Origin: Bryopsis sp. KO-2023
Lineage: Eukaryota; Chlorophyta; Ulvophyceae; Bryopsidales; Bryopsidaceae
Direction: 5' to 3'
Assembly: GCA_030272585.1 (NCBI GenBank)
Contig: BSYQ01000014.1
Span: forward strand, 310,001 to 374,000
Length of the DNA: 64,000 nucleotides
Position 1 is the first letter of the stretch; each line of letters opens with the position of its first letter. The position numbers and the translations under genes are program-made. This document shows, piece after piece, positions 1 through 64,000 of the stretch. Under the pieces are notes generated by a model. The model saw nothing but the letters and a program-made list of their open reading frames with translations. It was not told the DNA's origin and ran no database searches.

Positions 1-346
1 AAATGTTGAAAAAAAAAAGGGGGGGGGGGGTGATTTTAAAGGGGATCCCTCATCCCTTCGACTGTCTTTTTGTTCCAGGGGGCAGTTGGATGCTCAACAT
101 TTCCTCACTGATTAAATTCACTGACCTTTGCAATGAAAGGAAAAAAAAAACATCAATTTTTTTCCCAACCGACGGAACGAATACAAGCGTCAAGGCCGAA
201 CTTCCTTTTTTCCTTTTCGTCGTTTCCCTCTTTTCTCAATCAACGCTGGAAATTTGGTTTCCTTTTCTCTTTTTGCTTGGGGGAAAGGGGGGCATTCGAC
301 TCAAACATTTTTCAAGTAGCGAATTATCGTGGAGACGTCATGTTAC

Positions 347-631
347 CTCGCAAACCAGCTGCAGGCCTCCCTCCGAAGCGTTGAGTTCGTGAATCTTCTG
401 CAGCAGCGCTCCGGCATCCCTGGCGGAATACGACTTGGGGTCCTCGTGCACCCGGAGCTGATCCGAACTGACGTGACTGAAGGTCAACAGATTGCAACTG
501 GTTTCTTCCCCATTGTACCCCAGCAAATAATACTTCGATTTCCCCTGGTACAGCAGCATGCGTTGCAGAACGGGCGGCTCTATAGGCCTCAACACCGTCC
601 ACGTATTGTGATCCGCTTTCGGGCCCACCAT
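347..631 (-). CDS. SAC-domain phosphoinositide phosphatase (FIG4/Sac1 type), first coding exon only
   Basis: The exon starts at an ATG (631-629) and ends at a clear donor (GAG|GTAACA, exon end 347). The rest of the gene lies beyond the left edge or in sequence I could not assign. The translation has the N-terminal Sac-domain pattern: a lipid-phosphatase start of the type LLYQGKSKYYLLGYN, then HEDPKSYSARDAGALLQKIH and a GGLQLVCEV end. This matches the FIG4/plant SAC1 arrangement (YETRARFYLVGSD, then EDPxVYxxQExxxLLxxI, then GGLxxVxKVYG). Family members dephosphorylate PtdIns(3,5)P2 or PtdIns4P on endomembranes. The catalytic CX5R motif would lie further C-terminal and is not in the window. Codons upstream of this ATG are open but encode F-rich low-complexity sequence, so I treat them as leader. 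The assignment rests on about 95 residues. Confidence 0.6.
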
Positions 632-910
632 ATTTCCTTGCTCGTTTCTCTCCACCCACCCACCCACCAAAAAAAACGAAACCGAAAAGAGAAGGAAGCC
701 AAAAAAAAAATGAACTGCTAAAAAAGCGAAATCAAAAACCGAACGACGCGTAGGTCGCCAAAGAAGAAGGCGAGGTTTTTTCAAAACGAGGTAGTTTCTC
801 TGTCCTGTGTATTTTGAAACAGGGGAGGGGGCCTTCGGGTTTTAAGCGTGGCCCACTCCTGAGCAGACAGAAATCCCAGAAAGCGCACGCAACGTCTCTG
901 TACGTTTTCT

Positions 911-979
911 TGACGTCGCGCGCGCGATTCCTTACATCACGTGTTCGTGCCCCACGTGGATAAGAATTTGAAACACGTG
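911..979. promoter_or_regulatory. Cluster of three CACGTG boxes plus a TGACGTCG element
   Basis: CACGTG occurs at 938-943, 953-958 and 974-979, and TGACGTCG at 911-918. This is about 280-350 bases upstream of the phosphatase ATG on the minus strand. CACGTG is the classical G-box/E-box core bound by bZIP and bHLH factors, and TGACGT is a bZIP (CRE/as-1) core. Three exact palindromes within 42 bases are unlikely by chance in this composition. Promoter function for the phosphatase gene is inferred. Confidence 0.4.
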
Positions 980-2635
980 CGGGACCTGACGACGAAGCCG
1001 CCGCATTGTTCGTTTCAGGGTTTTCTCCAATCATCGCCGCACCAACAAAAATACTTGCTTGTTTATTATAGTTAAGTTGTGGTGCTTTTTTTTTCGTGAA
1101 AAGGGTTCTGATCGAGGGAGTTCGTGATCAGGAAACTCATGGATTGGGAGGTGGGCCTTATCGACCCCAGCTCCAATTCCAAATTCCCACAGGGAATTAC
1201 CTTTGTTGTTTTTGTTGGTTGCACTTTGCAATCTTCTTCAGATAGTTCGCTGAGGAAATTTCCAGTATACAAAAAATATATACATTTAAATATACTTGTA
1301 TTTGAAAGACACCGCACGCTGGCGGCATCACATGCATAGTCAACGAGACAGACGTGAATGATTCAGGTGCATATCCAAGAAGGATCCGTGAAACCTACCC
1401 ATCACGCAGCCGGAGCCGCGCGCCCACACTGAGCAACGTAGGGGGCGACCTGGTCGCGAGACATCGAGAGCTGCTCGGCCCGCAGACGGACCCTCGCGAC
1501 GTCGACGTCATCGATGAGGTGATGCTGGGGGAGGTGGATTGGATGCGCCCTCAGGTTCCTCGCGTTGCGCCGGCGGTTGAACCTGCGTCGACCCACGAAG
1601 GCAATCCCGGCGACGAGTGTGCAGACGAGCGCACGGAGCATCTCTTTAACCTTCGATCCTTTGGACGTCAGGTGACCCAGAGACAGGTAACACTCGAGCA
1701 TGCTTGCTTTTGTGAGGGAGTGCATACAGGGCAGTTCCTGACGACTTTCCCGTTTGACCAACCATCCCTCAACTGCGCTCGACCGCTCGAAGCAGTTGTA
1801 TTTCTGTCATCCTGGCTATTTGGTCACAGACGTGGTTGCAAGTATTCTTTTGTTGGATGCATCTCTGCTTGCCAAGCACACCTTACAACGCGCGTGCAAA
1901 GCGAACGAGTTTTTACGCAGCGAAACCACAGTGGATAAGAGGAGCCCGCCCCAAACTAAAAAACATCTCGTGTGCTGCTGAGAGGTAAAGCTGGCTTTAC
2001 GCGGAGCTCCGGCGTCCGAGCGCTATGGGTACGGTGTGTAAACGTTTACATCAACGCAGTGCCTCCTGCTCGCGAAACTCGTTCAGTTCTGTGTGCTCCT
2101 ATTCCTTAGTGTTTCATGGAGACAGCAGTTGCAGGCTTCGCGGAGTCAACGGAAAGTATTCGCGCGGTTCGCTCATCACGGTGCTCTGCGCAAGAATTGC
2201 TTGCACAGTCATCCATGCAGTGCATTGCGAGGACGATAGTTTTTCTGTGTCTATGTGTGAGTATTGTTTTGCATTGAAGTGCACAGTCGCACCAGCATCA
2301 AGTTGGGGGTGATAGTGGTGGTGGGCCGAGCGATTGGCGATTGGCCTGTTTCGAAATTCTCCAAGTAAGGGACACTGTCCGTCTCCTCACCACCACTACC
2401 ACCAGTGGGATGTGTTTGATTTCAGATGGTTTTGGAACGGTTGGACATGTGTGGGTCCGACTCCCAGACATTCCTTTGAAACTTTGGGCCCCCAGTGTTG
2501 GCCTGAAAAAACTTTTCGACATCGTGTGTTTAATTCTTGTGGAGAATTTGGTTGCTCTTGCTTTTCCCTTGAATCTTTTATTTGGGGGTAGTTCTTGTTC
2601 AGGACAAAAAAGTGTCGTTTCGGTTCCTAGAAAGG

Positions 2636-2755
2636 GGGAATTCAGTTGGGGTAGTTGCTGTGCAATTTTTATAGTTAGGACTCTGGCTTGTGGTATTTGA
2701 AGGGACTCTGGTTGGAATAGGGGTTGTACTTTTTACGATCTAAAACATTGCTACA
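2636..2755 (+). repeat. Dispersed spacer repeat, copy 1
   Basis: This copy shares the core TTAGGACTCTGG, TTGTGGTATTTGAAGGGA and TGGAATAGGGGTTGT with copies near 7670, 17950 and 25730-26100. It begins with the shared ATTCAGTTGGGGTAGTTG. All four copies read the same way on the plus strand. No coding potential or terminal inverted repeats are visible. Confidence 0.75.
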
Positions 2756-5302
2756 TATAAAAGAATACTTTCAATTCGGTACATACTTATATAAATTTCT
2801 TTATTCAAAGATAAGTGGCACAAAGCAACTCCCCCCAAGAGAAAAAACAACAAAATGAAAACAAAATATCCCAAAACCAGTTGGGAGTTGAAAAGCAACG
2901 AGAAGAAGGCGAAAACGCAACCATGTCAAACATAAACCCATTTTTTAAATGCAGAAGACATCGGTAGAAACAAAATGCTCCCCATAATGTGACATAATGT
3001 TTTCCATCAGAAATTGACTCTTTTTTTTTGTCCCCTTTGTGCCTTCTTCTTCTTCTTTTTTTTCTTTCCTTAACTCTGGTTTTTTACTGCGAGTGCAACA
3101 CCTCACAATGCACTTCTTTATATATAAACATGAAAAAAAAAACCTTTTTAGGCAAAGGGTTTCGGTATCCACCTTGTGCTGAAGCACCCCCCGAGAAGAA
3201 ATAATTCTGTTTAAATGACAGAAAATAAAAGGCTGCTACCAAAACAGCACAAGGTTTTTTTGGAAGTTAAATTTGTTTTTTTTTTTCTTTCTTTTTTTCT
3301 GCTGACTATGCAACATTAAACATCTAAACGACAGAATTTGACATTGTGCAACACATATAATCAAGGTTTTAAAAATAAAAAAAAAACTGTTTTTTTTTTT
3401 GTTTTTTTTTTTCGACGAGGAAAAGAATGTCAAAAAAAAAAATTACCCTGTCTCCCTAATTGATGTTTGAAACAGTTGCCATGCTGGTGATTTTGTTTTC
3501 ACACTTTGCTTTTTCGTCCTGAATCTTGAAAAAAGAAAAAAAAAAACTAAATCCAAAGACCCCCCCCCTTTCCGGGGCGGCCAAAGAAAAGAAAGAAGTG
3601 TTTAAAAAAAAAATAACAAATAAAGAAAAAAAAAAATAAACTGCAACAAGAAAACTCAAAACAGAAGCAGCGGAAACACATCACATGTTTCGTGTGTTGA
3701 GTCCTGTGCCTAGACAATTAAAAAAAAAAGATTTAAAAAAACCACAGGACCCCAAACTGTTCATTCTTTGGTGAGGTTCATCGCGGAAGAAAAAAAAAAC
3801 TCGAGAAAAAAAAAGACCCTGGGCCTGTTTCTTTTCCCTTTTTTTTTTTTCTTCTTTTTTTTTTCATGTGTTTTTGTAAAATCATTATTTCTTTTCAAAC
3901 CCTCCCCTCCCCCCTTCAAAAAAAAAAAAGGTGATGCCTTCATCCTGGCAATAAAACCACCAAACATATATTTTTCGACTTTTTTTTTTTGTCGGCCATC
4001 ATCTCAGAGACCTCCTTCGTTTCTTGTTCCCATTTGTTTTTGTTTTGTTTTGTTTTTTTTCCCCCCAAAAAAAGTTTACCAACGCCATCCACTTCATAAA
4101 CATTAAACTAAAATTTTTTCGTTTTCCATTTGATGAAGAAAAATACCCCCCCCTATTTTTGGTCCGTAACGCATCCCCCATTTCCTCCCCCATTTCCAAA
4201 GAAGCATTCTAAATTTGAAACTGACAGCCGGCCCTGGTGCTGAACCAATACGAAAAAACAAACAAACATACATTCTTTTCCTGACAACAACACATTTGCC
4301 CCCCCCCCCCCTCCACACCCCCAAAAACCTCCACAAAAATTTCATCAAAAACAGTAAATTTCTGGAAAGTCAACTCAAGCATCTACATGTGCTCCAACCC
4401 CTTCGTAACCCAACATCGAAAAGAAAAAAAAAAGATTTTTTTTTTCAACGTAAAAAACGAATGTGTGTGTATATATATATGTATGCGATCATATCCAGCA
4501 TCCAGACACTTTCCCCAATGGAAAAAAAAAGAAAAATGCCTTTCAAAAAAATTGTGACCCAAAATTTGAGTGTCATTTCCTCATCCTTCAACACAATTTT
4601 TTTTCCCCTCCATTTTTCTTCGAATTTTTTTCTTCTTTTCAAGCAACTCTTTCCCCCCCCTTTACTTTTCTCCCTGTATTTTTTTTTTTTTTTGATTTTT
4701 CCTAAACCATATTTTCTTTCAACAATCAAATATATTGACCTGTATGCAAGAAGAAGCTACTCGAAATTTCATTCTTTTCTTTTTTCTATTCTATTCTTTT
4801 TCACTTTTTAATGCATTTTTTTTTCCTCGGTTCAACACAGCATAGGGTGCAAAATAATTTCGCACAACTCATCATCAAAACATTTCCCCCCCCTTTTTTT
4901 CTTCGAATTTTCAAAACTTTTCACAACAGAGAGGGAGGTTTCGCAACAATTTTCATTCTTTCTTCTTTTTTTCCTCAAAAACACAACATATGATATTCTT
5001 TTTTGTGAAACTGAACCTCTCCTCCCTCCCCCCCCAAAGAAAACATCATGCATATCTCCGTCCATTTTTCTTTCTAGTTTTTTTTTTCCCCTTCTACTTT
5101 TTCTTTCCTTTTCTTTTTTTTCTTCCACTAATCAAACATTCGTGATTTCCATCCATGCATCCATTCATGCAAAAAACAGACAGAAAAAACGGAAAAAACG
5201 AGGGGGCATCTTTTACATGCATCCATGCATGCATATCTACATCGCCAATTTTTTTTCCACAACCCCCCCAACCCCTTTTCAGAATAATCATTCCACCCAA
5301 AA

Positions 5303-7017
5303 TCATTGAACCGTGCAACAAGAACATCCCTGCGCAAAATCTCCATCCCCCAGGCCAAAATCGCCGGCCGCCTTGATCAGCTCCAGCTCCCGTACCACCT
5401 CATTAGCCGTCGGCCTCTTCTCTTTCACCCCGGACCAACACCTCTTGACCAGCAGCGACAGCCTCTCCGGCCAGCACTCCGGGATACAAGGCCTGGCTCC
5501 GTTCGACACGCTCTGAGCATATTCTTCCACCTCGTTGGGGTTTCCGGTACATGAAACGAACACCAGCATGATGCTGCGTTGGAAAACCTCGTACATGATG
5601 ACCCCCAGCGAGAAAATATCGCAAGATTCGTTATATTCCTCTTCTCGGAGGACTTCCGGCGCCATGTACATGAGGGAGCCCGTTCGGCCGGATAGATCGT
5701 ACGCGGCCTGTACGTACTCTTGTTTTGCCGTCTAGCAACGAAAAAAAACGAAAAAAAAAAGAACAAGCAATGGATCAGGAGAACTGAACAAAAAATTTAA
5801 AATGAAGAAAGGAAAATAAAATAGAATTAGCCGAAAGGAATTTTCTGCTGTGGATCGTGTCGACGCCAATTTGGCCTGAAGTTCGAAAAAAAATTTGAAA
5901 ATTTGAAAATTGTGTGTGAATTTTTCTTCCCCGCAGAACAGAGGTTCTTTCAGCTTTCCCCACGATTTCATCTGTGGAAGTCTGACCCCAATTTTTTTTT
6001 TTTTTTTTAATGGAATAAATATAAATAAATAAATAAATATAAATATATATATATATATATAAATAATTACAAATGTATTAGTAAACCTGTGTCTGCAATG
6101 ATGCTCCATCGTTGTTTTTTTTTGCAACATCGGGAATGGCACACGGACGCTGACTAATTTTCCAGAAAAAGCGCGACGTCTTTCACCTGGGAGACGTCAA
6201 TGGACTGGTTCCTGCTCAACACCTCCATCATTCGCTTGCTGGCTTCCGCGTCCGGCGACGCAGGCACGGGCTTCTGATACCCATCCACGAGCGCGTGCAA
6301 TCCAAAATCGGCCAGCTTCGCGACGACCAACCCGCTCTCCTCCTCCTTGAGCAGGATGTTTTCCAGCTTGAGGTCCCGATGAATCACTTTCGGCTTGGCG
6401 GTATGCAAGTACCGCAGCCCCTTCGCCACGTCCAGCATCCATTCCAGCGCTTGCGCTCCAGTAAACAGCCGCTGCCTCACGGTCCCCATCTGCTGCAGAA
6501 CCAGCTCTTTCAGCGTTCCGCGATTCATGTACTCCTGCACCAGATACACCTTGTTGCGCATTTCTTCCGTGACGTCCCCCTTGCTGATCTGCTCCTTGTC
6601 GACGATTCCCATGCCCAGAAAATCCACTACGCACGAATGCCGCAGCTTCTGCAGCAGTTTCGTTTCGTCCAAAAAGCACTGCAGATCCGCCTGGTTCTCG
6701 AACACCTCCGGCTTCAATCGCTTAACGGCGACGGGGAGGTACTTTCCGTTTCCGCAGTCGTAATTCGCCAGTTCCACGGTGGCGTATGCCCCCTCGCCCA
6801 GCGACCTTACGTATTGGAGCTTATCCGGAGGGATGAATGCATCGCCCACCATGTTACGCAGCGTCTTGAATGCGCTCATAATCCCCACCGTCTTAACAGC
6901 TTTGCCGGCAGTTGACCACAGGGTGTGCGCATCTCTAGACAGAGCTCTGTCGCGCGCGGAATCGTTTTTATCGTCCTTCATCAGTTCCACAGACCTGTCG
7001 GTCAGTACGTCGGCCAT
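5303..7017 (-). CDS. TKL-like protein kinase with C-terminal CaaX box (paralog 1)
   Basis: There are two exons, 7017-6187 and 5731-5303, joined in phase 0 (donor CAG|GTGAAA, acceptor GCTAG|ACG), giving about 419 residues. The ATG at 7017 was chosen because upstream in-frame codons have no ATG and it matches the paralog's start region. All catalytic landmarks are present: glycine loop GEGAYATVEL, VAVKRLK lysine, HRDLKLENILL, DFG, and MYMAPEV. The activation segment between DFG and APE is long, about 65 residues, and the intron falls inside it. The protein ends GCSCCTVQ: CTVQ is a CaaX box of the type farnesyltransferase accepts (X = Gln), with three adjacent cysteines suited to palmitoylation. 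Ser/Thr specificity and membrane anchoring are inferred. The gene is in tandem with a paralog at 9005-10714. Confidence 0.85.
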
Positions 7018-9004
7018 CCTGTGCGTTGGTTGATGGATGCGCGATCGGAAGACGCTCTTGGAGGGAGTCGCGTGCAAAAGACGTGAGAATAACGACGAAC
7101 CGAGCCTTCCTCCACTCCGCTCCCTGCCTGCACCAAGAAAACGAAGCTCGCGCGGCTGGATATTAGTCACCCCACCCCATGTCGGTCAAACCGCCTTTGA
7201 AACCACTAAGAATAGACCACTCAGCCGATCGCTTGGCGGAGGGGCCCCCCCCAGCAGATTTCGACAGACTCTGGTACGCTGATGTTTGGGGGAATGGGGA
7301 TGAGTGTGGAATGCGAGCGTCACACCCTGCGATTATCGTTCAGTTATGAACGGTGGAGAGGGGTGGAACGCTGGGGAGGGAGAGTGTGTCAGGACTGGTT
7401 TTTTTTTCTGAATTCTGGTGGGTGGGGGGCCGACTCGGCAAAAATCGACGACTTTTGTAGTGATCAAAGTTACAAGGGGGATGTTAGACTTGGCCTCATA
7501 ATTGATTCTTATCAATGCATGGCTGTCCCACACACATTGCTCTGCAGTTATGACTTGGTAAATTTGTCTTGTGCAATGGATGCCGAGCAGCATCTTTGGA
7601 GGTGTGGAATGGATTAATTCAGTTGGTCAGCCTCAGGCGTACAGCCCCAGCAACTTCTTACCCCCCAGATTTCAGTTGGGGGTAGTTGGTGGCAGTTTTT
7701 ACTGTTAGGACTCTGGGTTGTGGTATTTGAAGGGACTTTGGTCGGAAGAGGGATTCTACTTTTCACAATCTAAGAATCTAACGATGTGAATTCAGTATCA
7801 TGTGATCTTATTTGTTTTGTCTGCTTGTTGCATAGTTATGTTGAAAAAAATTGGAGTCAGCTCACCAAAAAAAAGGGAAAGGATGGAGCCACTGGTTGAT
7901 GTGATGACTCCCTTTTGCTGTGGGTTTTCAATCGGATCGATTGACAGCGATTCAGGGACTGTGGGAGGAAAGTTGAAGAAACTGAAAAGAACCCCCCCCA
8001 AAAAATCCTCTAATTCAGTTTTCAGATTTTTTTTTGTTTTCTTGATTTATTTTATTCCAGTTTTCGTAAAATTCCAAGGCATTGCTTTTAGTTTTCAGAT
8101 TCGAATGGCATTCGCAACAACTTGTGAGCGGACTTTGGAAATATCTTTTCATCGGTTTTCACTTTTAAATGCTTTCTTCTTTTTTTTTTTTGGGGGGGGG
8201 GGGTTCTAGAATATAGTATTTACTCACCTTGGAACGCCAAAAATACACCGAAACAATACATACATATCGAATTCCAAACTTGGAATTCAGATTTCCCCAA
8301 TGTAAATTCATTTTTTAGTGTTGGGGGATACACGATTCGACAGGTTACGAAAAAGACTGATTCGCTATTCTTACAACCTAAAGATAGATCAGCCGAAAAC
8401 CAATAATGCCCAAATACAATGTCCCTGACGTTTAACCCCCCCCCCAAAAAAAAAAATAAATTGTATAGTCTACCCAGCCCCAGAAGATTCACTCCAGCTA
8501 GTGCCAAATCCTATCACAAGTTTGCCTTGAACGAATTTGAAACCTACAGACTCTACTGGTGATTTTTTTCCATCCACACGAAACTGCATTTTTTGCCAGT
8601 ACAGGTGGTACCGCCCCCCCCAAAAAACAACGAATTGTTCGAAAGAAAGAAAGGATATGAAAAAAAAAACATTCAGACTGACGGTTTTGACCGTTGTAAC
8701 CCTACCGAATCACGTCAAGAAAACAAACCCCCTCTCCCAAAAAAAACAAGAAGCAAACCTTAAACAACAATTAAAAAAAACACAGTGTAAAAACTCCCAA
8801 AAAAAACGAAAAGAAAAAACAAAAGAAGAAGCGACAGAACCTCTTCAGCAGTCCATTCATGCCACACAGATATTAGTCATATGTACAATTCATCAGATTT
8901 TCCCTTCCTTTTCCTTTTCCTTTTCTATTCCAATTTTTTACTATTCTTTTTTCAAATTTCTTTTACTAACTTCCCTCTTTCGTTTTTCTTTTTTTCCCCC
9001 AATG
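7018..9004. other. Spacer between the two kinases
   Basis: This stretch holds a dispersed-repeat copy (about 7665-7800), a T(n)G(n) homopolymer junction near 8175-8205, a C(n)A(n) junction near 8438-8458 and A/T-rich sequence. AGACGTGAG occurs near 7078, upstream of kinase 1. I see no exon. Confidence 0.55.
7665..7800 (+). repeat. Dispersed spacer repeat, copy 2
   Basis: It matches copy 1 through GGGTAGTTG, TTAGGACTCTGGGTTGTGG and TATTTGAAGGGACTTTGGT, and extends into ACAATCTAAGAATCTAA and ATGTGAATTCA. The last parts are shared with the copies near 18050 and 26090. It lies about 650 bases upstream of the kinase 1 ATG. Confidence 0.75.
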
Positions 9005-10714
9005 TCATTGGAGACTGCAACAGCTGCACCCCGATTTATTCGGACTCCAAAACAGCTCCTCGGCTTTTATCGCCTGAAGGCCCCTCACAATCTCGTCTGC
9101 ATTCGGCCTCTTCCCTTTGTCTTGTTCCCAGCACCTCCTAACCAAAGCCGACAATTTTTCCGGCCAATATCCAGGAATCGGTGGCCGTTTTCCCTCCGAA
9201 ATCGAGTGCGCGAATTCTTCGTCGGTGGCTATGTCCCCCCCCATGGATGACAGCATCAGCATCAGCAGCTTCCTGTGGCAAACCTCGAAAATCACCGTCC
9301 CCATGGAGAAAATGTCGCAGCTTTCGTCGTAGGGCTGGCAGCTGTATACCTCGGGGGCCATGTACATTAGAGAACCGGTTTTTCCTGTCAGAGAAGATCC
9401 CAGTTTTGCTGAGCTCTGTTTCGCTGAGCTTTGTTTTGCTGAGCTTTCTTCTGCAGCCTGGAAGATTCAACAAAAAAGAAAAAAAAACAGGTTGGTTTGG
9501 TTCGGTTTGGTTGCTTTTTTTTTTTGCATGTAAATCACACAGAAAAGGTGGTTAGGGTGGGGTGGGTTGCACCGACTGACAGACCTGGTTGAATCCTTCC
9601 TGGAGCTTCCTTATTTTTTAAAACTCAAGAATTACAAACCGGATGTTACTGGCCGATTCAAGAACGGGCAGCTTTTTAGAAGGAAAATAATTTTAATTTC
9701 CTTGCATGGTTGTAATGACTACGTGCACGCAAATTCGTCGACGACTTCTTACGATATCTCGGGGGCGTTCCTCGACTGGGGGGGAGGAAACCGCCCCTCT
9801 CTTTTCCACAGAGCGACCGGGTTCGCCGCCACGCACAGCGACGCCGGTTTGGGATTCAGCGCTACGCGCCAAACTCTGGATGTTTCGTTCACCAATAATC
9901 AATGTTTTGTTTACGAGGGGGGCGCCTTTCGGAAACTCACCTGCACCAGCTCGCCGTCGAACGCTGCTTTTCCTGGAAGCTGGGACAAATTCGCGTCAGT
10001 GTTATTCTCCCCCAGAGGCTGTGCTTTAGCTTTCGACCCGGCCAACGCGTGCAATCCGAAATCCGCCAGCTTGGCGACGACTTCCCCCGCATCCGTTTCT
10101 TTCAGCAGGATGTTCTCCAGCTTGATGTCTCTGTGGATGACTTTCGGTTTCGAGGTGTGCAAATATCTCAGACCCTTTGCCACCTCGACCAGCCAGTCGA
10201 TAGCTTGGATGTCCGTGTAAGCCCGCCCTGCCCCGCTGCCCATTTGCGACATAACGACGGATTTCATCGTCCCCCCGTTCATATACTCCTGCACGAGGTA
10301 CACCTTTCGCCTTAGATCTTCCACGTCCCCCTCCATCGCGTCCAAATCCGTCGAGCCCACCCCCAGAAAATCGACGATGCAAGAGTGACTGAGTCGTCGC
10401 AGCAGATCCGTTTCGTCCAGGAAATGCTGCAGCTCCTCTTTGGACTGAAAGATTTCCGGCTTGAGTCGCTTCACCGCCACTGGCCGTCCTTTCCCATCCG
10501 ACGACTGGAGGGTGCAGAGCTCCACGACGGCATACGCACCTTCACCCAGGTCTCGGACGTACGTGAGCTGCTGCGGATCCACCACGGCGTTGTCCCCCGC
10601 CATGTCGCGCAAAGTTTTGAACGCCAGCGACGTCGCCACCGCCTTCTTGACGCCCAACTGGGCGATGGTCCAGAGCTTCTGGCCGTCTCTGGCATTCGTC
10701 GCGGGTTTCTGCAT
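9005..10714 (-). CDS. TKL-like protein kinase with C-terminal CaaX box (paralog 2)
   Basis: There are two exons, 10714-9941 and 9457-9005. The donor is GTGCAG|GTGAGT and the acceptor TTCCAG|GCTGCA, phase 0, at the same place as the paralog's intron. The product is 408 residues. Motifs seen: GEGAYAVVEL, VAVKRLKPE, HRDIKLENILL, ADFGLHAL, then after the insertion GKTGSLMYMAPEV. The C-terminus GCSCCSLQ again forms a CaaX box (CSLQ) behind a Cys cluster. The two kinases are clearly similar over the whole catalytic domain but diverge in the activation-segment insertion, where this copy has three tandem S-S-A-K units. A local gene duplication followed by divergence is inferred. Substrate and pathway are unknown. 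Confidence 0.85.
9401..9445 (-). repeat. In-frame 15-nt tandem repeat in the kinase activation segment
   Basis: Three 15-base units of the form AGCTCAGCRAAACAR lie at the start of exon 2 and encode SSAKQ, SSAKQ and SSAKL. They fall between DFG and APE, a loop that controls kinase activity. The paralog has unrelated sequence there. Serine-rich units could be phosphorylation sites (inference). Confidence 0.75.
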
Positions 10715-11765
10715 GGCGAGAGGATTCCCCCGGAACGCGAAGGTTCGTGTTTCTCGTCAGGAAAAAGAGACGTGGGGAAAACACACACGCATACACCTCC
10801 CAAGTTTTTTACCAAGTGGGGGTACCAGGGCATGCGTGAAGCAGGGGTGACGATGACAAAGCACGTGCTTTGGGGGTTGGCATGGATTGGTCAAATTCAG
10901 GTACGCATGACGAACGATTTCGTCAGAACAGTAGTGTAAGCAGTTTTTTTGGAATTAGATTGTCGCGATCAGAATAATGGAATTGGTGTAATGAGGGGAA
11001 GGCCTCATTAGAAACGGCGGCGCTGATTGTTCCAAGACTGCTCGAAGTGTGAGGATTTGATTTTCTGTTTTACTATATTTTTCATTTTTTTCAAACGGCT
11101 GCAGGGGATATTTCTTGTGGGTTTGCGAAAATTAAAAACTTGTTGCTGGGATCCCCCCCCCTCCCCTTTTTTTTTGACTTTGAAAAAAAACAAAATCGCA
11201 GGGCCCCACAATAAAAAAAATGGTCCATTGCTGAAAGAGGATACTTAAAAAAACACCCAGACAATTTTTTCTGAAAAGCTGTACAATTTCCAAATCTCCC
11301 CCCCCCCATGCAACTTGAAAAACAAACAAACAATGTGATGCAGTGAATATCGAAATTAAAAAAACAAAAGTCTGACAGATACAATCCAATCCAAAGGTGA
11401 AAAACAATAACAATAATATAAACCGATCAATCCACTTCCAAAAGAAAATATGTTTGGAAAGAGGAAGAAGGGGAAAATGATAAAAAAAAATTGACAAATC
11501 TTCTTTTAAAAAAGCAACCCCTCCAAAACGATGCTGAGAAAGTGCAAACAAGAGGAAGCCACCTTCGGCTAACCACCCCTTCCCCCCCCCCCCCCCAAAA
11601 AAAAAAAAAAATCAAACCACGCAAATCAATATCCCCGACAAAAGAACCCCCAAGAGAAATGTTTTTTTTGTTTTTTGTTTTTTCATTTTACGAATTCTCT
11701 GGTTACAGTTTTCTTTTTTCTGTTTTTTTTTTGGGTTTTTTTTCAAAACAGCTTTTTCCTCTCCT
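10715..11765. other. Spacer upstream of kinase 2
   Basis: The proximal 200 bases are GC-balanced, as expected of a promoter. AGACGTGGGG lies about 55 bases upstream of the ATG. From 11050 on there is low-complexity sequence with a C(n)A(n) junction at about 11581-11610. I see no exon. Confidence 0.5.
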
Positions 11766-14414
11766 CTATTTTTTGTTGTTGAGATCATCCCACAATTTGA
11801 GAATATTGTCGATGCTGCTTACATCCACTTCTCTGGGGTGCTTCTCCACTTTCTGTATTCCAGGGAAAAAGCAAACAAACAAAAAAACGTCAGTAGACAA
11901 CAACATTAATTATTATTTTATTTTTTAAATACGGAAATCAAAAATCCTCCAGCTTGAAAAATGAAAAAAAAACCTATGTAACGTTCCTTTTTCCTTGTTG
12001 GGTTTCTCTTCTTCTGCAAAGTGTAATATATGTCAGTAATTTTTATGTTTTCATATTTGGCCATATTCTCAGAAGATCAGAAAGCGCCCCATACTCCCTC
12101 CACATCTTCTTATTGTTCAGCTTGTGCTGCTGCTTTTATTGATTTATTTTTTAATAATTATGATATTTTTTATTTTTTTTTGGAGGGGGGGGGGGAATTT
12201 TGAGGGAAGAATCATATACTCTCTACAACACTGCCAATCTGAGTCTGCTACCCAGGATCCCCACCCCCCCCTTCAAAAATTGCCCCTGCAACGGCATAGC
12301 ACCATCCCTTGTGCCAGTCTTTTGCTGAACGAATGGCACCCGCTACTCCAACCAATAGCTTAATTGAATTCCTTATTCACAATTACAGGGCTCCTCCCAC
12401 TGCATGGAGAGTTCGCCATATTCGCATATAAATATTTAATCATATTTCAACTCATATGTAGAACTAAGAAAAAAAAAAAATCCCCACCAGCTTTAGAAGG
12501 ATTCCATTTTCGACGATTCCTGCATATCGCTGCGTAGGGGGCCCCTCGCCACCCCTGTCCATTCCCAGCATTCTGGAGAATCCATAGCCCCGATCTTCCA
12601 CAAAGGCAACCTATCATTCGGGAGGAAAAAAAATCAACAAAACATCACCAAAAAAAGAAAAAAAAATACATTATTTATATAACCAATGTACGTTGCAGTT
12701 TTTTTTTTTAGGAGAGAAAAATTCAAACACTCGTATCCCATGTTCGTTTTTTGACTTGAGTTCCAGATGCAATGTCTTTCTTGTTTTTTTTTCTCAGAAT
12801 TAAAAAACGATTTTTTTATTTTCTTTCTGGAAGTATAAGCATCCGTGAACGGTGGTAAAGTTGTGAAACATTGTTATTTATTTTTCACCTTATCGTTTCC
12901 TTTGCACTCCTCTTTCTTTTTCTTTAACAATTCGCAGTCGCCTGGGACCACGCAAATAACTTTGTCCAGCTCCTTCGCCTTGAGTTCGCCCAACTGAATG
13001 CATCCAGGAATTTAATTTTTTGTTTTTTATTTTTTTTTGGGTTAAATGATGAGAACTCAACCAAGGGAACAGCAGTCAGTTGCGACAACATATACATATA
13101 TATATTGTAAACAAATTTTATTCTTATATTTAATATTCATTATTATTTTTGTTGTGATTTAAAAAATATAAATAGGGTCGACTTATTTTCAAATTACTAT
13201 AATAATTTAATAATATAAATATAATTACTTGACATTATTTTAATTTACTCTGAAAAAACAAAGCTCCAAGTGAGCACCAAAAGGTGAAAGTAAATTGACA
13301 CACAAACACACTAAAAAAATTCATATCTTATTTCTTTTTATTCAAAAAAAAAGGGTTTTTTCCTCTGAAAGAAGGGAGGAGCACAACGATACATTCCAAT
13401 AAAAAAGTTTTTATTTAATTTCCAAATTCTTACTTTCTCAAGGTACCCGGCCAGATGTTTTTCTGCACAGACTTTCCCACCAGGCAGCCCCACCAACAAC
13501 ACTCGTTGCCCCTGTGCGTTAACCAAAACACAGAAATCAGAAGAAAAAAAACAACTCATAAATTCTGAACGTAAAAAAAAAAAAAACCCTCCCCCCCCAA
13601 AAAAATAACATGGAGCATATTAGCTTTTTGCACCCTCCAGCCAGGCGTAATGTAAAACGCTGTGTTTGTGTTTTTCAGCTTTTTCAGCTAAATTTTTGAA
13701 TTATGTAGGGGGGGCCAAAGGTTGGTTGTGTATTTAGGGGAAAAAAATGCTACAAAGATCAGCTTGAATCGCCTGCTCGACCACCCCCCCTCCCCCCCCC
13801 CAAAAAAAAGGAAAATAAAAATCAAGTGAAATGAAATTTTACAGCGACATTATGCATCGTGACGTTTTTTTCCCCTGCCTACCCAACCAACCACATTTCC
13901 AAAGTCGTCCGTTTGATGCGCTAAGATTTTATTCTCCCCACCCCACATACCTGGAACACTTGCTTGATACTGGAAGGCCCGGCTCCGTCGTGCAGTTTGA
14001 GGTCTTGTCGGAGGGTCAAATCGCGCATCCTCTGCAAACTGATGTTGCACGCAGAATCCGTCAAGTCTGAAGCCTTGTGCCCATCAGGAACGTTGTCGGC
14101 CGCGAGCGCTCTCCGCATCTCGCGAGCCAGCTCCTGTCCAGATTCCGCCTACGTTTTCCGAAACGCCCAAACACAAAAGATCTTTCATATGCTGTAACTA
14201 CGACGAATCTAGCGCACCCGATAGAACGAATCCACACCCAGGCACAACTGGAGGAGTTCATCCGTTTCAGGGTGGGGGGGGGTCTCTTTGATGATCATCT
14301 GTTTCGAGAAAAAAAAAGCAACGACGCTTTTCGGTGACGAACCTGCTGGCCGACTGCCCTGAAAGCGGAGTGGCGCATCCGCTGGGCGAACATTCGCATA
14401 ACGCTGTGGGCCAT
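11766..14414 (-). CDS. Peroxiredoxin-5-like (type II/redoxin family) protein, six exons
   Basis: Exons are 14414-14343, 14148-13951, 13511-13434, 12993-12889, 12610-12488 and 11852-11766. All have GT-AG borders, all introns are phase 0, and the lengths sum to 663 nt (220 residues plus stop). The order matches type II peroxiredoxins: LKLHDGAGPSSIKQVFQ, GQRVLLVGLPGG, a Cys followed by AEKHLAGYLEK, then LGELKAKELDKVICVV, FVEDRGYGFSRMLGM, PTQRYAGIVENG and VDVSSIDNILKLW. Exon 1 (MAHSVMRMFAQRMRHSAFRA) is Arg-rich and amphipathic like a mitochondrial presequence. The canonical active site PGAFTPTC is replaced by PGGKVC: two residues shorter, with the conserved Thr missing but the Cys and the later Arg kept. 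Peroxidase activity may therefore be lost or changed (inference). Confidence 0.85.
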
Positions 14415-15180
14415 GTTTTTCGCAGCGAGATCGAGTTCGAGACGAAAGGGGGTGGGCGTCGAGCAAAGGCGCGAATCGTGTAGGTTGAGTTCGATCGCAA
14501 ACAGTGCGGAGCGAGGGAGGTTTTCTTGCGGGGATGGTAGGGGAAGAATGGGACTGACGTGGCGACACTAGAACGGTTTGCACGGCAAGTCGGAATTTGA
14601 ATTCTGTGAAGGAGAAATCATGTCGGCTTTCCTGCTAGGAAAGCAGACAGCATTGAACCACCACCCGTTGAACAAGGCAAGCACATGGAGAAGTAATGCA
14701 TACATGTACATGTGTTGAAGCCTTCATTGCAGCATTGTTTGCTGGGGGTTCTCGAAAGAGTTTCTCCTTGTTTACCTTTGGGGTAGAAAGCCATTGTGAT
14801 GATACATTGGTTCTTTTTCTGATTCGGCCTGTTACACATTTCTCTGAACAGGCTGCACTCGTGTGAAAAAAAATAAAAAATCAATGGAACCATGCCAATG
14901 ACCAACATGCACATTACAATTGACAGTTTCTATGTTACATCCGTATTCAAACAAACCATCCAGCTATCATCCAAATTTTACCTAAAAGCCGAAAACCCAA
15001 AAAAAAAGCCGAAAAACAACGTAGATCAACAAGTCACCGTAATTTCCAAAATCCCCCCAGTGTTATATATATATAACACTGCTCGATCCAAAATACAATT
15101 TGAAAGGTCTTGATGGACATTTTTGCTCGTAACTCGAGCCCTCAAAAAAATTGACAACCAAGAATTCAACTTCCAGGGAA
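14415..15180. other. Spacer between peroxiredoxin start and lipase end
   Basis: TGACGT occurs at 14555-14560, about 140 bases upstream of the peroxiredoxin ATG. The rest is unremarkable, with a short (TA)n run near 15065. The lipase 3' UTR should be in its right half. I see no exon. Confidence 0.5.
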
Positions 15181-17733
15181 TCACAACAATTGCGCCTTCC
15201 ACAGCGCATCTTTCCTATCTGATTCACCATCCAAACACGATTGCCCTTCGCTGCTGGTGCTGCTGGCTCCATTTTCTTCCACATCCAACCCTGAAACGTC
15301 GTTCACCCCACCATTTTCAGCACTACAGCCCCCAAACCCCTCCTTCCCTCGACCGAATCTACCCCTCTTTTTCCCAAACTTTTCCCGGGAACATCTCCTT
15401 TTCCAGATGGTTTTCCCGAGCGAATGAAGTTTCTGCAGATCCCTGGTTTCCACCCCCAACCCGCTGCTCAACAGCCTCTCCCTCTCTTCCAGCAGCGCCA
15501 GCATGGCGTCCATTCCCCCCTTCAATCCCTTACCCTCCATGAACTGAGCCTCGCAAATCGCCACGAACGACTTTCGGTAGTTCATCAGCGAATGCTGGGC
15601 CACCGAGGAGGAGCTTTTGAAAAAGGAAAACATACGATACAGGGAAACCTCCACCAGATACGGCTTCACGATCATGTCCCCGCACTGGTTGATTATCACT
15701 TTGCTGCCCACGTGTTTGAACAGCACCCAGAATTTCGGCATGCGCGGAATGAGGTCCTCGTCGTTGATTATTTGCCAAGTGTTCGGCACCAGCTGGTCAT
15801 ACTCCCGGGCGAAAGCATGATTTCCAACCCTGGGGGCTCCGTACGTATAGCAAGTGATTCGATCGCCCCCCACCCCACAGTATCTCGCAATATCAAACGC
15901 AGCCAGCACCGCCAGAGCTCCTCCCAGCGAATGCCCCGCCACGAACACCTTAGCTTTCGCCTTGTCGAATTTCCTCCCCCCGGAGTTCATGATTCTGATC
16001 ACCACGTTGAGAATCCGGTGGTTGAGACTGGAGGCCGTCCAACTCTTGATGAAACCCTTGTGTACCAGCGGTCGGGACCTCAGCAAATAGTTTCCCCGAG
16101 GGGGGGAATGCACGGTCCTCCAGAACTGCAAATCTGTCCAGACGTTGGTCGCGCTGTACGTCCCCCGAAAACACACCAGAATCGTGTGGTCGTTCCAAGC
16201 CACCATTACTTTGGTGTCGCACACCTGCTCCTCTATATATTCGTACTCCTCCAGATCGAACATAGCCAACGCCACCTGCAAAGACATGTGTTCATACTTC
16301 GGATCGAAACACCTCCCGGTGGCAGGGTCAAAGCCATACACCGCCAAGCTCCAATACCACAACTTCACGGCCATTTCGAAGCAAAACGGAGGTTGCAGCA
16401 CCACTGCCTCCCTCCCCCCCCCACCTTCCTCCACCACCCCCCCGTTTTCGATCGATGTCTCATTTCTGGCTGCCTCCGGTTGGGCTGCTTCTCGCCACAC
16501 CAGGGGGTTTTCCGGAGCTAGATTCAGAGTGACCGATCGGCCAGGTTTCACCGGCATTACCAACACTAACATGACCACCGACAGAACGGTCATCAAGAAA
16601 TGGCAAGGCAAAATGCCAAACCACATGAGCACCCCCGTCCCGCAAGAGTTCGGCCGGATCCAAAACAGCAGCAAGAAGGAGAGGCTCAGCAAATGCCCCA
16701 CGGTGCCAGCGCACAGCAGATGGTATCGGAGCTCCAGATGGGTGCCTCTGAACAAGTTGTAAGGCTTCCTCACCAGCTGCTTGTAGCCCCTAAAGATGAA
16801 AAACACCCCCAAGCAATGGTACAGCGCGATGGTCCCCATGATCACCCCCGCGAAGGAGAGCATCTCATCCGGCACCGTGCACAAGATCTCCTCGAACTCC
16901 GCTTGGCTGTGGAACGTCGTTTGGGTGTCCGACAGCTTGTACGTCGTGCCCATCAGCAAGACGACTTCGAAGCCGACCCAAATCCCCATCAACCAGCAGT
17001 GTTTCGCCCACGGTGCGTCGAACAGAATCGCGTCCCGTCGCCCGATTGGCTCCCCGTTTTTATCCAGCCACAGGTTCAGCATCCGAGACCTCAACACGAA
17101 CAAGACGAACAAGATGTTCCACATCGTGTACTCCATCACTGCCAGATATTTGAACCAGGGGTAATTGATCCAGTCTTTTGCGAACAGGACGACGCAGTTG
17201 GTGACGAGATATAGAACGCTGTTGATCGTATGCGCGACGAACTGCCCGGCGTTCATCATAGCTTTCCGCTTGCGACGAATGCCCCAGCGAAAGCCTCGAC
17301 GGGTGATGTCGAAAACCCGAAACAAGTAGCAGCCCGTGCCCACCAGCATCACCACGACGTCCATGAGCGCCACCGCGACATTCGCTCCGCTATACCTCCG
17401 CCCGCACTTCCACGACTCCAGGTTTCCAGTGAATTTCAAAACAGCCAACGCGACCAGCGCGAGAAATCCCAGCCCCACCGCCGCGTATACCACCCCTACC
17501 GCTTTCCTGTATCCTGCTTCTCCCATGACCTCCGCTCGGACAACGACGTCCTTGAACAAGTTGTAGCGCTCCCATTGCGGGCTTCCCACCGCATCTTTGG
17601 ATGCGTCTGGTTTCACTCGCGGCAAGGGTCGTTTGGGAATTCTGAGCGACAAGGTCGGCCCGGCGTCTCCGCTCGTCGACGAGGAGTGGGAGGAGAGGTG
17701 CTGTTGGCTGTATCTCGCCAGCGCTCCGTGCAT
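15181..17733 (-). CDS. Class-3 (DAG-lipase-like) lipase with an eight-TM N-terminal region
   Basis: This is a single uninterrupted 850-codon frame starting at ATG 17733. About eight hydrophobic segments lie between residues 75 and 395 (roughly 77-100, 117-140, 163-186, 193-215, 245-262, 291-314, 337-358 and 367-393). The alpha/beta-hydrolase domain follows from about 452. The nucleophile elbow is GHSLGG with Ser602, an Asp lies in INDEDLIPRMP (658/660), and the likely catalytic His is H714 in QHSLMNYR, the arrangement of fungal class-3 lipases and diacylglycerol lipases. VCFRGTYSATNVWTDL is the oxyanion-side strand. The C-terminal tail is basic then acidic and probably disordered. Multi-TM domain followed by lipase is the order seen in DAGL-alpha/beta, though those have four TMs. 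Activity on acylglycerols is inferred. The lack of introns contrasts with its neighbours. Confidence 0.9.
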   Translation of the reverse strand: MHGALARYSQQHLSSHSSSTSGDAGPTLSLRIPKRPLPRVKPDASKDAVGSPQWERYNLFKDVVVRAEVMGEAGYRKAVGVVYAAVGLGFLALVALAVLKFTGNLESWKCGRRYSGANVAVALMDVVVMLVGTGCYLFRVFDITRRGFRWGIRRKRKAMMNAGQFVAHTINSVLYLVTNCVVLFAKDWINYPWFKYLAVMEYTMWNILFVLFVLRSRMLNLWLDKNGEPIGRRDAILFDAPWAKHCWLMGIWVGFEVVLLMGTTYKLSDTQTTFHSQAEFEEILCTVPDEMLSFAGVIMGTIALYHCLGVFFIFRGYKQLVRKPYNLFRGTHLELRYHLLCAGTVGHLLSLSFLLLFWIRPNSCGTGVLMWFGILPCHFLMTVLSVVMLVLVMPVKPGRSVTLNLAPENPLVWREAAQPEAARNETSIENGGVVEEGGGGREAVVLQPPFCFEMAVKLWYWSLAVYGFDPATGRCFDPKYEHMSLQVALAMFDLEEYEYIEEQVCDTKVMVAWNDHTILVCFRGTYSATNVWTDLQFWRTVHSPPRGNYLLRSRPLVHKGFIKSWTASSLNHRILNVVIRIMNSGGRKFDKAKAKVFVAGHSLGGALAVLAAFDIARYCGVGGDRITCYTYGAPRVGNHAFAREYDQLVPNTWQIINDEDLIPRMPKFWVLFKHVGSKVIINQCGDMIVKPYLVEVSLYRMFSFFKSSSSVAQHSLMNYRKSFVAICEAQFMEGKGLKGGMDAMLALLEERERLLSSGLGVETRDLQKLHSLGKTIWKRRCSREKFGKKRGRFGRGKEGFGGCSAENGGVNDVSGLDVEENGASSTSSEGQSCLDGESDRKDALWKAQLL

Positions 17734-17742
17734 CTGTCGTTG

Positions 17743-17750
17743 TGACGTAA
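17743..17750 (-). promoter_or_regulatory. TGACGTAA element ten bases upstream of the lipase ATG
   Basis: TGACGTAA is an exact bZIP-type core. The same TGACGT core recurs upstream of the phosphatase (911), the peroxiredoxin (14555) and, as GACGTC, the NIPA-like gene (37018 and 37034). So close to the start codon it may lie in the transcribed leader. A role is inferred only. Confidence 0.25.
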
Positions 17751-17944
17751 TATGCCGGAGGAGGAGGAAGCCTCCGTTTCGACCGAATCGCCAGATTGAA
17801 TCCGGATTCTGGTCTGACTGCTCACTCTTCCGAATTCAAAAAGAGTGACCTCATTCCTAGGTGGAGTTTTGATCTGGAGTCCTTGCAGTCGACACAGAGA
17901 ACAGGGACCTTTGTCTGGAACAGGGGTCATACGTTTTACAATCT

Positions 17945-18100
17945 GTGGAAGGGGCTAATTTCATTTGGGGTAGTTGCTGAGTTTGTACAATTAGGACTCC
18001 GGGTTGTGGTATTTGAAGGGAGTTTGGTTGGAATAGGGGTTGTCCTTTTACTGTAAAAATGAAAAATTCAACAAATCTAAGAATGTGAATTCAACAAGAT
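17945..18100 (+). repeat. Dispersed spacer repeat, copy 3
   Basis: It contains TTGGGGTAGTTGCTG, ATTAGGACTCCGGGTTGTGG, TATTTGAAGGGAGTTTGG and TTGGAATAGGGGTTGTC, then AAATCTAAGAATGTGAATTC. An adjacent upstream piece (17911-17942, TGGAACAGGGGTCATACG...) is shared with 25935-25965, so copies are mosaic. It lies about 220 bases upstream of the lipase ATG. Confidence 0.75.
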
Positions 18101-19218
18101 ATATATCGATATTTTACACATCTCCGTGAAAGGGCTGCACTCGGCCTTTTGGCCATGTGCAAAATAAATTCAATTTCGAAAAGTAAAATATATATATTCA
18201 GATATTTTTGAACATATGGGCACCACTGGTGGTGGCATCTTTTCCTCATTAATCCAAAAAGGAAAAAAAAAAAAGAGGTGAAAAAAAAAAGTTCAGCTTA
18301 CTTGTCAAATATCTTTTTTTAATTATTTTTAAAATTCATTTGTTCTCCTTGACAAACCCCCACCCTCCCTTGAAACATAATATATCCTTTTTTCCGCAAC
18401 TTGCTGGCAGCATATCGAATCCCGAAACGAAAAGAAAAAAAAAAGTGGTACATTGCAAAAAAAAATTGAACAAGGAGTCTTGATCGCCTGTGCTTATCTT
18501 CATTTACGACTAAGAAATTCAGGCCACCAGCGAACCCATCGACTTATTATTCTTTTTCCGAAAAAGAAATTCTGATGTTCTCAACCCACCCCCAGGAGTT
18601 TCCCGTTTTTATCCTTTTGAACAGGACTGCAGTCCAAAAAACCCAAAAAAAAAAGAAAAAAAAAGAAAAAAAGAGATTCTCAAATGCTTTTATTTGCAAC
18701 AGTATATTCATGCGCCCCCCACCCCCCCACCCCAACTCTCAAAGGTTTTTTTTTGTTTGTTTTCCAGTTCAAAATCAATCTTGTGCTTTTTTTTCTTTCC
18801 TTTACGACTTTTTTTCTTCTTTTTTGATTTTCGTTTCTTTGTGTGTGTCCCCCATACAAAAAGAGGTTCAGAAATATGTATATAAAAATATACATGTATG
18901 AAAAAAAAATGTATGAATTCGTTCCGCATGTTGGAAAAACAACGATTATTCTTCACTTTTTCGAACAAAAAAAAGTGAGGCAAGATGCACCCATCATGCG
19001 TAACCTCTTGGTTGCGTATATCTATAATTTTCTTTTCTTTTCTTTTCTTTTTTTTCTTTTCTTTTCCTTTTTTTTCCCTTTTTGTCTTGCTTGACCCCCC
19101 CCCCCCTCCAAACAATTCTTGTTTTTTCTTCCAAAACCGATATATCGTTTGTTTCTTTTTTTCGCCAGCCACGGCCCCCCAGCACCACTCAAACATTTGT
19201 GTTTCACTTTTTTTTAAC
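18101..19218. other. Low-complexity spacer
   Basis: This is dense poly-A, poly-T and (CTTTT)n-like sequence, with C-rich runs near 18715-18735 and 19097-19108. One open stretch near 18480-18550 on the minus strand (DGFAGGLNFLV) has an upstream AG but no convincing partner exon. I could not assign it. Confidence 0.4.
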
Positions 19219-20482
19219 CTCTTCTTGAAATCGTGCGGCGCTGGGGCCAGCTCTTTCTTGAAATACAAGCTTCTTCCCTCATTTAAAAAAAAAAAAAACA
19301 CAAAAAAAAGAAAAACCTTTCTCATCCCGTGCGTACTTTCCCCTCCTCAGTCCTCGGCTGAGAACTCAGGTCTACCATTTGCGTAAAAATGACAGTTTGG
19401 ACCATGAGACCGTTTGTTGCGCCGGCTGCACATGCACAACAGAAGGGAAAAAAAAAAAAAGCTTAAAACATACACACACACAAATTAATGCCTGAGCTTG
19501 GCTTTTTTATATTTTTAAATCGAATTATTTTCTGACAGCCAGTCGGTTTGATTCACAGTTTTCCTGACAGATCAGTGGGAGAGGAGGAGGCTGCACAAAC
19601 GATTAAAGGGAAAAACCCCAAAAGGCCTTGCAATTTTTGACCCTCACCCGATAAGGATTTTTTTTCATATGGAAGACATGCAGCATTAACTTCCTTTGTT
19701 CGTACAAAAAAACAACACAAGCCACCACTCTAATTTCACAGGTTTGCTGGATCGTTTCTGTGTTAAGAATGACACTTTCTGTTTTCTCTTGTTTTCTTTT
19801 GAGGGGGAGGGAGGGGGGGGGGGGGGCTGGCTGCTTGCAACTGCGTGTAAGTGGATGAGATTCCCCTTGGCAAGCTAGAATCAACTGAACTAACAAAACA
19901 AAAGGGAGCACCACCATCCCCACTCAGAATGGTGTGTCACTTCTGAATCTAATCGTCCAAAAGTGGCTCAATCAACCATTCTATCCCTCAAGTGCTTGAA
20001 TTGGGGGGAGCCGAACCCGCGCTAATTAGATTCTTTCGGTTCCGCGCAGTTCGCATGAATCTGCAGCACGATTGGGCGCGCACGAAAAAGTGAGGAATGG
20101 GTCGCAGCGGCGAGTTGCAGCACGAAAAATTCACCCAAATTCGAGAAGGTGGAGCGAAAACGGAGAGTTACAACTAGTTTTCAGTAAAACAGGGTCGGCG
20201 TTTCGACACTTTCCCAGTTCTTTATGACTGTAACCTGTTTGCTTGCGGAGTTATGCCATCACCAACACATACACAAGCATGCAAACACGGAAACCCGTCG
20301 CTTGTGTGTTTTTCTGAAAACCGTCATAAAACCGCACACGACACCAGCCGGTTCATACCCGAAAGTGCTTTGGGGGCTGCTTGGAGCTGCCTGGAACCGC
20401 GACCGATTCCGTCCTTCCCCTCGGAGCACGCCACAAGGACGAGTGCGAGTAAAATGACGAGCGCGGAGGTGCGACGGTCCAT
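19219..20482 (-). CDS. Putative secreted or membrane protein, 5' exons only (weak model)
   Basis: Exon 1 (20482-20359) begins ATG and encodes a classical signal peptide: MDRRTSALVILLALVLVACS, basic n-region, Leu/Val core and small residues. It ends at donor CGG|GTATGA in phase 1. Two short candidate exons continue the frame: 19371-19337 (DLSSQPRTEEGK) and 19256-19219 (KELAPAPHDFKK). I found no stop-terminated final exon, so the model is incomplete and the small exons may be wrong. No family is recognised. Confidence 0.3.
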
Positions 20483-21799
20483 GTTTGACGGCGGATCGAA
20501 GTGAGGTGGTGGTTCGACGGCGCTGGTCAAGGTTTCGGAGCTCCGAGAAAAATCTGGCGCTGTGTCGGCGGATCGCAGAAGCAGAAGTACACTTCGACGG
20601 TACTGGATTCATTACATGGCATGCTGGTGATCATGCAGGGGGGTTTTGTAAATGAGGAAGGGTGTCCTCATCGTCCTCATTTTGGTATTTGAGGACTGAT
20701 TCTGTGGCTGGTTTGAGGATTGTGTGAGGACAGCGGATAAAGGGGTAGGGCAAGGTGTGTGATTGGCACGTTCTCAGAGGAGTGCGGAAGGATGGAACTC
20801 CATCCCGTAGCAAGCTCTGGAAAATTTCCAGATTCTCGTTGTAAGACACGAAGCACCACCCTAGGGGGCCATATGTAGCCCCAGTGCCTGTTGAATAGGG
20901 CCAGTTGATCGGTTCTCGAGTGGGTTAGTAAGACTAGCGCTGATCGCCTGTACACTTTTCATCAAAGTACAACAAAGTACAATTGGTGGAAGGATAAAAG
21001 CAAGAAAAACTGAGTTGTTATTGTTCATTTTGGATTGTGAACTTTGCCTCCTTTGTGGAAATACCGCCCCAAAACAATCTGGAACAAAACTCACAAGACT
21101 GTCGAAATGGCAATGGGGCCTTATACTGCTTCGCATGTATGAGTCTATCATGGCCTGTATCGAATTAGTTAAATTGTCGGGCTCTTTTGAAACTGTATGT
21201 GTACGAGACTGAAATGGGAAACGATTGAATGCTGGAATAAATTCATGCACAAAAATCAACCAACCAATAATTGCAACCCACAGCAAAAGAAAACCATCAC
21301 CCTTCATGATCCTGGAATTTTTACGACAAGAAAACCTAGGAATGTAAACCTAAAGACTGCAATGAAACCATATCCCATAAAACTAAAGCCAATTTGCTTG
21401 ATGGACCCCGAGTCGGGTCAATTTGACTGACTATATTGAGCTGGATTTTTCCTCAAGGGCTTGGGCTGAATCACCTCGTTGTGGAATGGCCTTTTCTGGG
21501 CAAGGTTGCCTAATGTAAATTAAACATTCATACATATGCAGATAAATAGATAGATATTGCCATGTTCAGAATATTTTTCGGGGGACGTCAAGCGATCACT
21601 CCATCCATCTTCAATATGCTAAAAAAAAGAGGAAAACAAAACAGATTCAAACTCAAAAACAGCAACCCCCCCCCCCCAAAAAAAAGCCCCGACGTGCATG
21701 GACATCCATGGGTCAATCATACCTATGTCTGATCGACATTCTTATCGAAAAAAGAAGCTTAAACATCCAGGGGCAATTCAGGTTTTCAGCCTCAAACAA
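20483..21799. other. Spacer left of inverted repeat arm A
   Basis: The first 400 bases contain GAGGAAGG-type purine-rich sequence and a partial TTTGGTATTTGAGGACT resembling the dispersed repeat core (about 20682). A C(n)A(n) junction lies at about 21667-21687. I see no exon. Confidence 0.4.
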
Positions 21800-22222
21800 C
21801 ATCAAATGGATTGATTGAAAGGGCGTGGAGCGTTTTGATCAGGCCTTTTTGTTGATCGTTTTTTTATTAGGTACAGTTTTCTTTCTTCGTTTAAAAACAG
21901 TGAAAAGGGGAAATGGATCCGTTTTAGAGAAGCTGAACTTTAGTTATTTTATATCGATACGATAACCCTTACAGAATCAGCCAACTGCCCTAAACGTATC
22001 CACAGGAAAAGATGTGTTGCTCTCTTCTGCTACTGAGATGCTGTATGTCTGTCACTAATAAACCTTGCCACAAGGTTGGTAAACAGTTCGTTTGAATCGA
22101 AATGAATAGATGGTTCAGTAGAACGATTCAAAATGGTTCCTGAGGGTGGCTTGATTGTGACACAATGTGCAGCTGTTTTAAGTTGCTTTGGTCTAGCTGT
22201 TTGGCAGCTGAATGCAATTCAC

Positions 22223-22242
22223 TGACCGGTCATGACCGGTCA
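22223..22242. repeat. Perfect 20-bp palindrome in arm A
   Basis: The 20 bases TGACCGGTCATGACCGGTCA equal their own reverse complement, made of two GACCGGTC units. I could not find the counterpart in arm B, so it arose or was lost after duplication. Confidence 0.8.
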
Positions 22243-22911
22243 TGAATGAGATTCATATGAGAAGTCATTATGAAATTCAACGAATTAACCAATGCTGGTG
22301 AAAAGACAGCCACAATCCAGATAATAAGTAGCAATCTTTTGTGGCTTTTTCACAATGAATGGATACTGTGGGGCAGTCTTGGGATAATGCCGTAAGCAAA
22401 ATTTCGATGAACATATACTAATATTATATCATTGATTGGGTATGAAAATGCTGCAAAAAAAAGGAACCTGCTGGAAGCATCGATTGTTTTTCAATCCAAA
22501 ACACGGACAAGAGAGTATTAAACATCATTCCCAGAATTACACCCCTTCTATTTTCTGTATGGAAAAAAAAACCATTGACTGATCCCATTCATCTATCCCC
22601 ACTGACTTGATCGATTCAAGTCAATTCTATTTCGAACCCTTTCATTCCCTGAAGTAAAATTGATTCAAACTCTAAGAAACCCACCATGTGAAAAAAAAGC
22701 CCTCAGATTTTTGGATATCCCCTCCGCACCAGACGAAAATCCAATGAAAAAAAAAAAGATAAACAGAAAAATTCCCTCCTGCATTGTGTCTAATGTACTA
22801 TTTTTTTTCCAGAAGCAGCACCCAACCAACTGCCCAAGAATGTACGTCTGTTGTTGAAATCGATATTTCTATTTTTTCAAGATAAAGTATTCCCTAACCA
22901 AACAGCCGCCT

Positions 22912-24428
22912 TCAAATTTTCCAGCTGGGCCTATCCTCCAGCCCCATTGGGGCCCTGGACCTTACTCTCCTTCGCACAATCTGTGGGGAAAAAATGTACA
23001 TAGTTCAGTGGCACATAATAACTAAATCCTTCATTGAGTCTTTGGGATTTTTTTTTTCTTCAGAAGAACAGCACAGGAAAGGGCCATGAAAACACCAACA
23101 AACTTTTTTGAGATAAAAATTTGGTTTCAAGAAAGGGAACATGATTTTTTTTTCAAGAAAAAGACAATTGACTTGCAAGTCGATTGGCCTTTGCTTATCC
23201 TTACTGAAAAAGAAAGACACACTCCACAGGGCATGGAAAACTTTTGCAGGAAACATATTCGCAACTCATACACATGGCCTAAAAAAGTTGAAAGAATGGG
23301 ACAAAAATACAAATCATTAAACTTCACCTTCTTTCTCAGTTTCGCCTCCAGCTCGTCCAGCTCTGCTTTTCGCTTGTGATATTTTGCCAGTCCGTCCAGT
23401 TCAACAAGCTCTTCGACCAACGCATCCACCTGACACCCTTCTCCGTCTCCAGAATCTCCGTATCCAACACAGGGCCCTGATTCATCTCGTCTGCCATGCA
23501 CTCCCTCCACGCAAGTTTCCTCTTCAGCAGCACCTCCCTGTCCGTTAAGCCAGGCAAAAACATAACTTTTCAAAACCTTACTTATCACCAGACACCTCCA
23601 CAAGCGCACTTTCCCTTGGATGTGTATTGAATCCTGGACCAGCGCTGGTTTTTGCTAGCAATAACACCAGGCTAAGATTCCGCCGTTTCGCCTCGATATG
23701 TCAAGGAGGTTAAAAGAAAAAAATCAAACCAAAAGAGATGCATCTGCAGGCACATGTTTTCAAACTTCAAAAAAAACACCTCTTGGTCCGAGTTGGTTCA
23801 TTCGTTGATTGTTGCCAGGGAAAATGCTTACTTTTTTCATCACAAGAAAAATCCAAAGAAAACACAAAGGAAGCAAATATTTTTGAAAGAGAAGTAAGAA
23901 GGGTCATTCATTCATGCATGTTTAACCACATCAAGGAAAACAAACAAACCTTTTGTGTCTCCGAAAACCACGCCCGAATGAAGGCGCGTCGTGTTCGCTC
24001 GTCAGCTCGCCTTGCGACGTGGCGTTCCTCCTCCTTTTTCTCCTCCGTCGATTTCCGCCATTCGCGAAACACGCCGCCAAGAACTCCCCTCTCCCGCCGC
24101 CCGGTCATCGACTCCAATAACCTCGCCCGACACGACCGTTCGTGATCGGTACAACGAAGCCAGGCACGAACCACTTCCCTCATTTCTGCTCGCATCCATT
24201 CCGCCTAAAACAAACGAAAGTTCGTTGAATGATTCCTTCTCAGGTAGAAAACATGAAACGGCAGCCGCAAAAACATGAAAAATCAATCAAAGAACCATCT
24301 TTTTTTAAAACAAAAGCTGAAAAAGAACCGATTGCCCATGGTCTCACGTTTCGTGCGCGACGGGCAAGGGCTGCTCGAACACCCAATACCGCGCTGGCTC
24401 CAACTGCGACAAGAAGACGAGGCCACAT
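22912..24428 (-). CDS. Unknown four-exon protein, duplicate A (204 residues)
   Basis: Exons are 24428-24348, 24204-23950, 23537-23328 and 22980-22912, all phase 0 with GT-AG borders, 615 nt in total. The protein starts MWPRLLVAVGASAVLGVRAA, a hydrophobic then Arg-rich leader that could be a membrane anchor or mitochondrial presequence. It continues with a highly charged Arg/Glu-rich helical region (MRAEMREVVRAWLRC, GVFREWRKSTEEKKEEERH), an acidic stretch, a coiled-coil-like VEELVELDGLAKYHKRKAEL, and ends RLEDRPSWKI-like. It is not a family I recognise. Its copy at 60193-61711 has exon 1 identical in protein but with four synonymous differences, so both copies look under selection. Confidence 0.7.
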
Positions 24429-25727
24429 ATTGATCCGGTTGATCAGAAATAAAAAAAAATCCTTCAGGGATCAAAACTGTGAACTCGAAAGAACAGCGTG
24501 TTACATTTCGAGCATTCGGTGTTGGGAAAACAATTCCATGCTGCTCAAATCGAACTTCAGCTGAACTTCTACATCTTGTACGCGATACGCAAACTATCTT
24601 TGGGCTGGAGCCTGGGAACGGTGATATTCTATCGAAAAAAACGTTTGCTTTGTTCGTTGCTGGCGTGCATGCCCTTACAGCCAGAAGCATACATCTGAAA
24701 AAAACAACCCTGCTAAAATAAGCTTGGTCACCCTAAGATATTCACGGATCGCATTGCTGTTTCACTCTTCCAAAATCTAGCATACTTCCCGCAACACTGG
24801 GTGGCGGTTCTACCAAGGGCCGACATAACGCCGGGTTGATTTCATGCATGGGGGAGGTTTTTCCATGTGAAGTGAAGGATATTGTGGCTCAAGGTCGGAG
24901 GCGCAGACGAGCGTTTGTACAAACCGAATTCCGTTTGGAATGTTCTTTTTTTTTCTTCCACATAGCAGTCTTTATTTTCTAAAAAAAATGATATTATTCC
25001 ACCATATATCAATATACCACCGCTGTAACCCCAAAAGAAAAAGAAAAGAAAACAACCAAACTTCTCCCCATGTCCAAGTCTACAATTTTTTTAAAATCCA
25101 ACGCCCACTGGCGACTCTAAATCAACCGACGACGCACCCGACTAGCGTCTTTATTTTCTCCAACCCTCCCTTTGCATCATTATTCAATGATTTTTTGATA
25201 TTCTGGTGGGTCTCCACAGCAACAACACCACTTTGTGGGCAGATAATATTCCTTCACAATGTAAGTACATTTGATTTCATTTAATTTATGACACATCATA
25301 ATAATATATTGTGTAACACATAATATAATAATGATGCAATATCTTCATTTGCCTGTTTGTGGAGAGGTCACCATCAACTGGGGTGTGTGGTGAAAAAGGA
25401 GAGTCGATAGTTAGATGAGAAGGGGAAATGGGACGAAATGAGACGCGTGGGTGTTTGCGGCTGAATGGCCGAGTTGTGATGACGGGAGGAACTTGTGGTT
25501 GTGGTGTGTTCAACGTTTGTGGTCGGAAAGTGAAAGGGGCGATACTTATAGGGGCTGTGGTTGTTGTAAAAGATGCCTTATTTGTTTTGAGTTCGGTTCC
25601 TGTCGAAAAGTTAACTGCGTTCTACGAAAAAGACAAACACAGTTCCACAGGTGTCGCTCCATTGTACATAACACCAACGTTGTGCTTAATATCCCCCCCC
25701 CCTTCTTTCAAATTCTTGTGGAAAGAA

Positions 25728-26105
25728 GTAATTCAGTTGGGTAGTTGCTGGCAGTGGTTCGGAGTGAAGTGAGTCATAACCCTAGGGATCGGATGTGGGG
25801 TACTTATAGAGACTAAACGTTGTGTAAGTAACCTGGTTTTGGGGTGGTCCGGCCCGTGTAGTTCTCGAACACCCAAGGCTCTTTCAGCAGTTTGTTCAAT
25901 TAGGACTCTGGGTTGTGGTATTTGAATGGACTTTTCTTGGAACAGGGGTCATACATTTTACAAGAATCTAAGAAATTCTATTAGCACCAAATAGGGCATC
26001 GAAACCATTATCTTCAAAAAAACAAACAAACAACAATCTGTTCTCAACGGCTCAAGTTTTATTAGAATAGTTAGAAATGCGATTGTTAATGTGAATTCAA
26101 CACTC
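25728..26105 (+). repeat. Dispersed spacer repeat, copy 4 (split)
   Basis: The left part (about 25728-25765) has ATTCAGTTGGGTAGTTGCTG. The core TTAGGACTCTGGGTTGTGG and TATTTGAATGGAC resumes at about 25900 after roughly 130 bases of other sequence, and a trailing AATGTGAATTCAAC lies near 26089. TGGAACAGGGGTCATAC at about 25939 matches the piece adjacent to copy 3. It is therefore a rearranged or interrupted copy. Confidence 0.65.
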
Positions 26106-26290
26106 CGAAAACCCCTGAACACGAGCCATCATGTTACACTGGTTAAGAAAAAAAACATTTCCCACGTCACATGACATGCATTCTCATCCCACCCCCCACC
26201 TCCCCCAAATCATAAAACCAACCAGCCCCCTAGATGAAATATATTGATAATGCTAAAAAAAAAAAAAAGCGACTTCATCTTTTTTCAAAC

Positions 26291-26316
26291 CTCTTCTCTC
26301 TCTCTCTCTCTCTCTC
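26291..26316. repeat. (CT)n microsatellite
   Basis: An uninterrupted run of about 13 CT units in A-rich spacer. Confidence 0.9.
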
Positions 26317-27008
26317 ATGACACTTGATATTTTTCCCCAAAAAAAGAAAAAAAGGACCCAAGAAAAGCAACAAAATATATGTGTGAAAATCAGCCCCTCC
26401 CCCCCTTTTTTCTCCACTCGAAAAGAAAAAAACAAAATTTATGCGATTAAAACTCACCCACCCGGCCCCCATTGATTGACCGCCTGTCTGTCCAGAAACT
26501 CTTCCCCCCCCCCCCCAACGATATAAGAATTGCAAAATAAAATTCCATCCAAATCTTAAAACGAAAAACCTCGAGGGGAAAAAGAAAAAAAAAAAAAAAG
26601 AGACCAAAACGCTACAGAGATGTGTCGAAAGAAACAATACTAATATATGGGAAATAAAAAACAAACCCCATCCAAGTTTGATGAAGTTTTTTTTTTCCAC
26701 TTGTGTGAGGGGGATAAAACTGCCAAACCTCTGATTTCGAAACGACTTTTTTTTTTTTGACTACTTTTTTTTTTTTAAACCTACAGCAGAATGAATTTTT
26801 TTTTTGCAGCGATCGTCGAGAGAGATAAAATTGTGATATTTCCCACCCCTGGCCAAACTTTTTTTTTCCCTATGCTGCAAAAACTGTTGGTGGATTTTCC
26901 CTGGAACGAAAAAACAAGAAAAAAAAAAATATTTATATCGATTTCAGAAAAAAAGCAGGGGAAGCTTTTTCTAGTTTTTTTCATTTTTTTCGTCCCTGGG
27001 GAAAATTC

Positions 27009-29734
27009 TTACTCATCTAGACATGGGGGGGAGCTCTGTTTCCTATTGTTGCAGCGAAAAGCCTAAAATCACTCATTTCATTAAGTTTTTTTTATTTTTT
27101 AATTTAATTTTTTTTTTAGTGGACAGGCTACATGGGGCTTTTAGCCTCGATACAATGCCATTCAAAAATAATAATTGAGAAATGAGTTAAAAAAAAAAAA
27201 CAATTTTAACACCACTCAGATGCACATGGGATTTTCACATGGGTTTTTTTTTGTGTCGATCCAAAACAGCAGAAAAATATTACCCGTCAAAGCCTCTTTT
27301 CTCCACTTTTTTTCTTTTTTTGGGGGGTTGGGGGTGGGGCTTATTTTTAAATTCATACGCCACGGTCTGAAACTCACCTTTACTTCATGGCTGTTCAGGT
27401 GGCTTGAGATCTGAACTTGGATTGGTGGATCCCTCATTCCTAACAGACATTAAAAAAAAAAACAAAAAAAAAAACATCACTTTTTGAGAAAACCACCAAG
27501 AAAAAAAACAAACTGGATCAAAGAAAAAAAAACTCACTACCAATGGGAGTTAAAAAAATATAGAAGCCACAAAATGTGTACAAACAAGATATCAAAAAAA
27601 GAACAACACCTGTTAGTGAGTGGAAAAAAAAAGAAAAACAAAAAAAAACAAAACATAATCGAGCGATTGTTCCAAAAATATAAATCAATTGTTTGAATTC
27701 CTCGGGGTTACATCTTCTCGAGCTCATTGTTTCATACTTGAACAAAACAAATCATAAAAAGTCTTTTTAAGAGGTGCGTTTTCTGGATTTTGCGGGTTTC
27801 CAGAAAAAAAAATAAAAAAATCTGGATTTTGTGGGAATTCTGAATTAGAAGGGGGTGGTGGACACGTGTCTTTTTAAGTTTCTTCAATATATATATGTTC
27901 TTTTTTAATTCAGAGAATCTGTTTACCTTGGTGAGTTCAGGGTGGGTTGGTCTTCGGTGGTCAATGGCAGCCGGGGATCGCAAGACGATCGTGGGGTCTG
28001 AATGCCAACTGAAAGCCCCCCCCCGAAACAAGAACAAGAAAAAAAGGTTGAAACTCATGTAATAAATCGGAGGAAATTGCTGTTTCCACACAGAGGAGGT
28101 GAGGTTTTTTTTCCCGGGGGGGGGGGGAGGGAGGAACAACCAAGAAAATTTAATTGATTGAATTGATTTTTCGAGTCTCAAACGTCCAGACCAAATCCTC
28201 AACAGACGCTATGAGTGCAGAAGTGTGCGTCTTATTGGTTATATTTAATTTCTACTTTCCATCATTCATCAGCCCACAAAAAAAAAAAATTCAGGTGGTA
28301 AAAAGTCTGGAAAAATATTTCAGAGTTTTCACTTTAACCCCTTCCTGTTTTTGGGCACGGGGTTTCGGAAATCTTTTGAATTTGAAAAAGGTGGAGAGTT
28401 GTTCGTTGACAGACCTGGAGGTCCGAAGAGACTGACTGCAGGTGTGGGCTCCGGGCCCATCCCGACGGTTTCCTTGAAACTGGACCAAATGTCGATCGTG
28501 AAATCCTCCACGAAATCTTTCAACAGCGAGGGTCTGTTGCTGCTGCTGGATCGCAATACAAGCCTATCAAAAAAACAATCGAAAAAAACCAGAAAAAGAA
28601 AAGAAAAAAAGCCAGAAATATATGGGCACCCCCCTTTTTTGTTCAACCACTCCCCTTCTCCCCTCCAAGAAAATTAAAAATAAGCGAAAGGAAAAATAAA
28701 CCTCGACGTAATACATTTCTGAAAAATGAGATGACCCCTACCTGGACTGGCCGGCAGGATCTGTCGGCGGGATGGCCTCCGCCACCCTCAATTGAAAAGC
28801 TGAGTTCCTGGGGGATTTCGGAGTTGCGTCAAATCCGTGCGCATCCACATGGTATCCATGCGAGTAATTTTTGGAAACCATGGGGGAGAGCAGATCCGGA
28901 CTTCCGCTGCGGTCTCCGGAGGAATCGTGAGCCGAGTCCAGATCAGGAACAGGAGGGGGCTCGAATCCCCCCATGTCGCTGGGATGATATCCGGACGTCA
29001 AAGGAGCTTTCTGTTAGTTTTCAGCCACAGGAGGAAAAGGGAAGTGAGCGGTGGTGTTTTTTTTTGGATACATCAATAAAGGATTGATTTGGGTTTGATT
29101 ATGTAAAAGAGAATTGTTATGATTTTTTTTTTGTTGCTTGATGGTGGGAGCAAATCTTTTTTTTGGGGTGGGGGGCTTTATCAAGGAGTTTTTCTTTTTT
29201 TTTTTCTTCTTTTTTTTTTTTGAAGGTGAACCATCCCTGTCTGTTTTCATGAACCAGAAAATTCGGAAAGAGAATGAATTTTGCACGGATGATATCCCCC
29301 CCCCCCCCGTTTTACTTTTTTTTTTTTTTTAATTCTGTCTATGAACAGCCGATGGATAAAATTTCAGGATAAAAATCAACTTCTTCGAACCAGAATAGTA
29401 CCAAAGGTCAAACCAAAAAAAGTCTGCCTTAAATAAATGTGTATTTGTTATTTTTAATTTTTAATTTTTTAGAAAAAAATTAAGAATCAACTTGAAGATC
29501 GCTTCTCCAGTGTTTTTTTTTTGAAAGCATTACAGAGTTTCGATGGCTGCGTTTTTTTTCTGGACTCTTTATGACTGACATCGGGGATTCAGTCTATGAG
29601 CAGGGAAAATCATCCCATTCAGCGTGTTCTGAAGCTGTTTCATGTTGAATTTGAAAAAGAACAAAAAATAAACCGGTGAAGTAAAAACATACCCCGATGT
29701 CGAGATTTGTGGGGTCATCTGAAGGAGCTATCCT
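27009..29734 (-). CDS. Unrecognised multi-exon gene (partial model)
   Basis: Exons with good borders and compatible phases are 29734-29693 (RIAPSDDPTNLDIG), 29634-29580 (LQNTLNGMIFPAHRLNPR), 29006-28742, 28563-28415 and 27997-27927. After a gap where an exon is missing from my model come 27439-27378 (MRDPPIQVQISSHLNSHEVK) and 27062-27009, which ends in a stop after PPCLDE. The protein has a Ser/Pro/Asp-rich segment (GGFEPPPVPDLDSAHDSSGD) and a more structured stretch SLLKDFVEDFTIDIWSSFKE. The 5' end is not found; an ATG exon at 30846-30777 (MENLLEFISWADEWF) with donor GTAAAT is a candidate. No family is recognised. It could instead be an extension of the transporter gene upstream. Confidence 0.45.
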
Positions 29735-31273
29735 CTGTTTCAATGTTCCTAAAATAACCACAAGAAGAAAAAAAAATCAACCTTTTTTCCTTTTTTTCGC
29801 CATTTTTTCGGATTGATTTCAATCTCATGTTATTTTCCTTTAAGAAAAAACTGCCTTTTTTTTCCAATTTGGGATGGTCAATCCGCTTCAGTTGCAAATC
29901 ACAGATGTTTTCAATTACCATTTAAAAAAAATAATTTAGATAAATATAAATATAATTCTAATTTCGACCAAGATTTCCATTGATGTGGTGGAAATTCAGT
30001 TTTTTTTTTTTTTAACATCCCGACCATATGCTAGTATTGTTAATTTTTGTTAATTTTAATTTCATTGCTGTGGGAAGATCAAGCATCGAGATCTTTTGCA
30101 AAAAAACAAAAACAAAAACAAATATCTTGACAATCGAAAAACAAAATGTTTTTCGAAAGCAAAAAAGCACTAATCAGAAAATATGAACAGGAATAATTGA
30201 AAATTAAATTTCAATTAAAAAAAAAAATCCTGATAAAAATACTAAATAAGAAAAACATTTTAATATCAATTTTTATTTTTTGAAAAAAAAAACAATGCGT
30301 TAAAAGGAAAAACTCGATTGCTACAAAAAAGACACCAACCCCCCCCCCCCCTCCCCCCAAAAAAAAGAAAAAAAACACCAGCGAAAAAACCAAACCATTG
30401 AAAAGTATATATGTATGTGTGCAGATATGTGCTTGGTGCATGTATATGTGTGTTGTAAAACTATTTTTTAGCAACCCCCCAAAAAGGCAAACGAAACATA
30501 AAACCTCCTTGCGCAATTTTCTCACTCCCAATTTCTGATTAAGGTTTGACTTGAGCTAATATCCCAAAAAAACAAGCAGAAAAAAAACAACCCCAACAAT
30601 TACTAAAAACAGATGGCTGAGAAAAGACAGTCGAAAACTAAATTACTCTGACTCAGCTTTTTTTTCTTCTACGAAATGCTTAGGAAAAAAAATGTTTGGG
30701 GAAGAGAGGGAGTCCGATTTTTTTTTTCTTTCTTTTTTCTTTTTTCTTTTAGCTTTTTTTTTTTTTTTGAATTTACTTTGATGAGGTTCTCCCCCTATTA
30801 TGAACCATTCATCTGCCCATGAAATAAATTCTAGCAAATTTTCCATCAAAATGAAATTATCACAGCATTAAGATCAGCCGACTCAGTCCATCAAGAGCAA
30901 GACGATAATTTTCCTCCAAGAAAAAAAAAACCCAAAAAAACATAACCCCTATGAACCAAATGGCAGCTTTCCCCCCTCCCCACCTTCTAGCCGAATTCTT
31001 TATCCATCAATGAAAAAGACTCTGTTTTGGTCGAAAGCCAGTTTTTTCTGGGTTTTTTTTCCCATAGATGACCATTTTTTTTTTCTTTTCTCCTCTGTGT
31101 AATTTGATTTCTTTTGTCAGACCTGGGAATTAAAGTATACAAAAACAAAAACCAAAAAACATCGACTCCACATTTTTTCGTTCATTTTTTTTTTGGCATC
31201 TGTTTTTTCTCTCTTTGTCTGTTCTCTCAAAACAACTTTTTTTTTTCTTGTTTTCTGTGTTTTGTTTTTTTCT
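29735..31273. other. Region between unknown gene and NIPA-like gene
   Basis: Mostly poly-A/T sequence, with C(n)A(n) near 30341-30366. It contains the candidate start exon 30846-30777 (23 codons plus one base, donor CAAA|GTAAAT). A short open stretch near 29850-29925 on the minus strand is unassigned. Confidence 0.35.
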
Positions 31274-34200
31274 TTAAAACCAGAATTCCACATAATCATT
31301 GACCCGATGCATAACGGCAGACAGCCTGCGACGTTGAGGGTCCATCGTGAAAGAGGAGATGCTTTCCAACCACTTGAGCTGAGCCTCCGATTGCGGCCAA
31401 ATCTTTGAATATTTTCTCTCACCGTTGGGCCGATCGCTGTCGATGATGCTGGCTCCTTCGTCGTCGTCGTCGCCGTCGCCTCCGAAAATGTCGTTTTTGC
31501 AAATGGACTGGGACATTTCGCTTTCGGAAATCATGTTGGCGTATTTTTCCACGGATTCGGGAAGGGGAGCATCCTCTTGGTCTTTGGTCAGAAGATACAC
31601 GCCAAAAAATACGACCTGGAGAATTTGATTTAGAAAAAAAAAGGGGGAAAAAATTAAAACTGTGAGGATTTGTGAAATGTGAAACGATCAAAAATTAAGG
31701 ATGACAGACACAGATGCATTTTTTTTTGGTCTCCATTTTCTTTTTATTATTGTTATTATTTTTATTTTTATTTTTATTTTTTTTATTTTTTTTATTTTTT
31801 GGGGGGGGGAATCGTCAAGTTAGGAGGATACTATCAAAAAAAAAAAAAACATTTTGGTATATTTTTTTACAAACTACTTTTGCTGTCAAAATTATTTAAA
31901 AAAACATCCTCCCAAAATCATCTGATCAACATCATTCCACAAACTATATATTATATTCTATTAATATTTGAAAATTTATTAGTCATTTTTTGAAAGTAAT
32001 TTTCGACACAATAAAATATGCAGGTAAGAAAACAGAAAATATTTAAAATTTAAGTTTAAAAAAAAACTCACTGCGACAGCAAGAGCAAACATGAATCCGC
32101 TCAAGGCATTGAAGCTTGTGTATTCCTCGAAATACAACATTCCAGAAAGAATGGAAAACAGAGTCCAGCTGATTTGCATGGTCGGTACGATGATCAGCGC
32201 AGGGAAAAGTTTCAATGCCTGTCAAATCACTTAATCATCAGTGAAAATGAGACCCCCCCCCCAAAAAAAAAAAAAAGAAAGAAAGAATCAAAAAAGAGGA
32301 GAAAAAATGAATGAGAAAAAGTGAGAAGTGCGGCGACTAATCAGATCGATCAAATAATCCATTTAGTCTATAGGCGATGATTTCATCCTTCCCCCCCCCC
32401 CCAAATAAAATTAAAAAAAATAATAAAAAAAAATACATATATTTTTATGATGGCTTGATTGTTTTTCCCAAGTCTTGCAAACAAAACAATCAGGTTTGAG
32501 TGAGCAAAAACTTCACATCAGTTTCCTGCAAACTGAATTCCACAACTCAAAAATTTGATTTTTTTTTTAATAAAAAGGAAACTGGGGTTTTCAGGTAAGA
32601 AATTGAAATTCTTACCTTGTTTAGGCGAGTCACCCAGAAAGTACTTGTGAATAAGAAAGTCAGAATGATTATCCACGTAAACCAAGAATCCAACTATGCC
32701 AAAAAATGCCAAGAAAACACACACACAAAAAAATAAAAATAAATTCAGTTCCAACAGGTTAGGAAAAAAATATAGATTTATATATATTTTAAGAAACGTA
32801 GCCACCACCAATATATAGTATTACTGTTATTATTACTAATACTATACTAGTGCTCTTATTACTAATACTATATTAGTGAAATATTTTAATTTTTTTTAAC
32901 CGCTGAAACTGGATCCATGAGCGCTCAAAACAGCCCTCTCCAAATTCCAGCTATTCATCAAACCTTATATTTCTTAGGGCGATAAAAAAAAATAGAAATA
33001 ATTCAGCGTAAGCAAGTTGTTTCAGAAACGAACAAAAAAAGCAGAATTGTTTGAGCACCCCTTATAAAAAAAATTATGTTCATGAGCAAAAATGAGATTA
33101 AAAAAAAAAAAAAACGATTAAAGAAGAAAGTTGAACTTTTTTTTTACCTGACTGTTTCCTCCAAACGTTACTCTGAGCAACGTGGAAAGGGTTTTGCTGA
33201 ACAGCACGCTTTGAGTGCCGAGCAGTCCGCTGAACAAGGCATAGGAAACCGGCAACAAGCGGTTCCAAAACGGACCCAATCCGCTCAACCCAACCTTGCT
33301 GGAAAAAAAAAACACATAAAAAACACAAATCCACCACATCAACAAACAAAAAATAAAATTCACAGGAGTAGAAAGTATTTGGACGTATTTTTCTCTCTTT
33401 CACAAAACTTATTTTAAAAATGCAATAAAGAAGGAAAAGAATTTAACAGTGCTTTCCATATTCAGTTTTTTTTTATAATTTTTCCCTGGGTGAAAAAAAA
33501 ACAAACATTTAAACCAACCACCAAATGCTGAATGAAAACACAAAAAAGAAATCCACCAAACAGAGGGATGATTGTCTAGATTATTATTGTTCAAAAAGAA
33601 AAGGGAAAAAAAAGTATAAAGTACTCACTTCATTTTCGTTTTGCCGATCCGGTAGACCCCATATGTAACCACGACTGTTATCCCCATGAAAAAAATGTAA
33701 CTAATATACACTGGCCTGCAAAAAAAATTGAAAAAAAACCACAGATAATCAATCAATCAAAATATGAATATTCATATTTGTATGTCCAGCTTTTTGGTTT
33801 CCCGTCCTGTTCTCTTCGGAGGTATTTTCTGTTTAGAAAAAAAAATACATATATTATACAAAATAAGTAGAAATCCAAAATATGTATACAAGAGAGGGAG
33901 AGAATTTTGAAAGGCTGTCCCCTCTCAACAACTTTTTCTTTCCAATTCCAGCGCTCATACAATGTAAAATCTGTGAAAGAAAAAACCCTCTATTTTAATA
34001 ATCTCGTTCTTTTTCAACCACCACCTTAATCTTCCACCCCCAAAAAAATTGAGATAAAAAATGTAGTCAAGTGAAATTAATATTAAATTTCGGGATATTC
34101 AAAGAAAACACACGATTTGACGGATAAAAAACTGCAAAACCATATATTTATCAAGAAAATACTGACTTCCAGCACAGATTTATCTTTTACTACAAAACCA

Positions 34201-36635
34201 TTTATTTGCTAAAACAATCCTGACCTCCTGTACAAATCCATCATTTACTGGAAAACAATTTATTTGCCAAAAAATACTGACCTCCTGTACAAATTCATCA
34301 GCTCTTCGACGGTAAATTGCTTGGACTCATGACTACCAAACGAAACCAATGTCACGCATCCAGTCACAATGCACAGAGTTGCAAGCACCACCCCTTTCGT
34401 CACCTGGTTAGGCAGATTTTATTTTTATCCAAACAAATATATCTATGAAAAAAAATAATAATAATAAAAATAATAACCACAACAGTTCTTTTCTCAAAGT
34501 AATGGTCCATCGTTGGAAAAAAAAATAATTCCACAAATCACTTCACGTAAATATTTATGTAAGATTTGAAAAAATAAATATGAAGAAAAATACAACAGGT
34601 ATTTTCACTCAGCACTAAAATTGGGATGCTTCGGGACACCATGACTCCTACTTCAAGTTCTGAGTCAGACTGGCACATTTTTCCATGAGAAGGGCTGCAA
34701 AACTCAGCTAATACATTTTTATACATTTGTTTATACCAATTGTATTTATTTATAATCCATATTGTACAATTATGACTAAGCCCAATCGCTCACACCTACT
34801 TTCTCTTTCAGCACCAGGGAGGCGAATAACACATTTGAAATGAACTGAACAGATCCCAGTGCTGCCAGCAATGATTGAGCTGCATAACCTGGTTCACATT
34901 GCAAAAAAATAATAATTTAATTTGAGTTTTCCCCCATGCATAAAACACAGTGGAATGAACTATATTGAAGTCAAAATTCCCAGTCGCTGAAGAAAAACAC
35001 ATGTAACAGACTCCACAAGAAATTGTTTTCCTGGTGGTTTCTGGGACAAGAGGCGATCTTTCAAGAAGAAAAAAAATTGCTAGTTTTTTGTGTAATTTTG
35101 TTTTGTTTTTTAATATATATATATATATATTTTATTTTATTTTTTTTTTTTTTTTGGGGGGGGGGGAGGGGAATGTTTTATCTGGGTTTTTTTCAACTCA
35201 CCAAATGATATGAAGTTTGCCACATTTCCCACAATGAACAAGAACACCCCGATTTGCCACTCACGAAATTTCCTGAAATTCAGGGGGGAAGAAGTTAAGA
35301 AAAGAGACTGAAATCAAAAAAAATAAATAAAAAAATCTTGGGATATAAACATGCCGTATTGTAGAGCAATATGAACCATGTCCAATTTACAGTTTTTTAC
35401 TCGAGCGATTGAAATATTTCTGAGAGGTTGGAAAGATCACCCAATGATTTCCCAATGTCGAAACTAGGGTTTCACATTTCCTGTTGATGCTATGGAACGG
35501 TCCATTTTCCTAAAAATAGATGGTTAGTTTTCTTACTTTCAAAACAAAAGGAAAAGAGCTGGGTGAAGTTTCTCAAAAATTTATCAACTTTTTCTGGGGC
35601 AAAAGAACGCTAGATAAAACAATATTAAATTACAAAAAAAAAGAAAAGAAAAGAAAGAAAAAAAATCATAAGAAGAAGAATAAAAAGATATGGAATGTAT
35701 ATATATATATACCTGATCGCCAATTTTTTCCCTATTCTTGCTTCCCATTCTGCCCTTTTGTTGTGTCCCAATTTCATGACGTTCTGAATCGGACAGGGAA
35801 AAAAAAAAGACACACAAAAAAAAAAAAAAGTGGGAAAAATATATAATACAATGTAGTAAAACCACTTAAGACAAGAAAAAAAAAAATTGTGCATGGGAAA
35901 AAGGGGGGAAAAAAAAGGTAAGGTAAAGTTTGATGACTAGCTGCCTTGTGGAAAAAAAATTATATAAATAAGTGTATATATACATATCAGTTGCCTCTGG
36001 GTGGAAAAAAAAATTATATAAATAAGTGTATATATACATATCAATTGCCTCTGATGTGAATCCTTGAGGTCATAGGGAAAGCCAGGGGCAAAAAAAGAAG
36101 CCCTAATAGAACCCAAAAATAATAATTTTTCGTTTTTGAGGTGCCTTCTGCCTACTGATAGCGTCGCTCCAGCTCATTACCGTGCCCAAGTTGATCATGA
36201 TGCTGCCCACCTGGAAAACGAACCACCACAGCGACTCAATATTTCCCTTCGACGTCTTTCCCGCGACATCCGTCGGGATGTTTTTCAATCCTTTTTTTTT
36301 TTTTCCCTTTTTTCCATCCTCGCCGAGGACAGAAAAGGATGCAGTCTCCCTATTCTTACCAGCGTCGCGCCCGCTTAGTTTTTTTTTTCAAAAAAAAGAA
36401 ACTCGAAATGGAAACGTGTTCAATCGACTCGAGAAAACCCGCGAAAAACGGACCAGGTGAAAAAAAAAACCCATTCAAGAAAAACAGGAAAACAAAGATA
36501 TTTGGGTGGATGCATCAAAAGACACCCAGTTTTAGTTTTTCGGAGAGAAGGCACATATTGAAAAAACAAAAACTGGAGCGGGGGGAGGGAAGCCCTTACC
36601 AAATTTATAGCGGCGCCGATGTACCAACCTCCCAT
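31274..36635 (-). CDS. NIPA-like (DUF803) magnesium transporter family protein, 11 exons
   Basis: Exons are 36635-36600, 36210-36181, 35783-35713, 35272-35202, 34888-34800, 34403-34282, 33715-33629, 33298-33148, 32693-32616, 32218-32072 and 31615-31274. Together they make 1,224 nt, in frame, 407 residues. The start MGGWYIGAAINLVGSIMINL and the following NVMKLGHNKRAEW are typical of the family. So are FREWQIGVFLFIVGNVANF, AAQSLLAALGSVQFISNVLF and the later VPTMQISWTLFSILSGMLYF. About nine hydrophobic segments are seen. NIPA proteins are drug/metabolite-superfamily membrane proteins implicated in Mg2+ transport. The C-terminal exon adds a long acidic cytosolic tail (GGDGDDDDEG). Substrate is inferred from family only. 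Confidence 0.88.
34139..34301 (-). repeat. 57-bp tandem triplication carrying exon end and 5' splice site
   Basis: Three copies, about 58 and 57 bases apart (block starts 34163, 34221 and 34278 on the plus strand). Each contains, in sense, the exon-6 end GATGAATTTGTACAGGAG, or a variant, followed by GTCAGTATT. Each of the three also has a downstream TTTTCCAG-, TTTTGTAG- or TTTTGCAG-like acceptor. Only the first copy joins the open frame. The others lie in intron 6 of the NIPA-like gene and preserve GTCAG in all three. Confidence 0.85.
35948..36054. repeat. 53-bp tandem direct duplication in intron 2 of the NIPA-like gene
   Basis: Two near-identical units start GTGGAAAAAAAA and run through TATATAAATAAGTGTATATA to TTGCCTCTG, differing by about two bases and one indel. 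This is recent local slippage or duplication. Confidence 0.9.
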
Positions 36636-37137
36636 CCTGACACCGACGCCACGCAGAACCGAGTCGCGATGTTTCTGTTTCTTTTCAAAACCGGGGTTTC
36701 CTCTCTCTTTCGCTTCGGGAATGAATTCTCAACGGCACGAAACTCTCGACTTCAGTTTTTTTGTCAAAAAAAAATCAACAAAACAAAAGAGGCGCGCGCG
36801 TCACTATGTGATTTTTCCGTTCGTTTTTTTTGCTTTTCGTTTTTTTTTTTCTCCCTTTCTCGCTGCTGTGCCCCCAACCAACAGAAACAGATAGACGGAA
36901 GACGTTGCTGGGAGGAAATACGGGAAGGTCAAAACCACACGCGACCGACGGGAAAACGTTGCAAAAAAAAGTGAGAAACGCGGGATCAGACGCGGCCAAA
37001 GAGGAAAAAATCGCCGAGACGTCAAGATGAAAAGACGTCGATAGCACCCAGCCTAGCGCAGCATCCAACCAACCAACCAAAAATAAATCACATGCCAGGC
37101 CACAGCCAGCCCTCCCAAGAGCACAAGGAAAAAAAAA

Positions 37138-37187
37138 CGTAGAGGCCTGGGCTTCTACGCATGTAATATTGATTGATTGATTGATTG
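37138..37187 (+). mobile_element. Short retroposon-like insertion with (ATTG)n tail and target-site duplication
   Basis: The 50-base insert begins CGTAGAGGCC, can fold as a ten-base-pair hairpin with GGCTTCTACG, continues CATGTAAT and ends in (ATTG)n. It is flanked by a direct repeat ACAAGGAAAAAAAA (37123-37136 and 37188-37201). A 3' hairpin, a short-repeat tail and 10-15 base target duplications are what 5'-truncated LINE or SINE insertions look like. A second insertion of the same element is at 54930-54971. No parent element is in the window. Confidence 0.75.
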
Positions 37188-37338
37188 ACAAGGAAAAAAA
37201 ACCCTCAGCCAAACAAACAAACATCAATTACATTTAAAAAAAAACAAAAAAAATCCTCAGCCAGCAAGGTTTACGTCCCTTTTCTCCATCTACACAATCA
37301 ACTGGAAGCAAATCATCAACACAAGAGAGGGCTCGTTT

Positions 37339-37365
37339 CCCGGGCTTCTGCGCATGTAATTTTTG
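37339..37365 (+). repeat. Degenerate relative of the (ATTG)n retroposon
   Basis: CGGGCTTCTGCGCATGTAAT is followed by TTTTTGGTTTGG instead of the ATTG tail. It is either an older copy or a subfamily. Confidence 0.5.
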
Positions 37366-38160
37366 GTTTGGTTTCCACAAAAAAGGGATGGCCTCGTTTT
37401 GCTATAATGTAATGTAATTGAATTGTTTCAAAAATAGGTATGCCGTGGAACAACACAAGCGCGTAGTAACGGCATACATCCAGATCTGGCCTACGGCACA
37501 GAGCACATCCCATATCTATCTATAAATATATATATATCCAATATATGGATCCAAGATTTTTTTTGATGAAGTGATTGTCTGGTATTGGGTTGCGGGCAAC
37601 ATGTAATCATGGATTGATTGATATCCAATATATCCGATACGAACGCACAAGAGTGGTGGATGGATCATCAACCTGATGCTTGCAACATGTCATACGTAAG
37701 ACTGGAGATTTCCTGTTTCCACCTCTGTCACCTTTTTCTCTTGAAAACGAACAAACATAAAAAACAACATTCTCTTTGACGGAAAAAATATTTGCAACGG
37801 AGGAGATGCATGCATATCTAGATCTGGCAGAGATTCTCTGGATGTCAATATTTAGTTGTACATCAGCAAAAACCGACAGAATTCTTACAAACATGCCAGG
37901 CCAAAGCTTTTTGCATTATAGAAAACAACAAACCATTTGCCAGCAAGGTCTACCAAATCGAGCTGTCCCGATAAAAACAGCAAGAACTATCCCAATGCTC
38001 TCCTTGAAAATCAAATAAGATCAACAAGGAAACCGCTGCAAAAGCACACTCGGATATCAGAAGAATTTCATCCAAGAAGGAGGTTCTCAACATCACCGTC
38101 ATCTGCTCATTCTGAAGGATAGGGGAAGATCAAATTTTGGATGGATTATGTTTGTATGCA

Positions 38161-38176
38161 GTGTGTGTGTGTGTGT
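38161..38176. repeat. (GT)n microsatellite
   Basis: An uninterrupted run of about eight GT units. Confidence 0.85.
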
Positions 38177-39417
38177 TAATGAGGTTTTATTACAGCTTTC
38201 TTTCGATTCTAAAATCATATCAGAAAGCGTTATGAGGCCAAAATCGTACCAAACTGTCCACCCACGGTTACTCTACGACAAATCCCAAATTCTGTAACCC
38301 CCAAACTCGTAATCACGGCAGAAACGGGGCCCCTGTTTGTATGCAGTGCCTCTTCGGTGTTTCCCTTCAAAGAACACTGAATTGAAATCTCCGTTTATTC
38401 CAAGAACTTCCCCTCAACCATTGGAAAAAAGAAGAATCAGAATTCGTAACAAAGTCTTTGTTGGAGAACCTATAAGCTATGTAAGAACAGTTCCACATCC
38501 TTCCCCCCCCCCCAAAAAAAAATACAGAAAAATACAACAGAAAATCAAACATTGGAATTTCTGATTTGCGTACCCAATGCTAGAGCAATATCATTGCATA
38601 AATTTCTTTTGTCCCCATTGATTTTTTTTTATTATTTATTATTTTATTTACTTTATTGGTGTAGAATTGTACAATTCGCATGTGGTTAACCAGACGTTCA
38701 GTAGTTCGAGAATAGTTCTCCATTGACCCAATCCCCCCATTTCGACGAGCAATTCGTTCTGCTTATTCGAAAAAAAAGTGCAGTCGTCCACAAACAGCTT
38801 GCTCTTGGCGTTCCTGATAATCATTCCACTGGACTCCATTCGATCCACAACGTACAACCCACATGAGAAGCAACATATCAAAACACCTGAAGAAAACGGG
38901 ATCCATATCACAAAACCATCTGGTTTTTGAACAAAACCATCTGGTTTCGCAGTTTCCCTGAGAAAAAACCGAAATCGGAAATATCGGCGATTGCCAAATC
39001 GAGGTTCATAGAGAACAAAAGAGTATCACTGAAGCCCCCAGAGAAAAACGAATCGAGAACTACATCAGCGAAGTGCTGGCTTCAAGGCGTATGTGACGCA
39101 CTGGTTGCGAAATACCAGATCTGAAAGAAGTATCACATCGATATTGTGCATATCAATTTTTGTAGACTGCAAAGCTTTCACAACAATCTGCCCATTTTCT
39201 GCCATTCTCACTCCCCAGGTTGGAAACACACCATTCGTTGTTTGATGATTACGTTTTCTGATGCAAGGTGCAGTATCTGGAGTCGAAACCGGTCAACCAC
39301 AGTAACGAAGATATCGGCACAGCGCTGACCACGAACTGTTTTCCTGAAGAGACAGTCCCTATTTCGCCAGGGTGCGAAACCAGTTTGTCAAAGTCTTCCG
39401 CTGCGGGCACTGAGAAG

Positions 39418-40293
39418 ATGTTGTCCTCCAGCGCCGGGATACCGATTATCGAGGCTGCTCAAGAGCCAACGACCTGCGAGGTTTGTGGCCGACCTTACAT
39501 CCTCACAGCGCTTTTCTGAATAGAATGTTTATGGTGCGATAAAACCCACTTGGCGTCCACGTTCAGGAACGGAAGACTTGCCCTTCAGCACTGGCCGAAA
39601 ATCAATCACAGCCAAGTCTGGAGGAAATGCTCCACAGCTTGGACTTCCATCAAAAGCTACCAAGCCAAAGTCAAGGTATGTCTCTAAGATCTGAGAAATG
39701 AGTGGTGGAAGGAAAAAGGTGGTCGGAAATACTGTCCTAAACGGTGTATCTGTATGGTGGGTTGCAGAGTTCCCAGGCGATTTGGTGGGGGCGGAGCCTC
39801 TGGAAATCTACGAACAGTATTTGGAGGCTCTCAGAGAGTTGCTGGGATCTCACGCCGAAGGAATCGTTCTCCCCTCCGAACACTGCAATGAGAGTGCTTT
39901 CTGGTCGGGGAGCAACGGGCTTCCTGTGAACTGGGATGCGAATTCCCCAGAGAGTCTTGAAAAAATCAAAGAAATGTTGGTTCTCCAACAGGAAAGGATC
40001 GTGAGTCTTCTCAAGACGCACCTTCAGGTAAAAAAGAGCTGTGTCTTAGAAAGCTTGGTAAATACGCTTTCATGTATTTAAAAAGCGTTTCTGAATACAT
40101 ATCGAGAATTGACATTTCAGCGTTGCTTTCTCGTTTGTCGCTCCAGGACCTCTCCATCGCCCATATTACACACGAAAACGGAGATTCACAAGAAGAGAAA
40201 CACAATTTCGAGGATGGTGACCACCAAAGCTCTCCAGTTTTTACCAACAATGGATTATTTTCCGGGCCCGAGTCCGCCCACACTCAATATTGA
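39418..40293 (+). CDS. Unknown four-exon protein X1 (192 residues), paralog of X2
   Basis: Exons are 39418-39480, 39567-39675, 39768-40027 and 40147-40293. They close in frame (579 nt) and share exon count, exon lengths (63, 109/112, 260/254) and phases with X2 at 62953. The central exon has a conserved pattern: FPGDLVGAEPLEIYEQYLEA, then LRELLG, then PESLEKIKEMLVLQQERIVS, ending LLKTHLQ. This probably forms amphipathic helices or a coiled coil. The C-terminal exon is acidic and Ser/His-rich and is not shared with X2. There is no signal peptide or TM, and no family is recognised. It is one of the few plus-strand genes here. Confidence 0.7.
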
Positions 40294-41355
40294 CACTGGA
40301 AGTCGATTCAAAAGTGCAGAAAATAAAAAGATGAAAATCTTTCTTTCACCTTTCCATTCAGTTTCTTGTGCATAGGGCGAGGACAAGGATAAAGAGTCCT
40401 CTGTGGATGTAAAAAATGAAAAATGGCGAAGGGAATGTTCGGTTTTACCCCCCCCCCCCCCCACAAACCAATACACATATGGATGTGTGACAGTTTTTCC
40501 GAGTTCCATCTTTGTTCAATCTATTCTCTTGAACAGGCTTGAAAATCCATGGCGGCCACAGAGTTAAGATTTTCGGCTGACTTAGCCGTATTTTTCCCCT
40601 ATTAAGTATACTTAAATATACTTGTATAATGTAGGCCTTGTATTTTACTAAAATACATTTTTGGCAGCCCTGGTCAGCACTGTTGAAATTCTTCACAGTG
40701 GTTCTGGCTGCCTGATTGATTGTTTTTTTTTCAATATCAATGACTAATATCAATGTTCGCATGCAGACTATTTTTGATCCAATTGATTCACTGCAAATTT
40801 CCATAACCTTCTACAAAAAAGGACAAAACCCTTGCTGCCTGCGTAAGAGTGAAAGCATATCATCTTGTTCCGACAGTGCCCTTTTTCCTTCGAACTTAGC
40901 ATCTTCTTTTCATGAAGAAATTGTCTCAAAACAGAAAAAACACCCAAACATACCCTGTCTGGATACCAAATCCAATTCATCATACTGCTGTGGCATAAAC
41001 CAGGCCTCCTCCCAAAAAAACAAAAATTCAATTCTTTTCAGAATCAAATCAAGTCGAACCACGCCTTGTGCTTAGAGAAATACGGTTAGTTTTGCCATTC
41101 CTTGTTTTGCCCTGCAAAAAACAACACAAATTCATTATTTTATTCTTTCGTTGGTTACTGTTATCAGAGCTGGGGCATATACTGTTTCGGTGCCATGGTG
41201 AATAATTTTCAATTGTGAAATGTCTGGTTGAATTCGAAATTTCAACACAAACGCAACTCCTCTTCCAGCACTAATAAAATTTCGAGGAGAGGATAACGAA
41301 AAATAAAGAGGCAAGGTTTAATTCGCCAATATTAAAATAGACCAATAGAATGCTC
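40294..41355. other. Convergent 3' spacer between X1 and the fibrocystin-like gene
   Basis: It carries a C(n) run at about 40448-40462, a short stretch TTAAGTATACTTAAATATAC near 40600 and A/T-rich sequence. 3' UTRs of both convergent genes are expected here. I see no exon. Confidence 0.5.
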
Positions 41356-43190
41356 TCAGAGCATTCTATACAAGGCTTGTTGATATGTTCCAGAAAAGGG
41401 ATAGAATCCGTGCTTGATTTCTTGTGGCAGTGCCAACAGAACTTCACCACGAGAGTGAATTGTGTGTGTGTGTGTTTGGGGGCGGGGGGGGGTTAAGGAG
41501 AACGAACCTTCTTTGGTTTTAGTTTTTGTCTTGTATTGGGTAATCTTGGGCAGTCGGACCCCACTGGTGGAAGGTTTTATCGGAGGGACCTCCACGCTTG
41601 GAGGAATGACTGAATCGAGTCGGAGCAATGAAGTCAGAACAGATTTGACCATTATTTGTATTTTGATAACGCACACGGTTCTGGAGTTTTGAAAAAAAAC
41701 CAGCCGAAACCCAAATATGCCGTTCTGGAGTTGGGAAACGGAAAGGAGTACTAGATTACTGTAAAACATCTGAGCCAGCAGTCTCCAGAAAACAAGATAG
41801 ATTTAGCCAAAACAGTGAGCCCCTTTCCTGCTATCAACAATATCGCTCACCTTCTGGCACCGCCGTCGAAATCGCTTCCAAATCATTCCCAGCCCCAGCC
41901 GCAGCTGCAGAAACAAGAACACAAATCAGACGGAAAATTTTGGTGGCTTGGAGTTTGAGGAGGATGAAAACATTGCCGGCCAAAGTCAGGGAAATGTTCC
42001 CACTGCTTCGTTCACTGACCAGTAGGAGTCGCGGTCAGGAGTCCCCTTTGTTCAGTATTGTTTTGAACTTCCACTCTACCAAACACGCTCGGAGCAACTT
42101 GGGATCCCACAGAATATGGCAGATCTCGTTTCTTTTTGATGAAACTGAAAGCGGCTCCGGCGATCACGACAACAGCCACAGCACCGATCAATCCTCCCAC
42201 GAGTGCCCCGACGTTCAGTTTCTTTTTCTTCTTTTGGGGAGGTGTCTCTGGGGTCCCTGGTGCTCCTGGTGTGTCTTGTGGAGTTTCTTGGTCGTCAGGA
42301 ACTCGTGGGTTGTTTTCGAGGGGAGTGTCTGTATAGCAGCCGCTCGGATCGTCATTTAGCAAGGTTTCGTTCGACAGGTGGTAGGAGTAGCCCTCTTCCA
42401 TGCATTTGCAGACCCCATCGTCACACCAGGAAATGTGAGTCGTAATGTTTTTGCAAGAAGGTATGCAAGGTTCAGGGGGCGGAAGCGAGACGTGCGTCTC
42501 CACGGCTTCGACCTGTGCTCAACCACCACCACAATAATAATGTCATTGGTGCATTTTCGACTCTGTCTCAAATATAGAAATATATATATATATATATATT
42601 TTTTATCTCTGTATCTCTGTTTGGCAATCTGATGGAAGCTTTGCATCTGTGTACCCTGAAGGCGAATTCTTGCTCTCCTGGCGGCGCCGAGAAAAGCGTG
42701 TTATCTTCCGCGCGTTGCTCCACCTCCTCAGCAATACTCTGAAGCTCCGCCACCTGCGACGCTTTCTCCTCGTCACCTGGATAAAATAATATATTGGCCA
42801 CAAGCGTTTCGTCAACAACCGGCTCTTTGGACAATTCAACTGATATCTTCATCAACACGTTGAAGTGCAAAAGAGCATTTTTATCTACATAAGTATTGAT
42901 CAAAAACGCAAAGAAGCAAAGAAGTCACCAAACATGAAAGGGGAATGTGAGCAAATGTACTGACTTTCTGTGTCTCCAGTGGTCTCCTCTGTTTGTATGA
43001 AAAACTCTACACTGAGTTCACTCTCAGCAGTCGCCAGTAGATGGCGGCGGCGAACAGGCTTCTGCACGACATCGACCACGCGAATTCGATCCATCGAAAT
43101 TCCGAGCGTGTATGCCATGTTGCGGGCAAAAACTTCTGTCCCCCCGTTGTCGTAAAACTCAGCCACTGTTGCCCTGAGAGTCAGCGACAC
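41356..43190 (-). other. Fibrocystin-like gene, exons 36-41: SEA-like segment, TM and tail
   Basis: Exons are 43190-42965, 42776-42655, 42512-42020, 41904-41851, about 41609-41506 and 41420-41356. The SEA-like part reads GISMDRIRVVDVV, then RRRHLLAT, then ELSVEFFIQ. Exon 38 has a Cys-rich EGF-like stretch (CIPSCKNI, WCDDGVCKC) and a single TM (LNVGALVGGLIGAVAVVVIA) followed by FSFIKKKRD. The last three exons give a Lys/Pro-rich cytosolic tail ending QQALYRML. A stop follows exon 38 directly (42012), so a shorter isoform ending TPTGQ is possible. Confidence 0.7.
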
Positions 43191-46100
43191 CTAGCACACG
43201 CAAAATTTAGAAAAACAGAAGTCTTCCTCAGTTTTTAAATCAGCTCGCGGTTCTACGTCTCAGAAAGACCGTCACCCAAAGTCACGCAATACCTGTACAG
43301 CGTCGATCGTCTTGACGATGACTTTTTCAGTTCCTTTCACAACTAGAGAAAATCTGCGCTCCAGGTTCAGCCAATAGTGTGCACCGTTCTCATCCGAGAG
43401 GGCAACCGGAGAAAAGGATTCCTCCACCTTTTCATCATTGATGAAAACCTCATGAAGTTCGGGACTTTGATAAATCATGTTGATCAACACTCCATCACCA
43501 CTCTCTACCCCATCAAAACCGAACCTGACATATCGACCCAATCATTTAGTTCTCACTGTGTAGGCCCGGGCTCAGCATCAGTGGTGAGACACGGACAGGT
43601 AAGGTACTATTGATTTTAGTTTGTTCGGGTGTTTGGGGTTGGCCGCCAAAACAAGAATAGTTATTGGTTACTTTTTTAACATTAAATCATTAGTGGTTTG
43701 CAAGTAAGGTTGGCGAGGTATGAGACAGTGTTTTTGTGTTTTACCTCAAAGTTCTTGGGTTGGTTCCGGCGAACGTGATGTTGTACTCGTTTTGCAGCTC
43801 AACGATCACAGGGAATCGAGACAGGCGAAGCAGCGACGTGTAGCTGTCATCCCATCTCCGATCCATGAAACAGTTCAAGATATTGGTGGACTTTTCGCCG
43901 TTAACGAAGGCTTCCACTTTCACGGGGTTCACCCGCCTGGACATCTTGTCTGGGTCGAGGCTCTCGAAATGCAGCACATGGTATCGCGTGTATGGACATT
44001 CGTATGCGTTCCACTCGACGTTGAAGTCGCACCGGGTGTCCGGGGCCATCGCCATGGTGTTGCTTGAAACGATCTGGCCTTGTTCCCCCATGACACTGCC
44101 GTCGTCCCAAAATACGAAATTCAAAAGACCTTGAAGCAAAAACAAACCCTTCCTCAGCATGGCCTCTACAGTACTAAGATCGGTAGTTATGATGTATTAT
44201 CCTGGCCTTCCAAGCTATCTTTTTCACCGAGCAATTCTCACCAGTGCAGTCCATATCAACGCAGTCGTCGAACTTCACCCATTTCGGATCTGGGGAGTCG
44301 ATAAAAACGAGAGCACCGGGGTCGACATTATCTTTCTGTATGTTCTTGAGGCTGTTGGTGGGCAAAGAATCCGAAGAAGATGGATTCGTCACAAAGACAC
44401 TGTTGTGGTAATTGCATCTGTCCAATGTCGTCCAGTTCAACGCCAAGATATCTTCAGAGAGGGTGTGTCCGCCAAAGGCTGCATCTTTCCCAACCTCCGG
44501 AAGCAACATTAACGGAACTTTTCGAGGAAAACCCTTGCACTCTTCTTCGAAGACGGTCGTCATCATCCCAACTCTGAAAGCAAGACACCACGTGTAGGAG
44601 CGACTTCAAACGGGGTTAAAAGAGCTGATAACTCAATAAACCCAACATTTAGGTAACTCGTCGCCCCCAGCAAGATTGTCAGTGTTTGTCCGTGCACAAG
44701 ACTAATGCTCCCCTATTTCGTGGTCCCAACCAGATTTATCGTCACCTGTGTCCGCAGCCGGAGTAAAGCACACCGCCACCTGCGGATCCGGAGCCCCCTG
44801 TTCTGCTACCCACACCAGTCTCCCTGGTGACGGATCGATCCATGCACTCGACATCTTCATCATATCCACACCCACCGTTGTCGCTATTTCCCACAAGCAC
44901 AATATCCTTGATTTCGGCGGTCCCAGCAGTACGACCGTTGCAAGGCAACAGTCCGATTCCAACAAGGTTGTCAGCCAACACCACATCCTCCACCTCCACT
45001 CGAGGGGTTTTCGAGTTGAACCCAATCCCGACCTCGGTGGTGTGGTGAATTGCAAAGCCGCTGATTTGAGCGCACTCCCCATCTGTTTTCGTGTTGAAAA
45101 GAACTCCGATCCGGGATGCGTGGCCAACATTTCCTTGATACGCGCTTTTTGAGGGTTGGGTATCGCAAGATTCACCCTGCACGCAACCAGTTTCTGGTGA
45201 GACTCTTTTCAGGCAGAAGGTAAACATAGAAATCCAGATTCTTACCCTGACGAAATAGGATAGATGAAAGCTACCAGCTGCGACGTTCCCTGTTAGTGTC
45301 ACTCCTTCGCATTTTCGCGTCGGGCCATTCGCTGCGACATCAAAGCAGCAAATCATAAAATTTCCGATCGCTTCGAATACTTCGCCGCCTGGGTTCGGTA
45401 CGCGCAGGTGTGTGAGCGCCGCCAGATTGTTCTGCAAAACAATGTTATCCGATTCCAACACGTCCACAGATGATCCCACGGTTTCGTAGATGACATTCCC
45501 TTTAAAACACAAAACACAATTCAAAGTGAAACTGAAACTTCTGTTGCGGGCGGCAATATGTTGTGTCGAAATCCTTCACCACTAGACGTATTTCGGCACC
45601 TGATATTTCGATGTTGTCCGCACGCTTGAGGTACATAGCAGTATTCTGATTGCCGTGGAAAGCACAGTTCCTCACGAATGAGAGACCGCCGTTCGCCCCC
45701 TGGAAGTCAAACGTGGATCGGACAGTTTGGAATTGACCGCCGTTGTAAAACTCGACACCAGAAAGTTGGGTACTTCCTTCGAAAATTCTTGCCGCTTCCT
45801 CATCGACTAATCGATAGACAGCGACATGGGCCCCATATCTGCAAAATATTCACAGGAGTATGTCTCAGGAGAGCCACCACCAGTCGAAAATGAACTCGAA
45901 CACTGGTGGTACCAGAAGATCAGCCAGCGCACCTGTCTGGAGTCTCAGTGCCCATTATCTTGATATTCCGGGAGAGCAAGCCAACCTCCGTTCTCACATC
46001 GAGGATTTTCCCCTTCACTTCGTGATTCGTCAGATCTCCAAAATGCTTGAACTCCAACGGCTCCTCCAGCTCAAACGTTCTGCCATCAACACGGCGTTTT

Positions 46101-49100
46101 ATCACCGCTGTTTCAGAGTGGTGCTGGTCGTGAGACGGAGACGAGAGCATCAATTCCTCACCCCCCTACACCACGTCAAATTGACCTCAGTACTGCCCCT
46201 TATGCACGAACCCCTTTCTCGAAGCCAGTTTGTCGATCTAGAATTATCACCTGCCAGTCTACTGAGGATTCGACTTTTATTTCAGTGTCCCCAACTTGAG
46301 CAGTTTCTGCAAGTCTCGTCCAGATCACGGTTCTTCTTTGTCCAAACAAACGCAGTTTCCCCAGAACGATGAGTGCCTTTGGCCCGATATCGATATCTCC
46401 TGCGATCTGCAGGGGCACGGAGCCCTGATTTCCGTGGAGTATTATTGTTGCACTTCGCATAAACGCCACGCTGGAGTTTCCTGCTTTGAGTTCACCCTGC
46501 GATCACCACAGAAGATTCAGTTTAGAGTAGGCTCACAAACGATACAAGGCAATACGGAGGGAACTGTATATCTCTTTCAAGGTTGAGGAAGGCGGCTGCA
46601 ATGATCGCAAGCGATCTCACCGTCAGTAAAATACTATCAGCTTCCAAGGTCGTGGAAGCCATGGCCTCATCAAAAATAAGCTCTCCTTTGATATCCAGAG
46701 TTTTCATTTTAGGAGGCGGGATGTCCATGAGCAGCCTCCACTCCTCCTTCACCTCAACATCTTGATTGTGTTCTGGTAAAAAGCCGTTTGGCCACTGGGT
46801 AGCGTTGGACCATCTGCGGATGAAAGGCTCTCTGTCGACATCCACCACTTCAGGTTCGGGACACCCCTCTCTTGGGCATCTGTCCCCCTCGATTTTCACC
46901 ACCTATGGATGTGGCGCTCACATTTTCACAGGTCTGGCATGGGGGTTTGAAATCTGGTAGCGACCAGAAGCGAGAAATTTGAGACATCCACCTCAATAAC
47001 GAAACACTTGCATGTATTGCAGATGGGGAGAGGGGCGTTACTAAATCAAGTCAAAAGGCTTAGGTGACACGCTTGCCTGCTTCGTCCCGAATGCAACATC
47101 ATTCTTGCCACTGAACAAAACGGTCAATGTGCCGTTGATCATATCTTGGAAAGAAGCTCCCGTCCCTTCGGAGGCTACTGGAAGGGAGACTGTGGAGCCC
47201 AACACCTCCTCCCCGTTGTAGTGAATCTTAAAGTGGTCTCTGAAGTCCGAGTAATTGAAACGGATATAGAAGTAGTGCTCCGCCAACACATTTGTTACAT
47301 CGAGAGTGATCGACGTGAAGTCGACTTTCTTCCAATGCATTTCGTAGGTGTGCCCTTGTTTCATCGAAAAAAAAAAAAAACTGTCAATCGCAATTTTGTT
47401 ATGCAGTCTGAGAAAGCTTTTTGCCCCACAACTACCACACACCTGTTAGAAGTCCGACGGCCCATCCATTCTTAGGATTCTTCCACTTTTCGTTTCTGTA
47501 TGGAACACTTGACCAATCGCTGGTGCCGCCTTCGTCAGATTGCCTCACGAACATGGGGTCGTTCTTGAAATAGGAAAAAGGATTTGGGCTGTGGATTTCT
47601 AGAGTTGCCATCATCTCTTCTCGGGGGCACTCAAGAGAGCTATCCCACTCTTCCAAAGCAGAGCAGACACCTTCCAGATGCGACCATTTTGAAGTAACCA
47701 TGGTTGATAGCGATCCACCCACCAAGCTTCCGTCAGGATTGATGAACGTGTGCTGGGATCCCCACTTGACTTTGTTGGGGCTGTCGGTGAAAGACACGTT
47801 CTGGGTACATATCGATGAAGCAACGCGTAAGTCTTTCAACAAATGGTGCAAACACAGAGTGAAATTTGAGGAAGGATGGGGGCACAGGGCTCCAATACCT
47901 GGACAGTCGTCACTCTGGCATCTTGAAACTTATTGTTAGGGAAATTGCAGTGCGAGCACGAACCAAACGCCACAGCATCGCTCCCGTCGTAGTTCACAAA
48001 GCTGCTATCTTTTATGGTGTAGTTGAATCCTTGGCCAGAAACGATGAATCCGAAAGTTCTTCCCTTGTCGGGGTCATCCCGCAGATGATGTGGGATGCTG
48101 CTCGGCATGTTTGGAGTGTGTCCAACGAAAAGCGAGTCCTCTGTCATGGCCCCACCGCGCGGAGAGTTCATTTTAACGAATTCGATTCCTGTGCGCAAGT
48201 TATCCGCGAGCTTGAAGTTTTTGAATCGAACGTCTCCGATCTATGCCACACAACAGTCCAGTCGAAATCAGCAGTCTTGCAAAAAACCCATATTCCGATT
48301 GCGGAACTGAAAGTTCGCATTGCAAGTCGAATGCTGGAGAGGGGGAACACTCCCTTGTGCTAGTATTTACCAAGGAAGTCACTACGCCGCTTCTTTTGTT
48401 CTTGAACCCAGTGAAATCCTCCATGATCGCCGGAATTGGTAAATTGTTTTCATTGTCTGTTGAACCGAAACCGCACTCGACCTCTCGTGGAACAAAGAAG
48501 TTGAATATTCTCAGCCCATATCTCCCGTTCGAGTGCGCGACGTTTCCTTTAAAGGAGCCCAGCGCACTTCCAGGGGCACATACAGTGGTAGTCGCAGATG
48601 GACCGGTGGGATGTCGCTGGAGGTCGTACCAAAACCCATACCTGCGACATGTGCCATTGCTGCTATGTAAAGTTCGCTGAAGTTCGGGTATTCTGAATCC
48701 CCAGCCACTTCCGTCCGGAACACAGTGAATGATTTCATATCTTTTGAAGAGTTGTTCTGCAACTGGAGAAAAATACTTGCCGTGCTGAGCCGGCTGCGTG
48801 ATTCCCCTCGAAGTAGTTCGTGGGGTGCGTTATCCAGAAAGTGGCAGGGGTGGTGTCCGTGTCCAAAAGGGAGCTCGATGGCCGAGTCACAAGCCCAAGA
48901 TTATTCCTGACACGGTTGTTCTCCTCGATTGCGTCTTCGATAAAAAAGGCGTGGCCCATATTATTGTACGCCACATTGTGCTCCACGGTGAAATACTTGA
49001 CGGCGTGAATTGTTACTGCCCGGTTGAAGGTGTGGTGAATGGCACAGCCACGGACATAAGACTTGTGAATGCTGCCCAGAAGATGAAAGTGGATTGGGTA

Positions 49101-52100
49101 GCGTCCCAAATTGAAAGCTTGTCCGCACAGGCGGCACTCTATGTAGGAGATCCGGCCGACGGAAGTTCCCTCCCCTGGAGAATGGAGCATGATATGGGCT
49201 CCCCACTGCGATTTTATGCTGCTTTCGTCACCTTGTACCACCACGTTACGGGTAAGCACCCCAACCTCGGCCCTGCAGATGCAACAAAAGTTTATCCTTG
49301 TTTCACTTCAAGCCCCTAGAAACACACACAGACATGGTTATCTTCCTACCGCATGTCGATCTCCCGGTCGCCATATTCCAGCAACTCTCCAAAATGGCGA
49401 TATTTTATTGGCGGATCGACCTCCAGTGTTTTCCCGTCGACTCCGACCACGGTGAGCTCCTCAGCCTCCTCAAAATCGTAACTCGTTGAAGCAAGAACAA
49501 TCTTGTCCCCAACTTTCCAATTGACAGCCTCCTTCAAGTTCAGCACGGTATCCCCCTCTTCGACAGTTTGAGTGATCTGCGTCCACGTGGGTGTTTTTGG
49601 AGCTCCATGCATGTCAAGCTTCCCATAGCGGATCGCGATGTTCTTGGCCCCGTACAGCGGGAGCTCTTTTTCTGTCGTAGGATGCCCATGCAGAGTGATG
49701 GTGGCCTGGTGCAACAATAGGAAACATGTTGGACGAAACGTGGGTCATGAGCTGCAGCCAAGAGGACTCTGTCTGAAAACAAGACGTACAATGTTTTGGA
49801 AAGGTTCGTCTTCAGTCCCCACTATCAGGTGACCTCCCCGAACGAAGATATAGCTGGCTTGGAGATGTATGTCGCTGGTGTCGTCAAACTGCAGTGTTCC
49901 TTCGATGATTATCAGCACGAGCTTCGGGGGGGACACATCCAACAAAATATTTTGTCCTGGAGGAATCACCACACTCTCCCCTTCCCTACACACATCGACA
50001 GCGTTGTCGAACATTCCCCACATATTTCCCAAAGTTGAACTATATAGCTGAACTTATAGCTCAAGTTTTGGATCAACAAAACGGACCACGTTCACTTAAA
50101 ATACTCTCCATCTCGTGAGTTTTGCCTCAAGTTTAATGATGGCAGCGTTGTATGACGCAGTTGCAGAGGCCTCTGTTTTGGCATGGTTGTGCCCATACCT
50201 TGGTGGCGCTTCTCCTCCCCAGGTTGTGGTTGCTGACCAGCGATCAATGTACAGATACGTCAGTCTGTTGGTCGCTGCAGCTCCCTTTCCACTGATGACA
50301 ACTTCCAGGGATGGCTGGACAAACGCCTCCCGATATCCAGTGGAGCACACGACTTCTGACTCCGTGGCTTCTGTCACTTCGCAAGGGACGCCGTCGACCG
50401 TTACGCTCACTTGAGCGATCTAAGATAGCAAAAGGGGGAGGTGATACAAACACGGAAAAACTCGATAATGGGGAACTCATGTCGCCACCACAACCACGTG
50501 GCTATGAGCTTTGCGGTGTTGTTTCCTAAAGCAATATATTCCTTATATAAGGACAACTCGAGGAACTCACGTCTGTAGAGAATCCAGTTCCAGCGATTGT
50601 GAGCGACGTTCCCCCCGCTGTCGTGCCCAGCTCCGGAGAAATGCTTGTGATGTTGGGCGTCAAAGATGGGGAGTATTGGAAGGCTTCCGGCAGGGCGGCA
50701 GTCAGCATAGCATCAGAGGATTCTCCAACACCGACCGTGATATTGCACCGTTGATCGTCGCTGTCTGAAAAATGGACACCATGAAACTCCACCTCCCCAA
50801 CTCGGCAATAAGAACCTTCAGGGCCTGCGTAGCGAAGAAATCTGTACAGAGGCGCGTCACTCTCCACCTCGTAGCTGGTGTAGCCCTGGGGGGGTTCCTC
50901 GTCTACGGTGAGAATCTTATCATAGGAGTTACCATCGTTGGATCCCTGGAGCACGAGAATGGCTAGTGCCTTAGAACCAGAGATTTCAGATAAGTTGCTT
51001 GGCAGTGGTTTCTCAGGAATGGAAATCCATCCAGACTTCGAAAAGAATTCTTGAAACCTTACCCAGATGCTAGCCCAATGAATTCTTTGAGTTCCACGCC
51101 ATCCCGCTGAAGAATACGCTTCTGGGTGAATTCGAACAGATGTCAGCTTTACCAGGGCTCCCTGTCCAAAGTCCTTCCCCAGGTAGCAATTATTCGAATC
51201 GTATGCATAAAACCGTGTGGAGTAATCTCCGTCGAACGCTTTTTCTGCTGAATTCCTGTGACGTGACGATATGATCTCCCCCATGTCCAGCACTCGAATA
51301 TCATCAAGGCCATAAGACGAAGCAAGCGAGGGGGTTACGATTGGGGAGGTGATGCAAGTCAGAGACGTGAGCGTCACTTCTTGAGCCTTGCACTCCGAAG
51401 CGCAAATCGATACCCTTCAAACGAAAATGCAGTTGCCGTTTCAGTAATAAGGTCGAGTCTATAAAGCCACAATGAGGAAAGAGATCACCGATAGCTGTGA
51501 ACGAAATTGCAGATTAAAAAATAAATTGCACATCTACCTGTTCAGCTCAGGGTTTGTGGAAAACCCAGTTCCTTCGATAACAACAGTGCTGCCTCCAGCT
51601 ACACTCCCTGACGTTGGAGACACGCCAGTGAGGGTCAGGCCTCTTTCCACTTTGCCATTGCTTGTAGAGATCGTTGCAAACCCCAAGTTTTTGACCTCCA
51701 CCAAAAGATTGTATGTCCCTGCTGGCAAGTTGGCGACGGATACCTCCAGCGATGTGGTTTGTACAGACAGGACGGGAATCTCAACATCTGTGTAACCAAG
51801 AACACGAAGTCAACCCTAAGAATTGCTCAACATTCCTTTTGTTTTCTTCCGTCGTGGCTCAAGGGGTTGGTACTACGCACCATCAATTTCTTTTGCCGTA
51901 ACAGTAACTTCCTCAAGGTTCGATCCGAACCCAGATCCACCCCAGGTTATTATGGAGGTGTCTTCATCATATCTCCTGCTGCTTATGTTGGGACCCTCAG
52001 TCAAGTATGCCACATTGCAAGAATCAGGGCAATTGTGCTCTGCAAGAGTCTCTTGGTCGCCATCCAAGAGTGTTACTGAGATTGGGTGGGATCCAGCACC

Positions 52101-55100
52101 ACTATCCGTCGTCACACAAACAAGTTTCGACCACGAAATAGCCTTGGGAATGCAAGCGTGATCATCAATCTGCAGGGGAAGCAATTGTGGCGCAAAAACT
52201 CAGTGATTAAACTTAGTGTGAATACAATGTGTCCCTGATGTGGGGATTAAAGCGATGAAAAACATACCATGACGACGAAAGATTCTGCCGACCCAGGTGT
52301 CTCAGAGCTCTCAGAAAAACCCGTTCCTGTCATCGTAAGCGTAGCCCCTCTGGGAGATATTTCGTTTGGTGACACGCTCTCTACTGTTGCTTTGTATTGA
52401 AGGATGGGCAATCCTGATGCAAAGCCCTTATCCTCAAAGTACACGACGACCCTACAAGGATGGAAAGGAATGCGTCGCAACTCAACACGAGAAGTCGGGA
52501 AAGCCTGTTGCTCTTGTGTTAGTTCCCACCAAGCAAAAGAATTCCGGGCGAAAGAAACGCGAGAGGATGACGCACCTGTACACTCTTGCCAATGTTTCTG
52601 GAAGGAGAATCTCCACCGAGGAAGTACTAACGTCCAAAACATCGCAAGGAAAGAAATCACTCAAGTCTGCATACAGGGGGTCTCGACATGTCTCCAGGTA
52701 ACACAGCGTCCTATTCGGCGCAAGGTAGACTTGTATTTGTTCTTGACTGTCGAAATCCCCCGAGATGGTGATACGATCGCCGGCTGTTCCATCCAGTGTG
52801 GCATTCTCGGTTACGTTCGGCGTGTGGTTGAGCGAATAGGTGAATTTGCAGTTTTCCCCTGCCTTCATCAGCTCCCCCGCATCTACGGAAGATAATTTCC
52901 GTCGAGCAGGTGGAGGAGGAGACGGAGCTGGTGGTGGTGTCTGTGGCGGCGGAGATGATGGAGGTGGAGGTGGTGTCTGTGGAGGCGGGGATAATGGAGT
53001 TGGTGGAGCTGGTGGAGGTGGAGGTGGTGAAGCGGAAGGTGACGGAACGCTGCATTGAGCGTAATAGTTCTTCATTGCCGCTGCAACGAGCAAAGGCTCG
53101 TCTGGATCATCGTTCAGTACTGGTCCCGTAGCGCAGATAATGGTCGTGTAGTTTTGCTGTATTATCTCACACGGACTGTTGTAGATCCCAACCGAGACCA
53201 CGTTGGTGTCGAAACCCACTCCATCCCCAAAACCACTCCCCTGGATGGTCATGACCGTTCCGCCTTTGACACTACCTTGGATCGGCGTTATGCTCAAGAT
53301 TTCGAACTCGTAGCGAAAGCTGAAGGAGCCAATCGCTTGTCCATGCCCTTCGAGAAAGACCAGAACATCGTAGGACCCCGGGGTTCCTCCGTCCGTGTAT
53401 GCAGAAATCTCTGTTGGCTGTACAGTAACCAAGGTGCAAGGGCTTTCGCCAAGCATGACCGTGATTACGCTTGGATCCGTTCCGAAGCCCGTTCCCGAAA
53501 TGGTTATCAATGTCCTGGCAATACTGGGACCCCCGTCCGGACTGACGCCACTGACAACCAAAGAATCGTCATAGGTGAATCTGAAGGTTTGTGTCTCGCC
53601 GTTTATTGTGACGACTCCCTCAACTTCGCCCGTTGTGGTCCCTGGTGGAGAAACGAATTGGAGGCTGGAAGACGACGCTTTGGTGACATTTGCCTCGTTG
53701 CCGTCAATAGTGACTGTCACCTGGAAAATGGCATGTGGGAGTGCTGGCTGGTCAAGAATAAAGAACAAAAAAACACACATTTGACAGGAATGTCGTTTTA
53801 AAGCCAACGCTTACCTCGCTAACGCTCTCTCCAAAGCCAACTCCAGTCAAAGACACTGTTGTGGCGCCAGCGAGCGAACCCAGACTCGGACTTGCTGAAA
53901 GTATTTCCAGATCATTCGATATCTCGATGCCACCTGCTGCAAAAGAGGGCGGGAAACTTTCATAGAGAAGATGTTCTTGATTTTGTCGGCGTTGTTGCAG
54001 TGCAAAGGCTCAACCACGACCCAAAAAACGGCTCAACGGATGAACAACTCACCGGTGTCAACTGCCAATCCTTTATCCGCTATGTAGACCTCCACTGGGT
54101 GGAGGCCTGCGGGACCGCCGTCAGGGAGGTTGCAGGTGATTTCAGTGTCGGACGAGGCGCTCACTTCGCATTGGACTGCAGCAATCTCTACTCTTGGAGT
54201 CAGACTTCCAAACCCTTCTCCACTTATTTGCAGAGTTCGAGATCCATCCCCCGGTGTTACAGCCAAATTGGTTGCAGAAGGCGTCTCCTCCACCAGCCCC
54301 TGAGTTTTTGTATCACCAATAGGTAGGTATGCTCGCAAATGTGCAAAGTTTTCGTGTTTTCGAGTTTTTGTGGTTTTTTTTATGTTTAAACATAATGTCC
54401 AGACCTCCCAATAATGCCAGTATTTTGAACTGGGGATTCAGCAACGATGATACCAGTAACTTTTGCTTGTGAGGTCGTCTACTCGTACTGAAACACAGAA
54501 TGATGTGGGGTTTTCGTTTTGGCTTTGATCAGTTTGTCAGAAAAAACATACACTGAAGCTGCAATTTGTGTCCCCGCTGCAAGTGCTCAGCATCTCGTCC
54601 ACAAAGACGTGCACTTGTGGATTGTTTTCGGGAGTGACCAGCATGTCTGACGGTATGGGCATGTGGAGCTGATCGGTGTGGCCCGCTACCACCTCCCACA
54701 CATCGGTCAACAGAGTCGAGTTTCCAATTCCTCCATAGAGTCCACTATCGTCCAGCTCAAGGAGCTCCTCCACATCCCCAAAAGTTGAGGAGAATGTCAC
54801 AAAAAATGTTGGCTTGCCCGCATACCGATTCTGGCTCACGATGACAGGACCACCTGGAGCAATTCAAAAGCGCAAGAACTCAAAAAAATGTTATAAAAGA
54901 TACGTAGAAACGCCGTTGCAGAAGATGGTTTTGGGCTTCTACGCATGTAATATTGATTGATTGATTGATTGAGAAGATGGTGCAGGAGTTATCCTTGTAA
55001 CTCCTTGTAACATATTTGAATGCTTACCGAACAAGTTATCGGAGTTCACAGATTTTTCAATCGCCCTGTAGTCAGTGTTGAATGGAAACGATTCGGAGGA

Positions 55101-58100
55101 GGAGCCATTAAACCGCAGTTTGAAAGTCCCCCCAAGAGGTGGGGATCCCTCTTGCACCCTTTCAACAGATGTTTTGCATTGCCCTTCACAGACAAGGCTT
55201 TCAAAGATCTGAAGCATTTGTCGCTCGTAGTTCACGTTTGTTGGAAACTCGATGTCCAAAACACGCTTGGATGCATCCTCGCTTTCAACCCTGAGGATTC
55301 AAAAACTCGGTTCAACGCTTGCTGTACAGTGAAAAAATTGATGAATCTCTAAATATCGATCACAAGCAATTCTTGTTTCGAAACAAAGTCCTTTTGATAC
55401 GGGAGCGTTGGTTTAATTCAAAGTCCAGCTGGGTTGGACAATATTTGTCCCCACAGATATTAAAAAGTCGGGCTGAGATCATTGGATAGATGCACGTACT
55501 CTCTGACGATGACGGAATCCAGAGTCCTGAGATCTTGAAGTTCGTCGTCAATCGTTCTTGTAGATGCATCAAAAGATAAAGCCCCCGTCATATCCGTTTT
55601 CTGAATGCCGGTAGACTCTCTAATGGCATAGGACAAGCGAAAGGTACCCCCAATGGCATTTTCGATTGTTATCCTTTGAACTTCGTCAGTGAGGTTGGCT
55701 TGGAAAGTGAACCCTTGAACCTCACGGATGGAATTGAAATGGTACTCCCCATCGAGAGAAGGGGCCCTGGGAAACCAGAATAGAAGGTTATGGTCAACAT
55801 ACATCATTCGTTCATTGAGCAGCAGTTTTTCAAAAAGCTGAGGTTTGACTTACCGGACACCAACAGACAGATAGTCACCACCCCCATATTCAGCCATGTG
55901 CACCTCAAGAAGGTATCTTTTGTTTGCTTCCAGAGCGATCGGCTCAGAAAGTGCTTTGGGGTACCACCACAAGACACTCAGATGCCAGCGTCTGTTGTTA
56001 ATAATTTTTGTTGTGTTTCCTGGTGGATCCAGTGGGGTTATATAGACATCCGCAATGTCGTCCACCACATGGTAGAAGGTGTGGTTCCCTGAACGAAACA
56101 GAGCTCACGTGCTGCGTTGCGGCGACATTGCTTTCGATTGTGTGTGTGCAGTCGGCAAAGTTTCCGTTTCCTGTTTTACTTCTCACCAGTGGATTGAGGT
56201 GTGAAGATTGTTCGCAGCCTCTGCTCATAATTCTCTCCCCGACGAAACTCTGTTTCCAAGTCGTTGATAACGTCCTCGTGGGTGGGCAACCTTAAAGAGT
56301 GGTCCGGAAAATCTACGCTACCCGATCCAGCTAATCTCGAAAACAGTTGACGCCGAACGCCCCTTCCGCCACTGTATACATCTGCTTCCTCTGTATCTGT
56401 CCTTTTGGGGGTTACACAAGTGATGGAATTGGAGCCTGGGTTCACACACAAAACAAAATGGCGGCTGAATCATCTTGGCAATAGGAAGAAAGAGAAAGAA
56501 GATGGAACTGATCTTAGCTCGTATCCAAGTAGTTGGTGAAAAAACGAATCTTTCTCATGTATCTTTCGCACCGATTGACTTAATGGGGCAGCTTGTGCCA
56601 TCGATATCCACTTGAACACGAGCGCTGTCTTCCACAAACCCTTCACCCCTGATTGTGATCTCAAGTCCACCAGCCATGCTACCGTTGTTGTGGGATATTG
56701 ACGTGATTCTCGGGACGATCTGTACCATGTATGATTCCCCCTGGAAGTAGACAAGTGTTGCAGCCGTTTGTTTCCCAAAAGAGGAATGTGCATTTTCGAA
56801 TTCTGCCCGAGTCTGTAGTGCTTCTTACCTTAGGATTCACCATGTATCCACGGCCTTCCAATCTCCCATAGTCAGGGTACTGAAACAACTCCGTGACTTT
56901 CGCTTTGCCGTACACTCCGGCGATCACCAAAGATGCATTGTAGTATCCTGGAGTCGCAGTTACTGGCCCGTTGCAGTCGATTTGGAAACGCAAATCCTTC
57001 AATTCTGTATCATCCTCATCTGGTACCTGGCAATGGCCATACTCTCCAATGCCAATCTGCCGAATTCGCTCCACGGATCCAGAGTAAAGACTGCACACAA
57101 GACATCGATTTTGTTCAGCTCAACGATGTCTGAGTCAAACCACACGCTTCCATCGAGGCTCGGGCAAAAGGTGCAATTCCGCTGTTTTGGAAAGTTTCCC
57201 GAAAGGGATGTTGGAGAAGCGAGCGCTTGACTTACCCTCCATCGATGAAGTATCCTCTGTACTTGAGAAGCTGGCCAGGAGATGCGGTGTAAGGCTCCAC
57301 CCTGTAGAGATGTGGGGTTCGATAACTGCGGTAGTAGAACCCATATTTGATGGCGCGCCGGCGTCCATCAACGATCACCTGGATGCAACATGAGTTCAGT
57401 GAGCTTGATAAAGATCGTCTTAGCATGTGCACAACCATCAACGATTTCACCCCTTACCTCAACTGGTTGGCGTATATCGTCGTGTTCGCCTGGTGGGGTG
57501 TCCACGACAATTCTGGTTTCTGGAACGGAGTAGTAGTCGATCACTTTACACGCACGACCGCCCACGTACACCTGGTTCCCTCCACCTGACAGATCTTTTG
57601 AGAAGCCAAGGCCGTCGATTATTAGCCTGCGAACGCCTACTTGTCAGTCGTTGTGCAAGGGATGCGAACGTCGCAAGGACATTGTTTGATGGACTGTTGG
57701 GGCATTGTGGTAACTGCCGTGCAGGAGTGGCAGGCTCCGTGTACTCTAACAGGGCCTTGGTCGATGCAAAGGCTTGAGAAATTCTTTTATCATTTTAGAA
57801 AAGAACGATGGACATGGCGATTCTGGGGATATTTTCATGAAAGAGTTCGTTTGTTGATCGTGGGATAACGATTTTTTTTTTTGTGTGTTCAAGGTGTTGA
57901 TGCGGGTCCGAAAAAAGAGCCAGTGAAAGAACAAACGGAAAAAAACAAACGGAAAGAAAAAGACAAAACCCCACGAATCTAAGAACCTTGGCCTTCTGTA
58001 CATGTATTAGTTGATTAAATGATTGATTGAAACTCTTAATTCTCGAAGCTGATTTCCCCTGTGTGGGGTTTTGTGTGTGAATATTTCTCAGCTATTACTT

Positions 58101-58712
58101 CTACTCATAGCGAATGGCAGCTTCAGAAAAGCCCGTCAGTAAAACTAATTCGATACAGGCCATGATTTCCAAAGTCCCGCCGCCGGCACCTATGCCATGC
58201 TTTTAAGGCAATTTTGGGTTGAGTTGGGCATTAAGCTCAATCGTTTGTTTGTTTGGTTCGTCGTGCTAGCTTTTCTCGATTACGTACGACTTTCATTCCG
58301 GAGACTAATCCGATTTGCTTTAGTTCACTCCAACATACTTAAGCAACAAATTCAGCTGAAACACAGTCGCAACAGACGTGAATTTCTTTGCGGTCTGATT
58401 TGGAACGACAATAGACCTCTGTTCCGTCGCCTTGACTCGACTGACCCATTTGACGGGCTCGAGGGGCTATTATCATCTGGAATAATCTTTCAACAGGATA
58501 TTGAAACAGCTAGGGTGCGACGTTTTGGAGAAATACTGACAAAAACCAGAAAATACGAAAACAGCTCACCGTGTTCCACCCTCTGTGCTGCCCTCAGCTG
58601 TGCCAGAGGGAACGGCTGCAATTTTGTGAATCTCTTGAGAGTGCGCGACGTTGAAGCACAGGGTCCATATTGAAAGGAGCACCCGCAGCCTCCAACGAAT
58701 CTTGGGCCACAT
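41356..58712 (-). CDS. Fibrocystin-L/PKHD1L1-like giant type I membrane protein, 41 exons, about 3,911 residues
   Basis: The model starts at ATG 58712 (signal peptide VLLSIWTLCFNVAHS) and ends at a stop at 41356. Summed exon lengths are 11,736 nt, exactly in frame, and splice phases agree at every junction. Domain order is signal peptide, IPT/TIG domains, PA14 (about 380-460), more IPT domains, a Pro-rich linker (about 1,110-1,160), further IPT and a discoidin-like segment (about 1,560-1,700), G8-1, parallel beta-helix, G8-2, beta-helix, a SEA-like segment, one TM (about 3,774-3,798) and a cytosolic tail. This is the layout of PKHD1L1/fibrocystin (about 4,000-4,250 residues in mammals). It is probably a large glycoprotein of the cell or cilium surface (inference). 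Exons 11, 26 and the possible intron in exon 18 are the weak points. The exon list is in the five block entries. Confidence 0.88.
43293..46902 (-). other. Fibrocystin-like gene, exons 27-35: G8-2 domain and second beta-helix
   Basis: Exons are 46902-46621, 46496-46251, 46165-45933, 45838-45600, 45499-45246, 45176-44746, 44573-44242, 44129-43745 and 43524-43293. G8-2 runs RRWSNATQWPNGFLPEHNQD, then IPPPKMKTLDIKGELIFDE, then AFMRSATIILHG. The family phrase DVRTEVGLLSRNIKIMG follows in exon 29. Beta-helix segments include LSFVRNCAFHGNQNTA and GFAIHHTTEVGIGFNS. A Cys-pair segment GCVQGESCD-like lies at the exon 32 border, where I chose the acceptor giving FVR-GESCD. Confidence 0.8.
47077..50419 (-). 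other. Fibrocystin-like gene, exons 19-26: G8-1 domain and first beta-helix
   Basis: Exons are 50419-50105, 50047-49790, 49705-49350, 49272-48781, 48641-48371, 48240-47899, 47800-47443 and 47354-47077. G8-1 is split: WGGEAPP in exon 19 and VVIPPGQNILLDVSPPKL in exon 20. Exons 22-24 hold beta-helix repeats (GRYPIHFHLLG, CAIHHTFNRAVTIH, HPTNYFEGNHAAGSA). Intron 22 starts GCAAGT and is a GC-AG intron: with it the frame reads AGSA-RYGFWYDLQ, as the family requires. Exon 26 ends either at a GC donor (47077) or at GTGTCA (47071). Confidence 0.8.
50571..54299 (-). other. Fibrocystin-like gene, exons 12-18: IPT array, Pro-rich linker, discoidin-like segment
   Basis: Exons are 54299-54053, 53936-53815, 53720-52576, 52451-52268, 52169-51881, 51787-51538 and 51414-50571. 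IPT signatures include SVAGGSTVVIEGTGF, SVKGGTVMTIQGSGF and TTAGGTSLTIAGTGF. Exon 14 (1,145 nt) holds several IPT units and then a linker of about 48 residues, mostly Pro and Ser (SPPPPPPAPPTPL), like algal hydroxyproline-rich glycoproteins. Exon 18 contains LQGSNDGNSYDKI and YRFLRYAGPEGSYCRVGEVE, a galactose-binding/discoidin-like fold signature. A 99-base in-frame segment there (about 51062-50970) with GTAAGG and AG ends could be an intron. Confidence 0.75.
54930..54971 (+). mobile_element. Second (ATTG)n retroposon-like insertion, in intron 9 of the fibrocystin-like gene
   Basis: The 42-base insert has GGGCTTCTACGCATGTAAT then ATTGATTGATTGATTG. It is flanked by an exact 10-base direct repeat AGAAGATGGT (54920-54929 and 54972-54981). 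Relative to 37138-37187 it lacks the first hairpin arm, as expected of 5' truncation. It lies antisense to the host gene. Confidence 0.85.
57982..58030 (+). repeat. Degenerate relative of the (ATTG)n retroposon in intron 1
   Basis: CTTGGCCTTCTGTACATGTA is followed by TTAGTTGATTAAATGATTGATTGA. It has the same layout as the two clear insertions, with substitutions in every part and no clear target duplication. Probably an older insertion. Confidence 0.5.
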
Positions 58713-60019
58713 TTCCCAGGCGTACTCGCAAAAAACCCAGAAAAAATTAACGTCTGCACAAAATTACAGGGAAGTTGAAGTTTGTGCTCTTATACAAAGG
58801 AACTTCAAATCGGTTGGAGAAAGTGTCGATATCCCGTTGGGCCCTGGAATACTCCTAACATGCGTTTGTAATAACCATCGAAACCGCACACTGTTTCTTG
58901 GCATGTTTCTTCTGCGGGTTTTTTTCGACTCCTCTAGTGCTGTGGAATTTGGCCTGGCATATTTTGTAAGAACTTTATCGGTATGTTTTGGGCTGCGCGA
59001 TTTAATTTTGACAGGTGATGTCGGGTGTGTGAGGATGTGCAGGTTTAACCATATATGGCATGTGCTGGCCAATGAAGGATGGTGGTTTTTTTTCTTTTTG
59101 TTGAGCTCTCGGAAGTCTTGCGAGTTGTTTATGGTTTCAAGAGAATTGCCAGAAAAGTGTCGAATAGGGAAAGGTGCGACCTCTGACGTCTTGATTTCCA
59201 TTCCAATTCAGACAACAACAATGGTATGGAGATATTGGCTTCCTCCTTTTGCTCCACAAGAAAGCTGGGATGAAATCGATAAAACGCTACATCCCCATCC
59301 CGAGCTCTTTCTCGAAACTTCATTTTGCACCCTCTGATCACCCTCCCTTCTATTCCATGTGGAATGCTCTTTTTTTCGCTCTTTTTGTCTAAAAATTGCA
59401 ATCTCATGTGCATTCCAAAAAAAATGTCTGAGGGGAAACCTGGATGGGGCTTCAGCACATAAAAAAAGAGACCAAACAGGCTGAGATTTATCAGCCAATA
59501 ATCTTCCAGATTCAAAACAGATGCAATACAAAAAAAAAAAGAAACAGCATGTTGAAAAAAAAAAAGCACGAATCAATGGAGGGAGAATGATGCAAAAGAA
59601 TCGTTTACACTTTCTCATCATTCGCAAATGTGGGGAATTCACTTTTGACATGCCCCACCTTCTTACGAAAATATGCTGTTGGCTGCCAATAATATTGGCC
59701 CAATATTAGTGGCATTGGTGTCAAAAATGAATGCCTATCTTTGTACTCTCAGCCAACATTCGGCATCAGGGAAAATTTCACCATGTGGTGTGCCACCACT
59801 ATTTCCAGTCCAAAGGAGCCTGCGGACTCCAGCCCTTCTTCATGAGGGACCAAAGCTTGCAAGAGCACGCATCGAAAAGTTACCGCCAAAGCTTTCGAAA
59901 TATGCAGTGCGTTGCCATAGACTTTTCATGCAACAGCCTTTCTGAAACATACTTATTATAATTCATATGAATCAAAAATGTTACAAGACATGCCAGGCCA
60001 GAGCCCATAGCATCAGGAT
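58713..60019. other. Upstream region of the fibrocystin-like gene
   Basis: It should contain the promoter of the minus-strand giant gene near 58713-59000. From 59320 it is poly-A/T-rich. TTACAAGACATGCCAGGCCA (59981-60000) abuts the inverted-repeat arm and matches repeats at 37090 and 37891. The open stretch 58651-59337 (plus) has no recognisable content. Confidence 0.4.
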
Positions 60020-62690
60020 ATCAATCTTGAGCCCATCGGACACAAGATGTAGAAGTTCAGCTGAAGTTCGATTTGAGCAGCATGAAATTGTTTTCCCAAC
60101 ACCAAATGCTCGAGATGTAACACGCCGTTCTTTTCAGTTCACAGTTTTGATCCTTCAAGGAATTCTTGCAATTTCGGATCAACCGGATCAGTATGTGGCC
60201 TCGTCTTCTTGTCGCGGTTGGAGCCAGCGCAGTATTGGGTGTTCGAGCAGCCCTCGCCCGTCGTGCACGAAACGTGAGACCAAGGCAATCGGTTCTTTCT
60301 CAGCTTTTGTTTTTAAAAATGATGGCTCTTTGATTGATTTGTTGTTTTTACGGCTGCCGTTTTATGTTTTCACGGGAGAAGGAATTCTTCAACGGATTTG
60401 CGTTTGTTTTCAGGCGGAATGCATGCGAGCGGAAATGAGGGAAGTGGTTCGTGCCTGGCTTCGTTGTGCCGATCACGAACGGTCGTGTCGGGCGAGGTTG
60501 TTGGAGTCGATGACCGGGCGGCGGGAGAGGGGAGTTCTTGGCGGCGTGTTTCGCGAATGGCGGAAATCGACGGAGGAGAAAAAGGAGGAGGAACGCCACG
60601 TCGCAAGGCAAGACGAGCGAACACGACGCGCCTTCATTCGGGCATGGTTTTCGGAGACACAAAAGGTTTGTTGGTTTTCCTCGATGTGGTTAAACGTGCA
60701 CGACCCCCCTTACTTTTTTTTTTTCAAAAAATATTTTGCTTTCTTTGTGTTTTCTCTTGTCTTTTTCCCGGTGATAAAAAGTGAAAATCAAAATCCTGGA
60801 AAATATTGAGCCTTTGTAACAATTAATCAATGAACCAACGGGGCCAAGAGGTTTCTTTTTGAAGTTTGAAAACATGTGCCGACAGATGCATCTCTTTTGG
60901 ATTGCTTGCTTTTTTTAACCTCCCTGACATATCGAGGCGAAACGGCGGAATCTTGGCTGGTCTTAATGCTGGTCGAAAAGTTAATACACACCCGAGGGAA
61001 AGTGCGCTTTTGGTGGTCTCTGGTGATAAAAAAGGTTTTGAAAAGTCATGTTTTTGCTGGGTTAATGAACAGGGAGGTGCTGCTGAAGAGGAAACTTGTG
61101 TGGAGGGAATGCATGGCAGACGAGATGAATCGGGACCCTGTGTTGGATACGGAGATTCTGGAGAAGGAGAAGGGCGCCAGGTGGATGCGTTGGTCGAGGA
61201 GCTTGTTGAACTGGACGGACTGGCAAAATATCACAAGCGAAAAGCAGAACTGGACGAGGTGGAGACAAAACTAAGAAAGAAGGTGAAGTTTAATGATTTG
61301 TATTTTTGTCCCATTCTTTCAACTTTTTTAGGCCATGTGTATGAGTTGCAAATATGTTTCCTGCAAAAGTTTTCCATGCCCTGTGGAGTGTGTCTTTCTT
61401 TTTCAGTAGGGATAAGCAATTGCTTAAGCGATTGGCCTTTGCAAAGGCCAATCGACTTGTGTTTTTCTTGAAAAAAAATCATGTTCCCTGTGTTAGAAAC
61501 CAAATTTTTATCTCAAAAAAGTTTGTCAGTGTTTTCATGGCCCTTTACAGTGCTGTTTTTCTGAAGAAAAAAAAAATCCCAAGGAATCAATGGAGGGTTC
61601 GATTATTTTGTGCCACTGAACTATGTACATTTTTTCCCACAGATTTTGCGAAAGAGAGTAAGGTCCAGGGCCCCAATGAGGCTGGAGGATAGGCCCAGCT
61701 GGAAAATTTGAAGCCGGCTGTTTGGCTAGGGAATACTTTATCTTGAAAAAATAGGAATATCGATTTCAACAACAGACGTACATTCTTGGGCAGTTTGTTG
61801 GGTGCTGCTTCTGAAACAAAAATGATACATTAGACACAATGCAGGAGGGAATATTTCTGTTTATCTTTTTTTTTTTTCCTTTGGATTTCCGTTTTTGATG
61901 CGGAGGGGATATCCATGGATCTGTGGGCTTTTTTTTCGTATGGTAGAGTTTGAATCAATAGAGTTTACTTCAGGGAATGCAAGGGTTCGAAATAGAATTG
62001 ACTTGAATCGATGAATGGGATCAGTCAATGGGGTTTTTTTTCAATACAGAAAATAGAAGGGGTGCAATTCTGGGAATGTTTTTTAATAATCTCTTGTCAG
62101 TGTTTTGGATTGAAAAACAATCGAGGCTTCCAACAGGATCCTTTTGTTTCAACCCACCGTCTGATATGGAAATGATCAGTCGAAATTTTGCTCATATCTC
62201 AGGGCTGCTCCAAAGTCTCCATCAATTGCGGAAAAAAGAAGAAAAATTCTATTCAACTGGATGATGATGGTATTTTTCCAGTTCTACTCTATTTTTCGAA
62301 TTTCATTCAGCTTCCTAAAATCCAAATCAACCGTAGCAGCTGAAAACAGCAGCACATTGTTCCACAATCAAACCACCCTTAGAAACGATTTTGAATTGTT
62401 CTATTTGACCATTTGCTTATTTTGATTCAAACTACTGTTCGCCAGCATGCTGCAAGGCCTCTCGACAGGCATATCTCAGCAGCAGCATTTCCTGTGGATA
62501 GTTACAGGTTATCGTATCGAAATAAAACCTGACGTTTTGCTTCTCGAGAACTGATCCATTTTTTATTTTATTTTTCTATACAAACAAACAAAGATCTGAT
62601 GAGCCCTGAGAGAATACCCATCAAATGATCGACAAAGAAGCCCAATCAAACGCTCTACGCCTTTCAATAATGGATGTTTTTTTGTAATCC
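60020..62690 (+). repeat. Inverted segmental duplication, arm B
   Basis: This is the plus-strand counterpart of 21800-24610. Similarity starts at about ACAAGATGTAGAAGTTCAGC and fades near 62690 (CTACGCCTTTCAATAATGGA against CCACGCCCTTTCAATCAATC). Coding and intronic parts are both conserved. Arm ends are estimates. Confidence 0.9.
60193..61711 (+). CDS. Unknown four-exon protein, duplicate B (203 residues)
   Basis: Exons are 60193-60273, 60414-60665, 61073-61282 and 61643-61711, all phase 0, 612 nt. The architecture equals copy A: hydrophobic, Arg-rich leader MWPRLLVAVGASAVLGVRAA, charged helical middle, acidic stretch, VEELVELDGLAKYHKRKAEL, end RLEDRPSWKI. Relative to A there is one three-base deletion (ARQDERTRR against ARRADERTRR) and a few replacements. 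In exon 3 the chosen frame has about 5 replacements between copies against about 9 in the alternative open frame, which supports it. Function unknown. Confidence 0.7.
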
Positions 62691-62952
62691 TTGAATGCAT
62701 ATGCATTTGTACAAATAATGGAACGATAACGGCGGCTCAACAATTCCTGTCAACAGCAATGAAATTAGGAAAAAAAAGTTGACCTCTACGGTTACTGCCA
62801 CCTGGCCTGTTCTCTTAAGGAACTCGAACCTTGCTTAGCTACCAGTCAAAGACTTTTGTCGTGGCCATAGACACCTTGGGTTCACAGCTCTACATACTCC
62901 CGGCTAACTTGACCATTTCTCTGCGGCGGTCCCCTGCCTTGGGCTCACGACC
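61712..62952. other. End of arm B and spacer before X2
   Basis: 61712-62690 is the non-coding 3' part of arm B. 62691-62952 is moderately GC-rich single-copy sequence that should hold the X2 promoter. I see no exon. Confidence 0.45.
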
Positions 62953-64000
62953 ATGGCATCTTCGAACACATCAATGGTGACCATCGAAACCGCCCAAATT
63001 CCAACGAGCTTCAAGGTCTGTATTCTGCTCTGTTCGAATCATGGCACTGCACACGCACAGTACGGGTATTGTTGTTTTTGAAGTGAATTGCGCTTGGGAT
63101 TGGCTGACAGGAACAAGACGTCATGGCTTCGGCGCTCACGAAGTTCGACAACCAGCTTTTCCTGGACGGCGAAATATTCCAGGCTTTGAACTATCAAGAA
63201 ACACTCCAAAGCCAGATTCAAGGTATCCTTCCTATCCGAGCTCGAGTTCTTGGTAGAATATATTCATATATATGGAAGAGGGTTGGAGCTCAAGACGAGA
63301 TATTGTTTCTTTGCAGGATTTCCAGGCAACATGCTGGGGGCAGTGACCTTGGAAATGTTCGAGCAGCCCTTGGAGGCTCTTGGAGGGCTACTGGGACGCT
63401 GTCCTGTGAAAAAGCTTCCGGAGTTCGGCGAGGGACTTCGACTGGGGGTGAACAGCAACACACCCGCAGCGAGCTGCGATCCCAATTCCTCTCAGATCCT
63501 TGACACCATCAAGCAATTGCTGATCGATCAACAGGAAAGCATCGTCAGCCTGCTCAAGGAACAGCTTCAGGTGAGGGAGTTTGATTCCAGCTTGTTCTCT
63601 TCTTATATAGGGTATTTATCCACATGTCATATTCAATTGTGGCAATTTTGCGCCGTTCTTGGAAATATCCGATCGCAGATGTTGCGTGTACAGTTTTGAA
63701 ATGCAGAATATGTTGCTTTAGGAACTTTCCACACACGACGCTACCAAAGCACCGCCCAAACAGGAAGGGAGCAGGTCAAGCAGTTCGACGAGGGGGGTCC
63801 ACCAAGGCTGGAAGTCTAGGCCAACAAGGGTGGCAATCGATCGTTTGGCCTCCCAACCTTCACCCACGACAGTGCAAGATTCTGTCCGCCATCGCCCAGC
63901 GTACAGCTACAAGCCCAGGGCCAAAAAAGAACTGAGAACGGGAGCGAATGCCGTCCCCTTGGGATTGAAATCGAGCTCCCACCTGGATTCAAGCTCCGTA
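62953..64000 (+). CDS. Unknown protein X2, paralog of X1, cut by the right edge
   Basis: Exons are 62953-63015, 63111-63222, 63317-63570 and 63722 to the end, with phases identical to X1. Exon 3 reads GFPGNMLGAVTLEMFEQPLE, then ALGGLLG, then SQILDTIKQLLIDQQESIVS, ending LLKEQLQ, matching X1's helical block. Exon 4 is a new basic Ser/Pro/Arg-rich segment still open at 64000 (93 codons), so X2 is longer than X1 and its C-terminus diverges. No family is recognised. Confidence 0.65.

Follow-up and report, generated by a model that had tools for sequence, protein, structure and literature searches.

What kind of mobile element leaves insertions only 42 to 50 bases long, each with a target-site duplication and a tail of tandem ATTG units? 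The question is raised by a 64,000-nucleotide stretch of the genome of the green alga Bryopsis sp. KO-2023 (contig BSYQ01000014.1, positions 310,001 to 374,000), called the window below, in which an earlier note had described two such insertions and had suggested either a severely 5'-truncated LINE or a minimal SINE. Both insertions lie where they were reported and each has its own direct repeat, of 14 and 10 bases. A third copy, of a sister type, had been overlooked. The features of the window are as follows (forward strand where marked +).

37123..37136, +, left target-site duplication of copy 1, ACAAGGAAAAAAAA (read from the sequence; duplication score 14)
37137..37187, +, copy 1, a type A 5'-truncated LINE 3' end (covariance model match, 27.9 bits): extra bases at 37137-37139, TAGAGGCCTGGGCTTCTACGCATGTAAT at 37140-37167 and (ATTG)5 at 37168-37187
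37140..37157, +, family hairpin retained by copy 1, arms TAGAGGC / GCTTCTA (from the fold)
37188..37201, +, right target-site duplication of copy 1, ACAAGGAAAAAAAA (sequence and duplication scoring)
37335-37340 and 37371-37376, candidate 6-nt duplication GTTTCC around copy 3, too short to call
37341..37370, +, copy 3, type G, core at 37342-37360, tail TTTTTGGTTTGG (model match, 17.6 bits, E 0.054)
54920..54929, +, left target-site duplication of copy 2, AGAAGATGGT (duplication score 10)
54930..54971, +, copy 2, a LINE 3' end truncated at the hairpin loop, GGGCTTCTACGCATGTAAT plus ATTG tail; its first bases, 54930-54932, are extra or target-like
54972..54981, +, right target-site duplication of copy 2, AGAAGATGGT

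The 19-base core common to the copies starts at 37149, 37342 and 54933, and these are the window's three matches at up to three mismatches; the maximum over 100 shuffles was 0. The third copy, whose core reads GGGCTTCTGCGC and whose tail is TTTTTGG(TTTGG)n, lies 193 bases downstream of copy 1, and duplication scoring there chose another, weaker pair over GTTTCC. Copy 1 folds into a hairpin of 9 pairs with a 4-nt loop (-12.3 kcal/mol for the centroid to -12.8 kcal/mol, z -1.89), and in copy 2, which is without the 5' arm, the hairpin fold is absent (z +1.55). The ten-base-pair hairpin that had been described just before the tail is thus present as a hairpin, but its length is partly an accident because in copy 1 the outermost two pairs involve the CG at 37138-37139 where the family has AA (AATAGAGGCC); long type A copies instead form 7 inner pairs and an outer helix of 3. 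An origin from a tRNA or an Rfam family was discarded, the search of the window having given no match to either. Copy 2 may occupy an intron of a gene for TIG/IPT domains or adjoin that gene: minus-strand open reading frames with these domains lie at 50526-53807 (-) and 54700-55040 (Pfam 5.4e-31 and 3e-8), and a splice-like GTAAGC was judged by eye.

The family extends well beyond the window, contrary to the absence of further copies by which the earlier note would have been refuted. In the genome (91,088,769 bases, or 91.1 Mb, in 28 contigs) the core, taken with A or G at position 9, is matched 171 times when up to two mismatches are allowed, and the reversed pattern has none. One hundred of the 171 were listed (56 with no mismatch and 44 with one) and 98 examined, C14:1111402 and C14:1210301 being left out. 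Type A copies end in ..GTTGCAATAGAGGCCTGGGCTTCTACGCATGTAAT(ATTG)n and type G copies in ..CTTGCAATAGAGGCCCGGGCTTCTGCGCATGTAATTTTTGG(TTTGG)n. Some type A tails (L028, L072 and L080) pass from ATTG to TTTG units; the tail unit thus changes while the hairpin is retained.

Target-site duplications were scored in 82 unique copies, that is, the 98 less 11 merged by flank similarity and 5 second cores of a tandem pair; L008 and L011, one event by their flanks, were both kept with their differing tail lengths, and since both score 8 the counts at 10 or more are unaffected. A score of at least 10 was reached by 27 of the 82 copies and by 13 of 401 mispaired controls, in which the left flank of one copy was set against the right flank of another; at 12 or more the counts were 14/82 and 4/401. 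With a frequency so far above the control, the duplications proposed in the window belong to a genuine pattern. The remaining 55 of 82 scored below 10, a shortfall attributed to age and to duplications that are short or lacking.

Could the copies have arisen at the level of DNA, through microsatellite growth, break-repair filler or segmental duplication? Segmental duplicates do occur. In five places (L099, L101, L105, L121 and L123), which have long flanks in common, the 5' arm is missing and a tandem pair of 22 bp, TGGCTTCTACGCATGTAATATT, is present; they are segmental copies of one event. Sixteen more (L124 and 15 further places) hold a stub consisting of ATGTAAT only (duplication TTGTCTCC) within near-identical flanks, so this stub was later spread by a larger repeat. 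Both groups were removed before counting, and the duplication of L030 is of little value as evidence, since this copy lies within a tandem repeat. Elsewhere, however, flanks are mostly unique, duplications exceed the mispaired control, and the order of core then tail is fixed, with a matching LINE end. These observations make an origin at the DNA level scarcely credible.

The matching LINE end is seen in the longest copies. L026 and L029 have 1535 bp in common at 99.5% identity, L028 joins them over 915 bp at 91%, and all three terminate in the hairpin and an ATTG or ATTG-TTTG tail. Intermediate truncations exist as well, L019 sharing 144 bp and L024 90 bp with L026, end included. When ten-kb stretches were compared, the body common to the long copies came to 1695 bp (up to 1.7 kb); most copies have nothing long in common upstream. 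In L031, a 766-aa open reading frame (7146-9443) has its stop about 65 bases before the core. Its protein matches Pfam RVT_1 at 9.6e-24 and, among PDB entries, the RNA-directed DNA polymerase 8c8j at 5.8e-25, L1 ORF2p at 6e-25 and R2 at 2e-15; by this comparison the type A reverse transcriptase (RT) appears to be L1-like.

These copies combine duplications of variable length, variable 5' truncation and, for type A, the 3' end of an RT-encoding LINE, as products of target-primed reverse transcription (TPRT) do. The copies in the window and the genome are 5'-truncated copies of a LINE that appears to be L1-like. The severe truncation suggested by the earlier note is borne out by long copies that carry an RT reading frame and exactly this hairpin with (ATTG)n, by truncation lengths that vary and by real duplications, and the LINE that it had proposed to look for, with the same 3' hairpin and ATTG tail, exists. 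For type G no parent LINE was identified (one of the searches covered L001-L030).

The alternative in that note, a minimal SINE or an independent tiny element with a small RNA of its own, mobilized by the LINE via their common tail, did not hold up. The imbalance in numbers speaks for it: there are 171 short cores, and when the best 59 of 485 candidates of a genome-wide protein search were scored, the 60 matches listed held 5 rows (4 elements) at 89-100% identity to the type A protein, the others being at 33-38%. Against it, the 5' ends are spread from 0 to more than 1500 nt upstream, with no head in common. What lies upstream is LINE or target, and the longer copies reach into the LINE's 3' UTR and reading frame. 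Neither a shared non-LINE head nor a cognate SINE with the same tail was seen among 98 of the 171 cores and 60 further places. The minimal SINE was rejected on the absence of a common head from the copies examined, and we consider it very improbable.

The hairpin itself is not peculiar to type A. Five LINE families (A; L040; L039; L054-L063; L051/L053) and the orphan type G have the same 3' end architecture: a helix of 3-5 pairs, an internal loop starting AA, an inner helix of 5-7 pairs, UGUAAU and a repeat of varying unit. Six ends each fold alike on their own, with z from -0.72 to -3.55, modest for type A (-1.50) and type G (-0.72). Across six aligned ends (A, three of type G, L040 and L039), 98.1% of cells are paired, as against 37-59% when the alignment is slid. 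One pair has changed on both sides (U-A to C-G), two have changed on one side and 5 of 9 are invariant; with shuffles matching the double change in 292 of 500 cases and the paired percentage in 40 of 500, covariation gives the shared hairpin modest support.

A covariance model was built without the two F families (L051, L053-L063), because a MAFFT alignment of all families misplaced them, and these served as the hold-out. At E up to 1 it gave 26 matches in 12 F-family loci, and all 26 lie at F-family 3' ends and are followed by a repeat tail; individually they reach E 0.26-0.97 and 12.5-14.8 bits, the best match in the window besides the three copies being 11.9 bits. The F-family hairpin precedes tail units as varied as CCTTGTTT, CCTTGTAT, CCTTGAAT and TCTGTT; turnover is thus quicker in the tail unit than in the hairpin. 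A conserved 3' stem-loop and a short tandem repeat tail, the features of stringent-type LINEs, are both present.

How short the copies are must be judged from a sample that does not favor a particular length. Selection by the core biases the sample, since it admits no copy that has lost the core, and an apparent sharp stop at the hairpin loop was dismissed as a selection effect of the core GGGCTTCT. A length-blind seed, ATGTAATATTGATTG, ignores the sequence upstream; it occurs at 71 places (control 0), all of which were examined, and after 16 were merged as duplicates 55 unique insertions of the ATTG type remained. By gapped alignment to the LINE end, in 45 of these 55 the LINE sequence begins fewer than 27 nt before ATGTAAT, that is, inside the hairpin. 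Truncation is spread through the hairpin with no pile-up at a single base: the stop rate per nt is 0.057 at 0-9 nt, 0.056 at 9-18 nt and 0.077 at 18-27 nt, and beyond the hairpin it is 0.026 (27-54 nt) and 0.017 (54-108 nt), a drop that rests on 10 copies; two of these, L129 and L130, have similar downstream sequence and are perhaps not independent. Three of the extents (L019, L026 and L029) were assigned manually. When flanks are merged under a looser similarity rule, 24 of 30 copies stop within the 27 nt and the trend is unchanged. At the extreme, L157, L171 and L138 have no matching LINE base before ATGTAAT, with duplications scoring 13, 10 and 12.

Other families lose sequence in the same region. 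In type G (102 places with the seed, 100 listed, 32 of them with the known core and 12 of the other 68 examined), the insert of L181-L183 is ATGTAAT plus tail; these three have flanks in common and, by eye, look like one event. In the LINE family represented by L040 (DUT), 109 ends carry the seed, and 49 of the 100 listed keep the whole hairpin at up to two mismatches. Loss inside the hairpin is thus not confined to type A, although the DUT losses may pool truncation, mutation and an element B described below. A run of at least 9 type G seeds at C16:1095588-1168670 (-), all in one orientation and several spaced 3,828 or 4,798 bases apart, probably belongs to a larger repeat arranged as an array.

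The drop in stop rate upstream suggests that the hairpin itself halts or slows reverse transcription. The same retroposition might instead be carried out by a poorly processive enzyme, with 5' ends joined at microhomologies and the hairpin posing no barrier. This would suit the spread of stops over the entire 27 nt, and some 5' junctions (L015, L020, L070 and L079, judged by eye and outside any statistical count) look like microhomology; yet upstream of the hairpin stops become some 2 to 4 times less frequent per nt and two copies continue for more than 1500 nt past it, both on small numbers. An enzyme of this kind is quite conceivable, if somewhat doubtful.

Taking the copies together, we put the probability at roughly 0.87 that they are TPRT products of the RNA of an L1-like LINE, with a 3' hairpin that would act as both handle and barrier and whose DNA is in turn targeted by element B. 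The last ~35 nt of the LINE RNA before the tail would comprise the conserved two-helix hairpin and UGUAAU, followed by the short tandem repeat. By analogy to stringent-type LINEs, the LINE protein would bind the hairpin and nick the target, and the freed target end would prime on the repeat tail; many duplications start with TG or TTG, as pairing between primer and repeat might produce. Synthesis would usually end in the first ~20-45 nt, mostly in crossing the hairpin, and the short cDNA would be joined, perhaps via microhomology, and sealed in.

Which protein did this work is a separate matter. No endonuclease domain was seen in the type A copies, so a related LINE that is still complete, for example of the L040 or L056 family, may have produced the small copies in trans. 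The relatives L039, L040 and L056 encode an endonuclease (PF03372; 1.4e-10, 1.6e-8 and 1.7e-11) and RT in a single reading frame of 1085-1098 aa, the L040 and L056 families have near-identical copies, and hairpins are alike between families; L051 shows RT only. Just downstream of the endonuclease-RT frame, in another frame, two LINE families also carry a dUTPase reading frame (L040:3770-4234 (+) and L039:3816-4235 (+); Pfam PF00692, 4.1e-32 and 2.9e-39), to our knowledge an unusual cargo for a LINE. On the other side, tails and loops differ among the families, and stringent LINEs are reported to be strict for their own stem-loop and to read its loop specifically (PMC4176376). Supply in trans is rather unlikely.

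Several LINE copies are interrupted in the 5' arm of the hairpin by another element, here called B. Its strand reads ..TACGGACTTGTGTAAT or a near variant, then 2-4 bases, then GCCTCTATTGC, which is the bottom strand of the hairpin arm, and the arm is duplicated across B over at least 9 bases in L013, L023, L037, L077 and L082. Genome-wide there are 109 exact B cores. The arm motif GCYTCTATTGC follows within 1-8 bases after 55 of them (control 0), and the 3' arm, GCTTCTDCGC, follows none genome-wide by exact pattern, with one possible case (L155). Behind 31 of these 55 B ends (23 distinct LINE ends) an opposite-strand LINE end lies within 6 kb, at 47 to 5188 bases, when 100 listed DUT seeds and 56 exact A/G cores are taken as LINE ends; ten controls with sites shifted by 40-200 kb gave 0, 1, 0, 0, 0, 0, 1, 0, 0 and 1 of 55. 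At the examined loci, which are biased to LINE ends, GCYTCT follows 12 of 14 distinct B ends, the exceptions being L025 and L155. Element B is site-specific for the DNA of the LINE 3' hairpin. Ends followed by GCTTCTATT mostly have TA as spacer, and those followed by GCCTCTATT mostly AAA or AAC. A strict pairing of B versions with hairpin versions was rejected, as L132 has a TA spacer before GCCTCTATT (the GCCTCTATTGC version).

Element B codes for protein: the 260-aa C-terminal reading frame of L037 was matched 140 times, in several cases within open frames some 1050-1100 aa long. The 260-aa C-terminus had no significant match in Pfam, NCBIfam or PDB, and among 150 matches listed there was no RVT_1 match beside the B frames compared (C10:924307, C1:9472016 and C2:742655). 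Lengths of B vary while the 3' end stays constant, so B is probably a retroelement. Its C-terminal stretches CxxC..H..C and RPAD..VIDVTV presumably resemble those of the restriction-like endonuclease (RLE) of R2-like LINEs (CxxC..H..C and RPxD..VIDVT), and its enzyme may be of that class. One B-protein match, at C5:1611776-1612003 (-), falls in a frame reported open for 21,547 aa, possibly a long stop-free tandem array or a giant gene. The motif TGTAAT stands just before the tail in both the LINEs and element B. TGTAA is a polyadenylation signal in green algae, and the motif may belong to host RNA processing.

A three-way contest at the hairpin is attractive, and we hold it tentatively, at a little under even odds. 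The hairpin that the LINE needs would stall its own reverse transcriptase and leave, in at least one family, mostly stubs of 20-50 bp that seed (ATTG)n and (TTTGG)n microsatellites; the same hairpin would be the preferred landing site of B, a hyperparasite of LINEs that follows it as it changes, B versions mostly matching the hairpin version (GCCTCTATTGC or GCTTCTATTGC; exception L132).

Parts of this arrangement have precedents; both LINEs with a 3' hairpin and target-specific LINEs are already known (PMC4640811, PMC3747384). The nearest are UnaL2 of the eel and ZfL2-1 and ZfL2-2 of zebrafish, members of the L2 clade that likewise encode RT and have a 3'-terminal stem-loop and a short-repeat tail, TGTAA repeats in UnaL2; in such stringent-type LINEs the stem-loop is a binding site for the protein, and the repeats contribute to the initiation of synthesis (PMC3747384, PMC4176376). 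The Bryopsis elements differ in an RT that is L1-like by PDB comparison, in the two-helix hairpin with internal loop and fixed UGUAAU, and in copies most of which are shorter than the LINE's 3' UTR, and recognition of the hairpin by the protein is here proposed by analogy. An L1-type element with a conserved 3' hairpin is known from maize and sorghum, where LINE1-1_ZM has it in the last ~50 nt with compensatory changes in the stem; SINE partners (ZmSINE2/3) occur there, and plant L1 elements mostly carry poly(A) tails (PMC3747384), whereas no SINE partner was found in the copies examined here and the tails are ATTG, TTTGG, TATGT, TCTGTT and others.

Element B is like the target-specific RLE-type LINEs R2, NeSL, Utopia and CRE in inserting at a single sequence, but what it targets is DNA of the 3' hairpin in other LINEs. 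Tx1-group and Zepp elements insert into transposons, and B, as a probable LINE-type element that targets another mobile element, is like them; its own target is the 3'-end hairpin of several LINE families. Transposons are named among the targets of target-specific LINEs in PMC4640811. In the literature covered, with most subscription papers outside it, no report was found in which hairpin-truncated stubs make up most of a family, or in which a mobile element targets the 3' hairpin of other LINEs.

A family whose insertions mostly end within the hairpin offers a natural dataset, with stops at base resolution, on the trade-off between recognition and copy-through in stringent LINEs. Its stubs, 7-30 LINE bases plus a repeat, are easily filed as microsatellites and suggest one route by which microsatellites arise. 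It would be an unusual instance, if true, of one mobile element following the essential RNA structure of another, through the conserved LINE end that it takes as target. The window also contains an AT-rich stretch at 32000-36053 (GC 33% over 32001-36000) with tandem repeats of a 58-bp unit at 34131-34300 and of a 54-bp unit at 35948-36053.
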